Below, one piece after another: positions 1 to 64,000 of a DNA stretch of 64,000 bases (position 1 is the first letter of the stretch; every line of letters begins with the position of its first letter). The notes under the pieces are model-generated. The model saw only the letters and a list, made by a program, of their open reading frames with translations. It had not been told where the DNA came from and made no database searches. A program made the translations under genes and the position numbers. This stretch comes from Gottschalkiaceae bacterium SANA (lineage in GTDB: Bacteria; Bacillota; Clostridia; Tissierellales; GPF-1): the NCBI GenBank assembly GCA_036323355.1, contig AP028876.1, forward strand, positions 1,612,001 through 1,676,000. The letters run 5' to 3'.

Positions 1-570
1 CGAGGAGCGGCATCTATGGCAATTTCTTTTGGAACGAGTGAGCGTGGTGCTTGCCACATGCGTCCTTACTCAGCAACGATCGATGCTTTTGGTTATCTTT
101 TCCCTGATTTAGGTATTGAGGAAGCAAAAGATCCTTTCAGTGAAACTGAGTCTAAAGTATGGTTGAAAGCGCTAAAGGAATACTTCGTCGTCACCAACCT
201 GATCGGGCTTTGCGATTTCAATGTAATCAACATGGAGATTCAACCATCGACCATGGCAGAACTCTATGTGAAAACAACTGGGATTCCTTGCGACAAAGCT
301 GAATTGCTTAGAAAAGCCGAGCGTACCATTGCTTTGGAACGTGCATTGAATTATGAACGCGGATTCCGAAGAAAAGATGATCATCTGCCAAAACGTTTTA
401 TGAAGGAACCAGCTTTTGGCGGTCCGGCGAAAGGCAGGACCATCGATATGGATGCAGCCTTGGATAAATACTATGAAGCGTGTCACTATGACAAGGAAAC
501 TGCCATACCGACAAAAGAGAAGTTTGAGGAATTAGGCATGGAAAATGTTGCTGCGACGATTTATCAGTAA
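1..570 (+). CDS. Aldehyde:ferredoxin oxidoreductase, C-terminal part (cut by window edge)
   Basis: The frame is open from base 1 and ends at TAA 568-570, so only about the last 189 residues are present. The family oxidises aldehydes to acids with a tungsten-bispterin centre and passes electrons through one [4Fe-4S] cluster to ferredoxin. The motif SERGACHMR matches the NRGGCHVRG segment of the complete AOR at 3119, and IGLCDFN supplies the fourth cluster cysteine. The tail (GPAKGRTIDMDAALDKYYE) is typical of the family. The missing upstream part holds the other three Cys ligands. It is a paralogue of the downstream enzyme rather than a copy, since the tails differ clearly. Family assignment is secure; the substrate is unknown. 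Confidence 0.9.
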   Translation, partial: RGAASMAISFGTSERGACHMRPYSATIDAFGYLFPDLGIEEAKDPFSETESKVWLKALKEYFVVTNLIGLCDFNVINMEIQPSTMAELYVKTTGIPCDKAELLRKAERTIALERALNYERGFRRKDDHLPKRFMKEPAFGGPAKGRTIDMDAALDKYYEACHYDKETAIPTKEKFEELGMENVAATIYQ

Positions 571-721
571 AGGGAGCAAGAGTGTACAGGAATGGATGGC
601 ATTTTCTGTGAAAAAAAATTTGATTCCGAGTTATCACAGGTAAAATGAAAACGATTGTTGTGTCGTTGAAGAGTTAGCGATAGAATAGAAGTAAGATTTT
701 ACCATGAGACGAGGGAGCGCA

Positions 722-979
722 ATGTTCGAATATGAAATTACCAGCGGAATTCCAAAAACAGAGATTTTTTCATATTTTTCAGAGGCGGCTTTACGATGCA
801 ATAAAAATGAACAAGTATTTTATGGAGATGGATGGGAAGTCCGGCTGTTTGCGATGCCGGATGCCATCCATTGTTCGATTATAATGCCTAGAACATTGAT
901 TCAATTTCGAGGTGGGAAAAAGGAATGTGAAGCGTTGATTCACTCCTACCGAAGGGCGTTTATGCGGGGTGGAGCATAA
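722..979 (+). CDS. Small conserved-looking protein of unknown function between AOR and its regulator
   Basis: I do not recognise this 85-residue protein. The ATG at 722 is preferred over the one at 704 because GAGGGAG (711-717) lies just upstream of it. The product has no signal peptide or membrane span. It carries two cysteines (RCNKNEQ and HCSIIMP) and a basic C-terminus (SYRRAFMRGGA). It sits between a first AOR gene and the sigma-54 activator, so a link to AOR expression or assembly is possible, but only from position. A gap of about 150 bp without a clear terminator separates it from the AOR. Confidence 0.6.
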   Translation: MFEYEITSGIPKTEIFSYFSEAALRCNKNEQVFYGDGWEVRLFAMPDAIHCSIIMPRTLIQFRGGKKECEALIHSYRRAFMRGGA

Positions 980-1022
980 CTGGAATTAATGATTCAATGA
1001 GAAAATAGATGGAGGGAATGTC

Positions 1023-2936
1023 ATGTTGCCTATGAAAACAATCGAAAATCAGATTGACACAGAAAAAGCCTATGTGAAAAATGCAAATAAACGTTGCCTG
1101 AAATATGATTTGGATCGTGATACGATCGTTAGCAAAAAAATAATTGCCAATTCGGAATTGAATCTAAGGCTGATTGAAAATCGAGAATTAATGATGACGG
1201 CAAGACCTTTTATCGAAAACCTTTGTGATTTTGTCCGTGGGTCGAATTTTTTTGTTGTATTGACGGATAACGATGGATGCATATTGGGTGTAGCAGGTGA
1301 TCCGGAATTTGTAGAAAAGGCAAGGGATTTGAAAATGATTCCCGGGGCCTATATGTCAGAAGAGTGCATTGGGACCAACGCTATGGGAACTGCAATTGCA
1401 GAAAATCAACCAGTACAAATATCCGGGGAAGAGCATTTTATCAAAGCTTATCACCGATGGACATGTTCGGGTGCTCCTATTCATGACGAGGATGGCAACA
1501 TCATTGGATCATTGGATTTGACAGGCAACAGCGATGCGGTTCATTCTCATACCCTGGGTATGGTTGTTGCAGCGGTGAGTGCCATAGAATCGATTATGAA
1601 ATTGAAGCAAAAGCATCGTCAATTAGATAAGAGCAAGGTTCTGATCGAATCGCTTTTTGACTCCATTAAGGAAGGCATTGTATATGCGGATTTGGAAGGC
1701 AATATTTTAAGTTCCAATGAGCAAGCTAGCCGGATGTTTGGTTATAGAAAAACAACCTTTGAACACTTGGATTTGCGTGATTTGATTGATGATTGGCGGA
1801 GTGTTTTGGCAAATTGCTTGACCTTAGAAGACTATTTCAATGATGAAGTGTTGGTTCATGCTAGAGCCAATAAAGTGCATTTTCATTTAAACGCTTATAA
1901 GGTACATCAGCATGGTGAAATTCATGGCATCATTTTAATGTTTAGCGATGTTAAGAAAACTCGGAGATTAGCGAATCGCATCATGGGAAGAAAGGCGATT
2001 TATACCTTTGAGAAGATCATTGGCGAGTCACCAAAGATGATTGAAGTCATTCGATTCGCAAAAAAAATTGCCGATAGTAAGTCGACTATCTTAATTTCTG
2101 GGGAAAGCGGATGCGGGAAAGAAGTGTTTGCTCAAGCCATTCAAAATTATAGCCCTCGGTCAAAAGAACCTTTCGTTGCTATCAATTGCGGTGCTATCCC
2201 AAGAAATTTAATAGAATCAGAATTGTTTGGATATGAAGAAGGAGCATTTACTGGTGCCAAACAAGGTGGACAAATCGGGAAATTTGAATTGGCCGATGGA
2301 GGAACGATCTTTTTAGATGAAATTGGTGAAATGCCATTAGAAATGCAGACCAAATTGCTGCGTACCATTGAAGAGGGCTCGATTGTTCGGGTTGGCGGCA
2401 ATAAAGAGATTCCGGTGGATGTTCGTATTATAGCAGCTACGAACAAAACCTTGAAAGCAGAAGTGAAAAAGGGGAATTTTCGTCATGACCTTTATTATCG
2501 ATTAAATGTGATTCCTTTGAATATTCCAGCTTTACGGGAACGGCAAGCCGATATTCCTTTATTATCTAATTATTTTATGAGAAGAATTTCCCATCGAATT
2601 AATAAAAGACCGATTGAAATTACAGATTCACAAATGACGGAAATGAAAAATTATTCATGGCCTGGCAATGTACGTGAGTTGGAAAATTTTATTGAACTGG
2701 CAATCAATAAGGAAAGGCTGCCCATTGTACAAATTTTAGCAGAAAGCAGTGAATGTTCAATGCAACAAATTGAGACAGAGAGCATTTCCTTGGAAGAAAT
2801 GGAAAGGTTGCATATTCAACGAATTCTTCAAAAAGAGCATTATAATATGAGCAATGCGGCGAAATTGTTGGGTATCGGGCGAAATACTTTATATCGAAAA
2901 GTAGAAAAATATGGGATTCCTATGGTTGAAGAGTAG
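1023..2936 (+). CDS. Sigma-54-dependent transcriptional activator (GAF-PAS-AAA+-Fis HTH)
   Basis: This 637-residue protein is an AcoR/NtrC-type enhancer-binding activator. A GAF-like sensor occupies about residues 50-210 and a PAS-like region about 205-320. The AAA+ domain begins near 340, with Walker A GESGCGKE at 360-367 and the sigma-54 contact loop GAFTGA at 407-412. A Fis-type helix-turn-helix (NMSNAAKLLGIGRNTLYRK) closes the C-terminus. The start follows GGAGGG at 1011-1016. Immediately downstream lie a 50-bp dyad and a -24/-12 promoter ahead of an AOR gene, so the AOR operon is the obvious target. The GAF or PAS domain probably senses an aldehyde, alcohol or redox signal; the ligand is unknown. 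Confidence 0.93.
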   Translation: MLPMKTIENQIDTEKAYVKNANKRCLKYDLDRDTIVSKKIIANSELNLRLIENRELMMTARPFIENLCDFVRGSNFFVVLTDNDGCILGVAGDPEFVEKARDLKMIPGAYMSEECIGTNAMGTAIAENQPVQISGEEHFIKAYHRWTCSGAPIHDEDGNIIGSLDLTGNSDAVHSHTLGMVVAAVSAIESIMKLKQKHRQLDKSKVLIESLFDSIKEGIVYADLEGNILSSNEQASRMFGYRKTTFEHLDLRDLIDDWRSVLANCLTLEDYFNDEVLVHARANKVHFHLNAYKVHQHGEIHGIILMFSDVKKTRRLANRIMGRKAIYTFEKIIGESPKMIEVIRFAKKIADSKSTILISGESGCGKEVFAQAIQNYSPRSKEPFVAINCGAIPRNLIESELFGYEEGAFTGAKQGGQIGKFELADGGTIFLDEIGEMPLEMQTKLLRTIEEGSIVRVGGNKEIPVDVRIIAATNKTLKAEVKKGNFRHDLYYRLNVIPLNIPALRERQADIPLLSNYFMRRISHRINKRPIEITDSQMTEMKNYSWPGNVRELENFIELAINKERLPIVQILAESSECSMQQIETESISLEEMERLHIQRILQKEHYNMSNAAKLLGIGRNTLYRKVEKYGIPMVEE

Positions 2937-2955
2937 GTGTTCTACAATGGAACAA

Positions 2956-3005
2956 TGTCTCAAAATGGAACACGGAAATCGATTTCAGCGTTCCATTTTG
3001 AGACA
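2956..3005. promoter_or_regulatory. 50-bp dyad, probable upstream activating site for the sigma-54 activator
   Basis: The arms TGTCTCAAAATGGAAC (2956-2971) and GTTCCATTTTGAGACA (2990-3005) are exact 16-bp inverted repeats. At the centre lies a second perfect palindrome, GAAATCGATTTC (2975-2986). A further AATGGAACA copy sits at 2946-2954, 18 bp before the copy in the left arm. The dyad lies about 60-110 bp upstream of the -24/-12 promoter, where enhancer-type activators bind. No T-run follows the right arm, so a terminator is less likely. Confidence 0.75.
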
Positions 3006-3065
3006 AGTTATCAAGCTGTGAAAACCTTATCATTAAAAACCTCCTAAGCATCAGGTTTTGCAAGT

Positions 3066-3082
3066 TTGGCACGATACTTGCA
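3066..3082 (+). promoter_or_regulatory. Sigma-54 (-24/-12) promoter of the AOR operon
   Basis: TTGGCACGATACTTGCA fits the TGGCAC-N5-TTGC consensus. The invariant GG (3068-3069) and GC (3080-3081) are 12 bp apart. It stands about 40 bp before the AOR start and directly follows the gene for a sigma-54 activator. Confidence 0.9.
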
Positions 3083-3118
3083 AAGGATAGTAGTAATAAA
3101 CTAAAGGAGGCTTTTTAT

Positions 3119-4912
3119 ATGTATGGATATCATGGTAAAATTTTACGGATTAACCTAAAGACTCAAGAGGTAAAGGTGGAAACCTTGGATCTTGATACAG
3201 CCAAAAAATTTATTGGTGGACGAGGACTCGGAACAAAATTCATGATGGATGAAGTTGATCCTAAAGTGGATGCATTGAGCCCAGAAAATAAGTTGATGGT
3301 TGTTACTGGACCATTAACAGGAACTGCGACGCCAACGGGTGGACGTTATATGGTGGTAACAAAATCGCCATTGACAGGAACCATTGCAAGTTCAAATTCA
3401 GGTGGATTCTGGGGTGCAGAACTGAAATTCTGCGGCTATGATATGATCATCTTGGAAGACAAGTCTGAAGAACCAATTTACTTAAATATTGTAGATGATA
3501 AAATTGAATTTAAATCAGCGAAGCATCTTTGGGGCAAGTTAGTCGGAGAAGTAACAGATGAATTGCAAGAAGCCCATGGTGCAAAAGCAAGAGTCATGAC
3601 TATTGGTCCGGCAGGTGAGAATCTTTCCTTGCTCGCAGCCATTATGAATGAAAAAGATCGTGCAGCAGGCCGTTCTGGTGTTGGTGCCGTTATGGGATCA
3701 AAAAACTTGAAAGCGATCGTTGTGAAAGGTTCCAATAAAGTAGGTATTCATGATCCAGAAGCGTTGAAGGCTGTGTTTAAGGATAGCTTGAAAAAAATTA
3801 GAGAAAATGGCGTTACCGGTGAAGGCTTACCGACATATGGTACGGCGGTTCTTGTCAATATCATTAATGAAAATGGTGCATATCCTGTAAATAATTTCCA
3901 AGAATCTTATGATCCCGAAGCCGATAAAATTAGCGGTGAGAGCATGAAAGAGGATTATTTGGTTCGGAAGAATCCATGTTACCGTTGTCCAATTGCTTGT
4001 GGACGCTGGGTTGAAGTGGATGGTAAGCAGATGGCAGGACCTGAGTATGAGACACTCTGGGCCTTTGGTTCTGACTGTGGCATCAGGGATTTGAAAGAAG
4101 TACTTTTGGCAAATGATTGGTGTAATGAACTGGGTCTTGATACCATTTCAGCCGGTACCACATTAGCTGCAGCAATGGAGCTCCGTGAATTGGATTTGGT
4201 AAAAGCGGAAGAAATTGAAGGACAACCATTGGAATTTGGAAATGTGAATGCGATTGTTGAATGGACAAAGAAGATGGCTTACCGAGAAGGATTTGGTGAC
4301 AAGCTGGCAGAAGGGTCTTATCGATTATGCGACATGTATGGACGTCCTGATCTTTCCATGAGTGTTAAGAAGCAAGAACTTCCCGCTTATGATCCACGTG
4401 GTATTCAAGGTCAAGGTTTGCAGTATGCAACATCTAATCGTGGCGGTTGCCATGTGCGAGGCTACTTGATTTCACCAGAGATCTTAGGATTACCTGAAAA
4501 AATTGACAAGAATGCACTAGACGGAAAAGCATTCTGGGCAAAAGCATTCCAAGACTTGACTGCTTCCATCGACTCGGCTGGATTGTGCCTATTTACTTCA
4601 TTTGCACTCGGTGCAGACGATTATGCGGCCTTGATCAATGCGGTCTGTGGTACGGATCATACAGGAGATACGATTTTCGCAGCAGGAGAGCGTATTTGGA
4701 ATATTGAGAAAATGTTTAACTTGGAATCTGGCGTTGCACCATCAGAAGATAAATTACCAAGACGATTGTTGGAAGATGCGATTCCAGATGGACCTTCAAA
4801 GGGTCAAGTGCATCAGTTGGATAAATTGTTGCCAGAGTACTATGAACTACGTGGCTGGACAAAAGGTGGAATTCCGACAGATGAACGATTGGCAGAGTTG
4901 GGATTAAAATAA
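3119..4912 (+). CDS. aor: Tungsten-containing aldehyde:ferredoxin oxidoreductase
   Basis: This complete 597-residue AOR would catalyse aldehyde + water + 2 oxidised ferredoxin to acid + 2 reduced ferredoxin in the cytoplasm. The N-terminal domain has the usual GGRGLGTKF and a glycine-rich pterin-binding region. The [4Fe-4S] ligands are C287-x2-C290-x3-C294 and C490, the spacing known for the Pyrococcus furiosus enzyme. NRGGCHVRG lies in the C-terminal domain. The start follows AAAGGAGG. It is the first gene after the sigma-54 promoter, followed 12 bp later by a MoaD-like carrier and a ThiF-like activator, so it is co-expressed with part of its own cofactor pathway. Substrate range cannot be read from sequence. 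Confidence 0.95.
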   Translation: MYGYHGKILRINLKTQEVKVETLDLDTAKKFIGGRGLGTKFMMDEVDPKVDALSPENKLMVVTGPLTGTATPTGGRYMVVTKSPLTGTIASSNSGGFWGAELKFCGYDMIILEDKSEEPIYLNIVDDKIEFKSAKHLWGKLVGEVTDELQEAHGAKARVMTIGPAGENLSLLAAIMNEKDRAAGRSGVGAVMGSKNLKAIVVKGSNKVGIHDPEALKAVFKDSLKKIRENGVTGEGLPTYGTAVLVNIINENGAYPVNNFQESYDPEADKISGESMKEDYLVRKNPCYRCPIACGRWVEVDGKQMAGPEYETLWAFGSDCGIRDLKEVLLANDWCNELGLDTISAGTTLAAAMELRELDLVKAEEIEGQPLEFGNVNAIVEWTKKMAYREGFGDKLAEGSYRLCDMYGRPDLSMSVKKQELPAYDPRGIQGQGLQYATSNRGGCHVRGYLISPEILGLPEKIDKNALDGKAFWAKAFQDLTASIDSAGLCLFTSFALGADDYAALINAVCGTDHTGDTIFAAGERIWNIEKMFNLESGVAPSEDKLPRRLLEDAIPDGPSKGQVHQLDKLLPEYYELRGWTKGGIPTDERLAELGLK

Positions 4913-4924
4913 TTGAGGTGAAGA

Positions 4925-5149
4925 ATGATAAAGATTGAGGTTCGACTATTTGCAACCTTCCGAAACGGACGGGGAAAAAAAGTGTTTGTAGAAATGGATC
5001 AACCAACCGTTGAAGACGTACTTCAATCGATCAACATTACCAATGAAGAAGTAGCTATCTTGCTCGTAAATGGGCAAGACGGCCACTTCGATCAGGTACT
5101 GATTGAAGGCGATTACCTATCGATCTTTCCCCCAGTTGGAGGCGGATGA
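4925..5149 (+). CDS. MoaD/ThiS-family sulfur carrier protein
   Basis: This 74-residue ubiquitin-like protein ends in Gly-Gly-Gly (IFPPVGGG), the tail that is adenylated and thiocarboxylated in MoaD and ThiS. The fold signature LFATFRNGRG and the strand pattern also fit MoaD. MoaD donates sulfur to make the dithiolene of the pterin cofactor. The gene lies between AOR and a ThiF-like E1 enzyme and overlaps the latter by 4 bp (ATGA), so the pair is translationally coupled. No MoaE partner is present in the window. Position suggests a role in the tungsten-pterin cofactor. Confidence 0.87.
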   Translation: MIKIEVRLFATFRNGRGKKVFVEMDQPTVEDVLQSINITNEEVAILLVNGQDGHFDQVLIEGDYLSIFPPVGGG

Positions 5150-5823
5150 TGGGACGGTATGATCGAAATGGCATTTTTTCAAGCGAAGATATGAAGCAGA
5201 TTCACACAGCTCATGTTTGCGTAATCGGGAGCGGTGGATTGGGCGGATATATTATTGAGATGCTGGCTCGAGTTGGCATAGGAGAAATCACTATTGTCGA
5301 CGGTGATGTTTTCGATGAAAGCAATTTAAATCGACAGCTATTCTCTACGAGTGAAAATCTTGGCAGAATCAAGGTGTTTGAAGCAGAGAAACGGATAGCA
5401 CAGATCAATCCGGAAACGACTATTCATGCGATACATACATTGCTAGATGAGAATAACGCTATATCGATTTTTGAAAGTGCTGATCTTGTTGTTGATGGTT
5501 TAGATAATGTGCCTGCACGATTAGTCACGCAAATGGCCTGTGAGAAATTACAAATTCCTTTGATTCATGGCGCGATTGCTGGATGGTATGGTCAAGTAAC
5601 AACAATTTTGCCAGGAGATCGAACGCTAGACCGATTGTATAAAAGTTCGCAAGAAACTGGAATTGAAAAGGATTTGGGAAATCCATCATTTACTCCGGCT
5701 ATGATCGCATCGATCCAGGTATCTGAAACACTAAAAGTGTTGTTGGGTAAAGAAGAGATTTTGCGAAATCGGATTTTAATGATTGATTTGTTGGATAATG
5801 AATTTCAAATTTTAACAATTTAA
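5146..5823 (+). CDS. ThiF/MoeB/HesA-family adenylyltransferase for the sulfur carrier
   Basis: This 225-residue E1-like enzyme should adenylate the C-terminal glycine of the MoaD-like protein encoded just upstream. It has the nucleotide-binding loop GSGGLGGYIIEML near the N-terminus, the conserved DGDVFDESNLNRQLF segment with its catalytic Arg, and DNVPARLV. It is shorter than E. coli MoeB (about 249 residues) and lacks the paired CxxC zinc motifs, as in several compact HesA-type members. The start overlaps the previous stop. Assignment to family is firm; the exact partner is inferred from adjacency. Confidence 0.87.
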   Translation: MMGRYDRNGIFSSEDMKQIHTAHVCVIGSGGLGGYIIEMLARVGIGEITIVDGDVFDESNLNRQLFSTSENLGRIKVFEAEKRIAQINPETTIHAIHTLLDENNAISIFESADLVVDGLDNVPARLVTQMACEKLQIPLIHGAIAGWYGQVTTILPGDRTLDRLYKSSQETGIEKDLGNPSFTPAMIASIQVSETLKVLLGKEEILRNRILMIDLLDNEFQILTI

Positions 5824-5829
5824 TATTTA

Positions 5830-5920
5830 TTCCGAGTCGACGATTCTAAGGGAAACTAAGATCGATTGACCTATGGGTAATGGGAGAAATACCATTGCCT
5901 CCCGTGTTTGGAAAGGAAGA
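5830..5920 (+). ncRNA. Moco/Tuco-family riboswitch aptamer (molybdenum or tungsten cofactor)
   Basis: The leader of the tungstate transporter carries TTCCGAG, a short hairpin with GGGAAAC in its loop, the segment GGGTAATGG...CCATTGCCTCCC (able to form a hairpin) and a closing GGAAAGG. These match my recollection of the conserved blocks of the Moco RNA motif. Next to tup and AOR genes a tungsten-cofactor (Tuco) ligand is more likely than molybdenum cofactor. A terminator follows at 5940. Boundaries are approximate; a covariance-model search would settle the class. Confidence 0.78.
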
Positions 5921-5939
5921 AGAAAACAAGTTCTATTTG

Positions 5940-5976
5940 CGTTCTTTCCTACGGGGAAGAACGTTTTTCTTTTTTC
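5940..5976 (+). terminator. Intrinsic terminator, expression platform of the cofactor riboswitch
   Basis: CGTTCTTTCC (5940-5949) pairs with GGGAAGAACG (5954-5963) around a TACG loop with one G-U pair, followed by TTTTTCTTTTTT. The 5' arm contains CTTTCC, which could instead pair with the conserved GGAAAG at the end of the aptamer, so an antiterminator/terminator switch is plausible. Confidence 0.85.
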
Positions 5977-6010
5977 ATAAAATGAAATATATCATAAGGA
6001 GGAGAAAAGA

Positions 6011-6934
6011 ATGAAACGAAAAGTAAGTGTATGGTTAATGGTGTTAATGGTAATCGGTTTACTGGTTGGGTGTACGGGTGCAAGTGGTCAAGAGGCAGCA
6101 GAGGTTGAGCCTAGTGCCCAAGTAGAAACGACAGAGAGTGTTGTAGAGGAAGCTGATGCTGAGAGTAGTGAAGCAACACTAGTTGCCACTGATTCTATTA
6201 TTTTGTCGACCACAACTTCTACAGAAAATAGTGGCTTATTGGCATATATCTTGCCAGATTTCACAGAAAAAACTGGCATAGAGGTAAAAGTCGTAGCAGT
6301 TGGAACGGGTAAAGCCTTACAAATGGGAATGGATGGAGAAGCTGATGTACTTTTGGTGCATGCAAAGCCTTCAGAAGAAACTTTTGTTGCTGATGGACAT
6401 GGCGTTGAACGATTTGATGTGATGTACAATGACTTTGTGATTATTGGACCTGATGCAGATCCTGCGGACTTGCGTGCGACAGGTGCAGAAATTGTCCCTT
6501 CGTTCAAAAAAATATTCGAAAGTCAAGCACCATTTGTTTCACGAGGGGACGACTCTGGAACGCATAAGAAAGAGAAATCTCTTTGGACAGCAGCTGGATT
6601 AACACCAGAGGGCGATTCATATGTATCTGCTGGTAAAGGGATGGGAGACGTGATTCAAATGGCTGATGAAATGCAAGCCTACACCATGTCGGATCGTGCC
6701 ACTTACTTAAGCATGTCAGATAAGCTTGATTTGGAAATTCTTGTTGAAGGCGATCCTATTCTTTTTAATCAATATGGGGTGATAGCAGTCAATCCAGATA
6801 AAAATGAACTTATCAATAACGCGGGTGCAAACGCATTTATCGAGTGGTTGTTATCTGCGGAGACACAGGAAATGATTAGCGGATTTGGTGTTGAAGAATT
6901 TGGTCAACCCTTGTTTGTACCTAACGCAAAATAG
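6011..6934 (+). CDS. tupA: Tungstate ABC transporter, substrate-binding lipoprotein
   Basis: The 307-residue product begins with a lipoprotein signal ending LLVGC (Cys21), followed by an acidic Ser/Glu-rich linker. The mature part opens with STTTSTENSGLL, the TTTSTxxSGLL oxyanion-binding signature of TupA. GDDSGTHKKEK, also typical of TupA, occurs mid-protein. The protein captures tungstate outside the membrane for TupBC. It is the first gene after the cofactor riboswitch and its terminator, so transcription should depend on cofactor status. The start follows AAGGAGGAG. TupA rather than ModA is favoured by the motif and the AOR context. Confidence 0.93.
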   Translation: MKRKVSVWLMVLMVIGLLVGCTGASGQEAAEVEPSAQVETTESVVEEADAESSEATLVATDSIILSTTTSTENSGLLAYILPDFTEKTGIEVKVVAVGTGKALQMGMDGEADVLLVHAKPSEETFVADGHGVERFDVMYNDFVIIGPDADPADLRATGAEIVPSFKKIFESQAPFVSRGDDSGTHKKEKSLWTAAGLTPEGDSYVSAGKGMGDVIQMADEMQAYTMSDRATYLSMSDKLDLEILVEGDPILFNQYGVIAVNPDKNELINNAGANAFIEWLLSAETQEMISGFGVEEFGQPLFVPNAK

Positions 6935-6974
6935 TATCAGTACTTGATTATGGGTGGAAGAGAGGATGGAAAGC

Positions 6975-7667
6975 ATGACATATATCGTCGATGGATTCAT
7001 CGGTGCGTTTAAAATATTGAGTTCTTTCGATCAGGAAATTTACTCAATCATTGGGCTGTCTATTTTTGTCTCTTTCACTTCGACCCTGATATCTGCAATC
7101 TTTGGAATCATATTTGGGATTCTGCTGGGGTTGAACGACTTTAAGGGTAAAAACATTATTGTTCGGTGCATGTACTCTTTCATGGCTTTACCCCCAGTGG
7201 TTGTGGGACTATTTGTTGCGATATTCATCTCGCGACGTGGTCCCTTAGGATCCCTTCAATTGATGTTTACTCCAACTGCTATGGTGGTGGCGCAAACATT
7301 ATTGATTACTCCGATTATCAGTGGGCTGGTTTATAATGCAACGCGTACTTATGGCAATCAGATCAGCGAAGTATGCATGAGCTTAGGTGGAACCTGGTGG
7401 AATCGTATGGTTTTGGTATTTTTTGAGTTAAAGAAGTCGATTGCGGTCGCTATTACGACCGGTTTTGGACGAGGAATATCTGAAGTAGGCGCCGTGATGA
7501 TTGTTGGCGGGAATATTAAGGGTCATACACGTGTCATGACAACTTTTATCGCGATGAACAACTCAATGGGTAACTATGAGCAATCGATTGCGATGGGACT
7601 CGTACTAATTGGAATTGCAATTGTGACCAATAGCGTGATTCATCGCTTAACAGGTGAAGAATTATGA
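6975..7667 (+). CDS. tupB: Tungstate ABC transporter permease
   Basis: This integral membrane subunit has about five to six hydrophobic segments and a TupB-like cytoplasmic loop with EVCMSLGGTWW and GRGISEVGAVMIVGGN, which contacts the ATPase. ATG 6975 has the best-spaced site (AGAGG, 9 bp); in-frame GTG 6954 and ATG 6966 are alternatives that crowd the site. The gene ends in a 4-bp overlap with tupC. It pairs with TupA and TupC to import tungstate. Confidence 0.9.
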   Translation: MTYIVDGFIGAFKILSSFDQEIYSIIGLSIFVSFTSTLISAIFGIIFGILLGLNDFKGKNIIVRCMYSFMALPPVVVGLFVAIFISRRGPLGSLQLMFTPTAMVVAQTLLITPIISGLVYNATRTYGNQISEVCMSLGGTWWNRMVLVFFELKKSIAVAITTGFGRGISEVGAVMIVGGNIKGHTRVMTTFIAMNNSMGNYEQSIAMGLVLIGIAIVTNSVIHRLTGEEL

Positions 7668-8380
7668 GAATTGATATAATAGGTCTACATAAAAGTTTCG
7701 ATGGCAATAATTTGTTTTTTATTCAAGAATACAAATTTCAGACTGGACAAGCATATGGGATGATCGGAAATAATGGTATTGGGAAAACGACCTTGTTGAG
7801 AATTATTAGCGGGTTTGATACTAAATATGAGGGGACCGTATACTTTGACGGGCGACCCTATACTGACCAAACAACAAAAAAAATAAGTTATATTAGCCAA
7901 AAGCCTTATATGCTCAATCGATCTGTGCGAGAAAATATCGCATATCCATTATTGATTCGAAAGTGGAATCGCAAATCAGTGGACAGAGAAGTTGAGGTTT
8001 GGCTCGATATGCTAGGGTTGACAGATTTGGCGGATCGAAAGGCGATCGTATTATCGGCGGGAGAACAGCAAAAGGTTGCCCTAGCCAGGGGATTGATTTA
8101 TCAGCCAGAACTCGTATTACTAGATGAGCCAACGGCGAATATCGATCCGGAAAGCGTGAAAATATTGGAACAGATTTTGTCCAATTATCAATTAAAAACG
8201 AAAGCAACAATCATCTGGGTCACACATAACTTGGAGCAAGCATTTCGCATTTGCGATCAAGTGATTGTGATGAAGAAAGATCGATTGCAAAACATATCAA
8301 AACACAGGTTACAAGCAAGCCTGGACTCCATGCGAAAATTGGACCGGGTATTGAATGATCACGAGGAAGTAGAGGGGTAG
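7664..8380 (+). CDS. tupC: Tungstate ABC transporter ATP-binding protein
   Basis: This 238-residue ABC ATPase has Walker A GNNGIGKTTLL, the signature LSAGEQQKVALAR, Walker B LVLLDEPTAN and the switch histidine in IWVTHN. It overlaps tupB by 4 bp and is followed 2 bp later by moeA, so transport and cofactor insertion genes form one transcription unit. It energises tungstate uptake. Confidence 0.92.
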   Translation: MRIDIIGLHKSFDGNNLFFIQEYKFQTGQAYGMIGNNGIGKTTLLRIISGFDTKYEGTVYFDGRPYTDQTTKKISYISQKPYMLNRSVRENIAYPLLIRKWNRKSVDREVEVWLDMLGLTDLADRKAIVLSAGEQQKVALARGLIYQPELVLLDEPTANIDPESVKILEQILSNYQLKTKATIIWVTHNLEQAFRICDQVIVMKKDRLQNISKHRLQASLDSMRKLDRVLNDHEEVEG

Positions 8381-8382
8381 CG

Positions 8383-9609
8383 ATGGATTTATTTACAGTG
8401 ATGCGAAGACAAGAAGTGGCGACTTTATTAGAAAGTGAATTTTTAAAGTGGCAACAAGAGCAGGAATGGGTTTCGATCGAAGATGCGTTGGGGCGAGTAC
8501 TGGCGGCCGATCTTGTTTCTGAAGAGAACATTCCTCCGTTTCGACGATCAACCGTGGATGGCTATGCAGTGCGTGCGGCGGATACGACAGGATGTTCGGA
8601 TTCTTTACCGGCATTTCTTCAAATGCTTGGAGAAACCCGAATGGGCCAAGGAACCGATCTTGAGGTTCAAGCCGAGCAAGCTGTTTATGTGCCAACAGGA
8701 GGGATTGTTCCTAGGGGTGCTGATGCAGTCTGTATGATAGAGTATACTGAAAATTTTCAAAATGAAATTGCCATTCAACGTCCAATGAGCCAGTTAGAAA
8801 ATTTGGTTGAAATTGGGGATGACGTCTCGATTGGGGAATGCGTTTTGCAAAAAGGAAGTCGGATTCAGACTCAACATATTGGAGCAGTTGCGGCTTTAGG
8901 GCGAAATCGAGTCCTTGTGAAAAAGCGAATAAGAGTTGCGATTCTTTCAACTGGAGACGAGCTTATTGGACCTGGCAAGCCTTTAAAATTAGGGCAAATT
9001 AGAGACAGTAATACAGATGCACTCAGGGCTATGGTCATCGCGCTTGGCTGTGAAGTTGTGATAGCAGATCGAATTTTGGATCAGTTTGATGCGTTGCAAT
9101 CTGGCTTACAAAAAGCCATAAGCGAAAGCGACTTGGTCTTAATCTCAGGAGGAAGTTCAGTCGGCACTCTTGACATGACGCCGGATATCATCAATAGTTT
9201 GGGAAAACCGGGAATTTTGGTTCATGGCATAGCCATCAAACCAGGAAAACCAACCATGGTGGCAAAGGTGCAAAATAAGGCGGTATTTGGATTGCCGGGA
9301 CACCCCGCTTCGTGCTTGATTGCCTACAAGACGATCGTAGAACCTTTTATTCAAAAAACGCTTTTGGCTGAAAGGATCAAATCATTTCCATTGACTGCAG
9401 TTGCAGATTTTCAAATTCATGTTTCATCGGGTCGTGATGTTTTTTACATGGTACAGATTCAAGAAAATGAAGGACGATGGATAGCAAAACCCGTCCATGG
9501 AAAATCGGGGATGGTTTCTTTGTTATCGAAAGCAGATGGGTATATTGAAATTCCAATGGAGAAAGAAGGCATACAACGGGGCGAAATTGTCTCCGTTCAT
9601 CGATTCTAG
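8383..9609 (+). CDS. moeA: Molybdopterin molybdenumtransferase MoeA (first copy)
   Basis: MoeA inserts the metal into adenylylated molybdopterin. This 408-residue protein has the expected length and motifs: PPFRRSTVDGYAVRA near the N-terminus, YVPTGGIVPRGADAVCMIE, the MogA-like core SGGSSVGTLDMTP, and GLPGHPASCLIAY. In a tungsten-uptake operon it may insert tungsten. A second moeA follows after 11 bp, and in several anaerobes and archaea two MoeA proteins are thought to divide labour between Mo and W. Which metal this one uses cannot be read from sequence. Confidence 0.92.
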   Translation: MDLFTVMRRQEVATLLESEFLKWQQEQEWVSIEDALGRVLAADLVSEENIPPFRRSTVDGYAVRAADTTGCSDSLPAFLQMLGETRMGQGTDLEVQAEQAVYVPTGGIVPRGADAVCMIEYTENFQNEIAIQRPMSQLENLVEIGDDVSIGECVLQKGSRIQTQHIGAVAALGRNRVLVKKRIRVAILSTGDELIGPGKPLKLGQIRDSNTDALRAMVIALGCEVVIADRILDQFDALQSGLQKAISESDLVLISGGSSVGTLDMTPDIINSLGKPGILVHGIAIKPGKPTMVAKVQNKAVFGLPGHPASCLIAYKTIVEPFIQKTLLAERIKSFPLTAVADFQIHVSSGRDVFYMVQIQENEGRWIAKPVHGKSGMVSLLSKADGYIEIPMEKEGIQRGEIVSVHRF

Positions 9610-9620
9610 GAGGCAGACAT

Positions 9621-11546
9621 ATGAAACGTAATATTTATCTTGAAACTATCGACATGGATGCAGCAAAAGCGGTGATCCAATCTGAATTTTTAAATAACAG
9701 AGGCAATCGATCCGAAAGCATTTCTGTATTTGATGCGCTATCGAGAACCACTGCAGACCCGGTATTTGCAAAGATCTCGAATCCGCATTACAATGCAGCT
9801 GCTATGGACGGGATTGCGTTGGATGCGAGCTGTACCTATGGTGCTCACGAGAGAAATGCTTTAATTATAGAAGAAGGAAAAGATTTTATCTATGTAGATA
9901 CAGGAGATTATATCGAATCGAAATATAATGCAGTAGTCATGATCGAAGATGTTTATCCAGAAGAGGATGGGAAAATCTCAATTATTAAGTCATCTCATCC
10001 TTGGGAACATATTCGAGTGGTTGGAGAGGATATCGCGATTGGGGATATGATCTTGCCGACTCACCATCGGATTTCTCCTGTCGATATTGGCGCGCTCTTG
10101 TGTGGCGGGCTGACAGAGATCGAGGTATTAAAAAAAGTCCAGGTTGGCATTCTTCCTACGGGGACAGAGATTGTTAACCCTGGCACCCCCTTATCACCTG
10201 GAAAGATTATTGATTCAAACTCTCGAGTTTTTGAAAACATGGTCGTGGAAGCGGGTGGTCTAGCAAAACGGTACGAACCGGTGATTGATGACAAGGAGTT
10301 ATTGAGACAAGCCATTTTGCAACTCGTTTCTGAAAATGATGTGGTTGTGATCAACGCGGGGTCATCTGCTGGTTCTGAGGATTACACCGTCGGGTTGATA
10401 CGAGAGCTTGGGGAAGTTTTTGTTCATGGTATAGCAATTAAGCCAGGTAAACCCACTATTATGGGGAAAATTGATGGGAAGCCGGTTGTTGGCATTCCAG
10501 GGTATCCAGTTTCTGCGTTCATTTCATTTAAGGAATTTGTGATTCCTCTGATTGAACAAGGGGAACCGGAGAAAAAGGATAATCAAGTGGAGGCAACCTT
10601 GTCTAAGAGGATCGTTTCGGCTTTAAAACATAAGGAATATGTGCGCGTCAAGCTTGGCAAGGTAGGCAAGCAATTGATTGCAACCCCCTTGAGTCGGGGT
10701 GCGGGCGTAACCATGTCTTTGGTAAAGGCTGATGGTTTGCTTGCGATACCGAAAGCTGTAGAAGGAATTGAGGCGGGAACAAGTGTGATCATTGAACGTT
10801 TGCACAGCATGGAACAAATTAATCGTGCTTTGGTTTCGATCGGCAGCCATGACATTTTGATGGATCATTTAAATGACCTGATGGCCAAACAAAAAGAGGG
10901 ATATTCGGTTTCATCCGCTCATGTGGGTAGTCTTGGTGGGATTATGGCTATTCGTAGAGGTGAAACGCATATAGCGCCAACCCATCTTTTAGATGAAAAA
11001 ACAGGGACCTATAATCTCGCTTTTGTTCGAAAGTATGTCAATCCGAACGAGGTAACTTTACTAAAGGGAATCAAACGTTGGCAAGGCTTGTATGTAGAGA
11101 AGGGTAATCCAAAGAAACTAACAGGCATTCGTGATTTGATGAATCCAGATTTAATTTTTGCCAACCGGCAAAAGGGGTCAGGCACTCGTACTTTGTTAGA
11201 TTATTATTTAAAAAAAGAAGAAATTACTGGAGCTTCGATTTCGGGTTATCAAAATGAATTAACAACCCATACTGGAGTTGCCTTATCTGTTTTATCGGGA
11301 AATTCTCACGTTGGTATGGGAATTCAATCGGTCGCTGACTTGATGGGGTTGGAATTTATCCCTTTAGCACTGGAAGAATATGATTTTCTGATTCCAAAGC
11401 AATTTCTTGAAGAAGATCGGGTTCGTTATTTTATTCAATGTTTGAAGAGTCCAACATTCCGTGAAAAGTTGGAAGAACTGGGCGGATATGAAATTGGTGA
11501 TTTTTATTTTGTAGACCCGGCAAAGGAGGATGTGTCACATGGTTGA
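9621..11546 (+). CDS. MoeA fused to a C-terminal periplasmic-binding-protein-like domain
   Basis: Residues 1 to about 400 form a second MoeA (HYNAAAMDGIALDA, INAGSSAGSEDYTVG, GIPGYPVSAFISF). The C-terminal region, from about residue 405 to 641, is a PBP-like domain (SIGSHDILMDHLND, SSAHVGSLGGIMAIRRGETHI, ANRQKGSGTRTLLDYYL) related to TupA/ModA-type and LysR ligand-binding folds. There is no signal peptide, so the binding domain is cytoplasmic. It may present or sense oxyanion for metal insertion. Such fusions are known in annotation, but the role of the extra domain is not established. The start follows AGGAGG at 9609-9614. Confidence 0.9.
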   Translation: MKRNIYLETIDMDAAKAVIQSEFLNNRGNRSESISVFDALSRTTADPVFAKISNPHYNAAAMDGIALDASCTYGAHERNALIIEEGKDFIYVDTGDYIESKYNAVVMIEDVYPEEDGKISIIKSSHPWEHIRVVGEDIAIGDMILPTHHRISPVDIGALLCGGLTEIEVLKKVQVGILPTGTEIVNPGTPLSPGKIIDSNSRVFENMVVEAGGLAKRYEPVIDDKELLRQAILQLVSENDVVVINAGSSAGSEDYTVGLIRELGEVFVHGIAIKPGKPTIMGKIDGKPVVGIPGYPVSAFISFKEFVIPLIEQGEPEKKDNQVEATLSKRIVSALKHKEYVRVKLGKVGKQLIATPLSRGAGVTMSLVKADGLLAIPKAVEGIEAGTSVIIERLHSMEQINRALVSIGSHDILMDHLNDLMAKQKEGYSVSSAHVGSLGGIMAIRRGETHIAPTHLLDEKTGTYNLAFVRKYVNPNEVTLLKGIKRWQGLYVEKGNPKKLTGIRDLMNPDLIFANRQKGSGTRTLLDYYLKKEEITGASISGYQNELTTHTGVALSVLSGNSHVGMGIQSVADLMGLEFIPLALEEYDFLIPKQFLEEDRVRYFIQCLKSPTFREKLEELGGYEIGDFYFVDPAKEDVSHG

Positions 11547-12501
11547 TCAGTTTGAACGTCATATTCATTATTTACGGGTTTCTGTAACTGATCTTTGTAA
11601 TTTAAAATGTCAATATTGCATGCCAGAAGATGGAATTGCAAAAAAGGATCATCAGGATATTTTACGAATTGAAGAGTATTTGCAATTGATCGAGGAAATG
11701 GTTGAATTGGGTGTTGACAAGGTTCGTTTAACTGGAGGAGAGCCATTGGTTCGAAGAGGCATCGTGGATCTTGTTAAGGGAATAGGCAAGATGGACGGAG
11801 TCAAAGATCTGGCAATTACAACCAATGGCGTTTTATTGAAGAAATATGCGAAAGACTTAAAAGATGCTGGATTGACACGTGTCAACATTAGTATCGATAC
11901 ACTTGATCCGAACAAGTATCGAGAAATTACTCGAGGTGGGAACATCGAAGATGTTTTGGGCGGAATTGAAGAAGCACGAAGCGTTGGACTTTTGCCGATT
12001 AAATTAAATGTTGTACTCATCAATGGTTTTAACACCGATGAGGTAGAGGACTTTATCAAGTTGGCGGATGACGACATGGATGTACGTTTTATTGAGTTGA
12101 TGCCATTTGGGCAAGTAGCAAATTGGAGCAAGGATAAGTTCATTTCAAATGAAGTGATCTTCAATCGACATCGCGAGCGATTTATGACGGAACCTGAAGA
12201 ACAATATGGTCCTGCAAAGTATTATGAGAAAAAAGACGGTCATGGGCGGGTCGGATTCATTAATGCAATTTCCAGCCATTTTTGCGCAACCTGCAATCGG
12301 GTTCGATTAACGGCCGACGGAAAGTTGAAATTATGTCTGCATACGAATGAAGAGTTCGATTTAAAACCTCTTCTTGGTCTGGATTCTGCAACCATTCAAG
12401 AATCCTTACAGTCGTATATTATGACGAAGCCCGAGCGCCATCATATGAATGATCAGGGATTTGTACCGATTATTCGGGATATGAATCGGATTGGAGGATA
12501 A
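11539..12501 (+). CDS. moaA: GTP 3',8-cyclase MoaA (radical SAM)
   Basis: MoaA starts pterin cofactor synthesis by converting GTP to 3',8-cyclo-dihydro-GTP. The N-terminal radical SAM motif is CNLKCQYC, the C-terminal second cluster uses CATC and a later Cys (GKLKLC), and the protein ends in the required Gly-Gly (NRIGG). The ATG at 11539 is chosen because AGGAGG (11524-11529) lies 9 bp upstream, whereas the in-frame ATG at 11530 touches it. The gene overlaps the end of the moeA fusion by 8 bp, so it is translationally coupled. Length (320 residues) is normal. Confidence 0.95.
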   Translation: MVDQFERHIHYLRVSVTDLCNLKCQYCMPEDGIAKKDHQDILRIEEYLQLIEEMVELGVDKVRLTGGEPLVRRGIVDLVKGIGKMDGVKDLAITTNGVLLKKYAKDLKDAGLTRVNISIDTLDPNKYREITRGGNIEDVLGGIEEARSVGLLPIKLNVVLINGFNTDEVEDFIKLADDDMDVRFIELMPFGQVANWSKDKFISNEVIFNRHRERFMTEPEEQYGPAKYYEKKDGHGRVGFINAISSHFCATCNRVRLTADGKLKLCLHTNEEFDLKPLLGLDSATIQESLQSYIMTKPERHHMNDQGFVPIIRDMNRIGG

Positions 12502-12504
12502 GTA

Positions 12505-12984
12505 ATGGAATTTACTCATTTTAATGAATATGGGAAAGCGAAAATGGTATCTGTCGGTGAAAAGGAAGACACCAAACGAGTTGCAATTGCCAAGGGAACC
12601 ATTACGATGAATCCCAAAACGTTTCAAATGGTCGTAGATCAAACCCACAAAAAGGGAGATGTACTTTCCGTTGCACAGGTCGCTGGGATTATGGGTGCCA
12701 AGAAAACAAGCGATTTAATTCCCATGTGTCACCCGATTTTTATCAGTGGAGCGGATATTGAATTTTCTGCAGATGAAGAGACTTCATCTATTCATATTAC
12801 TGCCACCACAAAAACAGTCGGAAAGACGGGTATTGAGATGGAAGCGTTGACAGCTGTTTCTACGGCTGCTTTAACGATTTATGACATGTGCAAGGCTGTC
12901 GATCGAAGCATGACCATTCAAAACATTCGACTCGTAGAAAAAATGGGTGGAAAAAGTGGTCATTTTATTCGAGGGGAAGAATAA
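12505..12984 (+). CDS. moaC: Cyclic pyranopterin monophosphate synthase MoaC
   Basis: MoaC converts the MoaA product to cyclic pyranopterin monophosphate. The 159-residue protein has the signature [12 protein letters not shown] and the catalytic-region motif [18 protein letters not shown], both well conserved. It begins 3 bp after moaA and is followed 2 bp later by the MOSC gene, whose binding site lies in its last codons. Confidence 0.95.
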
Positions 12985-12986
12985 GT

Positions 12987-13445
12987 ATGAAGATGGGCAA
13001 GGTTGTTGAAATTCGGTGCAGTGTAAAAAAGGGATCACCAAAAAAGAAACTTAAAGTTGCTAATTTCATTCAAGGTTTTGGATTGGAAGGCGATTTGCAT
13101 GCTGGCAAGGATGGACGACAAGTGAGTTTTATGGGAATTGAGACCTTTCGAGTGATTCAAAAATCTGAGGTCAAAGGATATTGCACGAATAAATTTGTGG
13201 AAAATATTACGACAGAAAATATAGAGTTATGGAATCTTACAGTGGGTACCGAGTTGAAAATCGGCGAGACAATCATGCGAGTAACCAAGGTTGGTAAAGA
13301 GTGCTTCCGAGGTTGTCCAGTGAGGGAACAGGAAGGGTCTTGCATCATGTTGAACCAGGTTGTTTTTGCCAATGTACTTCAAGGTGGGAAAATTAAAATT
13401 GGGGACTCGATTAAGATTTTGAAGCCATCAGAGGTATTCGCTTAG
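12987..13445 (+). CDS. MOSC domain protein
   Basis: MOSC domains relate to the C-terminus of Moco sulfurase and are thought to carry sulfur or bind cofactor. The 152-residue protein has the family features FGLEGDLHAGKDGRQVS and a conserved cysteine region (GKECFRGCPVREQEGSC). The start at 12987 has GAGGGGAAG upstream, inside the end of moaC; an upstream in-frame ATG at 12888 would overlap moaC by 97 bp and encode a basic, unlikely N-terminus. In this operon it probably modifies or delivers the tungsten/molybdenum pterin cofactor. Confidence 0.88.
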   Translation: MKMGKVVEIRCSVKKGSPKKKLKVANFIQGFGLEGDLHAGKDGRQVSFMGIETFRVIQKSEVKGYCTNKFVENITTENIELWNLTVGTELKIGETIMRVTKVGKECFRGCPVREQEGSCIMLNQVVFANVLQGGKIKIGDSIKILKPSEVFA

Positions 13446-13471
13446 AATGCGAAAGAAAAGGGGAGGGACTT

Positions 13472-13975
13472 ATGACCTATACAGTAGGAATACTTGTTGC
13501 TAGCGATAAAGGGTCGCGCGGGGAACGCGTGGATCAAAGTGGTGAAGTGATTCGCCAAATGATGACAGTGCAGGGGTACAACGTTGTTGAAAAGATGATT
13601 GTTCCTGATGAATTTGAGAAGTTAAGGGATGCAATGATTGAAATGAGTGACGAAAAAAAGATTCATTTGATTCTTTCAACAGGTGGAACTGGGTTTTCTC
13701 CGCGGGATGTAACTCCAGAAGCAACCCTAGCAGTGATCGAGCGTGAAACACCGGGAATCCCCGAAGCGATGCGACAGGCTTCCCTGAAAATCACACCAAA
13801 AGCGATGCTTTCTAGGGGGAGAGCGGGGATTCGCAAACGAACCTTGATTATCAATCTTCCAGGAAGTCCAAAGGCGGTCAAGGAAAACTTAGAGGTTGCC
13901 TTACAAGCCCTTAAGCACGGATTGGATATTTTAAATGAAGAAGCGAGTGAATGTGCGGTGCCAATGGAATCATAG
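13472..13975 (+). CDS. mogA: MogA/MoaB-family molybdopterin adenylyltransferase
   Basis: The 167-residue protein would adenylate molybdopterin ahead of metal insertion by MoeA. It shows STGGTGFSPRDVTPEAT, the molybdopterin-binding MPT loop of the family, and the later INLPGSPKAVKENLE. It starts after GGGGAGGG and is the last gene of the run, ending before a strong bidirectional terminator. Distinguishing MogA from MoaB by sequence alone is uncertain; in bacteria lacking a separate copy either name is used. Confidence 0.9.
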   Translation: MTYTVGILVASDKGSRGERVDQSGEVIRQMMTVQGYNVVEKMIVPDEFEKLRDAMIEMSDEKKIHLILSTGGTGFSPRDVTPEATLAVIERETPGIPEAMRQASLKITPKAMLSRGRAGIRKRTLIINLPGSPKAVKENLEVALQALKHGLDILNEEASECAVPMES

Positions 13976-13993
13976 AAAAATCATATATAACGA

Positions 13994-14035
13994 AAAGTCC
14001 ACTTGGATATCATGATATCCAAGTGGACTTTATGT
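13994..14035. terminator. Bidirectional intrinsic terminator between convergent genes
   Basis: Exact 19-bp arms AAAGTCCACTTGGATATCA and TGATATCCAAGTGGACTTT (13994-14031) have no loop bases beyond the turn. A-rich flank on one side and T-rich on the other let it serve both mogA (+) and the acetyltransferase gene (-). Confidence 0.9.
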
Positions 14036-14040
14036 TTTGA

Positions 14041-14472
14041 TTAGAATGATTTTTTACACCAATACAGGTCTTGCCCCGTGATGTGATTCTCAATTAAATT
14101 CACCTTGAAGCCAGATTTTTTAAAGTAATTCTTTTGTGTGTGATTGACTTCGGCAGCGATTTCTTTGATGTACTCCAGTTCGCAGACCTCTTTCATCATG
14201 ATTTTTACATATCCTTTGCCGCGATATTCTTCTAAAAAGGCGAGATGTTGAATTACAAGTCGTTTGTTGGCAATTTTCCGCATGCCGATGATACCAATAA
14301 TTTTCTCATCTTCTTTTGCGATATAGAAACGTCCTTGTTGTTGGGCATAGATACCTTGAGCGACATTTTGAACAGCACCTATTGTTGATTTAAAAAGTGA
14401 CATTCCGACAAGTTCGGCTATTTCATGATTCGCTAATATTTCGGATGGGTTTGTGATTTTTACAATATTCAT
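14041..14472 (-). CDS. GNAT family N-acetyltransferase
   Basis: The 143-residue protein shows the GNAT core: a beta-strand pair with FYIAKEDEKIIGIIGMRKI, then the acetyl-CoA loop in AFLEEYRGKGYVKIMMKEV, a variant of the R/Q-x-x-G-x-G/A motif, and a C-terminal NYFKKSGFKV. It would transfer an acetyl group to a small molecule or protein amine; the substrate cannot be predicted. It is a single gene convergent with the cofactor operon. Upstream on its strand AGGAGGAATCC fits a ribosome binding site. Confidence 0.82.
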   Translation of the reverse strand: MNIVKITNPSEILANHEIAELVGMSLFKSTIGAVQNVAQGIYAQQQGRFYIAKEDEKIIGIIGMRKIANKRLVIQHLAFLEEYRGKGYVKIMMKEVCELEYIKEIAAEVNHTQKNYFKKSGFKVNLIENHITGQDLYWCKKSF

Positions 14473-14590
14473 GGATTCCTCCTGAAGGAAATTATTTTTA
14501 TTCGCAATTCATTGTAACACAAAAAGCAAGTGAGCGTGATTGATTCCTTTTGGGTACATATAGAGAAGATTGGAAATGAGGGAGGAAAGC

Positions 14591-15076
14591 ATGATGAAGA
14601 AACGTTGGATCGGATTCTTGATTATATTTTTAATTGTACTGGGGATCAGCAGTTGTGTGGCTGAAACACCGGAAGAAACGTCGAATACAGAACCTATTAT
14701 TGAGGAATCTATAATCGTAGAGGACGGCTATTATATCAGTCCAGAGGACGTTGGGGAGTATCTTCATCTCTATGGACAATTGCCGGGCAACTATTTGACG
14801 AAATCGGAAGCGCGGGATTTGGGTTGGGTCAGTGAAGATGGAAATCTGTGGGAGGTTACGGATCAAATGAGTATCGGCGGCGATCGATTTGGAAATCGAG
14901 AAGGATTGTTGCCGAAGGCAGATGGTAGAAAATGGTTTGAATGCGATGTGAATTATGCCGGAGGATATAGGGGAGCAGAACGCGTGGTTTTCTCCAATGA
15001 CGGCTTGGTCTATTATACGGAAGATCATTACGAAAGTTTTACTGAGATTAGGAGGACTGATGATGAAGATAGTTGA
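14591..15076 (+). CDS. Lipoprotein ribonuclease of the barnase family
   Basis: Barnase-type enzymes are extracellular guanyl-preferring RNases. The body YLHLYGQLPGNYLTKSEA...LGWV...SIGGDRFGNREGLLP aligns along barnase, and the catalytic residues are all kept: Glu in KWFECD, Arg in GGYRGAER (both arginines) and His in EDHYESF. Unlike secreted barnase the N-terminus is a lipoprotein signal ending ISSC (Cys22), which would anchor the RNase on the outer face of the membrane. GGGAGG lies upstream of ATG 14591/14594; ATG 14570 is too early. The barstar-like gene overlaps its 3' end. Confidence 0.92.
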   Translation: MMKKRWIGFLIIFLIVLGISSCVAETPEETSNTEPIIEESIIVEDGYYISPEDVGEYLHLYGQLPGNYLTKSEARDLGWVSEDGNLWEVTDQMSIGGDRFGNREGLLPKADGRKWFECDVNYAGGYRGAERVVFSNDGLVYYTEDHYESFTEIRRTDDEDS

Positions 15077-15338
15077 ATTAGATGGACGAGAGATGAAAAT
15101 AAAGCTTAACACCCATTGCTACATTAAGAAAGTGATGGGTTTTCCTTCGCACTATGGACAAAATCTGGATGCTTTGTGGGACTTACTCTCAACGATTTCA
15201 GTAGCAACCACAATTCGGATTGATCATCGTGATGTAATCATTGAAAATTTAGGGGCCTATGGAGAACAATTGATCGAGGTGTTTCGTGAAGCTGCATTAG
15301 AAAATGATTCGCTTTGGCTTGAAATTGAATATGATTGA
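15063..15338 (+). CDS. Barstar-family ribonuclease inhibitor
   Basis: The 91-residue protein matches barstar in the inhibitory helix region FPSHYGQNLDALWDLLS and the IEVFREAALEN segment. Barstar binds barnase tightly and protects the producing cell before export. ATG 15063 is placed 7 bp after AGGAGG (15050-15055); ATG 15060 is possible. The start lies inside the last codons of the RNase gene in another frame (14-bp overlap), which couples inhibitor translation to toxin translation. Two cysteines of classical barstar are not both kept, which is common. Confidence 0.92.
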   Translation: MKIVELDGREMKIKLNTHCYIKKVMGFPSHYGQNLDALWDLLSTISVATTIRIDHRDVIIENLGAYGEQLIEVFREAALENDSLWLEIEYD

Positions 15339-15343
15339 ATCAG

Positions 15344-15370
15344 AAGCAGGCTGAATAGCTTGCTTTTTTT
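15344..15370 (+). terminator. Terminator of the barnase-barstar operon
   Basis: AAGCAGGC (15344-15351) pairs with GCTTGCTT (15358-15365) around TGAATA, with one G-U pair, and ends in a T-run. Confidence 0.8.
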
Positions 15371-15380
15371 ATGAATCCGT

Positions 15381-15410
15381 TTGACAGTGATTGATAAAAC
15401 CGCCTACAAT
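15381..15410 (+). promoter_or_regulatory. Sigma-A promoter of the TIM-barrel/AraC regulator
   Basis: TTGACA (15381-15386) and TACAAT (15405-15410) are separated by 18 bp. The regulator gene starts 26 bp after the -10 box, preceded by GGGAGG. Confidence 0.7.
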
Positions 15411-15436
15411 AAAAGATAGGCAGGGAGGCGGTACAT

Positions 15437-16645
15437 ATGGAGCGCAAATTCATCCTAAAACGATTAAATCGGGAGTGTAAAGCACAGCGTCAGATTATCG
15501 GGGTAGCTGTTGGTGCTGGCATCACAGCAAAATATGCAGTGCGTGGTGGTGCCGATATGATCTTCGTCCTAAGCTCGGGGAAATTTCGTCAAATGGGCGT
15601 TGGATCATTGGCGGCGTATCTTCCTTTCGTTAATAGCAATGAGATGGTAATGGAAATCGGTCTACGGGAAATTAAACCATTAGTGAAAGAGATTCCTGTG
15701 ATATTCGGCCTCAATGCAACTGACCCGCTAATTGATTTGGAATGGTATGTAGGACAAATAAAAAAAGCGGGGTTCAATGGAATCAATAATTATCCAACGA
15801 TTGGATTGGTTGATGGGACGTATCGGCAGATCCTTGAGAAAAACGAGATTTCTTTTGATCGTGAAGTGGAAGCGATCCGCATTGCTAGTGAAAAAGGACT
15901 ATTTACGGTTGCATTTGTATTTGATGAAGCACAGACGAAACAAATGCTAAATGCGGGTGCGGATGTAATTTGTGTTCATCTTGGATTGACTAGTGGTGGA
16001 ATATTAGGGGCAAAAAAGGTCTTGTCTTTAGTTAATGCTGTGAAACGAATCAATGATTTGTTTGCAGTCTGTGATCAGTCTGAAAGAAAGGTATTTAAAA
16101 TGATCTATGGGGGACCCATACAAACACCGTTAGATCTTTTATTTATACATCAGCATACGGAGATGGACGGATATATCGGGGGTTCCACTTTCGAACGGAT
16201 ACAATCTGAAAAAGTAATAACCAATATCACACATGCATTTAAAGAATTAGATTTGATAGAATCAGAGGATCTAATGGTCAAGATGTTAGATGGGATTACA
16301 AAGCATTATGAATATGTGGATTTCATTAAGAAGTATATTGCAAAACATTATCAATACCCTGTATCCTTAGCCGAGATGGCCGAAATCGCCCATGTCTCAC
16401 CGTCTCATTTGAGTCGTCTTTTTAAGAAAGAGGTTGGAATTAATTTTCGAACTTATTTAATGGAGTATCGCATGCATCAAGCAACAAAGTTTTTTCGAGA
16501 AAAGCCCTTTAAGTGTGCGGAAGTTGCAAAGTTGGTTGGCTACGAGGACTATTTTCAATTCAGTAAAATATTTAAAAAAGTGATAGGCATGAGTCCTAGA
16601 GAATATCAAAGGCATTTGAAAACGAGTGAAGCTCACAAAAGGTGA
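15437..16645 (+). CDS. Transcriptional regulator: PEP-hydrolase-like TIM barrel fused to AraC HTH
   Basis: Residues 1 to about 275 are a TIM barrel of the family annotated as phosphoenolpyruvate hydrolase-like. They align with the enzyme encoded at 18017 through VGAGITAK, FRQMGVGSLAAY, NYPTIGLVDG, VFDEAQ and GADVICVHLGLTSGG. Residues about 295-395 are a two-helix AraC/XylS DNA-binding domain (VSLAEMAEIAHVSPSHLSRLFKKEVG, then VAKLVGYEDYFQFSKIFKK). The CHGGP motif of the enzyme is IYGGP here, so catalysis may be lost and ligand sensing kept. The likely target is the Tm-1-like operon downstream. The stop codon lies inside a terminator hairpin (16629-16654). Confidence 0.88.
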   Translation: MERKFILKRLNRECKAQRQIIGVAVGAGITAKYAVRGGADMIFVLSSGKFRQMGVGSLAAYLPFVNSNEMVMEIGLREIKPLVKEIPVIFGLNATDPLIDLEWYVGQIKKAGFNGINNYPTIGLVDGTYRQILEKNEISFDREVEAIRIASEKGLFTVAFVFDEAQTKQMLNAGADVICVHLGLTSGGILGAKKVLSLVNAVKRINDLFAVCDQSERKVFKMIYGGPIQTPLDLLFIHQHTEMDGYIGGSTFERIQSEKVITNITHAFKELDLIESEDLMVKMLDGITKHYEYVDFIKKYIAKHYQYPVSLAEMAEIAHVSPSHLSRLFKKEVGINFRTYLMEYRMHQATKFFREKPFKCAEVAKLVGYEDYFQFSKIFKKVIGMSPREYQRHLKTSEAHKR

Positions 16646-16654
16646 GCTTTTTTT
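16629..16654 (+). terminator. Terminator overlapping the regulator's last codons
   Basis: AAGCTCAC (16629-16636) pairs with GTGAGCTT (16642-16649) and is followed by a T-run; the regulator's TGA stop (16643-16645) is within the 3' arm. Confidence 0.82.
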
Positions 16655-16733
16655 CTTGCAAAATATCAGTATATTCAGAAAAAGAACGTAAAAAGACAAA
16701 GAAAGATCAAAATATAACATGTAAAAAGAAGCA

Positions 16734-16747
16734 TGTAAACGTTATCA
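16734..16747. promoter_or_regulatory. cre-like (CcpA/LacI-type) operator before the Tm-1-like operon
   Basis: TGTAAACGTTATCA fits the catabolite-responsive consensus TGNAANCGNTNNCA. The flanks extend the match (ATGTAAACGTTATCATG). CATGTAAA also occurs as a direct repeat at 16718-16725 and 16732-16739, 14 bp apart, a possible AraC-type site. It lies about 35 bp before the Tm-1-like start, where binding would block transcription. Confidence 0.65.
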
Positions 16748-16781
16748 TGGAGGTGGTAGTAAAATTAGGAGGAGGGATTGA

Positions 16782-17993
16782 ATGAAAACGGTAGCGATTA
16801 TTGGTACTTTTGATTCGAAGGGAAAAGAGTTTTTGTTTTTAAAAAGTATCCTAGAGAAATTTGGTCTTCAAACACTGACGATTCATTCAGGAGCATTTGA
16901 GTCGGCATTCGAGCCAGATGTTTCAAATGCTGAAGTTGCAGCTGCTGCAGGCGTGAAGATTGAAGCCATTGTAGCAAAAAAAGACAGGGGATGGGCGACG
17001 GAAGTGTTGTCAAAAGGAATGGTAGAATTGTTGCCAAAGCTTTATAAAGAGGGAAAATTTGATGGTGTTATTTCCTTGGGTGGCAGTGGTGGCACATCTT
17101 TGGCAACACCTGCGATGCAAGAAATTCCGGTCGGTGTTCCAAAAATTATGGTTTCAACGATCGCTGTTGGAAATACAGCAGAAATCGTAGGGACCAGTGA
17201 TATTATGATGATGCCTTCTATCGTTGACGTGGCAGGATTGAATTCCATTTCAACAAAGATCTTTACGAATGCAGCCGCTGCAATGGCGGGAATGTTGAAT
17301 TATGAATCGACGGAAGATGTGGAACATAAGCCTTTACTTGCGGCAACCATGTTTGGCGTGACGACGCCATGTGTGGACTATGCGCGAGCTTATTTGGAAA
17401 AGGCGGGTTACGAAGTGTTAACATTCCACGCGACCGGTGTTGGTGGAAGAGCAATGGAATCCTTGATTGATGCTGGGTATATTGAAGGGGTTTTGGATCT
17501 TACAACGACTGAGTGGTGTGATGAAGTCGTTGGTGGTGTTTTGGCTGGCGGGCCCAATCGTTTGGAAGCGGCAGGGCGAAAAGGAATTCCACAGGTTGTA
17601 TCCGTAGGCGCATTAGATATGGTAAACTATGGCGCATATGAAACGGTGCCAAAAGAATATGCGGGAAGAAATTTATACAAGCATAATCCGATGATTACAT
17701 TGATGCGTACATCTGTTGATGAAAATAAAAAAATTGGTGAAAAGATTGTAGAAAAGTTGAATATGACAACAGGGCCGACAGCATTTTTTATTCCTTTGAA
17801 AGGCGTATCCATGATTGATGCAGAGGGACAGCCGTTCTATGGCCCGGAAGAAGATCAAGTGTTGTTTGATGTTTTGCGAAATGGACTTGATCAAGAAGCT
17901 GTTGAAATCATTGAAATGCAAAATCATATCAATGATCAAGCATTTGCTGAAGCAGCAGCGCAACGTTTACTCGATATGTTGAATAAAAAATAG
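16782..17993 (+). CDS. Tm-1-like ATP-binding protein (UPF0261 family)
   Basis: The 403-residue protein matches the UPF0261 family, whose plant member forms the N-terminal half of the tomato resistance protein Tm-1. Visible marks are [11 protein letters not shown] at the N-terminus, the glycine-rich loop [16 protein letters not shown] (about residues 100-115), the [18 protein letters not shown] segment and [17 protein letters not shown] near the end. The family binds ATP in structural studies; its metabolic reaction in bacteria is not established. The gene begins an operon with the TIM-barrel gene 23 bp downstream, after GGAGGAGGG. The regulator upstream carries a copy of that TIM barrel. Confidence 0.9.
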
Positions 17994-18016
17994 AATATTT
18001 AATAGGAGGGTTCACC

Positions 18017-18850
18017 ATGTTTAAAATGACACGGAAAGAAATTTTGGATCGGTATCGCAAAATTGTAGCGAAGGGCGATATTTTGGTAGGCGTAGGAGCG
18101 GGTACTGGAATTACTGCAAAGAGCAGTGAGGCTGGTGGAGCGAATATGTTGATTATTTATAATTCAGGTCGTTACAGAATGGCAGGCCGGGGCTCATTGG
18201 CAGGATTGATGTCCTACGGTGATGCGAATAAAATCGTTGTAGAGATGGCTGCAGAAGTATTACCAGTTGTTAAGGATACGCCTGTTTTGGCTGGGGTATG
18301 CGGGACAGATCCATTTCGTCTAATGGAAGTATTTTTAAAAGAGTTAAAGGATATGGGATTCAGCGGAGTTCAGAACTTCCCAACTGTTGGGTTGATCGAT
18401 GGTGTTTTCCGTCAGAACTTAGAAGAAACAGGAATGGGATATGGCCTTGAAGTTGAGATGATTCGCCAGGCTCATAAATTGGATCTGCTGACGACACCCT
18501 ATGTATTTGATGAGGATCAAGCAAGAGCGATGGCAGAAGCTGGAGCTGATATTTTGGTTGCGCATATGGGCTTAACAACAAAAGGAACGATCGGTGCTGT
18601 GACGGCATTAACTCTAGATGATTGCATCGTAAAAATCAAAGCAATTATGAAGGCCGGCAAGGAAGTAAATCCAGATATTATGGTAATTTGTCATGGTGGA
18701 CCGATAGCGGAGCCAGAAGATGCACAATATGTGATTGAAAGAATTCCAGAAATTGATGGATTCTTTGGTGCGTCCAGTATTGAACGATTTGCAGCTGAAA
18801 AATCGATCAAGGCGCAAACGGAAGAATTTAAGAAAATTCAAAGATCCTAG
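18017..18850 (+). CDS. PEP-hydrolase-family TIM-barrel protein (C-terminal half of Tm-1)
   Basis: This 277-residue TIM barrel corresponds to the second half of Tm-1-like fusion proteins. Motifs include [56 protein letters not shown] and [12 protein letters not shown] near the C-terminus. Databases call the family phosphoenolpyruvate hydrolase or signal-transduction TIM barrel, but the natural reaction is unclear. It follows the Tm-1-like gene with its own AGGAGGG, so the two probably act as a complex or sequential pair. It is clearly paralogous to the sensor part of the regulator at 15437. Confidence 0.88.
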
Positions 18851-18894
18851 CATAGAGGAAATCTAGAATGAATGAGTCTGCTAGTTAAATATTG

Positions 18895-18931
18895 AGAATG
18901 AGTTCTGTACTTTGTGGAACTCATTCTTTTT
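18895..18931 (+). terminator. Terminator of the Tm-1-like operon
   Basis: AGAATGAGTTC and GAACTCATTCT are exact 11-bp arms around an 11-base loop, followed by TTTTT. Confidence 0.85.
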
Positions 18932-19061
18932 ATTATGCGACTAAAGAATTAGAACTAAAGTTTAGTTAAGGTCATATATGATCGATAATCTTGAATGTTT
19001 CATGGCTAAGGCGAAAGATGGGAAAAATATAACAAAACAGAGGTTTGTATTATGAAATAAA
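18932..19061. other. AT-rich spacer without recognised feature
   Basis: Between the terminator at 18895 and the promoter at 19062 I see no reading frame with a ribosome binding site and no RNA motif; only AT-rich sequence with the short repeat CTAAAG/CTAAAC near both ends. Confidence 0.5.
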
Positions 19062-19090
19062 TTGAAAAACTAAACTTTCCGTGATATAAT
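19062..19090 (+). promoter_or_regulatory. Sigma-A promoter of the c-di-GMP riboswitch transcript
   Basis: TTGAAA (19062-19067) and TATAAT (19085-19090) are 17 bp apart and lie just before the aptamer. Confidence 0.8.
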
Positions 19091-19097
19091 TTATTTG

Positions 19098-19180
19098 TAT
19101 CCGATAATGGCAAACTTGTCGAAAGACAAGGACGCAAAACTACAGGGCCTTACTCGTTGAGTTGGTAGCCAGTTGCCGAA
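19098..19180 (+). ncRNA. Cyclic di-GMP-I (GEMM) riboswitch aptamer
   Basis: The leader contains TGGCAAAC, a GAAA tetraloop hairpin (CTTGTC-GAAA-GACAAG), GGACGCAAA, GGGCC and the receptor-side hairpin ending GGTAGCCAGTTGCC, in the order and spacing of GEMM-I aptamers. A terminator follows at 19198. The downstream gene encodes a secreted protein, a classic target for c-di-GMP control of surface or matrix functions. Confidence 0.92.
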
Positions 19181-19197
19181 GAGTCAAAGCGATTTGA

Positions 19198-19230
19198 ATT
19201 CTTCTACACTTGCTGTAGGGGAATTTTTTT
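19198..19230 (+). terminator. Riboswitch-linked intrinsic terminator
   Basis: ATTCTTCTACA (19198-19208) pairs with TGTAGGGGAAT (19214-19224) around CTTGC with two G-U pairs, then a run of seven T. It sits between the c-di-GMP aptamer and the gene start and should be the expression platform. Confidence 0.85.
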
Positions 19231-19274
19231 GGCTTTCATTTCGGATCTCCAAATTTTGTTGTAGGAGGTTTATG

Positions 19275-20129
19275 ATGAAAAGAAGTAAATTGTTGGCAAG
19301 TGTACTAGTGGTCATGTTGTTAGTTTCTTTGAGTGGTGTATCAGCTTTTGCTGATGAAGAACTCCCAACTGCGGGTGATCAAACACCAGTGATCGAGCAA
19401 GCAGAACCAACAGAACCAGCAGATTCTACAGAACCAGCAGATCCGATAGAATCGTCAGAATTAGAAGTTGGGTATCTGCGATTTGATCTTGGGGAAGATC
19501 TGATATTCATTGTTGAAGATGGGGTTATTGTTGAGGTTACAACAGAGTTGAATTTTAATGAGGCACCAGCAGAAGATCCAGCGGCACCAGCAGAAGACCC
19601 TGCGGCACCAGCAGAAGACCCTGCGGCACCAGCAGAAGACCCTGCGGCAACAGCAGAAGATCCTGCGGCACCAGTAGATGATCCTGCAGATCCATTTGTG
19701 GCGTATCTCGGTTTACCTGTAGCCGAAGGCGTTGAATTGCTGTTAGCTGGAACGGAAGTAGAATATCCAATTGCACTCGATATCTTTGCGAATGGTGATA
19801 CTGCTGTCGAATTGAAGGCATTGATTAATGATGTGTATACAGATGAGTTGGTACTTCGGGCAATTGCCTTGGATAGCGACAACCCACATGCAGATCGTTT
19901 TATAAATGCAGCAATCTATCGCATTACACCAGGTAAAATGAATTTGCTTGAAAAGCTGGCAGCTCAGTCTGATGAAGAGATTGATTATGCGGAATTGGCA
20001 ACATGGGATGTGAAAGATATTCAAGGGCTGGCGAATGCGAAACGTACAGAAACAAAGTCTGAAGCTAAGTCTGGAGCAACCAATAGAGTGAAATCGAATA
20101 ATGGTAAGGCAAAAGGAAAAAGCAAATAG
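19275..20129 (+). CDS. Secreted acidic protein with AEDPAAP repeats, c-di-GMP controlled
   Basis: I know no family for this 284-residue protein. A signal peptide with a hydrophobic core (LLASVLVVMLLVSLSGVSAFA) is followed by a Pro/Glu/Thr-rich stretch, a short globular part, six seven-residue repeats of the AEDPAAP type and a second folded part (FVAYLGLPVAEGVELLLAG to ELATWDVKDIQGL). The C-terminus is very basic and Lys/Ser/Gly-rich (NNGKAKGKSK). There is no LPxTG or membrane anchor, so the protein is released or held by charge. ATG 19275 follows AGGAGG at 19263-19268. A c-di-GMP-I riboswitch precedes it, so a role in adhesion or matrix is a reasonable guess. Confidence 0.85.
   Translation: MKRSKLLASVLVVMLLVSLSGVSAFADEELPTAGDQTPVIEQAEPTEPADSTEPADPIESSELEVGYLRFDLGEDLIFIVEDGVIVEVTTELNFNEAPAEDPAAPAEDPAAPAEDPAAPAEDPAATAEDPAAPVDDPADPFVAYLGLPVAEGVELLLAGTEVEYPIALDIFANGDTAVELKALINDVYTDELVLRAIALDSDNPHADRFINAAIYRITPGKMNLLEKLAAQSDEEIDYAELATWDVKDIQGLANAKRTETKSEAKSGATNRVKSNNGKAKGKSK
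19563..19688 (+). repeat. Six in-frame 21-bp tandem repeats
   Basis: Units start at 19563, 19584, 19605, 19626, 19647 and 19668. The middle three are identical (GCACCAGCAGAAGACCCTGC plus G), while the outer ones carry a few substitutions. Each encodes seven residues (APAEDPA register), so unit gain or loss would keep the frame. Confidence 0.95.
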
Positions 20130-20137
20130 ATGAAATG

Positions 20138-20168
20138 AGAATCCGAATCATATCGGATTCTTTTTTTT
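20138..20168 (+). terminator. Terminator of the secreted repeat protein gene
   Basis: AGAATCCGA and TCGGATTCT pair around ATCATA and are followed by a T-run. Confidence 0.88.
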
Positions 20169-20298
20169 GCGATATAACAAGAATACACAAAATATTGAAT
20201 TTTGTGAAAAAACCAGATTGAAATCATTATGAAATAGGTATATTCCATTTAGAGGGAATTTTAATCAAAATTCTTAATAAAATTTGGAGGGAGAAAGT

Positions 20299-20667
20299 AT
20301 GGGTAAATTTTTAGTAAAAGAAACAAAGACGGGGATCAAGTTTGATTTAAAAGCATCAAACGGTCAGGTGATTGGCACTTCAGAAGTGTACTCTTCGAAA
20401 AAAGCATGCTTAAATGGGATCGAAAGTGTGAAAAAGAATGCTGTTGCCGCAAAATTGGATGATCAAACGGTTGAAGCACCTGAAAAGGTGACTAATCCTA
20501 AATTTGAAGTTTATACAGACAAAGCAGGTGAGTATCGTTTTAGACTGAACGCGCGTAATGGAGAAAACATACTTGCTTCAGAAGGATATAAAGCGAAAAC
20601 AAGTTGTATGAATGGAATTGAGAGTATTCGTAAGAATGCACCGGAAGCTTCTGTAGTAGAAGAATAG
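20299..20667 (+). CDS. YegP family protein, tandem DUF1508
   Basis: The 122-residue protein has two copies of the short YegP (DUF1508) unit: KFDLKASNGQVIGTSEVYSSKKACLNGIESVKKNA, and FRLNARNGENILASEGYKAKTSCMNGIESIRKNAP (quoted here as the two segments ending near residues 45 and 110). The fold is a small beta-sheet plus helix; no biochemical function is firmly known. ATG 20299 follows GGAGGGAG; an in-frame TTG at 20284 is before the site and rejected. It is a single-gene unit with its own GC-rich terminator. Confidence 0.87.
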   Translation: MGKFLVKETKTGIKFDLKASNGQVIGTSEVYSSKKACLNGIESVKKNAVAAKLDDQTVEAPEKVTNPKFEVYTDKAGEYRFRLNARNGENILASEGYKAKTSCMNGIESIRKNAPEASVVEE

Positions 20668-20699
20668 AGAACTTGCTATAAGAGTCAAAGCGACTGGTG

Positions 20700-20722
20700 G
20701 CCCCGCAAATGCGGGGCTATTT
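20700..20722 (+). terminator. Terminator after the YegP family gene
   Basis: GCCCCGC-AAAT-GCGGGGC is an exact 7-bp GC hairpin followed by TATTTTC, a weak T-run. Confidence 0.75.
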
Positions 20723-20913
20723 TCATACCTACTCCTTTTTCAAATCAAACTTCTAATGAATTTATATTTTAATGAAAGGGAATTTCTGTGAATTAATCGT
20801 GTGAATCAGGAAAAATTGTATCATTAAGTGGATGATACGGGCATCGCAAAAGGGGTGTGGAATAGGAGCGTGTATTAGCGGGTAAGAAATAGGAGAAGAG
20901 AAAGGAGGAATCA

Positions 20914-21417
20914 ATGAATTCTTTACCAAAGATAAATATGGATGATAATGAAACGGGATGTTGTCCAAGATTCCACCCGGATGAGTGGAATGAGAAAATC
21001 ATTGAGTTTGATAATTTGCTTTTTGCGAAAGCTCAATCGAAAAGTTTGATGCATATTCCATTGAATTTTGGCAGTGTTATGAAACATACTATGGAGGCCA
21101 TTGCAGAATCTGATGCTGAAGTGAATGATCAATATTTGATTTTGTCGAGGGATCTTTCATCCTGGAAAGGGGAGCATTTATTTCTGGTGTCAAAAGAGGT
21201 AAAGGGTATGGAAATGACGCATTTATCCGGTCGGTTTGCATCGAAAGTATTCGAAGGCGAGTTCAAGGAACAAGCAAAATGGATGGGGGAGATGGAAACC
21301 TATGTCAAAAAAATCGGAGAGACTGGTAAAGAGATCTATGCTTTCTATACCACTTGTCCGAAGTGTGCGACTCATTATGGGAAAAATTATGTGGTTATCA
21401 TGATGAAGTTAGCTTAA
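20914..21417 (+). CDS. Conserved uncharacterised protein with GCCPRF and CPKC motifs
   Basis: Homologues of this 167-residue protein exist widely and are often labelled hydrolase without support. Recognisable marks are TGCCPRFHPDEWN at the N-terminus, SLMHIPLNFGSVMKHTMEAI in the middle and YTTCPKCATHYGKNYVV at the C-terminus. The CC and CxxC pairs could bind a metal ion. The middle part may adopt a GyrI-like ligand-binding fold, but I am not sure. It starts after AAAGGAGG, stands alone and ends before a strong terminator. No function is proposed. Confidence 0.75.
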   Translation: MNSLPKINMDDNETGCCPRFHPDEWNEKIIEFDNLLFAKAQSKSLMHIPLNFGSVMKHTMEAIAESDAEVNDQYLILSRDLSSWKGEHLFLVSKEVKGMEMTHLSGRFASKVFEGEFKEQAKWMGEMETYVKKIGETGKEIYAFYTTCPKCATHYGKNYVVIMMKLA

Positions 21418-21453
21418 AAACACACAACGCCTGAAAAGGCGTTGTGTGTTTTT
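21416..21453 (+). terminator. Strong intrinsic terminator
   Basis: ACACACAACGCC and GGCGTTGTGTGT pair exactly around TGAAAA, with flanking A and T runs. Confidence 0.9.
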
Positions 21454-21560
21454 GTGTAAAATTAGGAACATGCCAGCCTACTGTACTTGTTAAATTTGTA
21501 TTAATCAAGTAGAGATTATAAGCACTACCGGGTAGAAGAAAGGTAAGGAGAGTGATGTGA

Positions 21561-21965
21561 ATGCGTATATTAATTAATGCATTGGCGGAAATTCAAAAAG
21601 AATTTGGCTATATACCGGAAAGTGAGATTAAACGACTAGCAATCGATATGAATATGCAGAAGGCACAATTATATGGAGTGATCTCCTTTTATTCCAGATT
21701 ATACACAGAAAAAAAAGGAAGAAACATCATCCGTATTTGTAAATCTGTTACCTGTGGGATGAACGGCAGTCAAAGCATTCGAGAGGCGGTGATTGCACAT
21801 TTGAAGATTGGAGATTCTATGACCACAGAGGATGAACGATTTACTCTAGAATTGGTTGAATGTTTGGGACTCTGCAATGTAGCACCGGTGATGACGATTA
21901 ATGATGCCGTATATGAAAATTTAACGGCTGAAAAGGCAATTGAAATCATTGATTCATTTGACTAA
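21561..21965 (+). CDS. hydC: NADH-linked hydrogenase small subunit (NuoE/HydC-like, [2Fe-2S])
   Basis: This thioredoxin-like ferredoxin has the ligand pattern C-x4-C (CKSVTC) and C-x3-C (CLGLC) of NuoE, HydC and HndA. At 134 residues it is about 20-30 shorter than usual at the N-terminus. It relays electrons near the NuoF-like flavin subunit. The start follows AAGGAGAG. It is the first of three tightly packed genes ending in an [FeFe]-hydrogenase, so it is the small subunit of that complex. Confidence 0.9.
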   Translation: MRILINALAEIQKEFGYIPESEIKRLAIDMNMQKAQLYGVISFYSRLYTEKKGRNIIRICKSVTCGMNGSQSIREAVIAHLKIGDSMTTEDERFTLELVECLGLCNVAPVMTINDAVYENLTAEKAIEIIDSFD

Positions 21966-21974
21966 GGAGAGGCT

Positions 21975-23222
21975 ATGATGAAAGAATGCAAATATATAAA
22001 GGAAATTATTGAAAAGGGTACCGTGGAATGGCCGTACCGTTTCTTCCATCAAGGGTTGGAAATGGGGAGAGAGCGATGCTTTCGGGAACTTGAAAAATCC
22101 GGCTTGGTTGGACGCGGTGGAGCTGCTTTTCCCACCTCAAAAAAATGGGGAAGCGTATGGGATACTGAAAATGTCGTGCTGATTTGCAATGCCGACGAAG
22201 GGGAACCGGGTACCTTTAAGGATCGTTATATCATGGAAAACAATCCAGCCTTTCTCTTGGAGAGTATGTTGCTTTCCGCATTCATTGTTAATGCCAGGGC
22301 ATTGTATATCTATATTCGAGGCGAGTACACACAAGCAATTTCCTTGATGAAAAAGGAAATTGACCAGGCGGATGTGGTACTTGATGCGTATAGAGAGAAA
22401 ACTGGCGTGAAACTAGAAGTTGAGGTCGTTGTTGGTCAAGGCGCCTATGTTTGTGGTGATGAAACTTCGTTGATCAATTCAATTGAAGGGGTACGGCCAA
22501 ATTCGAGAATCAAACCACCATATCCAACTCAAAAGGGCTTGTTTGATGCTCCGACGATCGTAAATAATGTCGAAACCTTATGTAACCTGTCGTTAATTAT
22601 TCGAGATGGTGGAGATTTTTTTTCCTCTTTAGGTGTGGAAGGCAGTCGGGGTACAAAGTTAATCTCCCTAAGTGGAAAGATCAAAAATCCAGGGGTTTAT
22701 GAAATTGAAATGGGCAAGGTTTCCCTACGTGAAATTATTGAGGAATTAGGCGGTGGAATCAAAGGCGATCACGAATTAAAATTTGTGATTCCTGGCGGGA
22801 TTTCAACACAGTTGTTTGTAGAAAATGAGATCGACGTGATGGTAGATTACTGCAGCCTTAAGCAGGCGGGGAGCGCCCTTGGTTCGGGAGCGATAATTGT
22901 TGCAGATGAAACGGTTAATGCCGTAGAAATGGCGAAGAATGCTGCTGACTTCTTTTCAAAAGAAACTTGTGGAATCTGTTTTCCATGCAAAGAAGGGAAT
23001 CGACAGATTCATAATATGCTCAACAAAATATATGTATTTGAGGGGAAAAGAGAATACTTGAAATTGATACGCGAAATCTCTGAAACCACTAGTCGTGCAG
23101 CACGATGTGGTTTGGGTCAATCAGCTGGGAATTTGCTTGTTAGCGCGATTGAGAAAATTCCAGGGGACTTTACCTATTATTTGCCAGAAATAGATCTGGA
23201 TCGAGATGAGGTGAAGAAATGA
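21975..23222 (+). CDS. hydB: NADH-binding flavin subunit of the hydrogenase (NuoF/HydB-like)
   Basis: The 415-residue subunit contains the NuoF core: GLVGRGGAAFPTSKKW and CNADEGEPGTFKDR (FMN and NADH binding), VCGDETSLINSIEG and the [4Fe-4S] ligands in CGICFPCKEGN with AARCGLGQ. Typical electron-bifurcating HydB is near 600 residues, with an N-terminal [2Fe-2S] domain and a C-terminal two-cluster ferredoxin domain. Both are absent here. The gene overlaps hydA by 4 bp and follows hydC by 9 bp. The reduced architecture raises the possibility of ferredoxin-independent NADH-driven H2 formation. Confidence 0.92.
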   Translation: MMKECKYIKEIIEKGTVEWPYRFFHQGLEMGRERCFRELEKSGLVGRGGAAFPTSKKWGSVWDTENVVLICNADEGEPGTFKDRYIMENNPAFLLESMLLSAFIVNARALYIYIRGEYTQAISLMKKEIDQADVVLDAYREKTGVKLEVEVVVGQGAYVCGDETSLINSIEGVRPNSRIKPPYPTQKGLFDAPTIVNNVETLCNLSLIIRDGGDFFSSLGVEGSRGTKLISLSGKIKNPGVYEIEMGKVSLREIIEELGGGIKGDHELKFVIPGGISTQLFVENEIDVMVDYCSLKQAGSALGSGAIIVADETVNAVEMAKNAADFFSKETCGICFPCKEGNRQIHNMLNKIYVFEGKREYLKLIREISETTSRAARCGLGQSAGNLLVSAIEKIPGDFTYYLPEIDLDRDEVKK

Positions 23223-24916
23223 TTACTTTACATATAAATAGTCAACCGATTAAGGTGGAAGCGGGTACAACAATTCTGGAAGCCGCGAAAAAACTTCATT
23301 ATAGAATTCCTACCTTATGCTATAAGGAAGGACTCAGTATATATGGGGGGTGTCGGCTCTGTGTTGTAGAAGTGAAGGGGCGAAGTAATCTTCCTATCGC
23401 TTGCGCCGAAGAGGTGCAAGAGGGAATGGAGGTTTTTACACATTCTGATCTTGTATTGGAAACGAGAAGGAATATTTTTCAGCTACTTATCGCAAATCAT
23501 CCTTTCGATTGTCAGTTGAACTGCCTAACCTGTTTGAAAAGTTCTTCTTGTGAGTTGAGAAAACTGGCGGAAGAGATCGGGGTAGGGCAATTGAAATATG
23601 AGGCACTTCATAAACCTTGGACCATGGATACCAGTTCACGAAGTGTGGTGATTGAAACATCGAAATGCATTTCCTGTGGGCGGTGCGTTCGAACATGCAA
23701 TGAAATACAACATGGTGGTATTCTAACCATGTCTGAAAGAGGCCTTGCAACAAAAGTGGACACGTTTATGGCCAAAGGGCTTGGAAATGTGGATTGCACT
23801 AATTGTGGGCAATGTATTTTGGCATGTCCAACGGGAGCAATCCATGAGGTTTATCATGTGAATCAAGTTATTCAAGCGATTAATGACCCGGATACTCATG
23901 TCGTCATACAAACAGCTCCTGCTGTACGTGTGGCGATTGGTGAAGAGTTTGGCGCGCCATTAGGGATGAATCTTGAAAAGAAGATTGTCACTGCTTTACG
24001 GAAGATGGGTGCAGATAAGGTCTTTGATACAAATTTCACCGCAGACTTGACGATTATTGAAGAGGGAACGGAGTTTATCAATCGAATTAATCATCAAGGT
24101 GTATTGCCGATTATTACTTCTTGTTCGCCAGGCTGGATTAAGTTTGCGGAGCATAACTATCCAGATTTATTGCCTAATATTTCAACCTGTAAGTCACCTC
24201 AGCAAATGTTCGGAACGCTTGCTAAGACTTACTATGCCGAAAAAGAAAAACTCTCACCAGATAAAATTGTTTCCGTTTCGATCATGCCATGTACGGCGAA
24301 AAAATATGAATTGGCACGAGACGAGTTGAAAGATGATGTCGATTATGTCTTAACAACTCGGGAATTGGCAAAATTGATTCGTGCTTATGGGCTGGAATTT
24401 ATGAATCTTCCAGATGGGGAATATGATCAGCCATTTGGTATTTCGACGGGTGCAGCAGCGATTTTCGGGGTTTCGGGTGGTGTCATGGAAGCAGCTTTAC
24501 GAACCGGATATGAGTTGATTTCTGGAAAAGAATTAGAGGAATTAGAGTTTGTTGATATTCGAGGATTGAAAGGTATTAAGGAAGCGGTAGTTGATATTGA
24601 TGGAGAAAAAATTCGTGTAGCGGTGGCGAACGGGCTGGAAAATGCGGTACAAATGCTGAAGCACAAAGAAAAGTATCATTTTATTGAGATTATGACTTGT
24701 CCGGGAGGGTGTATAGGAGGAGGCGGTCAGCCAATTTCTGATGTCGATAACATTTTAGAAGAGAGAATGACTGGAATTTACGCCACGGATCAGAAACGGG
24801 AAATCCGAAAATCACATAAAAATCCAGCTATTATTAAGCTGTATGAAGAGTTTTTAGGTGAGCCTAATGGCGAAAAAGCCCATCGGCTTCTGCATACGCA
24901 TTATATGAAGCGGTAG
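23219..24916 (+). CDS. hydA: [FeFe]-hydrogenase catalytic subunit
   Basis: The 565-residue subunit has an N-terminal plant-type [2Fe-2S] domain, a His/Cys cluster region, two [4Fe-4S] motifs (CISCGRCVRTC, CTNCGQCILAC) and an H-cluster domain with TSCSPGW (300-306), MPCTAKKYE and MTCPGGCIGGGGQP. It also carries a short small-subunit-like C-terminal tail. It produces or oxidises H2 using electrons from the HydBC partners. Two oddities are visible: Ser303 stands where standard enzymes have the proton-relay Cys (Cys299 in C. pasteurianum CpI), and the accessory region reads H94-x3-C98-x3-C102-x2-C105-x5-C111, one Cys more than the usual His-Cys3 site. Confidence 0.95.
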   Translation: MITLHINSQPIKVEAGTTILEAAKKLHYRIPTLCYKEGLSIYGGCRLCVVEVKGRSNLPIACAEEVQEGMEVFTHSDLVLETRRNIFQLLIANHPFDCQLNCLTCLKSSSCELRKLAEEIGVGQLKYEALHKPWTMDTSSRSVVIETSKCISCGRCVRTCNEIQHGGILTMSERGLATKVDTFMAKGLGNVDCTNCGQCILACPTGAIHEVYHVNQVIQAINDPDTHVVIQTAPAVRVAIGEEFGAPLGMNLEKKIVTALRKMGADKVFDTNFTADLTIIEEGTEFINRINHQGVLPIITSCSPGWIKFAEHNYPDLLPNISTCKSPQQMFGTLAKTYYAEKEKLSPDKIVSVSIMPCTAKKYELARDELKDDVDYVLTTRELAKLIRAYGLEFMNLPDGEYDQPFGISTGAAAIFGVSGGVMEAALRTGYELISGKELEELEFVDIRGLKGIKEAVVDIDGEKIRVAVANGLENAVQMLKHKEKYHFIEIMTCPGGCIGGGGQPISDVDNILEERMTGIYATDQKREIRKSHKNPAIIKLYEEFLGEPNGEKAHRLLHTHYMKR

Positions 24917-24939
24917 GAGTGAAAAAAGAGAGTAGAAAA

Positions 24940-24970
24940 GCCGGAGCAATTGAATTTTGCTTCGGTTTTT
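24940..24970 (+). terminator. Terminator of the hydrogenase operon
   Basis: GCCGGAGCAA pairs with TTGCTTCGGT (two G-U pairs) around TTGAATT and is followed by TTTTT. Confidence 0.82.
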
Positions 24971-25034
24971 CTTAGGACTGAAATAAGACTAGAGGTGTGG
25001 TATGATAGGGAAAGAATAGAGGATGGATGATTAA

Positions 25035-25565
25035 ATGGATTATAGAGAGATATATAGCGAGGCGTATCAAGCGATGAGCGAGACTATCATTGATGGGAAT
25101 TGCGGAGAACTTTGCAAAGGACATTGTTGTCGAAGAACCATGGAAAATGGAGAACCTTTGGGAATTTACTTTCTTCCTTTTGAGTATGAAGTTGTACAAG
25201 CAGGAAAGAATTTGATTGATCCAAGTACACTTGAAATCCATAAAAACGACGACTTTGAATTGCCGGATGGGATTGAGCAGTTGGTGTACGGATTTTGTCG
25301 TGATATAACCCGCTGTGATCGAGAATTGCGCCCGGTGCAGTGCCGAACATATCCTTTTGAACCTCATCTTGAGAACGGGAAACTTCAATTGACTATCGAG
25401 AAAGAGCAGGTACATCAATGTCCGCTACTATCACAACGAGAACGCTGGAATCCAGCGTTTGAAAAAGGGATTTTTGCGGGATGGAAGATCTTGTTGCAGA
25501 TCCCGGAAGTAAGAGCCGTTATTACAGCAGAATCTGAAGAAAGACGGAACCGGGATGGAAATTAG
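25035..25565 (+). CDS. YkgJ-like cysteine-cluster protein
   Basis: The 176-residue protein has the pattern of the UPF0153/YkgJ family: C-x3-C-x3-HCC near residues 23-32 (GELCKGHCC), a middle CRDITRCDRELRPVQCRTYPFEPH, and a final Cys (HQCPLL). The family is thought to bind a metal or Fe-S cluster; some members are linked to protein methylation, but no general function is proven. There is no signal peptide. The gene overlaps the next one by 11 bp. Confidence 0.8.
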   Translation: MDYREIYSEAYQAMSETIIDGNCGELCKGHCCRRTMENGEPLGIYFLPFEYEVVQAGKNLIDPSTLEIHKNDDFELPDGIEQLVYGFCRDITRCDRELRPVQCRTYPFEPHLENGKLQLTIEKEQVHQCPLLSQRERWNPAFEKGIFAGWKILLQIPEVRAVITAESEERRNRDGN

Positions 25566-26052
25566 GATGGAAAAAATATCGGGCGGATCTTGCATCTATT
25601 TGGGACAGCGCTATCCGTTGTTCATACAAATTGATCGCGCTCAAAAGAAGCCCTTGATTACTTTTGACGGCACAGAATTTTTGTATACAACTGCAAGGGA
25701 AGAAGAAGCAGCGCTCACGTCCGCGCTGCAATCATTTTATAAAAGAGCAAGCCGAAAAATCATTGAAGAGCGTCTGCGGATGTATCAACCACAAATCCGC
25801 ATAAAGTATCGGTCTTTCAAGATCAACGATCGAGTGAAGCAATGGGGATCTTGCAGTTCGGATCGCCATTTAACCTTTCATTGGCGACTGATTCTTTATC
25901 CCATTGAAGCAATTGACTATGTCGTTGTTCATGAATTGTGTCATTTGAAGCATATGAACCATGATCGCTCCTTTTGGCGATTGTTGGGTAAGCTATATCC
26001 GGAGTATAAAAATGCAATGGCAATCTTGCAAGGTCAATCCACACAATATTGA
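25555..26052 (+). CDS. YgjP-like zinc metallopeptidase (M48/DUF45 family)
   Basis: The 165-residue protein carries the zinc motif HELCHLKHMNHDRSFW (HExxH with a third ligand downstream) and the preceding VKQWGSCSSDRHLTFHWRL, diagnostic for the DUF45/YgjP family. No membrane span is seen, so it is a cytoplasmic minigluzincin-type enzyme. ATG 25555 and 25567 are both possible; neither has a strong binding site, which fits translational coupling to the overlapping gene upstream. Confidence 0.87.
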   Translation: MEIRMEKISGGSCIYLGQRYPLFIQIDRAQKKPLITFDGTEFLYTTAREEEAALTSALQSFYKRASRKIIEERLRMYQPQIRIKYRSFKINDRVKQWGSCSSDRHLTFHWRLILYPIEAIDYVVVHELCHLKHMNHDRSFWRLLGKLYPEYKNAMAILQGQSTQY

Positions 26053-26124
26053 TCTTGTGGTTTAAAGTAGAATAAGCAGACTTGTTAATTTTAGGAATAA
26101 TTACAGACAATAGGAGTGGATCGT

Positions 26125-27051
26125 ATGGATAAGAAAAAAAGGAGTCTGGTTGCAGACTTATCGTTATTAGTGGTTGCAATCGTATGGGGGACGGGATTTC
26201 CCGTTACGGATATTGCTATGCTAACAATTGGACCGAATCAACTTTTAAGCATTCGATTTGGATTTGCTGCATTGATACTGGGTTTGGTCTTTCGCAAGAA
26301 ACTAAAAACGACAACGGCTGTTGACTTAAAAGCAGCAGCCATATCGAGTATTTTATTTTGGGCAGGATTCACAACACAGACAATTGGAATTCAGTATACA
26401 ACTGCATCAAAGGCATCGTTTTTGACGGGTGTATATGTGGTCTTGGTACCCTTCCTCTATTGGGCATTTTCTAAACGGAGACCAGATAAATTTAATGTAC
26501 TGGCAGCGTTTATGACCCTAGGCGGGATCTATCTATTTACAACGTCAAAGGGCGCTGATATTTTAAGTTTTAATAATGGGGATGCCTTGGTTTTGGTATG
26601 TGCCGTTTTCTTTGCTTCGCAGATTATAGCCGTGGGCTATTACGTAAAGGAAAAAGGAATTGATCCGATTATTCTTACGGTTTATCAATTTGCATTTTCT
26701 TTTGTGCTTTCCCTATCGATGGTTTTTGTCTTTAAAGAATTTGGAATCAAACAGCCCATTGATTTGACTGCGATTGTTTCGCTTGTATTCTTGGTAATTT
26801 TTAGTACGATTATCGCATTCTTGGCTCAGAATGTAGCCCAAAAACATACAACTGAAACCCATGCTGCCATACTGATGAGCTTGGAGGCGGTTTTTGGTGT
26901 GATTATGTCAGTGATTTTGCTGAGTGATCCCTTTACTCCTCAAATGGTTGTCGGTTGTGTGATTATTTTTGCTGGGATTATCACAGCGGAAACCAAATGG
27001 TCCTTCCTAAGAAAATCTGCGACACCGATGGAAAGATCTTGCGATTTATAA
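26125..27051 (+). CDS. EamA/DMT-family transporter
   Basis: The 308-residue protein has about ten hydrophobic segments arranged as two EamA repeats, with the usual WGTGFPVTDIA after the first helix and TTETHAAILMSLEAVFGVIMS near the last ones. The family exports or imports small metabolites such as amino acids. ATG 26125 is placed after TAGGAG; a GTG nine bases earlier lies over that site. The thiamine riboswitch promoter overlaps its last codons, but the gene itself is outside that operon. Confidence 0.88.
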   Translation: MDKKKRSLVADLSLLVVAIVWGTGFPVTDIAMLTIGPNQLLSIRFGFAALILGLVFRKKLKTTTAVDLKAAAISSILFWAGFTTQTIGIQYTTASKASFLTGVYVVLVPFLYWAFSKRRPDKFNVLAAFMTLGGIYLFTTSKGADILSFNNGDALVLVCAVFFASQIIAVGYYVKEKGIDPIILTVYQFAFSFVLSLSMVFVFKEFGIKQPIDLTAIVSLVFLVIFSTIIAFLAQNVAQKHTTETHAAILMSLEAVFGVIMSVILLSDPFTPQMVVGCVIIFAGIITAETKWSFLRKSATPMERSCDL

Positions 27052-27067
27052 TGAATCGACGTATAAT
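27039..27067 (+). promoter_or_regulatory. Sigma-A promoter of the thiamine operon
   Basis: TTGCGA (27039-27044) and TATAAT (27062-27067) with a 17-bp spacer; the -35 box is within the 3' end of the EamA gene. Confidence 0.75.
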
Positions 27068-27076
27068 AGAAAACGA

Positions 27077-27160
27077 ACATGGGAGCTGTGAAAGCGGCTG
27101 AGAGTGAAGAGTGATCTTCTGACCATCTACCTGATCTGGATAATGCCAGCGTAGGGACAT
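27077..27160 (+). ncRNA. TPP riboswitch (THI-box)
   Basis: The signature blocks are present in order: GGGAGC, GCTGAGAG, GACC, ACCTGATCTGGATAATGCC and AGCGTAGGGA. Thiamine salvage genes follow, with a terminator in between. Confidence 0.97.
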
Positions 27161-27195
27161 AGAGTGAATTCTTAGGAATTCTTTTGTGATAATGG

Positions 27196-27228
27196 ACACT
27201 TCTCATCTCGTGAGGGGTGTTTTTTTTG
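27196..27228 (+). terminator. TPP riboswitch expression-platform terminator
   Basis: ACACTTCTCA pairs with TGAGGGGTGT around TCTCG (two G-U pairs), then a run of T. Ligand binding should favour this hairpin. Confidence 0.88.
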
Positions 27229-27265
27229 TTGCCATGTTCAAAAATATGAAAAGCGAGGGAATAAA

Positions 27266-27862
27266 ATGGTAGCAAATGTTTTAGCAATTGGTTTCTGTAC
27301 GATCATATTCGTCTTTACAGGATGGAAGCTAAGGGGGGTAAAATTTGATACGAAAATGCTTGCTCGAATCGGAGTCGTAACCGCCTTGTCACTTGCCTTA
27401 TATATGATTAAGATTGTGCCCTTTCCGCAAGGCGGTGGATGTACATTAATGTCAGTCTTACCGATTATGGTATTGGCTGTTCTTTATGGCATGGAAGAGG
27501 CTTTGATTTGTGCCCTTGTAGTCGGTCTCACAAAAATTGTGATTGCACCACCCTACTTTCCGCTTCAAATCCCTCTGGACTATATTGCGGCTATGTTGGC
27601 AATCGCATTTACCCCAATTTTTGGAACTGACAGCAAGATGAAATTAATCGCTGGTGGTATTTTTGCGACACTATTGTCTGCTTGGTTCAGCATTCTATCC
27701 GGAATTATTTTCTTTGGGCAGTTTGCGCCTGAAGGAGTGAATGTGTGGGTCTATTCAATCATTTATAATCTGTCTGGATTCGGTGTGGAAGCGGCAATGA
27801 GTATAGTTGCACTACTCATGATTACATCACGTAAGGTGCAATTGAGGGGGGTAACAGAATGA
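27266..27862 (+). CDS. thiT: ECF transporter thiamine-binding subunit ThiT
   Basis: The 198-residue membrane protein has about six helices and the ThiT-like segment KIVPFPQGGGCTLMSVLPIMVLAVLYG (about residues 52-78), whose tail end lines the thiamine site. It would use the shared EcfT/EcfA module encoded elsewhere. It heads the TPP-riboswitch operon and overlaps tenA by 4 bp. Confidence 0.88.
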   Translation: MVANVLAIGFCTIIFVFTGWKLRGVKFDTKMLARIGVVTALSLALYMIKIVPFPQGGGCTLMSVLPIMVLAVLYGMEEALICALVVGLTKIVIAPPYFPLQIPLDYIAAMLAIAFTPIFGTDSKMKLIAGGIFATLLSAWFSILSGIIFFGQFAPEGVNVWVYSIIYNLSGFGVEAAMSIVALLMITSRKVQLRGVTE

Positions 27863-28536
27863 GCTTTTCCAAGCGACTGATAGAAGATGCCAGGGTGCAG
27901 GCTTATTATAAAGCGTATATGGCGCATCCTTTTATTCGAGGTTTGTCTGATGGGAGTTTGTCAAAAGATCAATTTCGGAAATATTTAATTCAGGACACCC
28001 ATTATTTAAAGGATTATTCCAAGGTCTATGCCTATGCCTATCTTTTGGGAGAGGGTGTGCAAGAATTACAATTCTTACATACCTGCATTGGTGTAGTGAT
28101 GGCAGAAGAAACCAATATGCATATTCAATATTTAAAGGATTTTAATTTGGATGTGTTCTCTATTGAGGCAATGCCGGTAGAACGTGCCAATCGAAATTAT
28201 TTGGACTTTATGTTGAGTTTCGCGCCTGAGGAAAATATGAAGAAAATTTTTACAGCTGCTTTTCCATGCACGTTGACTTACGAGTATATTGGCAAAGAAT
28301 TGAAAAAGGAAAGAAAAAATGCAACAAAACGCCATTACTATGATCCTTGGATTGATACTTATGCAGGACCGGAATTTGAAAAATTCAGTGTGGATTCCTG
28401 CTGGCTGATTGATCGCTATTGCCAAGGAATTTCCAAAGAAGAAGAAGAGTCTTTGATCCAAATATTTTTGACGGCTTGCGAGTATGAAATGAAATTTTGG
28501 GATATGAGTTTTTCTTTGATTCCGAATGAAATTTAG
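27859..28536 (+). CDS. tenA: Aminopyrimidine aminohydrolase / thiaminase II TenA
   Basis: TenA hydrolyses degraded thiamine pyrimidine to HMP. The 225-residue protein matches the family: HPFIRGLSDGSLSKDQFRKYLIQDTHYL near the N-terminus, the nucleophile Cys in FPCTLTYEYIGKEL (about residue 135) and the late Glu region ACEYEMKFWDMS. It overlaps thiT and precedes thiM by 9 bp, so its product feeds ThiD in the fusion downstream. Confidence 0.93.
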   Translation: MSFSKRLIEDARVQAYYKAYMAHPFIRGLSDGSLSKDQFRKYLIQDTHYLKDYSKVYAYAYLLGEGVQELQFLHTCIGVVMAEETNMHIQYLKDFNLDVFSIEAMPVERANRNYLDFMLSFAPEENMKKIFTAAFPCTLTYEYIGKELKKERKNATKRHYYDPWIDTYAGPEFEKFSVDSCWLIDRYCQGISKEEEESLIQIFLTACEYEMKFWDMSFSLIPNEI

Positions 28537-28545
28537 GAGGCAAAA

Positions 28546-29373
28546 ATGAAAGTATTATTTGAGCAAGTTCAATTACAATCCCCATTGGTGCATAGTATTA
28601 TGAACTATGTAACCGTAAACGATTGCGCTAATGTGATTTTAGCAGCCGGTGGTTCACCGCTGATGGCTGATGACCAAGAAGAAGTTGCAGATATTGTTTC
28701 TATCAGCAAGGCCTTGTATATCAATGTGGGTACCCTAAACCGTAGAACGATTGAGTCCATGAAGATTGCGGGAAAACGAGCCAATGAAATGGGTATACCA
28801 GTTATTCTGGATCCCGTGGGAATGGGCGCGTCACGTTTGAGAAACGATTCTGTAAATGCCTTATTAGAAACCATCCAATTTTCTGTGATCAAAGGTAATA
28901 TGACGGAAATTCGCGCAATTGATCAAAATTGTCGCACTCGTAATGGTGTGGATGTAGAGTCTGAAGATCAAATTACCAGCGATACCCTAAAGGATGCGAT
29001 TTCGCTTGCACGGGGCCTTGCAAAGCGGTTTTCATCGGTTGTTGTTATTACTGGAGCCACGGATATCGTTACGGATGGAGAGCGAGTACGAACCATCACT
29101 AATGGTCATGCCATGATGTCAAAGATCACGGGAACGGGATGTATGACGGGGAGTTTGATTGGTACTTATGCAGCTGTGGATGCAAATCGTGTTTATGATG
29201 CGGCGACGATTGCCGTTTCCATGATGGGATTAGCGGGTGAAAAAGCAGCGGCAATGGCAAGTGAGCGGCAAGAGGGAACAGCAAGCATGAAACGATATTT
29301 AATCGATCAAATCATGCGAATCGATGAAGGAGTTTGGAAAGAGGGGGCAAAAATTGAAAATCAAGCCGAGTGA
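28546..29373 (+). CDS. thiM: Hydroxyethylthiazole kinase ThiM
   Basis: ThiM phosphorylates hydroxyethylthiazole to its phosphate for joining with HMP-PP. The 275-residue protein shows MNYVTVNDCANVILAAGGSP near the N-terminus, LDPVGMGAS, KGNMTEI and the anion-hole loop ITGTGCMTGSLIG. The start follows AGGAGG. Its last codons overlap the TTG start of the ThiE-ThiD fusion by 20 bp. Confidence 0.95.
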   Translation: MKVLFEQVQLQSPLVHSIMNYVTVNDCANVILAAGGSPLMADDQEEVADIVSISKALYINVGTLNRRTIESMKIAGKRANEMGIPVILDPVGMGASRLRNDSVNALLETIQFSVIKGNMTEIRAIDQNCRTRNGVDVESEDQITSDTLKDAISLARGLAKRFSSVVVITGATDIVTDGERVRTITNGHAMMSKITGTGCMTGSLIGTYAAVDANRVYDAATIAVSMMGLAGEKAAAMASERQEGTASMKRYLIDQIMRIDEGVWKEGAKIENQAE

Positions 29374-30781
29374 TTTATCTCTTTACTTAGTAACAGATCG
29401 CAGTTGGAGCCAGGGCGAACAGTTTGTTGGGCATGTGGAAGTGGCACTGAAAAATGGGGTTAGTATCCTGCAAGTCAGAGAAAAACAGGTAGACAGAGAA
29501 TTGTTTATCAAGAGAGCGGAAGAGTTGAAGGGATTGGCGGCACAATACCAGGTGCCGTATATCATCAATGACGATGTAGAGGTTGCAATAGCAGTCAATG
29601 CAGATGGGGTTCATATCGGACAATCGGATCGGTCCGTATTAGAAACCCGCAAAATGATTGGTCAAGATAAAATCCTTGGTGTTTCTACGCAAACCCTCGA
29701 TCAAGCGATTCGCGCTGAAAAAGAGGGGGCTGATTATTTGGGTGTTGGGGCAGTGTTTCCAACAGCAACAAAATCTGATGCCAGTGAAGTGAGCCATGAA
29801 ACCCTGAAGGCGATTTGTCGCACAGTCTCGATTCCGGTTGTGGCCATAGGTGGAATTTCAAGAGACAACGTAATGAAGTTGAAAGGTTCAGGGGTAGATG
29901 GTGTGGCTGTGATCTCCGCAATTTTAGCGCAAGCCAAGATTGATCAAGCGACCGTCGAATTGAAAGGGCTAAGTCAAAAAATGACCACTGAGGAAATGCC
30001 TAAGGTTCTGACCATCGCTGGTTCGGATTGCAGTGGTGGTGCAGGGATTCAAGCGGACCTAAAAACGATGGCGGCCCATGGCTGTTATGGCATGAGTGCA
30101 ATTACCGCTTTGACCGCACAAAATACAAGAGGTGTTTACGGGGTTGTTAATTGCGATCCAGAGTTTGTAGAAAATCAAATTGATTGCATTTTTGAAGATA
30201 TTCGACCTGATGCTGTCAAAATCGGTATGGTATCTTCTGCGGAGATTATTCACAGCGTAGCGCAGAAACTGAAAGTCTATCAGCCAGCATTTGTTGTAGT
30301 TGATCCAGTTATGGTGGCGACAAGCGGGAGCAAGCTATTGGCGGAAGAGGCGATGGAAGCATTGAAGAAGGAATTGATTCCCTTGGCTACGGTGATCACA
30401 CCCAATCTCTATGAGGCGGAGTTGCTGGCAGACATGAAGATCTCTTCATCGGAAGATATGATTGAGGCTGCGAAGAAGATCGCATCCTTTTATTCGGGGA
30501 ATATATTAATTAAGGGCGGTCATCTCGATGATTGCGCCAATGATTGTTTGTTTGCCAATGGTCAAGTAACTTGGTTTGAAGGAAAGCGCATAGCGAATCC
30601 CAATACTCACGGAACCGGATGTACCCTTTCTTCTGCCATCGCTAGTAATCTAGCGAAAGGCTGTACGGTCACGGAGAGTATTCGTAATAGTAAGGCTTAT
30701 ATTACAGGTGCCTTGGAGGATATGTTGGACCTGGGGCAGGGCAGCGGACCTTTGAATCATCTCTATCAGACAAAGAAATAA
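29354..30781 (+). CDS. thiED: Bifunctional ThiE-ThiD: thiamine-phosphate synthase + HMP/HMP-P kinase
   Basis: Residues 1 to about 210 are ThiE (YLVTDR, QVREK, INDDVEVAIAVNADGVHIGQ, LGVGAVFPTATKSDA, VVAIGGIS). From about residue 215 to the end is ThiD (TIAGSDCSGGAGIQADLKTM, DPVMVATSGSKLL, ITPNLYEAELL, HGTGCTLSSAIA). The enzyme phosphorylates HMP twice and joins HMP-PP with THZ-P. I place the start at TTG 29354, 6 bp after GAGGGGG, because an upstream ATG at 29324 lacks a site and adds a non-family extension. The fusion lets one chain do two successive steps. Missing thiC/thiG here indicate salvage, unless they lie elsewhere. Confidence 0.93.
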   Translation: MKIKPSDLSLYLVTDRSWSQGEQFVGHVEVALKNGVSILQVREKQVDRELFIKRAEELKGLAAQYQVPYIINDDVEVAIAVNADGVHIGQSDRSVLETRKMIGQDKILGVSTQTLDQAIRAEKEGADYLGVGAVFPTATKSDASEVSHETLKAICRTVSIPVVAIGGISRDNVMKLKGSGVDGVAVISAILAQAKIDQATVELKGLSQKMTTEEMPKVLTIAGSDCSGGAGIQADLKTMAAHGCYGMSAITALTAQNTRGVYGVVNCDPEFVENQIDCIFEDIRPDAVKIGMVSSAEIIHSVAQKLKVYQPAFVVVDPVMVATSGSKLLAEEAMEALKKELIPLATVITPNLYEAELLADMKISSSEDMIEAAKKIASFYSGNILIKGGHLDDCANDCLFANGQVTWFEGKRIANPNTHGTGCTLSSAIASNLAKGCTVTESIRNSKAYITGALEDMLDLGQGSGPLNHLYQTKK

Positions 30782-30797
30782 GGAAAACAAAGGAAAC

Positions 30798-30833
30798 AAA
30801 AGGAAACGACCTACAGGGTCGTTTCCTTTTGTG
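30798..30833 (+). terminator. Terminator of the thiamine operon
   Basis: AAAAGGAAACGACC and GGTCGTTTCCTTTT pair exactly around a short loop, followed by a weak T-rich tail. Confidence 0.88.
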
Positions 30834-30870
30834 TTAGAATATCGGTATAAGAATAAAAGGAGGGGGAAGA

Positions 30871-31878
30871 ATGAGAAAAAACAGACTGGGAAAAACAAAT
30901 ATCGAGGTTTCAGTTATTGGTTTGGGGGGAATTCCTTTACAACGCCTAACCGAAATACAGGCAGGTGAAGTGGTGAAGGCAGCTGTTGATGCTGGAATTA
31001 ATTTTATCGACACGGCACGCGGCTATACGGTAAGCGAAGAATATATTGGTGCTGCTCTAGAAAAGTATCAATTGCGTGATCGCGTGCATTTGGCAACTAA
31101 AACCATGGTGCGTGACTACGAGGGAATGAAGAAAGAACTTGAAACTAGCTTTCGAAATTTACGTACGGACTACATCGATCTTTATCAAGCCCATTTGATT
31201 AAAACGGAAGAGCAGTATCAGCAATTTATTAAAGGCGGATACCGTGCCTTGCTGGAAGCTAAAGAGGCTGGTAAGATTGGCGCGATTGGTATTACAGGTC
31301 ATACGGCTAGCCTTTTGGAAAAAATACTAGACCCTGAGAAATTCGATACCATTCAATTTCCATATAACCCGATTGAAAATCAAGGACAGGCCTTGTTTGA
31401 ACGCGCTCATGCCAATGATATGGGCGTGATCGTAATGAAGCCTATCGCGGGTGGCGCCTTTGAACGAGGTGATTTGAGTCTTAAATATATCATGCAGAAT
31501 GAAAATATTACTCTAGCGATTCCTGGTATGGATAGTGTTGAACAGGTTGCTAGCAATGCAAGGATTGGAGAAGATGAAAATCTGCTTACAGAATTAGAAA
31601 AAGAAGAGATTCAAGAAATCATTGATCGCTTAGGGTCAGAATTTTGTCGCCGATGCGGATACTGTTTGCCTTGTCCACAGGGAATTGACATTCCAACTCA
31701 GTTTCTATTTGAAGGGTACTATAAGCGTTATGATATGAAGGACTGGGCGGTTGGTCGTTATGGAAGCCTAGCGAAGAATGCCTCGGATTGTGTGGAATGC
31801 GGAATTTGCGAAGAACGATGTCCATATGATTTACCGATCCGAAAAATGATGAAGAGTGTTGTTCAAACGTTTGAATAA
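30871..31878 (+). CDS. Aldo/keto reductase with C-terminal [4Fe-4S] ferredoxin domain
   Basis: Residues 1 to about 250 form an AKR barrel with the catalytic Tyr in TARGYTVSEEYIG, the Lys in HLATKTM and the His in YQAHLIK. The C-terminal 80 residues carry CRRCGYCLPCPQGIDIP and CVECGICEERCPYDLP, which suit one or two [4Fe-4S] clusters. Proteins of this type are common in Clostridia and probably exchange electrons between ferredoxin and a carbonyl substrate or NAD(P)H; the substrate is unknown. It is a single-gene unit after AAAAGGAGGGGG. Confidence 0.9.
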   Translation: MRKNRLGKTNIEVSVIGLGGIPLQRLTEIQAGEVVKAAVDAGINFIDTARGYTVSEEYIGAALEKYQLRDRVHLATKTMVRDYEGMKKELETSFRNLRTDYIDLYQAHLIKTEEQYQQFIKGGYRALLEAKEAGKIGAIGITGHTASLLEKILDPEKFDTIQFPYNPIENQGQALFERAHANDMGVIVMKPIAGGAFERGDLSLKYIMQNENITLAIPGMDSVEQVASNARIGEDENLLTELEKEEIQEIIDRLGSEFCRRCGYCLPCPQGIDIPTQFLFEGYYKRYDMKDWAVGRYGSLAKNASDCVECGICEERCPYDLPIRKMMKSVVQTFE

Positions 31879-31892
31879 TTATTTGAAAAAGC

Positions 31893-31920
31893 AAGAACCG
31901 TCCATTGGACGGTTCTTTTT
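31893..31920 (+). terminator. Terminator after the aldo/keto reductase gene
   Basis: AAGAACCGTCC and GGACGGTTCTT are exact 11-bp arms around ATT, followed by TTT. Confidence 0.88.
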
Positions 31921-31946
31921 AATGATCGTTCATATACACTCGGTCC

Positions 31947-32435
31947 TTAGACTTGTAAAAAGTCATCTAGCGCTGCAAAAAAAGATTCATGATCGATTCC
32001 TTCCAGATAATCGGTTGGAACACCTAAGACTGGCAATACAATTTCTAAGTCGTCCAAGGCTGATTTAAATTCATCCATTAAAATGCCGCGTTCTTCTAAA
32101 AGGGAGCAGGTTGGGCTTTCATTGATCCCTAGAATGCCTAAAATTTCATATCCATGATGTTGATATTCCTTAATTTGCATCATGGGGTTATGGAGTAGGT
32201 CTTTGCAAAGTGCTCGGAATTCGGGGGTGTCGTATTCTTCCCTTGTAGTAGGAGGACGATCTTCTCCCAAGTGCAATAATTCGGGGCAGGGCAATTGAAT
32301 TAGACCAATCTCTTTATCTAATATTCGTTTAACAATGGCGGTATAGGCACCTTTGGCACGAGCCAAGGGATGTACAACACTGTTTTGATTGAGTATGCAA
32401 TGGGATACGATTATGATTTTCTTTTTACGATGCAT
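31947..32435 (-). CDS. CD3072-type TudS-related putative desulfidase
   Basis: The 162-residue protein belongs to the group related to DUF523/TudS, [4Fe-4S] enzymes that remove sulfur from thiouracil-like compounds. Three likely cluster cysteines are visible: HCILNQNSVV near the N-terminus, LPCPELLHLGEDRPP, and ESPTCSLL. ATG at 32435 is chosen because AAGGAGG lies upstream on this strand; a longer frame to 32486 lacks a site. It stands alone and faces the aldo/keto reductase. Function is inferred from family only. Confidence 0.8.
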   Translation of the reverse strand: MHRKKKIIIVSHCILNQNSVVHPLARAKGAYTAIVKRILDKEIGLIQLPCPELLHLGEDRPPTTREEYDTPEFRALCKDLLHNPMMQIKEYQHHGYEILGILGINESPTCSLLEERGILMDEFKSALDDLEIVLPVLGVPTDYLEGIDHESFFAALDDFLQV

Positions 32436-32559
32436 AAAATTCCTCCTTATGGTCTTATTCGTATTATAGCGGATTCGAGAAATCAAGAAAAGATGGAAAG
32501 TGATGAAAGTTTCGCAAATAAAAAAAAGGAATCACCTTTATGGCAATTCCTTTCTCTTC

Positions 32560-33627
32560 TTAGAATTCGGTAATTATTTCTTCTGTGATCTCTTTAATGA
32601 TTTCTACTGCAAGTTGAACGGTATCTTCAAAATCTCGATAAGAAGCGTAGCAATAATGTGAGTGGACATAACGGGTTGCAATGCCCAATACCAAGGTTGG
32701 AACCCCATCATTGGATAAGTGAATCCTGCCGGCATTGGTGCTTCCAGAAAGTCGCACAGCATCTTGGCAAATAATATCATTCTTTTTTGCTATCGATTTT
32801 GCAAATCGTATAAATCCTTGATGAGAGACATAGGAGTTGTCTCGGTGGCGAATTTGCGGACCGCCGTGGAGAGCACCTTGTGTTGCGTATTGATCTCGGT
32901 ATACGTCATCGGCGGGGGACCCTTCAAACACAATGGCAAGATCAGGCTTCACTCGATGGGCGGTTATTTGCGCGCCTCGCGTTCCCACCTCTTCTTGTGC
33001 AGCTAGAGCACCTACAACATGAAGAACACTGTCTTCGTTCTGAAGTCGTTTAAGGGTTTCAATGACAGCGGCGCATCCAAGACGATTATCAAATGCTTTT
33101 CCCATCATGATTTGATTTCGTTCGTTGTAACGAAATTCTACAAAGGGAACAATGGGAGCCGAGACGGAGATTTTAAAGTCATTAATCACCTCTTCTCTAG
33201 AAGTGGCGCCAACATCGATTTGTAAATCTTGATACGTGATTTTTTTTGCTCGTTCTTCCTCTGTCATGAAGTGTGGGGGTTTTGAGGTGACGATCCCCTG
33301 GATATACTCTCCGTCATCATTTCGAACCATGACGAGATGAGCTGGGATATTGTGGTCAACCCATCCACCAAGCTTGATAAAATGAAGCAAGCCCTTTTCG
33401 TCGATGTTTTGTACCATAAAGGCAACTTCATCGAGATGTCCGTCAAGCAGAATTGTCATATTTTTTCCCTGTTTGTTTTCGAGGTTTAAATAACAATTCA
33501 TCATGGAATCTCGTTGATAGGAGAGGTCTCCTTTATAAGACTGTACCGTTTTTAACATATTCTCTTCAAACCCAGGTGCGCCATAGCAGTTCGATAGATC
33601 TTCAATCATTTTGAGTGTATTCATCAT
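32560..33627 (-). CDS. M42-family metallo-aminopeptidase
   Basis: M42 enzymes are dizinc aminopeptidases forming large tetrahedral particles in the cytoplasm. The protein has the metal and catalytic residues in LDGHLDEVAFM, KAFDNRLG, AAQEEVGTRGAQ, FEGSPADD and RYVHSH. The start at 33627 is favoured because AGAGG lies 8 bp upstream; ATGs at 33633 and 33624 are alternatives. It is divergent from an RpiR regulator and an oligopeptide ABC operon, so it may help digest the imported peptides. Confidence 0.9.
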   Translation of the reverse strand: MMNTLKMIEDLSNCYGAPGFEENMLKTVQSYKGDLSYQRDSMMNCYLNLENKQGKNMTILLDGHLDEVAFMVQNIDEKGLLHFIKLGGWVDHNIPAHLVMVRNDDGEYIQGIVTSKPPHFMTEEERAKKITYQDLQIDVGATSREEVINDFKISVSAPIVPFVEFRYNERNQIMMGKAFDNRLGCAAVIETLKRLQNEDSVLHVVGALAAQEEVGTRGAQITAHRVKPDLAIVFEGSPADDVYRDQYATQGALHGGPQIRHRDNSYVSHQGFIRFAKSIAKKNDIICQDAVRLSGSTNAGRIHLSNDGVPTLVLGIATRYVHSHYCYASYRDFEDTVQLAVEIIKEITEEIITEF

Positions 33628-33794
33628 TTTCATTTCCTCTCTGACTTGACATGTATATATATTAATATACTAGATAATTTCATAAAAGTGAAGTGTTTGC
33701 TTTAAAATATATGAATTAATCTTGACTTGATTGTAATAGTATAGTAACATCTTTAATAACAAGCTGTAATAAAAAGTGCGTTAGGAGGGGAATT

Positions 33795-34652
33795 TTGAAC
33801 ATATTAGAGGTTATTGAAGAAAAGAAAAATAATCTTAGTAAAAAACAGCAAATAATTGCACAATTTGTGGTGGATAATAAAAATAGTGTTAGTTTTATGA
33901 GTTTAAAAGAGATGAGTTCTGAAATTGGAGTTTCTGAAGTGACAATTTTGAATTTCTGTAAAAGCATAGGTGTAGATTCCTTTACGCAACTAAAAAAGGA
34001 TTTTCAAAATACAATTAAAGAACGTTTGCATATACCAAATGAAATTCGATCATCACTTGATGAATTAATCAGTAACCAAGAAGCATATGAAAATAGTATT
34101 AATATGCATCGAGATAATACAGAGCAAACAATTAAAGCAAATAAGCTAGAGAACATTGATCAGGCAGCGGAGCTGATAAAAAATGCTCGTAGAATCCTGA
34201 TCTGTGGCCTTGGAGTATCAAAGATCGTTGCTGAGTATTTAAATGCGAGAATCCGTTTACTTAGTCTTAATGCACGGGTTTTAGAAATCGGAGACATCAT
34301 TGGTACAAGTATGGAACTCGGAACCATCACACAAGAGGATTGCTTCATATTGGTAGCATTTCCTGTATACTCACAAAATGTAGTTGGTCTTTCAAGATTT
34401 TTGCATAAAAGAAAGTTGCCATACATTGCAATTACTGATACAAACGAATCACCCATTGCAATAAATGCATCAAGTGTTTTGTTATGCAATAGCAAAGCCT
34501 TGGTCTTTCAAAATTCAATTTCAACGCCTTTGTTTTTAGCGGAAATTCTATTGGATACGCTTAGTTATAAGATGAAGGATCAGTTGTTGGTATCGCTTGA
34601 TGAGTTGGAAGAAGTTAGAAAGGCTTTATCGGTAGAGTTGTTAAATGATTAA
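33795..34652 (+). CDS. RpiR/MurR-family transcriptional regulator
   Basis: The 285-residue protein has an N-terminal HTH of the RpiR type (LSKKQQIIAQFVVDN to VTILNFCKSIGVDSFTQLKKDF) and a C-terminal SIS domain (RILICGLGVSKIVAEYLN, ILVAFPVYSQN) that in other members binds sugar phosphates. It starts at TTG 33795, 4 bp after AGGAGGGG; no ATG fits. It heads a run with an oligopeptide transporter, a creatininase-family enzyme and isoaspartyl dipeptidase, which it probably controls. The ligand is unknown, and an amino-sugar signal is less likely here than usual. Confidence 0.9.
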   Translation: MNILEVIEEKKNNLSKKQQIIAQFVVDNKNSVSFMSLKEMSSEIGVSEVTILNFCKSIGVDSFTQLKKDFQNTIKERLHIPNEIRSSLDELISNQEAYENSINMHRDNTEQTIKANKLENIDQAAELIKNARRILICGLGVSKIVAEYLNARIRLLSLNARVLEIGDIIGTSMELGTITQEDCFILVAFPVYSQNVVGLSRFLHKRKLPYIAITDTNESPIAINASSVLLCNSKALVFQNSISTPLFLAEILLDTLSYKMKDQLLVSLDELEEVRKALSVELLND

Positions 34653-34698
34653 TGGATTCTCATTATATAGAAAATACATAATTTTAGGAGGAAAGCAA

Positions 34699-36276
34699 AT
34701 GTCAAAGAAAGTAAAAGCAATTTCGTTACTTATGCTATGTTTGATTCTGCTACTAACAGCTTGTGCACCAGCAGAATCTGCAGCTCAAGAGTCGAATGAC
34801 TCTGGTGAAGCAAGTGTTGAATCAGAGTATGCAAAAAGAATTACCATTGGTCGTCTGGGGGATGCCGCATATTTGGATCCGAATCAGGCAGTCGGGGTTG
34901 CAGAAATCACAATCACGCAACAAATTTACGAAGGACTTGTAAAAGCAAGTGAAGATTGTAAGTCTATCGTTCCTGCGTTAGCAAGTGACTGGACCATTAG
35001 TAAGGACGCATTGGTATACACATTCAATCTTCGTCCAGATATCAAGTTTTCAGATGGATCAGCAGTGACGGGTGCAGACTGGGAATGGTCTTTGATACGA
35101 GCGCGGGACGCCGAAACTTCTGGCTATCGTTTTGCAGCGGAGCCAATTGAAAGCGTTGAGTCGGATGGTAAAACAGTTGTTATTACACTGAAAGAACCTT
35201 CTGCATCATTCTTGGGTAACTTGTGTATGTTCAACTTGACATTGGGATCAAAAGCACATTGGGATGCAGTAGGAGAACAAACCTATGCACAACAACCTTT
35301 GGGCACAGGACCTTATATGCTAAAAGAATGGAATAAAGAAGAGAATATTCTGCTTGTGAAAAATCCTTATTATTGGAGAGAGGGTATTCCGTTCACAGAA
35401 GAGTTGAACTACAAAGTCGTTGGTGATGACAACACAAGATCGCTTCAATTGCAATCAGGCGACATTGATATCATGATGGATGTTCCATTTTCTATGGTTA
35501 GTCAAATAGAAACAAGCCAAAATGTAAAGATCCATACATTCCCATCAACTCAAATTCGTTATTTCATTCTGAATACAACTCAAGCCCCTTTGGATAATCA
35601 AAAAGTTCGACAAGCGATTGGCATGGCAATTGACAAGCAGGAATTAGCGGATATCGTTACTTCAGGGTTTGGAAAGCCAGCAGAATCATTATTGTCTGAC
35701 ACACAAATTCAATGGTTCTTTGATGACTTGGCGTACAACGAGTACGATGTGGATGCTGCAAAAGCATTGTTGGATGAAGCTGGCTATCCAGATGGAGTCG
35801 AGTTTACCATTTCTGTCCGCTCTGGATCTCAAGTATACGAGCAGGTTGCAGTCATGTTGAAATCTCAATTGGCCAAGGCTGGAATTAATGTTGAGCTTGA
35901 AATGCTTGAGCGTGCGTCACTCTCTGAAAAATATCAAACCTTATCGCATGAAGCAACAATTTTACAATGGGTTGATGATTTTCCAGATCCTTCAGGAATT
36001 ATGGGATGGACAATTGATTATGATCAATGTCATGCATGGTATACAGGATTGAATGATGAGGATTTAGATCAGTTTAATGCTGCGGCAAATGTAGAACTGG
36101 ATCTTGAAAAACGTATGGAAATGTACGACGAGATTCAACAACGCATTTATGACAATGCGAATGTAATTCCACTATTCAGTAATGCTTTTGTTTGGGCATC
36201 GTCAGACAAGGTTGAGAATTTGAAGGTAACTCCTTTCTATGTTCAGATTACGGATAACCTTAAAATGAAAAAATAG
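34699..36276 (+). CDS. Oligopeptide/dipeptide ABC transporter substrate-binding lipoprotein
   Basis: The 525-residue protein is of the OppA/DppA class (SBP family 5). It has a lipoprotein signal ending LTAC (Cys22), an acidic linker and the family features RIGRLGDAAYLDPNQ-like start, IYEGLVKAS and LGTGPYMLKEWNKEENILLVKNPYYW. It captures peptides outside the membrane. ATG 34699 follows AGGAGG; an earlier in-frame ATG at 34645 overlaps the regulator and would hide the signal peptide. The permeases and ATPases follow directly. Specificity cannot be read, though the downstream isoaspartyl dipeptidase is suggestive. Confidence 0.92.
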   Translation: MSKKVKAISLLMLCLILLLTACAPAESAAQESNDSGEASVESEYAKRITIGRLGDAAYLDPNQAVGVAEITITQQIYEGLVKASEDCKSIVPALASDWTISKDALVYTFNLRPDIKFSDGSAVTGADWEWSLIRARDAETSGYRFAAEPIESVESDGKTVVITLKEPSASFLGNLCMFNLTLGSKAHWDAVGEQTYAQQPLGTGPYMLKEWNKEENILLVKNPYYWREGIPFTEELNYKVVGDDNTRSLQLQSGDIDIMMDVPFSMVSQIETSQNVKIHTFPSTQIRYFILNTTQAPLDNQKVRQAIGMAIDKQELADIVTSGFGKPAESLLSDTQIQWFFDDLAYNEYDVDAAKALLDEAGYPDGVEFTISVRSGSQVYEQVAVMLKSQLAKAGINVELEMLERASLSEKYQTLSHEATILQWVDDFPDPSGIMGWTIDYDQCHAWYTGLNDEDLDQFNAAANVELDLEKRMEMYDEIQQRIYDNANVIPLFSNAFVWASSDKVENLKVTPFYVQITDNLKMKK

Positions 36277-36360
36277 GTTGAACGGGTTGGATAGGAGTCT
36301 AGAGTTCTGAATCTAGGCTCCTATTTCATTGCCTTTATTTTGAACGAGGAAGGAAATGAC

Positions 36361-37299
36361 ATGAACGGACTTAATTATATACTAAAAAGAATTTTACAAA
36401 TAATCCCTGTAATTTTTATTATTTCAATTTTGATTTTTCTTATGCTTAGAGCAATTCCCGGCGACCCAGCGAGACTTGTTTTAGGTGAGAAGGCGACGAT
36501 TGAATCGATTGATGCCATGCGAGAAAAACTAGGTCTTAATGAATCCTACGTGGTACAGTATGGTAAATTTATCAAAGGGATAGTTTCCTTAGATTTAGGA
36601 ACCTCGCTCACCTATCAGAGACCAGTCATTGAGCTACTTCAATCAAGAGTAAAAATAACTTTGATGCTTACCTTGATTTCCACATTTTTTTCACTTTTAA
36701 TCAGTTTTCCCTTGGGATACTATGCTGGCAAGTATAAGGATAGTGTATTTGATCAAATTATTAAATCTGGTGCCTTGGCTGCTGTATCCATGCCATCATT
36801 CTGGATTGGTTTATTATTAATGATTTTGTTTGGTGTAAAGTTGAGATGGCTGCCTGTCGGTGGTTGGGGAGATACATTTTTTGAACAAATTCGATCTTTA
36901 ATCCTTCCAGGACTGACCATGTCATTGCTGACCAGTGCCTTGCTGATTCGTAATATTCGGAATTCTGTTGTTGACATCAGCAATATGGATTATGTGGATT
37001 TTGCACGCAGCAAAGGAATATCAGAACGAGCCGTCAAGAATAGACATATCCTACGAAATGCATTGATTTCTACAGTTACCTTATTGTTGATGCGGATGGC
37101 CTACATGCTAGGTGGCAGCGTGATTATTGAGACAGTTTTTTCATTGCCTGGTATAGGAAAACTGATGGTTGACTCTATTTTTGGACGAGATTATGCAGTG
37201 GTACAAGCCTTGGTGATGTTGTTTGCGATGATCATCTTGCTAATCAATTTGTTAACGGATATTATCTATTCATTCCTTGACCCAAGGGTGAAGTTCTGA
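36361..37299 (+). CDS. Peptide ABC transporter permease (DppB type)
   Basis: The 312-residue permease has six membrane spans and the BPD_transp_1 loop (DYVDFARSKGISERAVKNRHILRNALI) that docks on the ATPase. The N-terminal RILQIIPVIFIISILIF and the AIPGDPARL motif mark the DppB side. ATG 36361 follows GAGGAAGG. Its stop overlaps the next start (ATGA at 37297-37301). Confidence 0.93.
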   Translation: MNGLNYILKRILQIIPVIFIISILIFLMLRAIPGDPARLVLGEKATIESIDAMREKLGLNESYVVQYGKFIKGIVSLDLGTSLTYQRPVIELLQSRVKITLMLTLISTFFSLLISFPLGYYAGKYKDSVFDQIIKSGALAAVSMPSFWIGLLLMILFGVKLRWLPVGGWGDTFFEQIRSLILPGLTMSLLTSALLIRNIRNSVVDISNMDYVDFARSKGISERAVKNRHILRNALISTVTLLLMRMAYMLGGSVIIETVFSLPGIGKLMVDSIFGRDYAVVQALVMLFAMIILLINLLTDIIYSFLDPRVKF

Positions 37300-38165
37300 T
37301 GAGTGCGATAGAGAGGAATACGATGATGAGACATACAAAAAAAAGAGAAATTCCTATTTGGGCAAAAAAACCTGCATTTGTTGTGGGAATCATAATTGTA
37401 TTGACTGCAATTTTGATATCATTCTTTCCCCAATTTATCGCGCCTTATGATCCAATTGAAGTGAATTCGAAAGCGATTTTAGTTGCACCAAGCGCAGAAC
37501 ATTTTTTTGGAACCGATAATTTTGGTCGAGATGTGTTCTCTCGTGTTATTTGGGCGGCAAGAATTGACTTGCAAATTGGTGTTTTTGCGACCATTGTTCC
37601 TTTAATTTTCGGAAGTATGATGGGATTGATTGCTGGATATTATGGTGGAATCGTCGATAATATTTTGATGCGAATTATTGATATATTGATGACATTTCCA
37701 TTCACAATCCTCGTGATTGTGATCATGACAATTTTGGGTCAGGGAATGAAAAACATATATATTGCAATATGGCTTGTCGGTTGGATGGCCTATGCAAAAT
37801 TGGTGCGTGGAGAAGTATTGGTATTGAAAAATGCGGAATTTATTGAAGCGGCTCGCGTCACAGGATTTTCAGACAAGCGGATTTTATTGCGGCATATGTT
37901 GCCGAATGTGGTAAGTTCAGCGGTCGTATTTGCGGCTTCCGACGTGGTTTTGTGTATGTTGACAGGAGCCAGCATGAGCTTCTTGGGCTTGGGTGTTCAA
38001 CCACCGACACCTGAATGGGGTGCGATCTTAAATGAAGGTAGAGCCTATATAATGAATGCTTGGTGGATTACATTTTTCCCTGGACTATTTATGGCAATCA
38101 CAGGAATTGGATTCAGTCTTCTCGGTGATGGATTGACTGATTTTCTAAGGACAAAAGGGAAATAG
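37299..38165 (+). CDS. Peptide ABC transporter permease (DppC type)
   Basis: The 288-residue permease carries the DppC-type HFFGTDNFGRDVFSRVIWAAR segment after the first span and the coupling loop LKNAEFIEAARVTGFSDKRILLRHMLPN. It forms the channel with the DppB-type subunit. ATG 37299 overlaps the previous stop, but ATG 37323 has the better site (GAGAGG, 6 bp) and could be the true start. Confidence 0.92.
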   Translation: MSAIERNTMMRHTKKREIPIWAKKPAFVVGIIIVLTAILISFFPQFIAPYDPIEVNSKAILVAPSAEHFFGTDNFGRDVFSRVIWAARIDLQIGVFATIVPLIFGSMMGLIAGYYGGIVDNILMRIIDILMTFPFTILVIVIMTILGQGMKNIYIAIWLVGWMAYAKLVRGEVLVLKNAEFIEAARVTGFSDKRILLRHMLPNVVSSAVVFAASDVVLCMLTGASMSFLGLGVQPPTPEWGAILNEGRAYIMNAWWITFFPGLFMAITGIGFSLLGDGLTDFLRTKGK

Positions 38166-38177
38166 GAGGTTGCGCAT

Positions 38178-39206
38178 ATGAATAAACTACTGGAAGTGAA
38201 AGACTTACAGACTCATTTTATTATGAAAAAAGAAGTGGTAAAGGCTGTGGACGGAGTAAGCTTTTCCATTAATGAGAAAGAGACGTTTGGCTTGGTTGGA
38301 GAGTCGGGTTCAGGCAAGAGTCAAACTTGTCGATCAATTTTAGGCTTAGTGAAAAAGCCAGGGAAAGTAGTCGGTGGTGAAATCCTATATAAAAAAGAAG
38401 ACGTCGTAAAAATGTCTAAAGATCAATTGAGAAAAATTCGCGGCCATGAAATTAGTATTATCTTTCAAGAGCCGATGACTTCTTTGAATCCGGTATTAAA
38501 AATAAGAAAACAAATTTTTGAGGCCTTTGATCGAACGAATATGACAAAAGAAGAGAAACGGAAGAAGTCAATTGAGCTCTTGAAACTTGTTGGAATTCCT
38601 TCACCAGAAACGAGAATGGAAGAATACACGCATCAATTTAGCGGGGGTATGAGACAGCGTGCTATGATTGCAATTGCACTTGCTTCGGAACCAAGTTTGC
38701 TGATTGCAGATGAACCAACAACGGCACTTGACGTTACGATTCAGGATCAAATCATGCAATTGTTGAATCAGTTAAAAGAAGAATTGGGAATGAGTATTCT
38801 CTTAATTACACATGACTTAGCTGTCGTTGCGCAAATGTGTGATCGAGTAGCCGTTATGTATGCTGGTATGATTGTTGAGATGACTGATACCTATACCTTG
38901 TTTTCAACACCTCGACATCCCTATACCAATGCATTAATCCAGTCTTTACCAAATCAAAAAGGGACAAAAGAACGACTCGAGCCCATTCATGGTGCACCTC
39001 CAAATTTAGCCGATTTACCAACTGGGTGTCCATTTCATCCACGTTGCAAGTTTGCTGAAGAGATTTGTAGAACGAGTCGACCAGAGCTGACAGACCTAAC
39101 AAACACACATCAAGTACGTTGTCATTTTTTGAATAAAACAATAGGATTTAAAGGGACATTCACGCCTAATAAGAAGCTAGGAGGTCGTGATGGAGAAAAT
39201 AGTTGA
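38178..39206 (+). CDS. Peptide ABC transporter ATP-binding protein (DppD type)
   Basis: The 342-residue ATPase has Walker A GESGSGKS, signature FSGGMRQRAMIA, Walker B LLIADEPTTALD and the C-terminal oligopeptide-type extension with CPFHPRCKFAEEIC, whose cysteines bind a [4Fe-4S] cluster in known DppD-type proteins. It starts after AGGAGG and overlaps the next gene by 17 bp. Confidence 0.93.
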   Translation: MNKLLEVKDLQTHFIMKKEVVKAVDGVSFSINEKETFGLVGESGSGKSQTCRSILGLVKKPGKVVGGEILYKKEDVVKMSKDQLRKIRGHEISIIFQEPMTSLNPVLKIRKQIFEAFDRTNMTKEEKRKKSIELLKLVGIPSPETRMEEYTHQFSGGMRQRAMIAIALASEPSLLIADEPTTALDVTIQDQIMQLLNQLKEELGMSILLITHDLAVVAQMCDRVAVMYAGMIVEMTDTYTLFSTPRHPYTNALIQSLPNQKGTKERLEPIHGAPPNLADLPTGCPFHPRCKFAEEICRTSRPELTDLTNTHQVRCHFLNKTIGFKGTFTPNKKLGGRDGENS

Positions 39207-40191
39207 GGTAAAAAATCTCGTAAAATGGTTTCCGCTGAAGTATGGAATTGCGGATAAATTGATGCGAAAGCAAAGAAAATATGTAAAAGCAGTTAATGAT
39301 GTCACCCTTGCGGTTTTTAAGGGAGAGAACTTGGGCGTTGTTGGGGAGTCTGGGTGCGGGAAAAGCACGTTAGCAAGAAATATTATCAGATTATATGAAC
39401 CGACAGATGGAAACGTATTGATTAATGGGGTGGATATTACAAAAATGAAAGGACGTAAATTGCGGGAAATACGTCCTATGATGCAAATGATTTTCCAAGA
39501 TCCATATTCATCATTAAACCCTAGAATGACTGTATACGAAGTGCTATCCGAAATTTTAACTGTTCATAAAATGGTTGAAAAACAAGAGATACCCAATCGA
39601 GTAAAAGAATTGCTTGAAATGAGTGGTTTGTCCATGGAAATCGCAGACCGTTTTCCTGGAGAGTTTTCGGGTGGTCAGAGGCAGCGTATTGGCATTGCAC
39701 GAGCTTTGGCCTTGGAACCGGAATTGATTATCGCTGATGAACCGGTGTCAGCGTTGGATGTCTCCATTCAAGCGCAGATCATAAACTTGCTCGATGACTT
39801 GCAAAAGAAATTGGGCTTAACGGTTATTTTCATATCGCATGACTTGGGTGTTGTTCGGTATGTAACAGATCGAGTAGCGGTTATGTATTTAGGTTCTGTT
39901 GTAGAATTGGGTGAAACGGAAAAAATCTTTAATAAACCCTATCATCCTTATTCCTATGCTTTAACCAAAGCGGCGCCATCGTTGGATCCAACAGATCGAA
40001 AACGTGAGCAAATTATCGAGGGTGAAATTCCGAGTCCGATTAATTTGCCTTCGGGATGCAAATTTCATAAGCGTTGCAAGTGGTGCCAAGAAATCTGTAA
40101 AACAGACGATCCTGTATATCGAGAGATCGAATCTGGTCGTTTTGTTGCTTGCCATTTTCCATTGGGACAAAAGGAAAGAAAAGGAGAATAA
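39190..40191 (+). CDS. Peptide ABC transporter ATP-binding protein (DppF type)
   Basis: The 333-residue ATPase has Walker A GESGCGKSTLARN, signature FSGGQRQRIGIARAL, Walker B LIIADEPVSALD and the C-terminal CKFHKRCKWCQEIC cysteine cluster. ATG 39190 follows AGGAGG by 6 bp; GTG 39187 is less likely. It completes the five-gene transporter and is followed after 3 bp by the creatininase-family gene. Confidence 0.93.
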   Translation: MEKIVEVKNLVKWFPLKYGIADKLMRKQRKYVKAVNDVTLAVFKGENLGVVGESGCGKSTLARNIIRLYEPTDGNVLINGVDITKMKGRKLREIRPMMQMIFQDPYSSLNPRMTVYEVLSEILTVHKMVEKQEIPNRVKELLEMSGLSMEIADRFPGEFSGGQRQRIGIARALALEPELIIADEPVSALDVSIQAQIINLLDDLQKKLGLTVIFISHDLGVVRYVTDRVAVMYLGSVVELGETEKIFNKPYHPYSYALTKAAPSLDPTDRKREQIIEGEIPSPINLPSGCKFHKRCKWCQEICKTDDPVYREIESGRFVACHFPLGQKERKGE

Positions 40192-40194
40192 GTC

Positions 40195-40923
40195 ATGAGA
40201 TTAAGTGATATTACATCAAAAGAGTTTGAGGATAAAAGAGAGTGTGTTGATATTGTTGTGATTCCAGTAGGTTCTTTAGAGGCGCATGGCCAGCATCTTC
40301 CTTTAGGAACAGATATTTTCGCACCAGGATTGATCTGCGACCGCATTGAGAAACGGATGGGGGATCGTGCATGGATTGCACCTGGAATTTCGTATGGTCA
40401 AAGTGATTCCTTGTCGGTCTATCCGGGGACAATAACCATTCCATCAGAAGTAATGGCAGAGTATGTTTTTTATGTTGGAAAGAGTTTTTATGACCAAGGC
40501 GTAAAGAAAATTATTCTGATGAACGGGCATGGTGGAAATGTTGTGGCTTTGCGATTGGCTGCAGAAAAACTTTCTCGCATTGGAGCAGCGGCAGTTGTAG
40601 TGAATTGGTGGATGGATTATTTAGATGATATACTGACCATAACAAAAACTAGAGGTCATGCTGGAGAAGATGAAACTTCTGCCATGATGTACTATAATGA
40701 GGACTTGGTTGATATGAGCACGCTGTTTACGAATCTTCACAAGTCTAAATATCGTGTTTACTTTCCAAATTCGGGACTTATTGATTTGAAGCATGCAGTT
40801 ACAGGTGATCCGACGGAAGCCAGTAGAGAAAAAGGCGAGAAGATTTTTGATATGCTTGAAGAAAAAATGTGTGAACTGATTACTTTTATGGAAAATGAAG
40901 AGTATCTTGTAAACGAGGACTAG
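40195..40923 (+). CDS. Creatininase-family amidohydrolase
   Basis: The 242-residue protein belongs to the creatininase family, zinc- or manganese-dependent hydrolases of cyclic or linear amides. Metal-binding motifs are visible: VGSLEAHGQHLPLGTD with Glu, His and Asp ligands, MNGHGGN, and AGEDETSAMMY. It is unlikely to act on creatinine in this setting; ATPase-linked peptide import and isoaspartyl dipeptidase beside it point to a ring-opening or peptide-amide step. The gene follows AAAAGGAG closely behind the DppF-type gene. Confidence 0.88.
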   Translation: MRLSDITSKEFEDKRECVDIVVIPVGSLEAHGQHLPLGTDIFAPGLICDRIEKRMGDRAWIAPGISYGQSDSLSVYPGTITIPSEVMAEYVFYVGKSFYDQGVKKIILMNGHGGNVVALRLAAEKLSRIGAAAVVVNWWMDYLDDILTITKTRGHAGEDETSAMMYYNEDLVDMSTLFTNLHKSKYRVYFPNSGLIDLKHAVTGDPTEASREKGEKIFDMLEEKMCELITFMENEEYLVNED

Positions 40924-40987
40924 TCGTAATGGTTGGATACTTTTTAACAAGTGAGAATGTATATGAAAAGGAATAAAGGGGATTCTT

Positions 40988-42133
40988 ATGATGAAGCTCA
41001 TTAAAAATGTGCATATATTTACACCTGAAGATGAAGGCATAAAGGATATTCTTATTTGTTTTGATAAGATTATGAAAATCGATAAAAATATCTCGCTTGA
41101 GTTGGAAGACTTTGAAATCATTGATGGAAGCAACCTGATTGCCGTACCGGGATATATCGATCAGCATGTTCACATTACCGGTGGAGGTGGCGAAGGCGGT
41201 ATGCATACTCGTGTTCCTGAAGTTATGCTTTCTGATCTCGTAAAAAATGGGATTACTACGGTCGTTGGATTGCTTGGAACCGATTCGGTTACCCGGAATG
41301 TAGAATCTCTTCTTGCTAAAACGAAAGCCTTGAATGAGGAAGGCATCACAGCCTATATGCTGACGGGTGCATATGAGTTTCCTTCTCCAACGATAACCGG
41401 AAGTGTTAAGAAAGACATTTCCATGATCCAAGAAATTATCGGTGTGAAAATTGCAATTTCTGATCATCGGGATTCCAGAATCACCATTCAGGAACTTTCT
41501 CGCTTAGCCACAGAAGCAAGGGTGGGTGGGTTGATTGGAGGAAACGCCGGACTTGTTACCTTGCACTTGGGGGATGGGAAGGAAGGACTAGAGCCGATTC
41601 GACGCATTGTCGAAGAAACCGATATTCCCATGAAGCATTTCCTTCCTACTCATATTAATCGAAACTCACGTCTTTTAGCCGAGGGGCTTGATTATGCAAG
41701 AAGTGGCGGTTTTATTGATCTCAGTGCAACTAAAAATCCAGTCTCTTCTCCTGCAACTATTGTGTCGAAATTGGAGGATGATTTTCCGTTTGAAAGGATT
41801 ACGTTCAGTTCTGATGGGAATGGTAGTACTTCAAGCTATGACGACCATGGAAACTTGCTTCGAATTTCTGCTATGTCGGTTGATACGATGCCCTATCAAG
41901 TTAAGACCTTGGTTTGTGAAAATGAATTTTCTGTTGAGAAAGCAGTTCGGTTTGTCACCACCAATGTAGCAAAGGTTCTTAGCATTTATCCTCAGAAGGG
42001 GACTTTACAAGTTGGTTCTGACGCTGATCTTGTTTTGCTGGACAAACAGTATCAAGTTGATACTGTTTTTGCAAAAGGAAGAATGATGATGAAAAATAAA
42101 GAAATTCTCGTAAATGGAACTTATGAAAGCTAA
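40988..42133 (+). CDS. iadA: Beta-aspartyl (isoaspartyl) dipeptidase
   Basis: IadA cleaves beta-aspartyl dipeptides. The 381-residue protein has the amidohydrolase metal motif IDQHVHITGGGGEGG, the carbamoylated-Lys segment GVKIAISDHRDSR, the two His regions (LHLGDG, THINRN) and the late Asp in FSSDGNGSTS. Beta-aspartyl peptides arise from damaged proteins and from cyanophycin or asparagine-linked peptides. As last gene after a peptide transporter, it would release aspartate and a free amino acid in the cytoplasm. Identity is high-confidence. Confidence 0.93.
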   Translation: MMKLIKNVHIFTPEDEGIKDILICFDKIMKIDKNISLELEDFEIIDGSNLIAVPGYIDQHVHITGGGGEGGMHTRVPEVMLSDLVKNGITTVVGLLGTDSVTRNVESLLAKTKALNEEGITAYMLTGAYEFPSPTITGSVKKDISMIQEIIGVKIAISDHRDSRITIQELSRLATEARVGGLIGGNAGLVTLHLGDGKEGLEPIRRIVEETDIPMKHFLPTHINRNSRLLAEGLDYARSGGFIDLSATKNPVSSPATIVSKLEDDFPFERITFSSDGNGSTSSYDDHGNLLRISAMSVDTMPYQVKTLVCENEFSVEKAVRFVTTNVAKVLSIYPQKGTLQVGSDADLVLLDKQYQVDTVFAKGRMMMKNKEILVNGTYES

Positions 42134-42177
42134 CATAAAGGTTCTATTGCGTAGATCAATAAGTGAAAACAACGCTA

Positions 42178-42208
42178 GACTACTTGAGTGATTAAGTAGT
42201 CTTTTTTT
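42178..42208 (+). terminator. Terminator of the peptide/isoaspartyl operon
   Basis: GACTACTT and AAGTAGTC pair around GAGTGATT, followed by seven T. Confidence 0.88.
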
Positions 42209-42285
42209 ATATGAAATAAGACTATTTGATTATTATCAAAATAAAGTTTAATATAATAGTATAAGAAATTATTGGAGGTGTGAAA

Positions 42286-43362
42286 ATGCCATTATCAGAC
42301 TTTATTAAAGAAAAAATTACAGGGAAACCAGCAAAGATAAATGGACCGATGTTTTTAAAAGAAACGAGTGATGCGAAGAAACAGCTAGAGATGCTGAGAT
42401 CGTATCGACAGACTTGTCCAAAGTCTGTACAAAAAGAGGTCGATCGAGACATCAAGTTTCTATCCTATGGCATTTATGGAGAATCTCAGGTTGCTTATGA
42501 ATTAAGGAATTGTTTTCTACCGATCATTATTTTGCATGATTTACATATCGTATACAAGGGATTAGAGGCTCAGATCGATTACTTAATAGTAACTCAATAC
42601 GAGGACATTGTGATCGAGTGTAAAAATTTGATCGGCAACATTGAAGTGAATGCAAAAGGCGATTTTATAAGAACAACCAATTTTAATGGAAGTAAGAAAA
42701 GGGAAGGCATTTATAGCCCGATTACTCAAAATCAAAGGCATCTTCAATTATTGAAAAAAATAGCTATTGATCGTCAAAGCAATATTGTTATGAGGAAAGG
42801 CGTTAATTACTTTTTTGAAGAGGCGCATAAGTCGATCATAGTATTAGCTAATCCCAAAACTATTGTTAATCTACGCGTAGCAAAAAAGGAAGTAAAGGAT
42901 CAGATTATTCGCTGCGATCAATTAAATGCATATTTAAAGAAGATGGCGTCTGACAGCAAGGTACCAAAAAGCTCTGGCGAAGAAATGTTTAAAATAGCTT
43001 CGCGATATTTGGACTTACATCAGCCGAATCGGAAAGACTATACAAAAAAATATAGCGCAAGAGAAGATAACCATAAGAGTTTGGATACAAAAAAGGGTAA
43101 GACTGAAGAACTGAAAGAAAGCAAAGAAGTTTATGCGAATACGCAAGGGATCCGTGAGGTGTTGAAAGCATATCGATATAATAAAAGTAAAGAAGAAGGT
43201 GTGAAAGCGTATTATATTTACAGCAATGCGCAGATGGAAGCGCTGATGGTTGCGAAACCAAAAACGACTAATGAAATAATGAAGATAAAGGGATTTGGTC
43301 GCGTTAAATGCGATAAGTACGGGGAAGACTTGATTCGAATCCTAAGAGAGTATAAAGAATGA
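42286..43362 (+). CDS. NERD-domain nuclease-like protein with C-terminal HRDC domain
   Basis: Residues about 60-190 form a NERD domain of the restriction-endonuclease fold. It keeps the acidic Glu in YGESQVAYEL, Asp in AQIDYLIV and the ExK core in VIECKN. The final 70 residues are an HRDC domain (MVAKPKTTNEIMKIKGFGRVKCDKYGEDLI), a nucleic-acid-binding module of RecQ helicases. The combination suggests a DNA-processing protein. ATG 42286 lies 7 bp after GGAGG; GTG 42280 is less well spaced. It is a single-gene unit with no defence genes next to it. Confidence 0.87.
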   Translation: MPLSDFIKEKITGKPAKINGPMFLKETSDAKKQLEMLRSYRQTCPKSVQKEVDRDIKFLSYGIYGESQVAYELRNCFLPIIILHDLHIVYKGLEAQIDYLIVTQYEDIVIECKNLIGNIEVNAKGDFIRTTNFNGSKKREGIYSPITQNQRHLQLLKKIAIDRQSNIVMRKGVNYFFEEAHKSIIVLANPKTIVNLRVAKKEVKDQIIRCDQLNAYLKKMASDSKVPKSSGEEMFKIASRYLDLHQPNRKDYTKKYSAREDNHKSLDTKKGKTEELKESKEVYANTQGIREVLKAYRYNKSKEEGVKAYYIYSNAQMEALMVAKPKTTNEIMKIKGFGRVKCDKYGEDLIRILREYKE

Positions 43363-43435
43363 TTGTGGAGTGAGCGTTTATATGTCTTGATCAATAAGTG
43401 ACTTCACGTTATGATCAGACAAAGGGGGAATGGGA

Positions 43436-44119
43436 ATGAAATATGAAGTTGTGTTCCTTGATGCAGATGGGACGGTGTGGGATTTTAAACGTTCCGAGGA
43501 AAAGGCATTTCTTTCTACGCTGAAAAGTTATGGTGTTGAAGAAAATCTAGAGGGTGTTTATCGGCGTTACAGCAGGATTAACGAACTACTTTGGGAACGA
43601 TTGGAACAAGGGACGATAAAAAAAGACGAACTTCGCCGAAAAAGGTTTGAAGATCTGTTTGCCGAGTTTCAGTTCAAGATTCCTATTGATGAATTCAGCC
43701 GAGAATACTTGGCCGCAATCGCACAGGGAAAAGATCTGATTGATGGTGCAGAAGATATCTGTCGATATTTGAGCGAACGATACAGAGTTGTGGTTGTAAC
43801 CAATGGGATGAAGGAAACGCAGAATAGTAGAATGGCGGGTTCTACATTGGAGCCTTTCATTGAGAAGATGATTATTTCAGATGAAATTTCAATAGCAAAA
43901 CCGGAACCTGGAATATTTGAATATGCAATGAATGCAATTGGATACAAAGATAAAGAGCGTGTAATTATGATTGGAGACTCTTTAAGTGCGGATATTGCAG
44001 GAGGTGTGAATTTCGGCATTGACACTTGCTGGATCAACCCTTCAAAACTTGTTGCTGGCAACAACATAGTACCGACTTATGAAATTATGGATATACGAGA
44101 ACTAAAAAATATACTTTGA
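43436..44119 (+). CDS. HAD-family phosphatase, YjjG-type nucleotidase
   Basis: The 227-residue protein carries HAD motif I DADGTVWDF, motif II in VVVTNGMKET, motif III Lys in ISIAKPEPGIFEYA and motif IV GDSLSADI. This pattern fits the YjjG/YfnB group that dephosphorylates pyrimidine and related nucleotides. ATG 43436 has AAAGGGGG 7 bp upstream; ATG 43430 is too near. Single-gene unit. Confidence 0.9.
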   Translation: MKYEVVFLDADGTVWDFKRSEEKAFLSTLKSYGVEENLEGVYRRYSRINELLWERLEQGTIKKDELRRKRFEDLFAEFQFKIPIDEFSREYLAAIAQGKDLIDGAEDICRYLSERYRVVVVTNGMKETQNSRMAGSTLEPFIEKMIISDEISIAKPEPGIFEYAMNAIGYKDKERVIMIGDSLSADIAGGVNFGIDTCWINPSKLVAGNNIVPTYEIMDIRELKNIL

Positions 44120-44122
44120 TCG

Positions 44123-44151
44123 AGAGCGGCTAAGACAGTCGTTCTTTTTTT
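44123..44151 (+). terminator. Terminator after the HAD phosphatase gene
   Basis: AGAGCGGCT pairs with AGTCGTTCT around AAGAC (two G-U pairs) and is followed by a T-run. Confidence 0.8.
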
Positions 44152-44160
44152 ATGATAAAT

Positions 44161-44203
44161 TGTGATGCTAATCACTGTATATATATTTATAAACCCATAT
44201 GAT
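44161..44203 (+). promoter_or_regulatory. Crp/Fnr-type box and -10 element before the flavodiiron gene
   Basis: TGTGA-TGCTAA-TCACT (44161-44176) fits TGTGA-N6-TCACx. TATGAT at 44198-44203 begins 29.5 bp from the box centre, placing the box near -41.5, a class II activator position. The same geometry occurs before pflB at 63706-63752. Confidence 0.75.
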
Positions 44204-44315
44204 AGAGATATCGAAAAAAGGGGATGAATAATAATAGTAGCCTAAATATCAAAAAACTAACATTTGAGAAATATGAACATGGTGTTGTTTTCGAAAATTA
44301 TAAAGGAGGTTCAAG

Positions 44316-45506
44316 ATGTTTCAAATTAATGAAAAAGTTCAATGGGTTGGGAAAATCGATTGGGAATTGAGAAAATTCCATGGAGACGAGTATTCCACGC
44401 ATCGTGGTTCTTCATATAATTCATACCTGATTCAAGACGAGAAAGTTGTTTTGATTGATACGGTTTGGCGTCCCTTTGCAAAGGAATATGTTGAAGAGTT
44501 GAAAAAAACAATTGATTTGAATCAGATCGATTATATCATTGCCAATCATGGAGAAATTGATCATAGTGGCGCTTTGCCTGAGCTGATGAGAGAAATTCCC
44601 GATGTGCCAATCTATTGCACGAAAAATGCAGTTAAATCGCTAAAGGGGCAGTATCACGAAGACTGGAATTTCGTAACCGTTAAAACTGGAGATACCTTGG
44701 ATCTTGGACAAGGAAAATTGGTATTTATTGAAGCCCCCATGTTGCATTGGCCTGATAGTATGTTTACGTACTATACGAAGGATGAGATTCTGTTCAGTAA
44801 CGATGCATTTGGGCAGCATTTTGCCTCTGAATTGATGTTCAATGATCTTGTGAATCAAGCTGAATTATATCAAGAAGCGACGAAATATTATGCCAATATT
44901 CTAACTCCATTTAGTTCGTTTGTAACGAAAAAGATTAATGAGGTTATGGGATTGAATGTGCCAGTCGATATGATTTGTCCATCCCATGGGATTATTTGGA
45001 GAGATAATCCTACACAAATCGTAGAAAAATATTTGGAATGGGCTGATAATTACCAGGAAAATCAAGTCACGATTATTTATGATACTATGTGGGATGCAAC
45101 CCGTAGGATGGCTGAAGAAATCGCTGCAGGGATTAAAGCTGTAGACCCTAGTTTGAATATTAAACTATTTAATGTTGCGAGCACAGATAAAAATGATGTG
45201 ATTGCGGAAGTATTTAAAGCCAAGATGGTTGTTGCGGGTTCGTCTACAATTAACAAGGGAATTTTGTCTGCGATGGCGGCCGATCTAGAAATTATAAAAG
45301 GATTGCAGTTGAAAAATAAGAAAGCAGCTGCTTTTGGCAGTTATGGATGGAGTGGGGAATCTCCAAAACAGATTCAAAAAGAATTAACAGAAGCTGGATT
45401 TGAGGTTTGGAAAGATCCTTTGGGTACGCTATGGAATCCAGACGAAGAGGCGCGCGAGACATGCAGGGAATTTGGGCGAAAATTGGCAGATTGGTTGAAA
45501 CCTTAG
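44316..45506 (+). CDS. fprA: Flavodiiron protein (A-type flavoprotein, O2/NO reductase)
   Basis: The 396-residue protein combines an N-terminal metallo-beta-lactamase domain with diiron ligands HGEIDH, LHWPDS, SNDAFGQHF and CPSHGI, and a C-terminal flavodoxin domain (TIIYDTMWDATRRMAEEIAAGI, SYGWSGE). It reduces O2 to water or NO to N2O, protecting anaerobes. No rubredoxin is fused or adjacent. The start follows AAAGGAGG. The Crp/Fnr-type promoter about 115-155 bp upstream suggests oxygen or redox control. Confidence 0.94.
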   Translation: MFQINEKVQWVGKIDWELRKFHGDEYSTHRGSSYNSYLIQDEKVVLIDTVWRPFAKEYVEELKKTIDLNQIDYIIANHGEIDHSGALPELMREIPDVPIYCTKNAVKSLKGQYHEDWNFVTVKTGDTLDLGQGKLVFIEAPMLHWPDSMFTYYTKDEILFSNDAFGQHFASELMFNDLVNQAELYQEATKYYANILTPFSSFVTKKINEVMGLNVPVDMICPSHGIIWRDNPTQIVEKYLEWADNYQENQVTIIYDTMWDATRRMAEEIAAGIKAVDPSLNIKLFNVASTDKNDVIAEVFKAKMVVAGSSTINKGILSAMAADLEIIKGLQLKNKKAAAFGSYGWSGESPKQIQKELTEAGFEVWKDPLGTLWNPDEEARETCREFGRKLADWLKP

Positions 45507-45526
45507 AAGAGATGAATGGGTATAAA

Positions 45527-45556
45527 GACAGTAGCTTTTATAGTTGCTGTCTTTTT
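45527..45556 (+). terminator. Terminator of the flavodiiron gene
   Basis: GACAGTAGC pairs with GTTGCTGTC (one G-U pair) around a seven-base loop, followed by TTTTT. Confidence 0.85.
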
Positions 45557-45589
45557 AAATGAAAAAAATGTACGCTGAGGAGAAAAAAC

Positions 45590-46408
45590 ATGCGAAAAAT
45601 ACAAAAACTATATAAGGGGAGGCGATCGAAAGTTGGTGCCGGAGTGAAGCTGATACGAGTTTTTAGTTTTTACGATGCGGAACGACTAGATCCATTTTTG
45701 CTACTTGATTATTTCGATTCCAAGAATCCGGATGAGTATAAGCGCGGGTTACCTTGGCATCCTCATCGGGGTATGGAGACGATTACCTATTTGATTCACG
45801 GCCGAATTGATCACGGTGACAGTCTCGGAAACAATGGTATAATCGAACCTTTGAGCTGTCAGTGGATGACTGCTGGCAGAGGTGTTTTGCATCAAGAGAT
45901 GCCTCAAAAAACACCGTGGATTTTAGGCTGTCAATTGTGGTTAAACCTACCAAAATCTAGGAAGTTAACAAATCCTGTATATCGGGAAATTACAGAAAAG
46001 GACCTTGCAATTTATGAAGATGATCAAGTTCATATAAAGGTGATTAGTGGTGTCTTTAGACATACAAAAGGACCCATTTGTAAAAAAAATAAGGAACTTA
46101 CATATTTTGATGTAACGGTATTTCCAGGCAAAACATTTTCGTGGAAAATTGAAAAATCAAAGCAATGTTTTATTTTAAGAATTGATGGTGAATTGTCCAT
46201 TGCAGGTGAGATTTTTAAGACGAGAGGTGCATTGTTGACCATGGAAGAAGAAATTCGTATAGAAACGCAACGTGGTGGGCGATTTTTCCTGATTGCAGCC
46301 GAGCCGTTGAAAGAGCCGGTGGCATGGCAAGGGTCGATTGTAATGAATACACAAAAGGAAGTAGAAGAGGCATACCACGATTTAGAAGAAGGCACTTTTA
46401 CTCGCTAA
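45590..46408 (+). CDS. Pirin family protein
   Basis: The 272-residue double-cupin protein has the pirin iron site in LPWHPHRGMETITYLI and MTAGRGVLHQEM. Prokaryotic pirins are linked to quercetin dioxygenase activity or to metabolic regulation such as inhibition of pyruvate dehydrogenase; which applies here is unknown. The start follows GAGGAG. It is a single-gene unit between terminators. Confidence 0.9.
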   Translation: MRKIQKLYKGRRSKVGAGVKLIRVFSFYDAERLDPFLLLDYFDSKNPDEYKRGLPWHPHRGMETITYLIHGRIDHGDSLGNNGIIEPLSCQWMTAGRGVLHQEMPQKTPWILGCQLWLNLPKSRKLTNPVYREITEKDLAIYEDDQVHIKVISGVFRHTKGPICKKNKELTYFDVTVFPGKTFSWKIEKSKQCFILRIDGELSIAGEIFKTRGALLTMEEEIRIETQRGGRFFLIAAEPLKEPVAWQGSIVMNTQKEVEEAYHDLEEGTFTR

Positions 46409-46504
46409 GAGCTGTCTGTATGCAGGAATTTTCTTAACAATTTCAGCCATTGTGCATTTTTTGTTGGCACTAGAAATCAAAGAAGGAGTTGAATTAACAA
46501 TCAG

Positions 46505-46532
46505 GGTCTCGGATCAATTCCGAGATCTTTTT
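46505..46532 (+). terminator. Terminator after the pirin gene
   Basis: GGTCTCGG pairs with CCGAGATC around ATCAATT (one G-U pair), followed by TTTTT. It lies about 100 bp past the pirin stop. Confidence 0.75.
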
Positions 46533-46560
46533 ATGGTATAATTTGGCTAGTAGAAAGAAG

Positions 46561-46896
46561 GTGAATGGACCTCTTGGGATATCGACAGATGTGCTGAAGG
46601 GATCTCCATTTAATAATTTCATGATTCCTGGGCTGATTCTTTTCGGTTTTATTGGATTGGGGAATTGCTTCTCGGGTATCTTAGCCTGGCGGGGATCTAA
46701 GGCGACGGGTATTATCTCAGGATTCTTTGGATGTGGGCTTATGATTTGGATTATGGTTCAATGCTGGGTCCTGGGGGACGTTGTTGTTTTACATGTTCTG
46801 TATTTCATTTTGGGACTCATTCAAGGCTTGCTAGGAGTGAGAATGAGGATGAGAAATCGACAATTTCCATTTTCGCTGTTCCTCGATAAGAAGTAG
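46561..46896 (+). CDS. Small integral membrane protein of unknown function
   Basis: I do not recognise this protein of about 111 residues. Three hydrophobic stretches are visible: FMIPGLILFGFIGLGNCF, ATGIISGFFGCGLMIWIMV and VVVLHVLYFILGLIQGLLG. The C-terminus is basic (RMRMRNRQF). The start is uncertain: GTG 46561 is chosen because AGAAGG sits just before, with TTG 46543 as an alternative; no in-frame ATG precedes the first helix. A TATAAT at 46537-46542 is either its promoter or chance, and if real it favours GTG. Confidence 0.6.
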   Translation: MNGPLGISTDVLKGSPFNNFMIPGLILFGFIGLGNCFSGILAWRGSKATGIISGFFGCGLMIWIMVQCWVLGDVVVLHVLYFILGLIQGLLGVRMRMRNRQFPFSLFLDKK

Positions 46897-46934
46897 AATT
46901 ATAATAATATTGAAAGTAAAATTGGAGGCGTACA

Positions 46935-48386
46935 ATGAATTTATCTATGAAAAAAGACTGGAAGAAATCTGCATTTGATGGGTTGCTGATACCTATGTTT
47001 GAAGAAGAATTGGCTTTTGAAGGCCTTGAGGTTCCCTTCGAGCAATTGATGGAAACGAAGCGCTTTGAAGGTAAGGTTGGATCGCATTATACCATAACGA
47101 AATTGCAAGATGGGCTCTTTGTAAATATTGTGTTGTTGGGTCTGGGAAAACGTGGTGAGATCGGATATCGAAAATTGCTGAATGTTTTGGGCGATGGATT
47201 TCGAACATTGAAGAAACAAAAGGTGAAAAAAGGTGCCCTTGTCTTTGATCGTGGGAATCTTGCATCCAATGATACCTATGTAAAAGCAGCGGTTGAAGCG
47301 TCTATTATGGCAGACTACCTTTTTGATGATTTCAAATCGAAGCAAGAGGGTGAAGAATCGGAAGAACTTGATTTTTCAATCCTTGTTGAAGATCCCGATC
47401 AATATGTTCATGTTTTTGAAGAGGCGGAGATTCTGGCAACGGCGAATTTAGTAGCCCGAGATTTGGTGAATCAACCGGCAAATGTGATCAATTCTGTTAC
47501 TTTGGCACAGCGGGTCGAGGAATTAGGCAAAGAAAACGGGTTTGAAGTCGAGATTAAAGAACTAGAAGAAATTCAAGCCCTGCAGATGGAAGCCTTTCTT
47601 TCAGTTGCTCGGGCATCGGATATCGAACCTCGATTGATCATCATGCGTTATATGGGAGATCCTGCAAGCGATGAGATCCTTGGATATGTGGGAAAGGGAT
47701 TGACCTATGATGCCGGCGGGCTGTCCATTAAACCGACAGCTAGCATGGTGACCATGAAAGATGACATGGGTGGTTCGGCTGCTGTTATTGGAGCTATGTG
47801 CGCAATTGCAGAGGCAAAGCTTAAACGTAATGTTGTAGCTGTTGTAGCGGCATGTGAGAATATGATTTCCGGCTCTTCTTATCGACCTGGAGATATTATT
47901 GGATCCATGGGTGGCAAGTCGATCTTTATCGGCAATACAGATGCAGAGGGGCGTCTTACATTAATTGATGCCATGCATTATATCGTAAATGAAGAGAAGG
48001 TAACCAAGGTGTTGGATATTGCGACCCTGACGGGAGCAGCCTTGCATTGTACGGGGAGCGCAGCCTCTGTGGCCATTGCTACAGATGATCAGTTTTTCGC
48101 AGATGTTAACGAATCATTTTCTCTTAGTGGAGAGCAGATTTGGCGAATGCCGATTTTTGACGAATATAAGGAATTGATCAAGCATGAAGAGGCGGATTTG
48201 ACCAATACAGCCGGGAAACCAGGAACCATAACTGCGGGACTGTTTATTGGCGAATTTAATGGTGGTTTGCCATGGGTGCATATCGATATTGCTGGGACCA
48301 TCTGGTCGACAAAGGAAGAAGGTATTTTATCCAAAGGCGGCACAGGCATTGCAGTGAGACCGCTTTACTATTTGGCTAAAGCATAG
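46935..48386 (+). CDS. pepA: Leucyl aminopeptidase (M17)
   Basis: M17 aminopeptidases are hexameric dizinc enzymes that release N-terminal residues in the cytoplasm. The 483-residue protein has the metal and catalytic motifs VGKGLTYDAGGLSIKP, MKDDMGGSAAVIGA and the signature NTDAEGRL. The usual FDSGG of the family is YDAGG here, which keeps the Asp. The N-terminal half is the expected alpha/beta regulatory domain. It starts after TTGGAGG and is followed by a terminator-like hairpin and YwbE. Confidence 0.93.
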   Translation: MNLSMKKDWKKSAFDGLLIPMFEEELAFEGLEVPFEQLMETKRFEGKVGSHYTITKLQDGLFVNIVLLGLGKRGEIGYRKLLNVLGDGFRTLKKQKVKKGALVFDRGNLASNDTYVKAAVEASIMADYLFDDFKSKQEGEESEELDFSILVEDPDQYVHVFEEAEILATANLVARDLVNQPANVINSVTLAQRVEELGKENGFEVEIKELEEIQALQMEAFLSVARASDIEPRLIIMRYMGDPASDEILGYVGKGLTYDAGGLSIKPTASMVTMKDDMGGSAAVIGAMCAIAEAKLKRNVVAVVAACENMISGSSYRPGDIIGSMGGKSIFIGNTDAEGRLTLIDAMHYIVNEEKVTKVLDIATLTGAALHCTGSAASVAIATDDQFFADVNESFSLSGEQIWRMPIFDEYKELIKHEEADLTNTAGKPGTITAGLFIGEFNGGLPWVHIDIAGTIWSTKEEGILSKGGTGIAVRPLYYLAKA

Positions 48387-48398
48387 TATGGTATAAAG

Positions 48399-48434
48399 AG
48401 AGATCGAAGGGACTAGTCTTTGCGGTCTCTTTTT
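48399..48434 (+). terminator. Terminator after pepA
   Basis: AGAGATCG (48399-48406) pairs with CGGTCTCT (48423-48430), with an inner AAG...CTT stem, and ends in TTTT. Confidence 0.75.
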
Positions 48435-48464
48435 ATGAAGAATATATGGAAAGTAGGAATGAAA

Positions 48465-48662
48465 ATGGATGGAACGAAGAGAAGCAATATCAAGATAGGT
48501 AGCAGAGTCAAGATTGTGCAAAAACCACATCAACGGACTGGAGAGCTTACAGAGGGTCTTGTGGCTCGTCTTTTAACAAAATCGAAGACGCATCCCCATG
48601 GGATCAAGGTGATGCTGGACAATGGAATTGTTGGACGCGTTAAAGAAGTGTTGGAAGGATAG
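48465..48662 (+). CDS. YwbE family protein
   Basis: The 65-residue protein matches YwbE (DUF2196): IGSRVKIVQKPHQRTGELTEGLV then LLTKSKTHPHGIKVMLDNGIVGRVKEV (quoted as two segments). It is a small beta-rich domain of unknown function, perhaps nucleic acid or ribosome associated. ATG 48465 follows AGGA by a normal distance; ATG 48459 is possible. It lies just before the carbonic anhydrase gene. Confidence 0.88.
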   Translation: MDGTKRSNIKIGSRVKIVQKPHQRTGELTEGLVARLLTKSKTHPHGIKVMLDNGIVGRVKEVLEG

Positions 48663-48723
48663 AGTTGACAGAATCTTTAAAAATTATATAATAGAGAGAA
48701 TATCAAGAACTTCTGGAGGAATT

Positions 48724-49296
48724 ATGAAAAAAGGAATTCAACGGTTAGACGATATTTTATTCTATAACAAGGAATTTGTAGAAAACAAAAAATATGAGCA
48801 GTATGAAACATCCAAGCATCCTGAGAAGAAGATGGTTGTCTTATCATGTATGGATACTCGATTAACAGAGCTGCTGCCTCAGGCTATGAATATAAAAAAT
48901 GGTGATGCTAAAATTGTGAAAAATGCTGGTGCAACCATTATGCATCCCTTTGGTAGCATTGTCAGAAGTATTCTGGTTGCCGTATACGAGTTTGAAGCGG
49001 AAGATCTCTTTGTTGTTGGCCATTATGGTTGTGGTATGAGTAATCTGGACGGTGGTCTTTTGTTGGAAAAGATGAAAAAACGTGGCGTTACTCAAATGAC
49101 GATCGATACTCTTCAGTACTCGGGTATCGATGTGGAATCCTGGTTGCATGGATTTGAGTCGGAGAAAGCAGCTGTTGAAGAGAGTGTAGAAGCCTTAGTA
49201 AACCATCCCTTGATGCCAAGTGGGGTACGCGTTCATGGCTTGCTGATGGATCCTGCAACGGGGAAGTTGGACGTTGTGATCGATGCAAGTAAATAA
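48724..49296 (+). CDS. Beta-class carbonic anhydrase (YtiB-like)
   Basis: The 190-residue protein has the beta-CA zinc site: Cys and Asp/Arg dyad in LSCMDTRL, then His and Cys in VGHYGCGM. It interconverts CO2 and bicarbonate in the cytoplasm. ATG 48724 follows TGGAGG; longer in-frame starts overlap ywbE. The C-terminus RVHGLLMDPATGKLDVV is usual. CO2 supply or removal fits the neighbouring carboxylation and decarboxylation metabolism, but no operon link is visible. Confidence 0.9.
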   Translation: MKKGIQRLDDILFYNKEFVENKKYEQYETSKHPEKKMVVLSCMDTRLTELLPQAMNIKNGDAKIVKNAGATIMHPFGSIVRSILVAVYEFEAEDLFVVGHYGCGMSNLDGGLLLEKMKKRGVTQMTIDTLQYSGIDVESWLHGFESEKAAVEESVEALVNHPLMPSGVRVHGLLMDPATGKLDVVIDASK

Positions 49297-49304
49297 TAAA
49301 AAGG

Positions 49305-49346
49305 AACACAGGCAACAGCTATAACAAGCGGTTGCCTGTGTTTTTG
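49305..49346 (+). terminator. Terminator after the carbonic anhydrase gene
   Basis: AACACAGGCAAC and GTTGCCTGTGTT are exact 12-bp arms around a 14-base loop, followed by TTTT. Confidence 0.88.
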
Positions 49347-49404
49347 TATGTTTTTGGCATTTCCTGATATAATAATAGAAAGAATGGATTAAAGGAGGAT
49401 TATA

Positions 49405-49953
49405 ATGGGAATTTTTATTGGTTTAGGTGTTGTTGTTGTCATTATTGGGTTTGTTATTTCGCTGTATAACCGACTGGCGAAATTGAATGTGAATGTGGAA
49501 GAATCGTTCTCATCCATGGATGTGTATTTGAAAAAACGATATGATTTGATTCCTAACTTGGTAGAAACGGTGAAGGGCTATGCCTCTCACGAAAAGGAAA
49601 CACTGGAGCGAGTTATTCGGGCGAGAAACAGTGCCATGTCTGCGACGGATCCCGGAGAAGTACTAGAAGCAAACAATCAATTGGCTATGGGATTGAAATC
49701 AATCTTTGCCTTGGCTGAAAGCTATCCGGACCTTAAAGCCAATGAAGGATTTGTGAATCTGCAGAATCAACTGACAAAAATTGAAGAGGATATTTCTAAT
49801 GCAAGATTGTACTACAATGGCAACGTGAAGATCTTCAACAAAGCAATTGTGGTATTCCCGAATGTCATTATCGCAAATATGATGGGATTTGAGAAGAAAC
49901 CATTCTTTGAAATTGAAGAAGCGGAACGCGAAACTGTTCGCGTACAGTTTTAG
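49405..49953 (+). CDS. LemA family protein
   Basis: The 182-residue protein has an N-terminal membrane helix (FIGLGVVVVIIGFVISLY) and the LemA helical body (FSSMDVYLKKRYDLIPNLVETVKGY, ARLYYNGNVKIFNKAI). Role unknown; members sit at the membrane, often beside DUF2207 or TPM-type proteins. The start follows AAAGGAGG, and the DUF2207 gene begins 9 bp after its stop. Confidence 0.92.
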   Translation: MGIFIGLGVVVVIIGFVISLYNRLAKLNVNVEESFSSMDVYLKKRYDLIPNLVETVKGYASHEKETLERVIRARNSAMSATDPGEVLEANNQLAMGLKSIFALAESYPDLKANEGFVNLQNQLTKIEEDISNARLYYNGNVKIFNKAIVVFPNVIIANMMGFEKKPFFEIEEAERETVRVQF

Positions 49954-49962
49954 GGCAGGACC

Positions 49963-51843
49963 ATGAAAAAGTGGCTTGTCAACGGATTAATCATTCTCTG
50001 TCTGACCCTTGCTTTTCAAGGGGCGGCTTTTGCCGATCAATACTACAATATAAAAAACTATGACGTGAAGATCGATGTTGCCGAAGATAATACCTATGCG
50101 ATTCGAGAGACCATCGATGTGTATTTTAATCAGGCGCGGCATGGGATCTATCGGGATATCCCCATTCGAAACTACGGATATTCTCATAGAATTGAAGGCT
50201 TGCGGGTATATGATCCAGTGACGAGGAAAGCTATTCCTTTTGAAAGCAGTCAATCTGGTTCTGAAATGAGCATTAAAATTGGCGATCCAGATGAGTATGT
50301 GGCTGGGGATCAGACTTATCGCATTGAATATAGCTACGATGGCGGAGATGATCGAACTCGAGATTATGATGAATTCTATTTCAACCTGATTGGGAACGCG
50401 TGGGATTCGACGATTGACTCGGTTACCTTTCGAGTGACCATGCCTAAATCTTTTGATTCTTCAAAATTAAATGTGACGGCCGGCAGAGCGGGATCCACAG
50501 ACAATAGCCAAGTAAGTTGGGAAGTTAAAGGGAACGTAATCACTGGTGAAGCCCTTGGTTTAAGACCTTTTGAGGGTCTTACTGTCGCCCTTAATTTACC
50601 ACAGGGCTATTATGAGGATGTATCAGAGCCTTATTCCATGATTTGGATCATTGTCCTTTACGGATTATTAGTCCTTGCTTTGATCGGAGCAATACTTGTT
50701 CGTAATGGCAATTTTAAAAGTAGCCAAATTGTGCCTGTATTAAGTTTTTATCCACCTGATGACTTGAATCCAGCAGAAATGGCTTATGTGTTTGGAGAAG
50801 AACAGTTAAGCAATGAGAACGTTGCGTCTTTGATTGTCTATTGGGCGTCTAAGGGATATCTTCGTATTGTAGAAGATGAAAAACCGGGACTATTTGGCAA
50901 CAAAGAAGAGGTGTATTTCGAGCGTCTTGTTGAGTCCTCACAGTTGCCGTCAGGATACGAGAGAATCTTGTTTAGTGAATTGTTTGCTTATGGCTATGGA
51001 GATACAGTTCATATTGATGATTTAAAAGAAAAATTCTATGAGGATTTAAATGTCACCCGGGAATTTATTCGGGATCAATATCGAGACGAGCGCGAAATAT
51101 TGGAAAACAAGACGCAATATGGTGCTGGCGCAATTGCATTTTTGATCATGCTTGTTTCCACGTTCTTATTGGCTCCCTATGTCCAAGTCATTCTTGGAAT
51201 TCCATTTCTTGGTGCTTTAATACCCACTGCTATTGTTCTTTTGATTCTTTGGTTGATTCCTTATGCCATTGCATCGAGAAGACCTGGGAGACGTGGGGCA
51301 AAAAAAGGTGTGAAAATTGTTAGGTATTTGTTCACGGGTATTTTTCTTAGCCAATTTTTCATTGTGTCGCGGGTTATATTTAGAGACATACAATGGAGCG
51401 AGATTTCTTTTTCAAGTTTGATGCTCTATCCATTGATTGCTTTGGTTTTATACATTGCTGTGATGTATTCTATTGGAAAAGTGAAACGCTATACACCGTT
51501 TGCTCAGGATCTCCTGAATCGTATTCACGGATTTAAGAATTTTTTGGAGACGGCGAAGCTTGATAAGCTTCATATGCTTTTTAAGGAGAATCCAGAATAC
51601 TTCTATGATATGCTGCCTTATGTGATGATCTTTGGATCAACGGAGATCTGGGACGAGTATATGCGCATGATTGCGGTGACGGGTCCAGACTGGTATGTGT
51701 CTAATCGACCATTTAGGGCGTATTATATGATGAATACAGTCAATCATTCATTTGCGCGAATGAGCGCTGCGCCTCAACAAAGTTCTTCTGGCGGTGGTTC
51801 TGTCGGCGGAGGCGGCGGAGGCGGCGGAGGCGGTTCCTGGTAA
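49963..51843 (+). CDS. DUF2207 membrane protein with glycine-rich tail
   Basis: The 626-residue protein begins with a signal peptide (LIILCLTLAFQGAAFA). An extracellular DUF2207 beta domain of about 200 residues follows (HGIYRDIPIRNYGYSHRIEGL, YRIEYSYDGGDDRTRDYDEFY as neighbouring segments). One helix at about residue 225, a cytoplasmic winged-helix-like part and a cluster of helices at about 385-505 come next. It ends in a long Ser/Gly tail (SVGGGGGGGGGGSW), typical of the family. LemA-DUF2207 pairs recur across bacteria and probably act together at the membrane; function is unknown. Confidence 0.9.
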   Translation: MKKWLVNGLIILCLTLAFQGAAFADQYYNIKNYDVKIDVAEDNTYAIRETIDVYFNQARHGIYRDIPIRNYGYSHRIEGLRVYDPVTRKAIPFESSQSGSEMSIKIGDPDEYVAGDQTYRIEYSYDGGDDRTRDYDEFYFNLIGNAWDSTIDSVTFRVTMPKSFDSSKLNVTAGRAGSTDNSQVSWEVKGNVITGEALGLRPFEGLTVALNLPQGYYEDVSEPYSMIWIIVLYGLLVLALIGAILVRNGNFKSSQIVPVLSFYPPDDLNPAEMAYVFGEEQLSNENVASLIVYWASKGYLRIVEDEKPGLFGNKEEVYFERLVESSQLPSGYERILFSELFAYGYGDTVHIDDLKEKFYEDLNVTREFIRDQYRDEREILENKTQYGAGAIAFLIMLVSTFLLAPYVQVILGIPFLGALIPTAIVLLILWLIPYAIASRRPGRRGAKKGVKIVRYLFTGIFLSQFFIVSRVIFRDIQWSEISFSSLMLYPLIALVLYIAVMYSIGKVKRYTPFAQDLLNRIHGFKNFLETAKLDKLHMLFKENPEYFYDMLPYVMIFGSTEIWDEYMRMIAVTGPDWYVSNRPFRAYYMMNTVNHSFARMSAAPQQSSSGGGSVGGGGGGGGGGSW

Positions 51844-51856
51844 GAAAGAGGGTAGA

Positions 51857-51886
51857 AGCGAGTCGATTATGACTCGCTTTTTTTTA
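51857..51886 (+). terminator. Terminator of the LemA-DUF2207 operon
   Basis: AGCGAGTC and GACTCGCT pair exactly around GATTAT, then eight T. Confidence 0.9.
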
Positions 51887-51944
51887 TAGATAAAAATGCG
51901 GGTATATACACTTTGAAATGCTTTAAATATAAGGGGGTATGGAA

Positions 51945-52772
51945 ATGATTGAGTTACCAGAAGCCATGGTTTTAGCGAAACAATGTAATCAATTTATTGT
52001 TGGAAAAGTAATCGAAGAAATCCGAGTCAATCAAAGTCCGCATAAGTTGGCCTGGTTTGTTGGGGACCCGGAAGATTATATCAAAAAATTGACCGGAAAG
52101 ACGATTGAAAAGGCTTCGGCCATTGCGGGGTTTATTGAATTAAAGATTGAGGATGTTCGTCTTGCATTTAGCGATGGTGTTCAATTGCTCTATACGCAAG
52201 AAGGCAAACAAATTCCTAAAAAACACCAATTGATGATTCGATTTACGGATCAATCTGTATTTACGGCCAAAGTTCAGATGTATGGTGGAATATGGTGTTT
52301 TCAACCGGATGAATGGGAGAACAAGTACTATGAAATTGCAAAAGTGAAACCATCGCCTTTAACAGAATCATTTTCAGAGGCATATTTCAAACAGCTGATG
52401 TCGAGTGAAAAGATGATGAAACTGAGTGCAAAGGCCTTTTTGGCGACAGAACAGAGAATTCCAGGATTGGGGAATGGGATCTTGCAAGATATCCTTTTTG
52501 CGGCGGGCATTCACCCAAAGCGAAAGCTATATACATTTTCAGAGAGTGAGAAAAGTATTCTGTATTCCGAACTGATCGCTGTGATTAAGATGATGGTAGA
52601 ACAAAATGGGCGCGATACAGAGAAGGATCTTTTTGGAAATCCTGGTGGATATGGTACTAAAATGAGCCGTAAGACTGTCGGGAAGCCCTGTCCAAAATGT
52701 GGAGAACCGATACAAAAGCAAGCATATATGGGAGGGAGTGTATATGCTTGCCCGAATTGCCAAATAGAGTAG
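51945..52772 (+). CDS. Fpg/Nei-like DNA glycosylase homologue lacking the N-terminal proline
   Basis: The 275-residue protein has the full Fpg/Nei layout: an N-terminal beta domain starting MIELPEAM, a helix-two-turn-helix with the PGLGNGILQDILFAAGIHP motif and a C-terminal zinc finger (CPKCGEPIQ...YACPNC). In active Fpg and Nei the residue after Met is the nucleophilic Pro (PELPE); here it is Ile, and Glu follows. ATG 51945 is best, 7 bp after AAGGGGG; ATG 51939 would only push residues further from the site. It may bind damaged or structured DNA or use another nucleophile. Relatives with MIELPEA occur in Clostridia. Confidence 0.85.
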   Translation: MIELPEAMVLAKQCNQFIVGKVIEEIRVNQSPHKLAWFVGDPEDYIKKLTGKTIEKASAIAGFIELKIEDVRLAFSDGVQLLYTQEGKQIPKKHQLMIRFTDQSVFTAKVQMYGGIWCFQPDEWENKYYEIAKVKPSPLTESFSEAYFKQLMSSEKMMKLSAKAFLATEQRIPGLGNGILQDILFAAGIHPKRKLYTFSESEKSILYSELIAVIKMMVEQNGRDTEKDLFGNPGGYGTKMSRKTVGKPCPKCGEPIQKQAYMGGSVYACPNCQIE

Positions 52773-52810
52773 AAGTTGAATCATAAAGATTGACAACGTT
52801 TTCTCGAAGA

Positions 52811-52932
52811 GACCAAAAGTCGATAAAAAGATCACAGAACCGCATGAATTCATATGCGATTTTGTGATCTTTTTCACATTATGACCAAAAAATGAGGAGT
52901 ATGAAGACAATTAAATGAGAATGACCAAAAGT
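52811..52932 (+). repeat. Three GACCAAAA copies upstream of the malate operon
   Basis: GACCAAAA occurs at 52811, 52883 and 52923. The last two are part of a 10-bp ATGACCAAAA repeat exactly 40 bp apart, and the first and third share GACCAAAAGT. Such phased repeats could bind a response regulator or activator. Confidence 0.5.
52826..52875 (+). terminator. Imperfect terminator after the Fpg-like gene
   Basis: AAAGATCACA (52828-52836 region) and TGTGATCTTT (52864-52872 region) are the outer arms, with CGCATGA/TCATATGCG inside; TTTTT follows. Confidence 0.75.
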
Positions 52933-52945
52933 AGAATTTTCTGAA

Positions 52946-52959
52946 TGCAAACGTTATCA
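52946..52959. promoter_or_regulatory. cre-like operator before malic enzyme
   Basis: TGCAAACGTTATCA fits TGNAANCGNTNNCA and lies 33 bp before the malic enzyme start. With its flanks (ATGCAAACGTTATCATG) it is one base different from the site at 16734. Confidence 0.68.
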
Positions 52960-52991
52960 TGAGAACAAGAAACAGGAAGAGGAGTGAGAAA

Positions 52992-54179
52992 ATGGATTAC
53001 AAGAAAAAAAGTTTAGAATTACATGAAGCGTTTAAAGGCAAACTAATGATTCGGTCCAAGGTGCCTGTTGCAACAAATGATCAACTCAGTGTCGTGTATA
53101 CGCCTGGTGTTGCAGAGCCCTGTCGGGAAATTGCAAAAAGAAAAGAGGAGGTATATCGCTATACGGCAAAAGGGAATTTGGTTGCGGTCGTAACGGATGG
53201 AACGGCAGTACTGGGACTCGGTGATATTGGACCAGAAGCTGCAATGCCTGTTATGGAAGGAAAGGCAGTATTGTTTCAAGAATTTGCAGATGTAGATGCA
53301 TTTCCGATTTGCTTAGACACGAAAGACGTGGATGAAATTGTTGCAATAGTCAAAGCTATGGCACCGACATTTGGGGGAATAAACTTGGAAGACATCTCTG
53401 CACCGAGGTGTATTCTGATCGAAAAACGTCTGAAAGATGAATTGGATATTCCTGTATTTCATGATGATCAACATGGAACTGCAATTGTTGTTGCTTCAGC
53501 CTTGATGAATGCATGTAAGCTGACAAAAAGAAGCATTCAAGAGACTAAGATTGTTGTGAATGGAGCTGGAGCTGCGGGTAGTGCAATAACAAAGATTTTG
53601 CTTTCAATGGGTGCGCAGCACGTTTTAGTTTGTGATCGTATGGGCATACTCTACCGAGGTATGGATGAACTGGATTTTCTAAAAGAAGAATTGTCTAATC
53701 GAACAAATCCAGATAATCAACAAGGCTTGCTTGCTGACGCATTGAAAGGTGCCGATGTGCTGATTGGAGTTTCAGCGCCAGGAGTCGTGACTAAGGCGAT
53801 GGTTGCCTCCATGAACAAAGAAGCTATTGTTTTCGCTATGGCCAATCCAACACCTGAGATTTTACCAGACTTAGCCTTGCAGGCAGGTGCGAGAATTGTT
53901 GGAACGGGCAGATCGGATTTTGCAAATCAAATCAATAATGTTTTGGCTTTCCCTGGTGTATTTCGCGGAGCATTGGATGTTCGTGCCAGTGATATTAATG
54001 AAGAAATGAAAATTGCTGCTGCGACAGCGATCGCATCGATTATTGAGGATGATGAATTGTCAGATACTTATATCATTCCTGATCCCTTCGATCCGCGTGT
54101 AGCAGAGCGAGTTTCAAAGGCTGTTGCTGAAGCTGCTCGTATGAGTGGTGTAGCAAAAATAAGTAAGGAGGAGGAATAG
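52992..54179 (+). CDS. Malic enzyme (NAD(P)-dependent, decarboxylating)
   Basis: The 395-residue protein oxidatively decarboxylates malate to pyruvate and CO2. It has the short bacterial architecture, with [11 protein letters not shown], the Lys/Asp region [21 protein letters not shown], metal ligands in [11 protein letters not shown] and FHDDQHGTA, and the dinucleotide loop [15 protein letters not shown] 52992 is favoured by GGAAGAGGAG upstream; a longer frame to 52959 overlaps the operator. It forms an operon with a malate-type transporter 1 bp downstream, under a cre-like box. Confidence 0.94.
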
Positions 54180-54180
54180 T

Positions 54181-55500
54181 ATGGTCTCAACAAATGAAAT
54201 GACAAGTTCGGGTAATTCGATTCAGGAGGAACAAGGGTATAAAATTATGGGCATGTCTATACCTGTTTTTTTGACTTTCTCTATGATTGTTGCCGTTGCG
54301 ACAGTGATGGGTGTTTTACCAAAAGGCTTAGTGGGTGCCGTTCCATTTATGATGGTGCTGGGAGCAATTTTAAATGAGGTAGGGAACCGGACACCGATCA
54401 TTAAAGATTTTTTTGGCGGTGGTCCGATCGTAATCATCTTTGGAAGTGCGGCATTATTTACCTATCAAATCATACCAACTGCAGTGACTGACATTGTGGT
54501 TACCTTTACTAAGGCAGGCGGATTCTTAAATTTTTATATTGCAGCATTGATCACAGGAAGTATTTTGGGGATGGATCGAAAACTTTTAATGAAGGCATCC
54601 CTTCGATATCTGCCAGCGATTCTTGGAGGCATTGTAGTTGCTTTGGGTCTTGTTGGTATTGTCGGCGGACTCATTGGATATGGAGTTAAAGAAGCCATTC
54701 TATATATTGGTGTACCAATTATGGGTGGTGGCATGGGTGCTGGAGCCGTACCTTTATCTGAAATGTTTGGCGAAGTCATGAATGTTGATGTATCAAAAAT
54801 GCTTTCTATTATGATTCCAGCGCTTGCAATGGGAAATGCTATGGCAATCGTTGCAGCAGGCATCTTAAACCGGATCGGCAAGAAAAACCAAAAACTGACC
54901 GGTAACGGGGAACTGATGCGCGTACAGGATGAAGATTTCAAAGCTACTGATGAGAAAAAGTCTGAAATCACCTTAGAAGGAATGGCGCTAGGCATGTTGA
55001 TGGCGACAAGCTTCTACGTGTTGGGCAAAATCCTTGGCGCCTTCCTTCCGATCCATTCCTATGCACTGATGATCATTTCAGTTGCAGCGGTTAAGGCTCT
55101 GGGAATTCTACCAAGAAAATATGAAGAGGGCGCTTTTTACTTCTTCCGATTTGTCATGGTGGCATGGACACCGGCCTTGTTGGTTGGTATTGGTGCGGCA
55201 TACACAGACTTAGGGGCTGTGATTAGTGCATTTACCCTTCAGTATATCGTTTTGGTAGCAGTCGTGATTTTTGGAGCAGTAGTTGGCTCAGGTTTTGTTG
55301 GTTACTTTATGGGCTTCTATCCGATTGAATCAGCGATCACTGCTGGGCTTTGTATGGCGAATATGGGTGGAACTGGTGATGTTGCGGTACTATCAGCATC
55401 GAAAAGAATGGAATTAATGCCATTTGCTCAGATTTCATCTCGACTAGGCGGTGCTTTTATTATCATCTTGGCAACAGCCTTATTGAAATTGTTTATGTAG
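54181..55500 (+). CDS. 2-hydroxycarboxylate transporter family (malate/citrate symporter)
   Basis: The 439-residue protein has about eleven membrane spans and both re-entrant-loop motifs of the 2HCT family, GGGMGAGAVPLSEMFGE and ANMGGTGDVAVLSAS. Members move malate, citrate or lactate with Na+ or H+, or exchange malate for lactate. The malic enzyme 1 bp upstream indicates malate as the main substrate. It starts after AAGGAGGAGG in the end of the enzyme gene. Confidence 0.93.
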   Translation: MVSTNEMTSSGNSIQEEQGYKIMGMSIPVFLTFSMIVAVATVMGVLPKGLVGAVPFMMVLGAILNEVGNRTPIIKDFFGGGPIVIIFGSAALFTYQIIPTAVTDIVVTFTKAGGFLNFYIAALITGSILGMDRKLLMKASLRYLPAILGGIVVALGLVGIVGGLIGYGVKEAILYIGVPIMGGGMGAGAVPLSEMFGEVMNVDVSKMLSIMIPALAMGNAMAIVAAGILNRIGKKNQKLTGNGELMRVQDEDFKATDEKKSEITLEGMALGMLMATSFYVLGKILGAFLPIHSYALMIISVAAVKALGILPRKYEEGAFYFFRFVMVAWTPALLVGIGAAYTDLGAVISAFTLQYIVLVAVVIFGAVVGSGFVGYFMGFYPIESAITAGLCMANMGGTGDVAVLSASKRMELMPFAQISSRLGGAFIIILATALLKLFM

Positions 55501-55546
55501 AATGGGTAAAAGTCAGAAGGTGTAAGTAGGTTAATTGAGCGATAGA

Positions 55547-55577
55547 AAAGAGTTCTCGAATCGAGAACTCTTTTTTT
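55547..55577 (+). terminator. Terminator of the malate operon
   Basis: AGAGTTCTCGA and TCGAGAACTCT pair nearly end to end, followed by a T-run. Confidence 0.88.
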
Positions 55578-55589
55578 GATTGGGGAGAC

Positions 55590-55618
55590 TTGACAAGGGG
55601 ATGGGAAAGGAGTATAAA
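55590..55618 (+). promoter_or_regulatory. htpG: Sigma-A promoter of htpG
   Basis: Consensus TTGACA (55590-55595), a 17-bp spacer and TATAAA (55613-55618), just before the CIRCE element. Confidence 0.92.
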
Positions 55619-55630
55619 TGTAGTAGAGAG

Positions 55631-55657
55631 TTAGCACTCACTGTTATGGAGTGCTAA
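55631..55657. promoter_or_regulatory. CIRCE element (HrcA operator)
   Basis: TTAGCACTC (55631-55639) and GAGTGCTAA (55649-55657) are the exact consensus arms with a 9-bp spacer. They lie just after the -10 box, where HrcA would repress the transcript until heat shock. Confidence 0.97.
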
Positions 55658-55684
55658 CAAAAACTACTGAAAGGAATGAAATCC

Positions 55685-57559
55685 ATGAGAAAAAAACAAT
55701 TTAAAGCAGAGTCAAAACGACTATTGGATTTGGTAATCAATTCAATTTATACGCATCGTGAAATCTTCTTAAGAGAATTGATTTCCAATGCAAGCGACGC
55801 CATTGATAAGATTTACTATACGGCGTTGACGGATGATTCTATCCAATTTAACAAAGAAGATTATTATATCACCTTGTCTGTAGACAAGGAAAAAAGACAA
55901 TTGAAGTTATCGGATTCGGGAATTGGAATGACCAAAGAAGAACTGGAAGAAAATCTAGGTGTTATCGCTAGAAGTGGATCTTTAAAGTTCAAGGAAGAAA
56001 ATGAAAGCAAAGACGGTGTTGATATCATCGGGCAATTCGGGGTTGGGTTCTACTCAGCATTTCTTGTTGCAGACACGGTTATTGTTCGAAGCAAGGCTTT
56101 CGGCAGCGAGTTTGCCTATGAATGGAAATCGCAGGGGATTGATGGATATACGGTGACGCCATGTGAGAAGGAATCCGTGGGAACCGATATTATTATGGAC
56201 CTGAAGGAAAATATTGAAGACGAGAACTTTGATGAGTATTTAGAAGAGTACCGACTTCGCGCCATTATTAAGAAATACTCTGATTTCATTCGTTACCCAA
56301 TCAAAATGGAGATAACGCGAAGCCAATTGAAAGAAGGTACGGAATCGGAATATGAAGATGTAACGAAGAATGAAACCATTAATAGTATGGTACCGATTTG
56401 GAGAAAGAATAAAAATGAATTGACGGATGAAGACTATCAGAACTTCTATGTCGAAAAGCGATTTGGATTTGATCAACCCGTTCGAACGATTCATTCTAGT
56501 ATTGATGGAAATGTGAGTTATAATGCGGTGTTATTTATTCCAGGGAAACCGCCATATGATTTTTATACGAAGGAGTATGAAAAGGGATTGGAACTCTATT
56601 CCCGTGGCGTAATGATTATGGAAAAATGCAGTGACCTTTTACCGGATTATTTCAGTTTTGTGAAAGGTGTTGTTGATTCAGAGGATCTATCTTTGAATAT
56701 CTCGAGGGAAGTTCTGCAGCATGATCGACAATTGAAGCTGATTGCAAAAAACATAAAATCCAAGGTGAAAAGCGAACTGACAAAATTAATGAAATCCGAT
56801 CGCAAAAAATATGAAGCTTTCTACGAATCTTTTGGACGTCAATTGAAATACGGCGTATATAGTGAGTTTGGTTCGAACAAAGAATTTTTGCAAGATCTAT
56901 TGTTATTTTCGTCATCGTTTGAGAAAAAGCTTGTTCGCCTAGAGGAATATGTAGAGCGTATGAAAGAAGAACAAAAGTATATCTACTATGCGACGGGTGC
57001 GTCGATCGAACGTCTTGAGAAGATGCCTCAAACAGAAATGGTTTTGGACAAAGGCTACGAGATTCTTTATTTTACTGAAGAGGTTGACGAGTTTGCCATT
57101 CAAACCATGAGAGATTTCAAGGAAAAGGAATTCAAGTCTGTTTCCGCAAATGATTTAGGTCTTGAAACGGAAGAAGACCAACAAGTGGAAGAATCTCCTG
57201 AAAACGAAGCAATCTTTACTTCGATGATGGAACACTTATCCAACAAAGTAAAAGCTGTTCGAGCTTCGAAACGTTTAAAAACTCATCCAGTATGTTTGAC
57301 GAGTGAAGGTGAAGTATCCATAGAGATGGAAAAAATTCTTAATGCTATGCCAACCGATCAGGAAGTGAAGGCTGAAAAGGTTTTGGAAATCAATATCAAT
57401 CATGAAATTTTCACAACGGTACAGGATGCGTATAAGAATGATCCGGAAAAATTTGCTTTATATACGGATGTGTTGTATCAACAAGCTTTATTGATTGAAG
57501 GATTGCCAATCGAAGATCCGGTTGCCTTTACCAATCAGATTTGTGAAATTATGAAATAG
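55685..57559 (+). CDS. htpG: Molecular chaperone HtpG (Hsp90)
   Basis: The 624-residue Hsp90 has the GHKL ATPase motifs [31 protein letters not shown] and [15 protein letters not shown], then the middle domain with the catalytic Arg region ([15 protein letters not shown]) and a C-terminal dimerisation domain. ATG 55685 gives the family N-terminus; ATG 55676 touches the AAAGG site. A strong sigma-A promoter and CIRCE show HrcA control, whereas B. subtilis htpG is not a CIRCE gene. No groESL or dnaK genes are nearby. Confidence 0.96.
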
Positions 57560-57563
57560 TTGG

Positions 57564-57605
57564 AAAAATCACCCTCAGGAGAGAATTCCTGAGGGTGATT
57601 TTTTA
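57564..57605. terminator. Bidirectional terminator between htpG and the PucR-type regulator
   Basis: AAAAATCACCCTCAGGA (57564-57580) and TCCTGAGGGTGATTTTT (57587-57603) are exact 17-bp arms. The last codons and stop of the minus-strand gene (57575-57577) are inside the left arm. Confidence 0.92.
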
Positions 57606-59464
57606 TGCGAAATTTTAAGTTCAAGAATTTCAAAGGCAATTTGAATATTCAAGCGATCGCTGTAGTCATTAAGATGAAGTTCAAGAATTTCTTCGATTCG
57701 CTTTAATCGATAAGTTAAGGTATTTCCGTGGATAAATAGTTGGTCTTTTGTTTTTGTCCAACTATTATTGGTGTGGATATAGATTTTCAAGGTATCTAAA
57801 AGACGACCATTGGATTTTTGATCGTAAATAATCAATGGACCTAGGGTATCCAGTGCGAATTGCTGTAATTCATTATTGTCGTTATTTAATAGAAAGCGTT
57901 TCACTTTTAGTTGTGAGTAGAAGACCAAGAAATCATCTTTGTGATAGATCGTACCGATTTCTATGGCGTATTGTGTCTGTAGATAGGCTTCCTTGAATTC
58001 TCTTAGGTCTCTAAATAGTGTGCTTGCGCCTGCACGTAATCGCCATTCTTTTTTAATGAGTAACCAAAGAAGTGGATCTTTTGCAAGCATTTCCCAAAGA
58101 GCGTCCGCTTCAATATTTTCATCTAAGTCTTGATTGCTTTCCAATAAAAAAATCAACTGTGTGCCCTTGAGAAAGGGGATTATTTGCGAGGATAGGGGGT
58201 GGAGGGCTTTGATAAATTGCTCTTGTAAGGCTTTCATATTACTTGTTGAATGAGTGAGCAAGGGATTGGAGTTACTTGTGGTATTGAGGGGTTCAAGGTC
58301 GATTACAAGCAGGGCATGGAGTTGCTTTTTGCGATACCCATAGTTTGAGATGGTGCGGTGAATAAACTCAACGTCTCGATAAGCCAAGAGCGTATCAAGG
58401 AACTCTCCTTTTACTCTTAGCTCGGTGGAGTGAATATCCTGAATTTTTAAGAGGATTAAGGCCAAGACTGCGAGACTTCTTTCAATGGCAATGGATTCCT
58501 TTTCTGCATGATGCTCGGGTGGATTGAGAATACCGAGCCATCCATAATTTTCTTGATTGATTAAGACGGGTAGAAAGCGGATGACACAGGGGACTTTCGG
58601 ATCAAGAAATTGAGTCGGCTGGATCTGAGACAGCCGACCCGCCCAATCAAGTCGTGAAGCTTCGAGTTGTTTCAAGGACTGGGTACTCGGTAAATGATGA
58701 CCGATAATTGCAAAGAGGGGACTTACCAATATTGTATCAAGTTTGATCAGTCGAGACATCTCTTGTAAGATATCGACGGGATCACACCCATGAAGAATCA
58801 TATTAGTGAATTTTGTGTGGAGATCAAGAGTAAACTTATAGGCATTTTTTTGCATCTCAATTGTGCGGTTGTTTTCTTCTAAATCGGCTGAGTTCTTGCT
58901 TTCTCTCTCGAGACTCATGGCGCTATTGATCGCAACGGACGCTTGAATGGAGATGGATTCTAAAAATATTAAATCTTCTTCTGTTAATTTTGCATCTTCT
59001 CGGAAACCATCAATTACAATAACACCGAAGCAACGGTCTCGAAAAATCAGTGGGCAAGAGATGGTGCTGTGTATATTAGGGAAAATCTCATGGAAAACAT
59101 GTTTGATCGTTTTTTGAGATCGTGGACTCATGGTGCTTGTGATGGCAGAGATATCTTTCGCACTATTTAACCGTAAAGGTTTTTTTTGAGTGAAAGTCAT
59201 ACCAGTAATCGATTCGTTGGGTTGAAGCTGAAGGTTTCCCATCTCGGATTCAAAGCCGATATAGGTTTTTGCCTCAAGACAATTTAAGTCCTCGTTGTAC
59301 AAAAAGATAATACCCGCATCACCATCTTTGATATTGGAGATAGACTCTGTTAAAAGCGACTGGAGGATATCGGGCATATCTTGCGTGGAGTTTAAGAGTT
59401 TGACAGATTCCAAAAGGGTTTCGAGTTTATTAATCTTATTGAGTAGAGCTTTTTCGTGATCCAT
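57575..59464 (-). CDS. GAF-domain PucR/CdaR-type transcriptional regulator
   Basis: The 629-residue protein has an N-terminal GAF region (about residues 25-180: SNIKDGDAGIIFLYN, CFGVIVIDGFR), a helical link and a PucR-type C-terminal HTH (LLDTLKIYIHTNNSWTKTKDQLFIHGNTLTYRLKRIEEIL as two segments around residues 555-595). PucR-like proteins activate catabolic genes in response to intermediates. It is divergent from two M20 amidohydrolase genes, its likely targets. The effector is unknown. It ends inside a bidirectional terminator. Confidence 0.88.
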   Translation of the reverse strand: MDHEKALLNKINKLETLLESVKLLNSTQDMPDILQSLLTESISNIKDGDAGIIFLYNEDLNCLEAKTYIGFESEMGNLQLQPNESITGMTFTQKKPLRLNSAKDISAITSTMSPRSQKTIKHVFHEIFPNIHSTISCPLIFRDRCFGVIVIDGFREDAKLTEEDLIFLESISIQASVAINSAMSLERESKNSADLEENNRTIEMQKNAYKFTLDLHTKFTNMILHGCDPVDILQEMSRLIKLDTILVSPLFAIIGHHLPSTQSLKQLEASRLDWAGRLSQIQPTQFLDPKVPCVIRFLPVLINQENYGWLGILNPPEHHAEKESIAIERSLAVLALILLKIQDIHSTELRVKGEFLDTLLAYRDVEFIHRTISNYGYRKKQLHALLVIDLEPLNTTSNSNPLLTHSTSNMKALQEQFIKALHPLSSQIIPFLKGTQLIFLLESNQDLDENIEADALWEMLAKDPLLWLLIKKEWRLRAGASTLFRDLREFKEAYLQTQYAIEIGTIYHKDDFLVFYSQLKVKRFLLNNDNNELQQFALDTLGPLIIYDQKSNGRLLDTLKIYIHTNNSWTKTKDQLFIHGNTLTYRLKRIEEILELHLNDYSDRLNIQIAFEILELKISHKKSPSGILS

Positions 59465-59480
59465 GGGCGCCTCCTTGCTT

Positions 59481-59570
59481 TGATTATACTATTATATCAA
59501 AAGCACAAACATATATGTAATATTTAGTTGTACACAACATAGAAAAAAAGGAGGAGTTTCGATATAATCA
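59481..59570. promoter_or_regulatory. Divergent control region with TGATTATA half-sites
   Basis: TGATTATA (59481-59488) and its complement form TTATATCA (59492-59499) face each other; another complement copy ATATAATCA is at 59562-59570. GTTGTACACAAC (59527-59538) is an additional 5-2-5 inverted repeat. The half-sites overlap likely -10 boxes on both strands, so part of the pattern may be promoter sequence. Confidence 0.4.
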
Positions 59571-59646
59571 AACCATACATGTTTCGAAAAGTTCATATTT
59601 TATGGCGGAAATGATACAATGGAACGAAACAGGAAGGGGCGAAGCT

Positions 59647-60819
59647 ATGACAATCAAAGAATCTGCAAAAGAATGTAAGGACTACGTAATCAATCTACGA
59701 CGTGAGTTTCATATGTACCCCGAAAAAAGTTTAGAAGAGGTGCGAACACAAAAACGCGTGATCGAAGAACTAACGAAACTAGAAATTCCTTTTGAACGGA
59801 TCGCAAATACTGGTGTGATTGGTACGATTGTGGGAGGGAAACCGGGAAAAACCATTGCTTTGCGTGCGGATATGGATGCTTTGGATCTTCAGGAAATTGC
59901 CGATGTACCTTATCGCTCTAAGAATGACGGATTTATGCATGGCTGTGGACACGATGGTCATACGGCATCTTTATTGGGCGCGGCCAAGGTTTTAAAGGAA
60001 ATCCAATCTGAATTACAGGGAACCGTAAAACTTTTCTTTCAACCAGCTGAGGAAGTTGCTCGTGGTGCAAAGAAGATGATTGCCGAAGGGGCTTTAAATG
60101 GGGTTGATTCTATTTTTGGCATCCACATATGGAATAGCTTGGAGTGTGGAAAGGTAAGTGTTGAAGCGGGACCCCGTATGGCATCTGCTGGGGAGTTCAC
60201 AATTAGAGTCAAAGGGAAAGGTGGTCATGGGGCAATGCCTCATCAAACCATTGATGCTGTTGTTGTTGGATCTTCGATTGTACTTGATCTGCAATCCATC
60301 GTAAGTAGGGAGATTCATCCCTCAGATCCTGCCGTGTTAAGCGTAGGGAAATTTGAAGCAGGAAGCAGAAACAATGTAATTGCAGAAGATGCTGTTATCA
60401 TTGGAACAACAAGATGTTATAACCACGAAGTCAATAATTTATTCGAAGATCGAATTCGGCGGGTGTGCCAACATACAGCCTTTGCACATGGTGCGACGGC
60501 GACATTGGAATATGAAACTTTGGTAATCCCCGTGATCAACGATGAGAAAATATCTGAAATAGCAGCTGGTTCTGTAGAAAAAATTCGCTCGAAAGAAGCA
60601 ATTCAGAGCTTTCCTGCATTAAATGTGGGCGAAGATTATTCTTTCTTTATGGATCAAGTGCCTGGCGTTTTGGCTTTGGTTGGGTGTAAAAAAGAAGCGG
60701 CGGAGTACTACCCGCATCACCATCCTATGTTTGATATTGATGAAGACAGTTTAGAAGTGGCAACAGCGCTTTATGCTCAGGTTGCTTATGATTTCTTGGC
60801 AGAAGGAGGCGAGGCATAA
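59647..60819 (+). CDS. M20D-family amidohydrolase (first of a tandem pair)
   Basis: The 390-residue protein resembles hippurate hydrolase, N-acyl-amino-acid amidohydrolases and IAA-amino-acid hydrolases. Metal motifs are ALRADMDALDLQEI, MHGCGHDGHTA and QPAEEVARGAKKMI, with a late His in HHHPMFD. ATG 59647 follows GGAAGGGG; an earlier frame to 59602 lacks a site. A second copy follows 1 bp after its stop codon. Substrates are N-acylated amino acids or similar amides; the PucR-type regulator opposite suggests induction by substrate. Confidence 0.92.
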   Translation: MTIKESAKECKDYVINLRREFHMYPEKSLEEVRTQKRVIEELTKLEIPFERIANTGVIGTIVGGKPGKTIALRADMDALDLQEIADVPYRSKNDGFMHGCGHDGHTASLLGAAKVLKEIQSELQGTVKLFFQPAEEVARGAKKMIAEGALNGVDSIFGIHIWNSLECGKVSVEAGPRMASAGEFTIRVKGKGGHGAMPHQTIDAVVVGSSIVLDLQSIVSREIHPSDPAVLSVGKFEAGSRNNVIAEDAVIIGTTRCYNHEVNNLFEDRIRRVCQHTAFAHGATATLEYETLVIPVINDEKISEIAAGSVEKIRSKEAIQSFPALNVGEDYSFFMDQVPGVLALVGCKKEAAEYYPHHHPMFDIDEDSLEVATALYAQVAYDFLAEGGEA

Positions 60820-60820
60820 A

Positions 60821-61984
60821 ATGATGAAGGAAGCGTTACTTCAAGAGGAATATGTAAGAGAACTTCGTCGAGAGTTTCATCGTCACCCAGAACCCAGCTG
60901 GGGAGAGGAGTGGACGTCCTCTCGCGTAATCGAAGAATTAACAGCCATGGGGATCGAATATAAAAGAATTGCAAAAACGGGTGTGATGGCTTGGATACCT
61001 GGTGCAAAACCAGGTAAAACAATAGCTTTACGAGCAGATATGGATGCTTTAGAAATTATAGAACTGAATGATTTAGAATTCAAATCAGAAATTGATGGAA
61101 TGATGCACGGCTGTGGCCACGATGGTCATACGGCCATGCTTTTGGGCGCCGCGAAGATATTGAAAAGCAAACAGGACGAAATTAGCGGAACGGTCAGATT
61201 GTTATTTCAACCTGCAGAAGAGTATGTTCAGGGTGCTAAAGCGATGATTGCAGATGGATGTCTAGAAGGTGTCGATGGAATTTTAGGAATCCATCTCTGG
61301 GCAGATTTACCTACAGGAGTTGTTTCTGTGGAAGCAGGTCCTCGAATGGCCTCTAGTGACAACTATGTCATTAATGTTAAGGGAAAGGGTGGCCATGGTG
61401 CCAATCCGCATGAAACGGTTGATGCCGTAGTTGTAGGAGCAGCGATTGTTCGAGATCTTCAAACCATTGCTAGCCGAAGGAGTTCGCCCCTTGAACCTGT
61501 TGTGGTAACAATTGGACGTTTTGCAAGTGGAACACGATTTAATGTGATTGCCCAGGAAGCGAAATTAGAAGGGACGGCACGGTGTTTTACCCCAGAACTT
61601 CGAGTTGAATTGGAAAAAAATATTAGTTTGGTTTCAAAAGAAGTTGCCAAAGCTTATCGTGCGGAAATTGAAATAGACTATTCCTTTGGTGTTGCTGCCT
61701 TGATTAATGATGAAACCTGTTCAAAGATTGCAGCTGGATCGGTTGGTAAAATTCTATCCCCAGAGGCTGTTCAGCCCATGGTTAAGACAACAGGAAGCGA
61801 AGACATGGCTGAATATATTTGCCGTGTACCTGGATTGATTGCTTTCGTTGGAACTGCAGACCCTAAAAAAGATGTCATCTACCCACATCATAATCCAAAA
61901 TTCGATATCGATGAAAATTCATTGGTGCATGGAACGGCATTGTATGTGCAATATGCTTTTGATTTTTTAAATTATGCGAAATAG
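60821..61984 (+). CDS. M20D-family amidohydrolase (second of a tandem pair)
   Basis: The 387-residue paralogue of the preceding gene keeps the same motifs (ALRADMDALEIIEL, MHGCGHDGHTA, QPAEEYVQGAKAM, HHNPKFDID), with long shared stretches such as VEAGPRMAS and KGKGGHGA. It arose by tandem duplication, and differences in the lid region may give another substrate range. Start ATG 60821 has GGAGGCGAGG in the end of the first gene. A terminator follows. Confidence 0.92.
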   Translation: MMKEALLQEEYVRELRREFHRHPEPSWGEEWTSSRVIEELTAMGIEYKRIAKTGVMAWIPGAKPGKTIALRADMDALEIIELNDLEFKSEIDGMMHGCGHDGHTAMLLGAAKILKSKQDEISGTVRLLFQPAEEYVQGAKAMIADGCLEGVDGILGIHLWADLPTGVVSVEAGPRMASSDNYVINVKGKGGHGANPHETVDAVVVGAAIVRDLQTIASRRSSPLEPVVVTIGRFASGTRFNVIAQEAKLEGTARCFTPELRVELEKNISLVSKEVAKAYRAEIEIDYSFGVAALINDETCSKIAAGSVGKILSPEAVQPMVKTTGSEDMAEYICRVPGLIAFVGTADPKKDVIYPHHNPKFDIDENSLVHGTALYVQYAFDFLNYAK

Positions 61985-61985
61985 G

Positions 61986-62017
61986 AAAAAGGAATGCTTA
62001 TGCATTCCTTTTTTTTA
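61986..62017. terminator. Terminator between the M20 pair and a convergent gene
   Basis: AAAAAGGAATGC and GCATTCCTTTTT pair exactly around TTAT, with long A and T runs on both sides. Confidence 0.9.
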
Positions 62018-62021
62018 CTAC

Positions 62022-62591
62022 TTATTCCCAACGTGAAGCTTCGCGTCCGCGTGCGGTTCGTATTGCCCATATAACGACACCTGTAACGATCAGAATGAAG
62101 GCTGTAGCGATGGCAGACCATTTGATCAAGCTGATGATGGGGAGCCATTTTTCTGCGAAGACCAATTGTGTTGGATAGAAGAGCATGATTATGATGGCAA
62201 AAGCATTTTCCGCATAGTCGAAGCCTAATCCGATTATGGGGAGCCATCGAATGCTGTTAATCAAAACCTCCTGGTTTGAATTCTGGAAAACCAAATGGAG
62301 ACAAGAATATAGGAACCAGGCATAAACAAGTGGCCAAATGAAATCATAAGTAATGCGTTGGCGAACATAGAAGGCTCGTCCTTCTTCTCCGATTGTGCCC
62401 GCTGTTTGATAAATCTCTTGGCCTGAGTAAAACAGACTAGTGTCCGGGAGCTTAGCATCCCCAAGAAGATCAGAACTTTTTTGGGAAGAATTCGGGAGAA
62501 TAAGAACCAAAAAAAATATAAAAAGAACGGTTGCCATCAGAAAACGACGGTATAGTAAGGCTTTTTCCATAGGTTGTTCTTGCTTTAACAT
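62022..62591 (-). CDS. Multi-span membrane protein of unknown function
   Basis: I do not recognise this protein of about 189 residues. It has four or five hydrophobic segments: ATVLFIFFLVLILP, FIWPLVYAWFLYSCLHLVF, LINSIRWLPIIGLGFDYAENAFAIIIML (about residues 100-128) and AIATAFILIVTGVVIWAI. The loop GQEIYQTAGTIGEEGRAFYVRQR lies outside or inside between the first two spans. ATG at 62591 follows AAGGGAG on the minus strand. Single gene, convergent with the M20 pair. Confidence 0.78.
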   Translation of the reverse strand: MLKQEQPMEKALLYRRFLMATVLFIFFLVLILPNSSQKSSDLLGDAKLPDTSLFYSGQEIYQTAGTIGEEGRAFYVRQRITYDFIWPLVYAWFLYSCLHLVFQNSNQEVLINSIRWLPIIGLGFDYAENAFAIIIMLFYPTQLVFAEKWLPIISLIKWSAIATAFILIVTGVVIWAIRTARGREASRWE

Positions 62592-62769
62592 AGGCGGCTC
62601 CCTTCTTGATAAAAAAATACCCGTTTTTACTGGACTGGAAACAGGTGTCATTTAATTGGCAAGGAAAGTCATAAAAAACCGCCCAATCAGTTGAAAAGTC
62701 TACCTGCATTTACTTTTTGTTATAAATAAGATAAAATAAATTTTATTGAATAATAAGAGGTGAGTGGGA

Positions 62770-63612
62770 ATGAAAGTTAGAATTGTAGTGGATACTTCTT
62801 GCGATTTGCAACCGGGTAGCGATTCAGAATTTGCATATGTACCCTTTGAGATAAAAGTTGGTGATGTGAGTTTTCATGATGATGAAAAGACGCAGATGGA
62901 ATTGCTTCTACTGATGAAAGAGGAGTCGACTGCCGCTAAATCTTCTTGTCCTTCACCGGCAGCATTTCTTAATACTTTCACTTGTGATGCGGAAGTGATA
63001 TTTGTTGTGACAATCTCGTCAAACTTAAGCGGCAGTTATAATAGTGCGAAAATTGCAAAAGAAATCTATTTAGAGGAGAATCCAGACAAGGACATTTTTG
63101 TGGTTGATTCCTTAAGTGCTTCTGCAGGAGAAACGGCTATTGCATACTATATTCAGGACGCATTAGAAGTAGAGCGTTTTCAAACGATGGAAGAACTGTT
63201 TCTTGCTACAAAAGCCTATGCAAAAACCGTCAAAACACTATTTGTATTAGAAGATTTATCTAATTTAGTGAAGAATGGACGAATGGGAAAACTGGCTGGT
63301 CTATTTGCAGCTTTTTTACATATTAAACCTGTTTTAGGGGATGATGGAAATGGAGAAATCGTTTTATATAAAAAGAGCCGGGGAACCAAGAAGGCTTTAA
63401 GGGACTTGATGACAGCAATAGAGGAACGTGGAAAAGATTTAAATCTAGAGGATCGAATCTTGTATATTTCTCATTGCAATGCAAAGCAAAAGGCTTTGCA
63501 GGTTAAAGCACTTGCTGAAGGACAGTTCTCTTTTGCAGAGATTAAGATTTTTGAAACCAATGGTCTCAGTACGGTCTATGCGGGAGATGGGGGCATTGTA
63601 CTTGCATTTTAG
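62770..63612 (+). CDS. DegV family fatty-acid-binding protein
   Basis: The 280-residue protein has the DegV N-terminal VVDTSCDLQPGSD, the phosphatase-like SISSNLSGSYNSAKIA-type loop (TISSNLSGSYNSA) and the C-terminal LVKNGRMGKLAG region with IKPVLGDDGNGEI. FakB-type members bind fatty acids for phosphorylation by FakA. ATG 62770 follows GAGGTGAG; GTG 62764 is less likely. Single-gene unit. Confidence 0.92.
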   Translation: MKVRIVVDTSCDLQPGSDSEFAYVPFEIKVGDVSFHDDEKTQMELLLLMKEESTAAKSSCPSPAAFLNTFTCDAEVIFVVTISSNLSGSYNSAKIAKEIYLEENPDKDIFVVDSLSASAGETAIAYYIQDALEVERFQTMEELFLATKAYAKTVKTLFVLEDLSNLVKNGRMGKLAGLFAAFLHIKPVLGDDGNGEIVLYKKSRGTKKALRDLMTAIEERGKDLNLEDRILYISHCNAKQKALQVKALAEGQFSFAEIKIFETNGLSTVYAGDGGIVLAF

Positions 63613-63613
63613 A

Positions 63614-63650
63614 AAAAGAGTCGAAATCTTCGAAGATTTCGACTCTTTTA
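63614..63650 (+). terminator. Terminator after the DegV gene
   Basis: AAAAGAGTCGAAATCTTCG and its exact complement make a 36-bp continuous dyad ending in TTTT. Confidence 0.92.
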
Positions 63651-63705
63651 TTGTTTAATGGGAAAACAATAAATTGTAAGCTGGAAAACAAATTGGGTTT
63701 TTCCT

Positions 63706-63752
63706 AAATTGTGAGTGAAATCACAATTTTTCCTGAAAATATGTCGTATAAT
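63706..63752 (+). promoter_or_regulatory. Crp/Fnr-type operator and -10 element of pflB
   Basis: AAATTGTGA (63706-63714) and TCACAATTT (63721-63729) are exact arms around a 6-bp spacer, the TGTGA-N6-TCACA consensus. TATAAT is at 63747-63752, starting 29.5 bp from the dyad centre, so the box lies near -41.5. No good -35 box is present, as expected for activator-dependent promoters. Confidence 0.88.
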
Positions 63753-63793
63753 AACCATATCGCAAGATTCTTAGGCTTGAAAGGGGATAAACG

Positions 63794-64000
63794 ATGAAAA
63801 ATCAGGAAAACTTTAACTCGGGGAAATGGCAAGAAACCATCGATGTACGAGACTTTATTCAAAAAAATTATACTCCTTACCGGGGTGATGAGGCATTTTT
63901 GACAGGAAAGAGTCAAAAAACAACACTTCTATGGGAAAAGGCGGAAAACCTGATTGCTGAGGAAATTAAAAAAGGCATTATTGGTGTCGATACGGAAACA
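63794..64000 (+). CDS. pflB: Pyruvate formate-lyase, N-terminal part (cut by window edge)
   Basis: The first 69 codons are present and open to base 64000. The N-terminus (FNSGKWQETIDVRDFIQKNYTPYRGDEAFL, quoted from residue 7 on) and GIIGVDTET are typical of PflB, which splits pyruvate with CoA into acetyl-CoA and formate through a glycyl radical. The start follows AAAGGGG. The Crp/Fnr-type promoter upstream fits anaerobic or redox induction. The radical site and activase gene are outside the window. Confidence 0.93.
   Translation, partial: MKNQENFNSGKWQETIDVRDFIQKNYTPYRGDEAFLTGKSQKTTLLWEKAENLIAEEIKKGIIGVDTET

Follow-up and report, generated by a model that had tools for sequence, protein, structure and literature searches.

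Introduction

At class II promoters, a dimeric activator is centred at about −41.5, over the −35 position. The FNR proteins of Escherichia coli and Bacillus subtilis act at promoters of this class, with a TGTGA-type box in B. subtilis, and have pfl as a target; the cysteines are N-terminal in E. coli FNR and C-terminal in B. subtilis Fnr. The promoters described here, which precede a flavodiiron protein (FDP) gene and pflB, resemble these systems in having a TGTGA-N6-TCACA-type palindrome at a predicted position of about −41.5 and no good −35 element, in the cysteine cluster of their candidate regulator, and in the presence of pfl among the targets. They differ in that the candidate regulator combines cysteines placed N-terminally, as in E. 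coli FNR, with a CRP-like recognition helix, and in that its predicted targets include a flavodiiron protein and the iron-centre repair protein RIC.

The HcpR regulons are a second point of comparison (Rodionov et al., 2005; PMC1274295). The part of that paper used here describes CRP/FNR-family regulators of anaerobes that control nitrosative-stress genes, with the motif wTGTGAnnnnnnTCACAw in Desulfovibrio; in contrast to the system proposed below, HcpR lacks the FNR cysteine motif, and its core target is hcp, not pflB or an FDP gene. The same part reports that in Thermoanaerobacter an orthologue of B. subtilis Fnr accompanies a CRP-like site at hcp.

Clostridial flavodiiron genes are also under redox- or oxygen-linked control, by OseR, SigB, and Rex in C. 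difficile and by PerR in C. acetobutylicum, but the factors named in the portion of the source used here are repressors and a stress sigma factor, and its main text contains 0 occurrences of FNR (PMC11481553). Activation of an FDP gene by FNR, as we propose, is opposite to the logic of the repressors OseR, Rex, and PerR. RIC is likewise governed by NO- or oxygen-responsive regulators (NsrR, DnrD, NorR, and SrrAB), whereas the sections of PMC9268430 considered here describe no direct FNR-box promoter before a RIC-FDP operon and propose that the effect of FNR on ytfE is indirect. A literature search found no FNR control of clostridial flavodiiron genes, a weak negative as subscription papers lay mostly outside its coverage. 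Promoters of this type are already known; the literature searched did not yield this target set.

Results

The FDP and pflB Promoters Share a Box and Its Spacing

We analyzed a window of 64,000 nucleotides from Gottschalkiaceae bacterium SANA, which corresponds to C1:1612001-1676000 of a 3.49 Mb genome (G000). The features relevant to this study are as follows.

44122..44146, + strand: intrinsic terminator of the preceding HAD-family gene, upstream of the FDP box and separate from it
44161..44176, + strand: TGTGATGCTAATCACT, FNR/CRP-type operator belonging to the flavodiiron promoter; three species of the genus share its ten core bases and differ in N6
44198..44203, + strand: −10 element TATGAT of the flavodiiron promoter; the 21-bp spacer is also found in G002, G001, L031, L032, and L034
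44224..44370, + strand: short open reading frame of 48 codons between promoter and FDP gene, overlapping the FDP start in another frame
44316..45506, + strand: flavodiiron protein of the anaerobic NO reductase/O2 reductase type; 721 bits with NCBIfam NF008887 (cut-off, 635)
52863..52878, + strand: look-alike box TGTGATCTTTTTCACA before the malic enzyme gene; 3' arm and tail of the hairpin at 52828-52871
63710..63725, + strand: TGTGAGTGAAATCACA, FNR/CRP-type operator belonging to the pflB promoter; G002 has the identical box and G001 has CGTGAGTGAAATCACT
63747..63752, + strand: −10 element TATAAT of pflB, 21 bp 3' of the box
63794..64000, + strand: start of pflB (formate C-acetyltransferase); the gene continues beyond the window end

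The FDP protein also scores above the cut-offs for the Pfam ODP and flavodoxin families. The 477 residues of PflB that were read (L007) give 715 bits with TIGR01255, for which the curated cut-off of 994 refers to the whole protein.

An earlier note on this DNA had proposed that the flavodiiron promoter, with its box and TATGAT, repeats the geometry of the pflB promoter some 19.5 kb away. This was borne out: both elements are present, the centre of the FDP box (44168.5) lies 29.5 bp from the first base of TATGAT (44198), the same distance separates the centre of the pflB box from TATAAT, and the two boxes are 19,549 bp apart. Neither promoter has a good −35 element (the best match is 3/6 at the FDP gene and 1/6 at pflB), which together with the 29.5 bp to the −10 element is the class II pattern, given a predicted start site. 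Transcription of the FDP gene would begin near 44210, so that the box centre would lie at −41.5. Neither box is needed as a terminator, because the preceding genes have hairpins of their own upstream of the boxes, in the case of pflB a strong one within 63609-63650.

Strong Matches Are Rare and Mostly Intergenic

The earlier note had also held that matches as frequent inside coding sequence as upstream of genes would mean that the pair was chance. We found 9 distinct places in the genome with an exact TGTGAN6TCACW (9 forward and 6 reverse matches; the reversed-pattern control gave 3 and 1). When the loci were read individually, 6 of the 9 proved to be intergenic, before the FDP gene, pflB, the malic enzyme gene, a DUF438 gene, a RIC-like gene, and a hypothetical gene (L001, with a poor −10), and 3 lay inside genes (L002, L003, and L008). 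Set against the noncoding share of 8.7% in the window, this distribution has a P of about 3e-5. Searched as a composite with up to 2 mismatches, the box, a 21-bp spacer, and TATAAT gave 5 genomic places and none in the reversed control; none of the 5 is in a credible gene, as the malic enzyme place is overlapped only by an antisense open reading frame of 123 aa. The outcome of the coding-versus-upstream comparison depends on match strength: the strong matches favour upstream positions, and composites with exactly 3 mismatches resemble background (32 sites in total, of which 25 were read at their loci and 18 of these were coding by a rough open-reading-frame rule). With up to 3 mismatches there were 37 matches compared with 21 in the control, and across 60 relatives the composite with 2 mismatches was weakly above control (302:228). 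The box alone, with 2 mismatches, was not above chance within the window (93 matches; shuffle mean, 110). Judged by the strong matches, the condition set in the earlier note does not refute the pair.

Identical letters at an identical spacing do not by themselves identify an operator. The malic enzyme site in the window is a perfect TGTGAN6TCACA with TATGAA at a 21-bp spacer (52863-52905), and yet it belongs to a hairpin (fold, −20.9 kcal/mol; z, −6.7) that terminates the preceding gene. In G001 and G002, the two relatives from the same genus, this hairpin is retained and the box is absent, with TGTGATCTTTTTATCA in its place. As the box is the 3' arm of the hairpin and is missing in both relatives, we count it as a terminator and reject the malic enzyme gene as a third member of the regulon.

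The second such site lies between the gene of the candidate regulator described below and an adjoining DUF438-hemerythrin-PAS gene (L004:1490-1526 = G000:C1:1294649-1294685). Its box and −10-like hexamer are kept in all three genomes of the genus, but AAAACTGTGA/TCACAGTTTT followed by a T run forms a terminator-like inverted repeat (−12.9 kcal/mol). The site is ambiguous, and may be the terminator of the FNR gene, an operator of the DUF438-hemerythrin-PAS gene, or both. The terminator form of these two sites is the reason that shared letters and spacing alone are no proof, and the statement in the earlier note that two promoters argue strongly for a regulon does not hold on its own.

The box AGTGATTAGAATCACA lies 88 bp before the RIC-like gene of G000 (TIGR03652, 43.5 bits, well below the cut-off of 204.7), and the hexamer at 21 bp, TAATAT, is weak (4/6). 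Among 13 ric loci, 9 strong ones were counted, and an exact box was present upstream in 1 of these, that of G000, and in none of the other 8; the 4 weak loci were scanned without a match and left out of the count. We also observed TATGACATTCGTCATA with TATGAT at 21 bp just 5' of another Crp/Fnr paralogue, L018 (G000:C1:692584-692626, L127); it is possible that this site serves self-regulation of L018 with another half-site.

The FDP Promoter Is Conserved in the Closest Clade

A box with a −10-like hexamer at a spacer of 21 is present in 6 FDP-promoter loci, namely those of the window, G002, G001, L031, L032, and L034. The sister species Clostridiales bacterium GPF-1 (L030) has TGTGATGGAGATCACT, 21 bp, and TATGAT; this is the same contig as G002:C90 and is one of the 6 loci. 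The FDP-type promoter of G001 reads TGTGATGGAAATCACT, 21 bp, TAGGAT. In an alignment of the three species of the genus (the window, L030/G002, and G001), the ten core bases of the box are unchanged and the N6 and the spacer have diverged.

In the metagenome-assembled genomes HGW-Firmicutes-3 (L031), LH_M70 (L032), and HGW-Firmicutes-2 (L034), an intact RIC gene precedes the FDP gene. The box in these genomes is an exact TGTGAN6TCACA, 87-88 bp upstream of the RIC start, and the hexamers at a spacer of 21 are TATTAT, TAATAT, and TAGTAT, respectively. The boxes of L031 and L034 are identical, and our counts across relatives ignore kinship. Between promoter and FDP gene, L030 (L030:2650-2980) has a RIC-like sequence without a long open frame, and the reading frame at 44224-44370 of the window may be what remains of a lost RIC gene, an N-terminal stub, judging by eye from its likeness to the L030 stretch and by the intact RIC in the same position in L031, L032, and L034. 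In G001 (L203, G001:C12 near 166715), the FDP gene has been lost from between the box and a pirin gene, which follows after 256 bp, and the sole FDP match in that genome is a 34%-identical paralogue. On this comparison, the box and TAGGAT of G001 read as an orphan promoter that was kept after the loss of the FDP gene.

In up to 1,200 bp upstream of 80 FDP loci of named relatives (90,910 bp), we found 4 exact boxes, those of L030, L031, L032, and L034, compared with 0 in the reversed control and 0 in a downstream stretch of 90,002 bp. The other 76 loci had no exact box in the upstream stretch scanned, which for L033 (Petrocella sp. FN5) was too short to tell. A scan of 250 bp upstream of the FDP genes of named relatives gave no exact box, because the promoter sits further upstream, as the L030 alignment and the intact RIC-FDP operons indicate. 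In the G-series genomes, 2 of 30 FDP loci had an exact box (G000 and G002 only; for G033 just 12 bp of upstream sequence was available). In the more distant G017, the FDP gene is preceded by TATGATTCAAATCACA, a box with one mismatch, and by TATAAT at 21 bp. On these counts, the link between FDP and box is real, and it is largely confined to the closest clade, since the exact boxes among the 80 loci are restricted to the four named above.

The pflB Box Recurs in Relatives

Some pflB match was present in 39 of 60 genomes; we used the 25 strong loci, with E values of at most about 1e-189, and excluded from the count 5 additional loci that belong to distant glycyl-radical enzymes. An exact box occurs within 450 bp upstream of pflB at 6 of the 25 loci (G000, G002, G035, G028, G019, and G052), with 0 matches in both the reversed and the downstream controls. 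Three of these boxes are followed by a full TATAAT, at 21 bp in G000 and G002 and at 22 bp in G035, and the other three by 4/6 hexamers (TAATAT at 21 bp in G028; TATCAA at 22 bp in G019 and G052). The near-match of G001 likewise precedes a TATAAT at 21 bp.

An FNR-Type Regulator in the Same Genome Fits the Box

G000 contains 26 HTH_Crp_2 matches, 13 of them over the cut-off and some in other families. We read 12 Crp/Fnr paralogues and 7 further weak HTH matches. One of the 12 paralogues, encoded at G000:C1:1293894-1294637, elsewhere in the genome from the FDP gene and pflB, has an R-E-x-x-x-R recognition helix (R-E-T-V-T-R) and a CxxCx4C cysteine cluster; the 7 weak matches had neither an RE...R helix nor CxxCx4C. 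This protein scores over the cut-offs for a cNMP-binding fold (PF00027, 81.6 bits) and a Crp-type helix-turn-helix (PF13545, 69.1 bits), and its residues 6-244 match the solved FNR structures 5cvr/5e44 (E 3e-19). The cysteines lie near the N-terminus, in CNQCRERYC, and a further cysteine, in AVCTIP of the effector domain, presumably aligns with Cys122 of E. coli FNR. At 94.4 of 228 and 105.7 of 300 bits, the protein falls below the NCBIfam cut-offs for Fnr and FnrL, and for that reason we describe it as FNR-like by anatomy and not as a member of those named models. In the CRP/FNR family, R180 and E181 track G3 and A6 of the motif, according to the part of PMC1274295 used here, and the RE helix of the regulator, read as recognizing TGTGA, fits this rule.

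Including the window species' own gene, we examined 30 regulator loci, which divide into 21 of a RET class (G030 among them) and 9 of a QET/KET class (G020 has KET). All 21 RET-class proteins read have CxxCx4C, and G032 and G043 lack a cysteine at the AVCTIP position. Six of the 21 RET-class genes (G042, G028, G039, G027, G017, and G054) and 0 of the 9 QET/KET-class genes have an exact box upstream at no more than 106 bp from the translated match, where about 0.0002 per gene would be expected (150 bp, 3-Mb genomes); the scan covered only 93 bp in G030 and 239 bp in G020. The FNR gene of G000 itself has no box upstream. Because only G054 has a 5/6 −10 hexamer at 21 bp, and the other 5 of the 6 do not, these boxes link the motif to the regulator without extending the shared geometry to it. 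The downstream control of the FNR loci gave 3 matches in 12,934 bp, the same number as the DUF438 sites, one of which follows the regulator gene in each of G000, G001, and G002.

In genome-wide counts, exact TGTGAN6TCACA compared with its reversed control stood at 70:35 across the 20 genomes with a RET-class FNR and at 46:56 across the remaining 40, which include G030 (RET class, 1:0) and genomes with no regulator read (Fisher P 0.002). In L032, the box lies between the RIC-FDP operon and a RET-class FNR gene that points away from it.

FDP genes also adjoin FNR-like genes in G056, G037, G033, and G020, all four of the QET/KET class. We considered whether homologues with a QETLSR helix use TTTGAN6TCAAA; genome counts lend this no support, at 90:71 against control in 8 such genomes and 315:209 in the 20 RET genomes. 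Single promoters in G020, G024, and G033 do look TTTGAN6TCAAA-like. Separately, in four relatives (G036, G006, G047, and G054) about 3 kb or less separates a small RIC-like gene from a gene with weak similarity to FNR (28-37% identity).

Discussion

We consider it likely, with considerable confidence, that the FDP box is a class II operator at about −41.5 that is read by the genome's own FNR-type [4Fe-4S] regulator, which would also control pflB. The box, its spacing, its conservation, the anatomy of the regulator, and the gene neighbourhood in L032 were observed directly; from them we infer binding by the regulator, its cluster, activation, and the sign of the effect. The CRP-like helix R-E-T-V-T-R would read TGTGA-N6-TCACA, and a dimer at −41.5 would sit over the missing −35 element, beside RNA polymerase at TATGAT or TATAAT. 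With the cluster intact (no O2 and no NO), pflB and the flavodiiron gene would be on, and damage to the cluster would turn both off, so that an O2/NO-reducing enzyme would be carried in advance as part of the anaerobic programme. The small RIC-like gene is probably under the same regulator, and the neighbouring DUF438-hemerythrin gene possibly so. The regulon is small.

The alternatives concern whether the sites are real, what bound protein would do there, and which protein binds. An accident, by which two palindromes and AT-rich hexamers came to be equally spaced, seems to us very improbable indeed. In its favour, the third box in the window that has this spacing is the arm of a terminator, and the 3-mismatch composites are background. 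The conservation at both sets of loci contradicts this explanation, with box and spacer kept in 6 FDP-promoter loci, the box kept at 6 of 25 pflB loci, and the reversed and downstream controls at zero. It is also unlikely that the FDP box is a repressor operator, at which anaerobic binding covers a −35 element and damage by O2 or NO releases the repressor, so that stress induces the FDP gene. A sigma-70 scan does place a rival −35/−10 pair over the box (TTGTGA at 44160 and TATATT at 44182, a 9-of-12 match), and the known control of clostridial FDP genes, in the portion of PMC11481553 drawn on above, includes anaerobic repression (OseR and Rex in C. difficile, PerR in C. acetobutylicum). Against this, TATATT is conserved in neither G002 nor G001, which keep the hexamer at 21 bp (TATGAT and TAGGAT), and the 21-bp geometry typical of activation is found in 6 of 6 FDP-promoter loci and at two exact pflB sites of the genus.

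There is a small probability, in our estimation, that the sites are real but are read by a different Crp/Fnr protein of the genome, an HcpR-like or cAMP/CRP-like paralogue that senses NO, redox, or carbon state. The many Crp-type proteins of the genome leave room for such a reader, and Desulfovibrio HcpR reads the same motif, as reported in the part of PMC1274295 used here. However, the R-E-x-x-x-R helix occurs in just one of the 12 paralogues read, and that one carries the FNR cysteines; HcpR proteins are described in the same source as lacking this cysteine motif, which the candidate regulator has; and the regulator that is divergent from the RIC-FDP genes in L032 is an FNR of the RET class. 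We therefore retain the FNR-type protein as the candidate reader of both boxes.

The proposal of a regulon linking oxygen/NO defence to pyruvate metabolism has partial support: both promoters are conserved, the same genome encodes a regulator that matches the box, and the box stands before 6 of 21 RET-class FNR genes. The part of it that stands less well is the word defence, with its implication of induction by O2 or NO, as the geometry and the FNR-type cysteines point instead to activation without O2. The regulon reading was right in kind, and its derivation from two sites was luckier than it appeared.

A wider proposal, which we put forward tentatively and hold at somewhat below even confidence, is that in this clade the flavodiiron gene and pyruvate formate-lyase are driven by an O2/NO-labile FNR activator, not by derepression of a stress repressor. 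The cell would be armed while anoxic and would lose supply when the sensor is damaged, and the promoter geometry would have outlived RIC in the window species and G002, and FDP in G001. The predicted sign, with a flavodiiron gene switched on in the absence of oxygen, is counter-intuitive. Many of these anaerobes have an FNR-type regulator, which thereby gains a concrete, conserved set of putative targets. A true operator can be told from a terminator arm of identical letters and spacing by a conserved core whose N6 and spacer diverge.

A pirin gene lies immediately 3' of the FDP gene in the window (45590-46408); the arrangement is the same in L030, and in G001 the pirin gene adjoins the orphan promoter. 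In Bacteroides fragilis, pirin transcripts increase upon O2 exposure, according to the portion of the source used here (PMC11304471).
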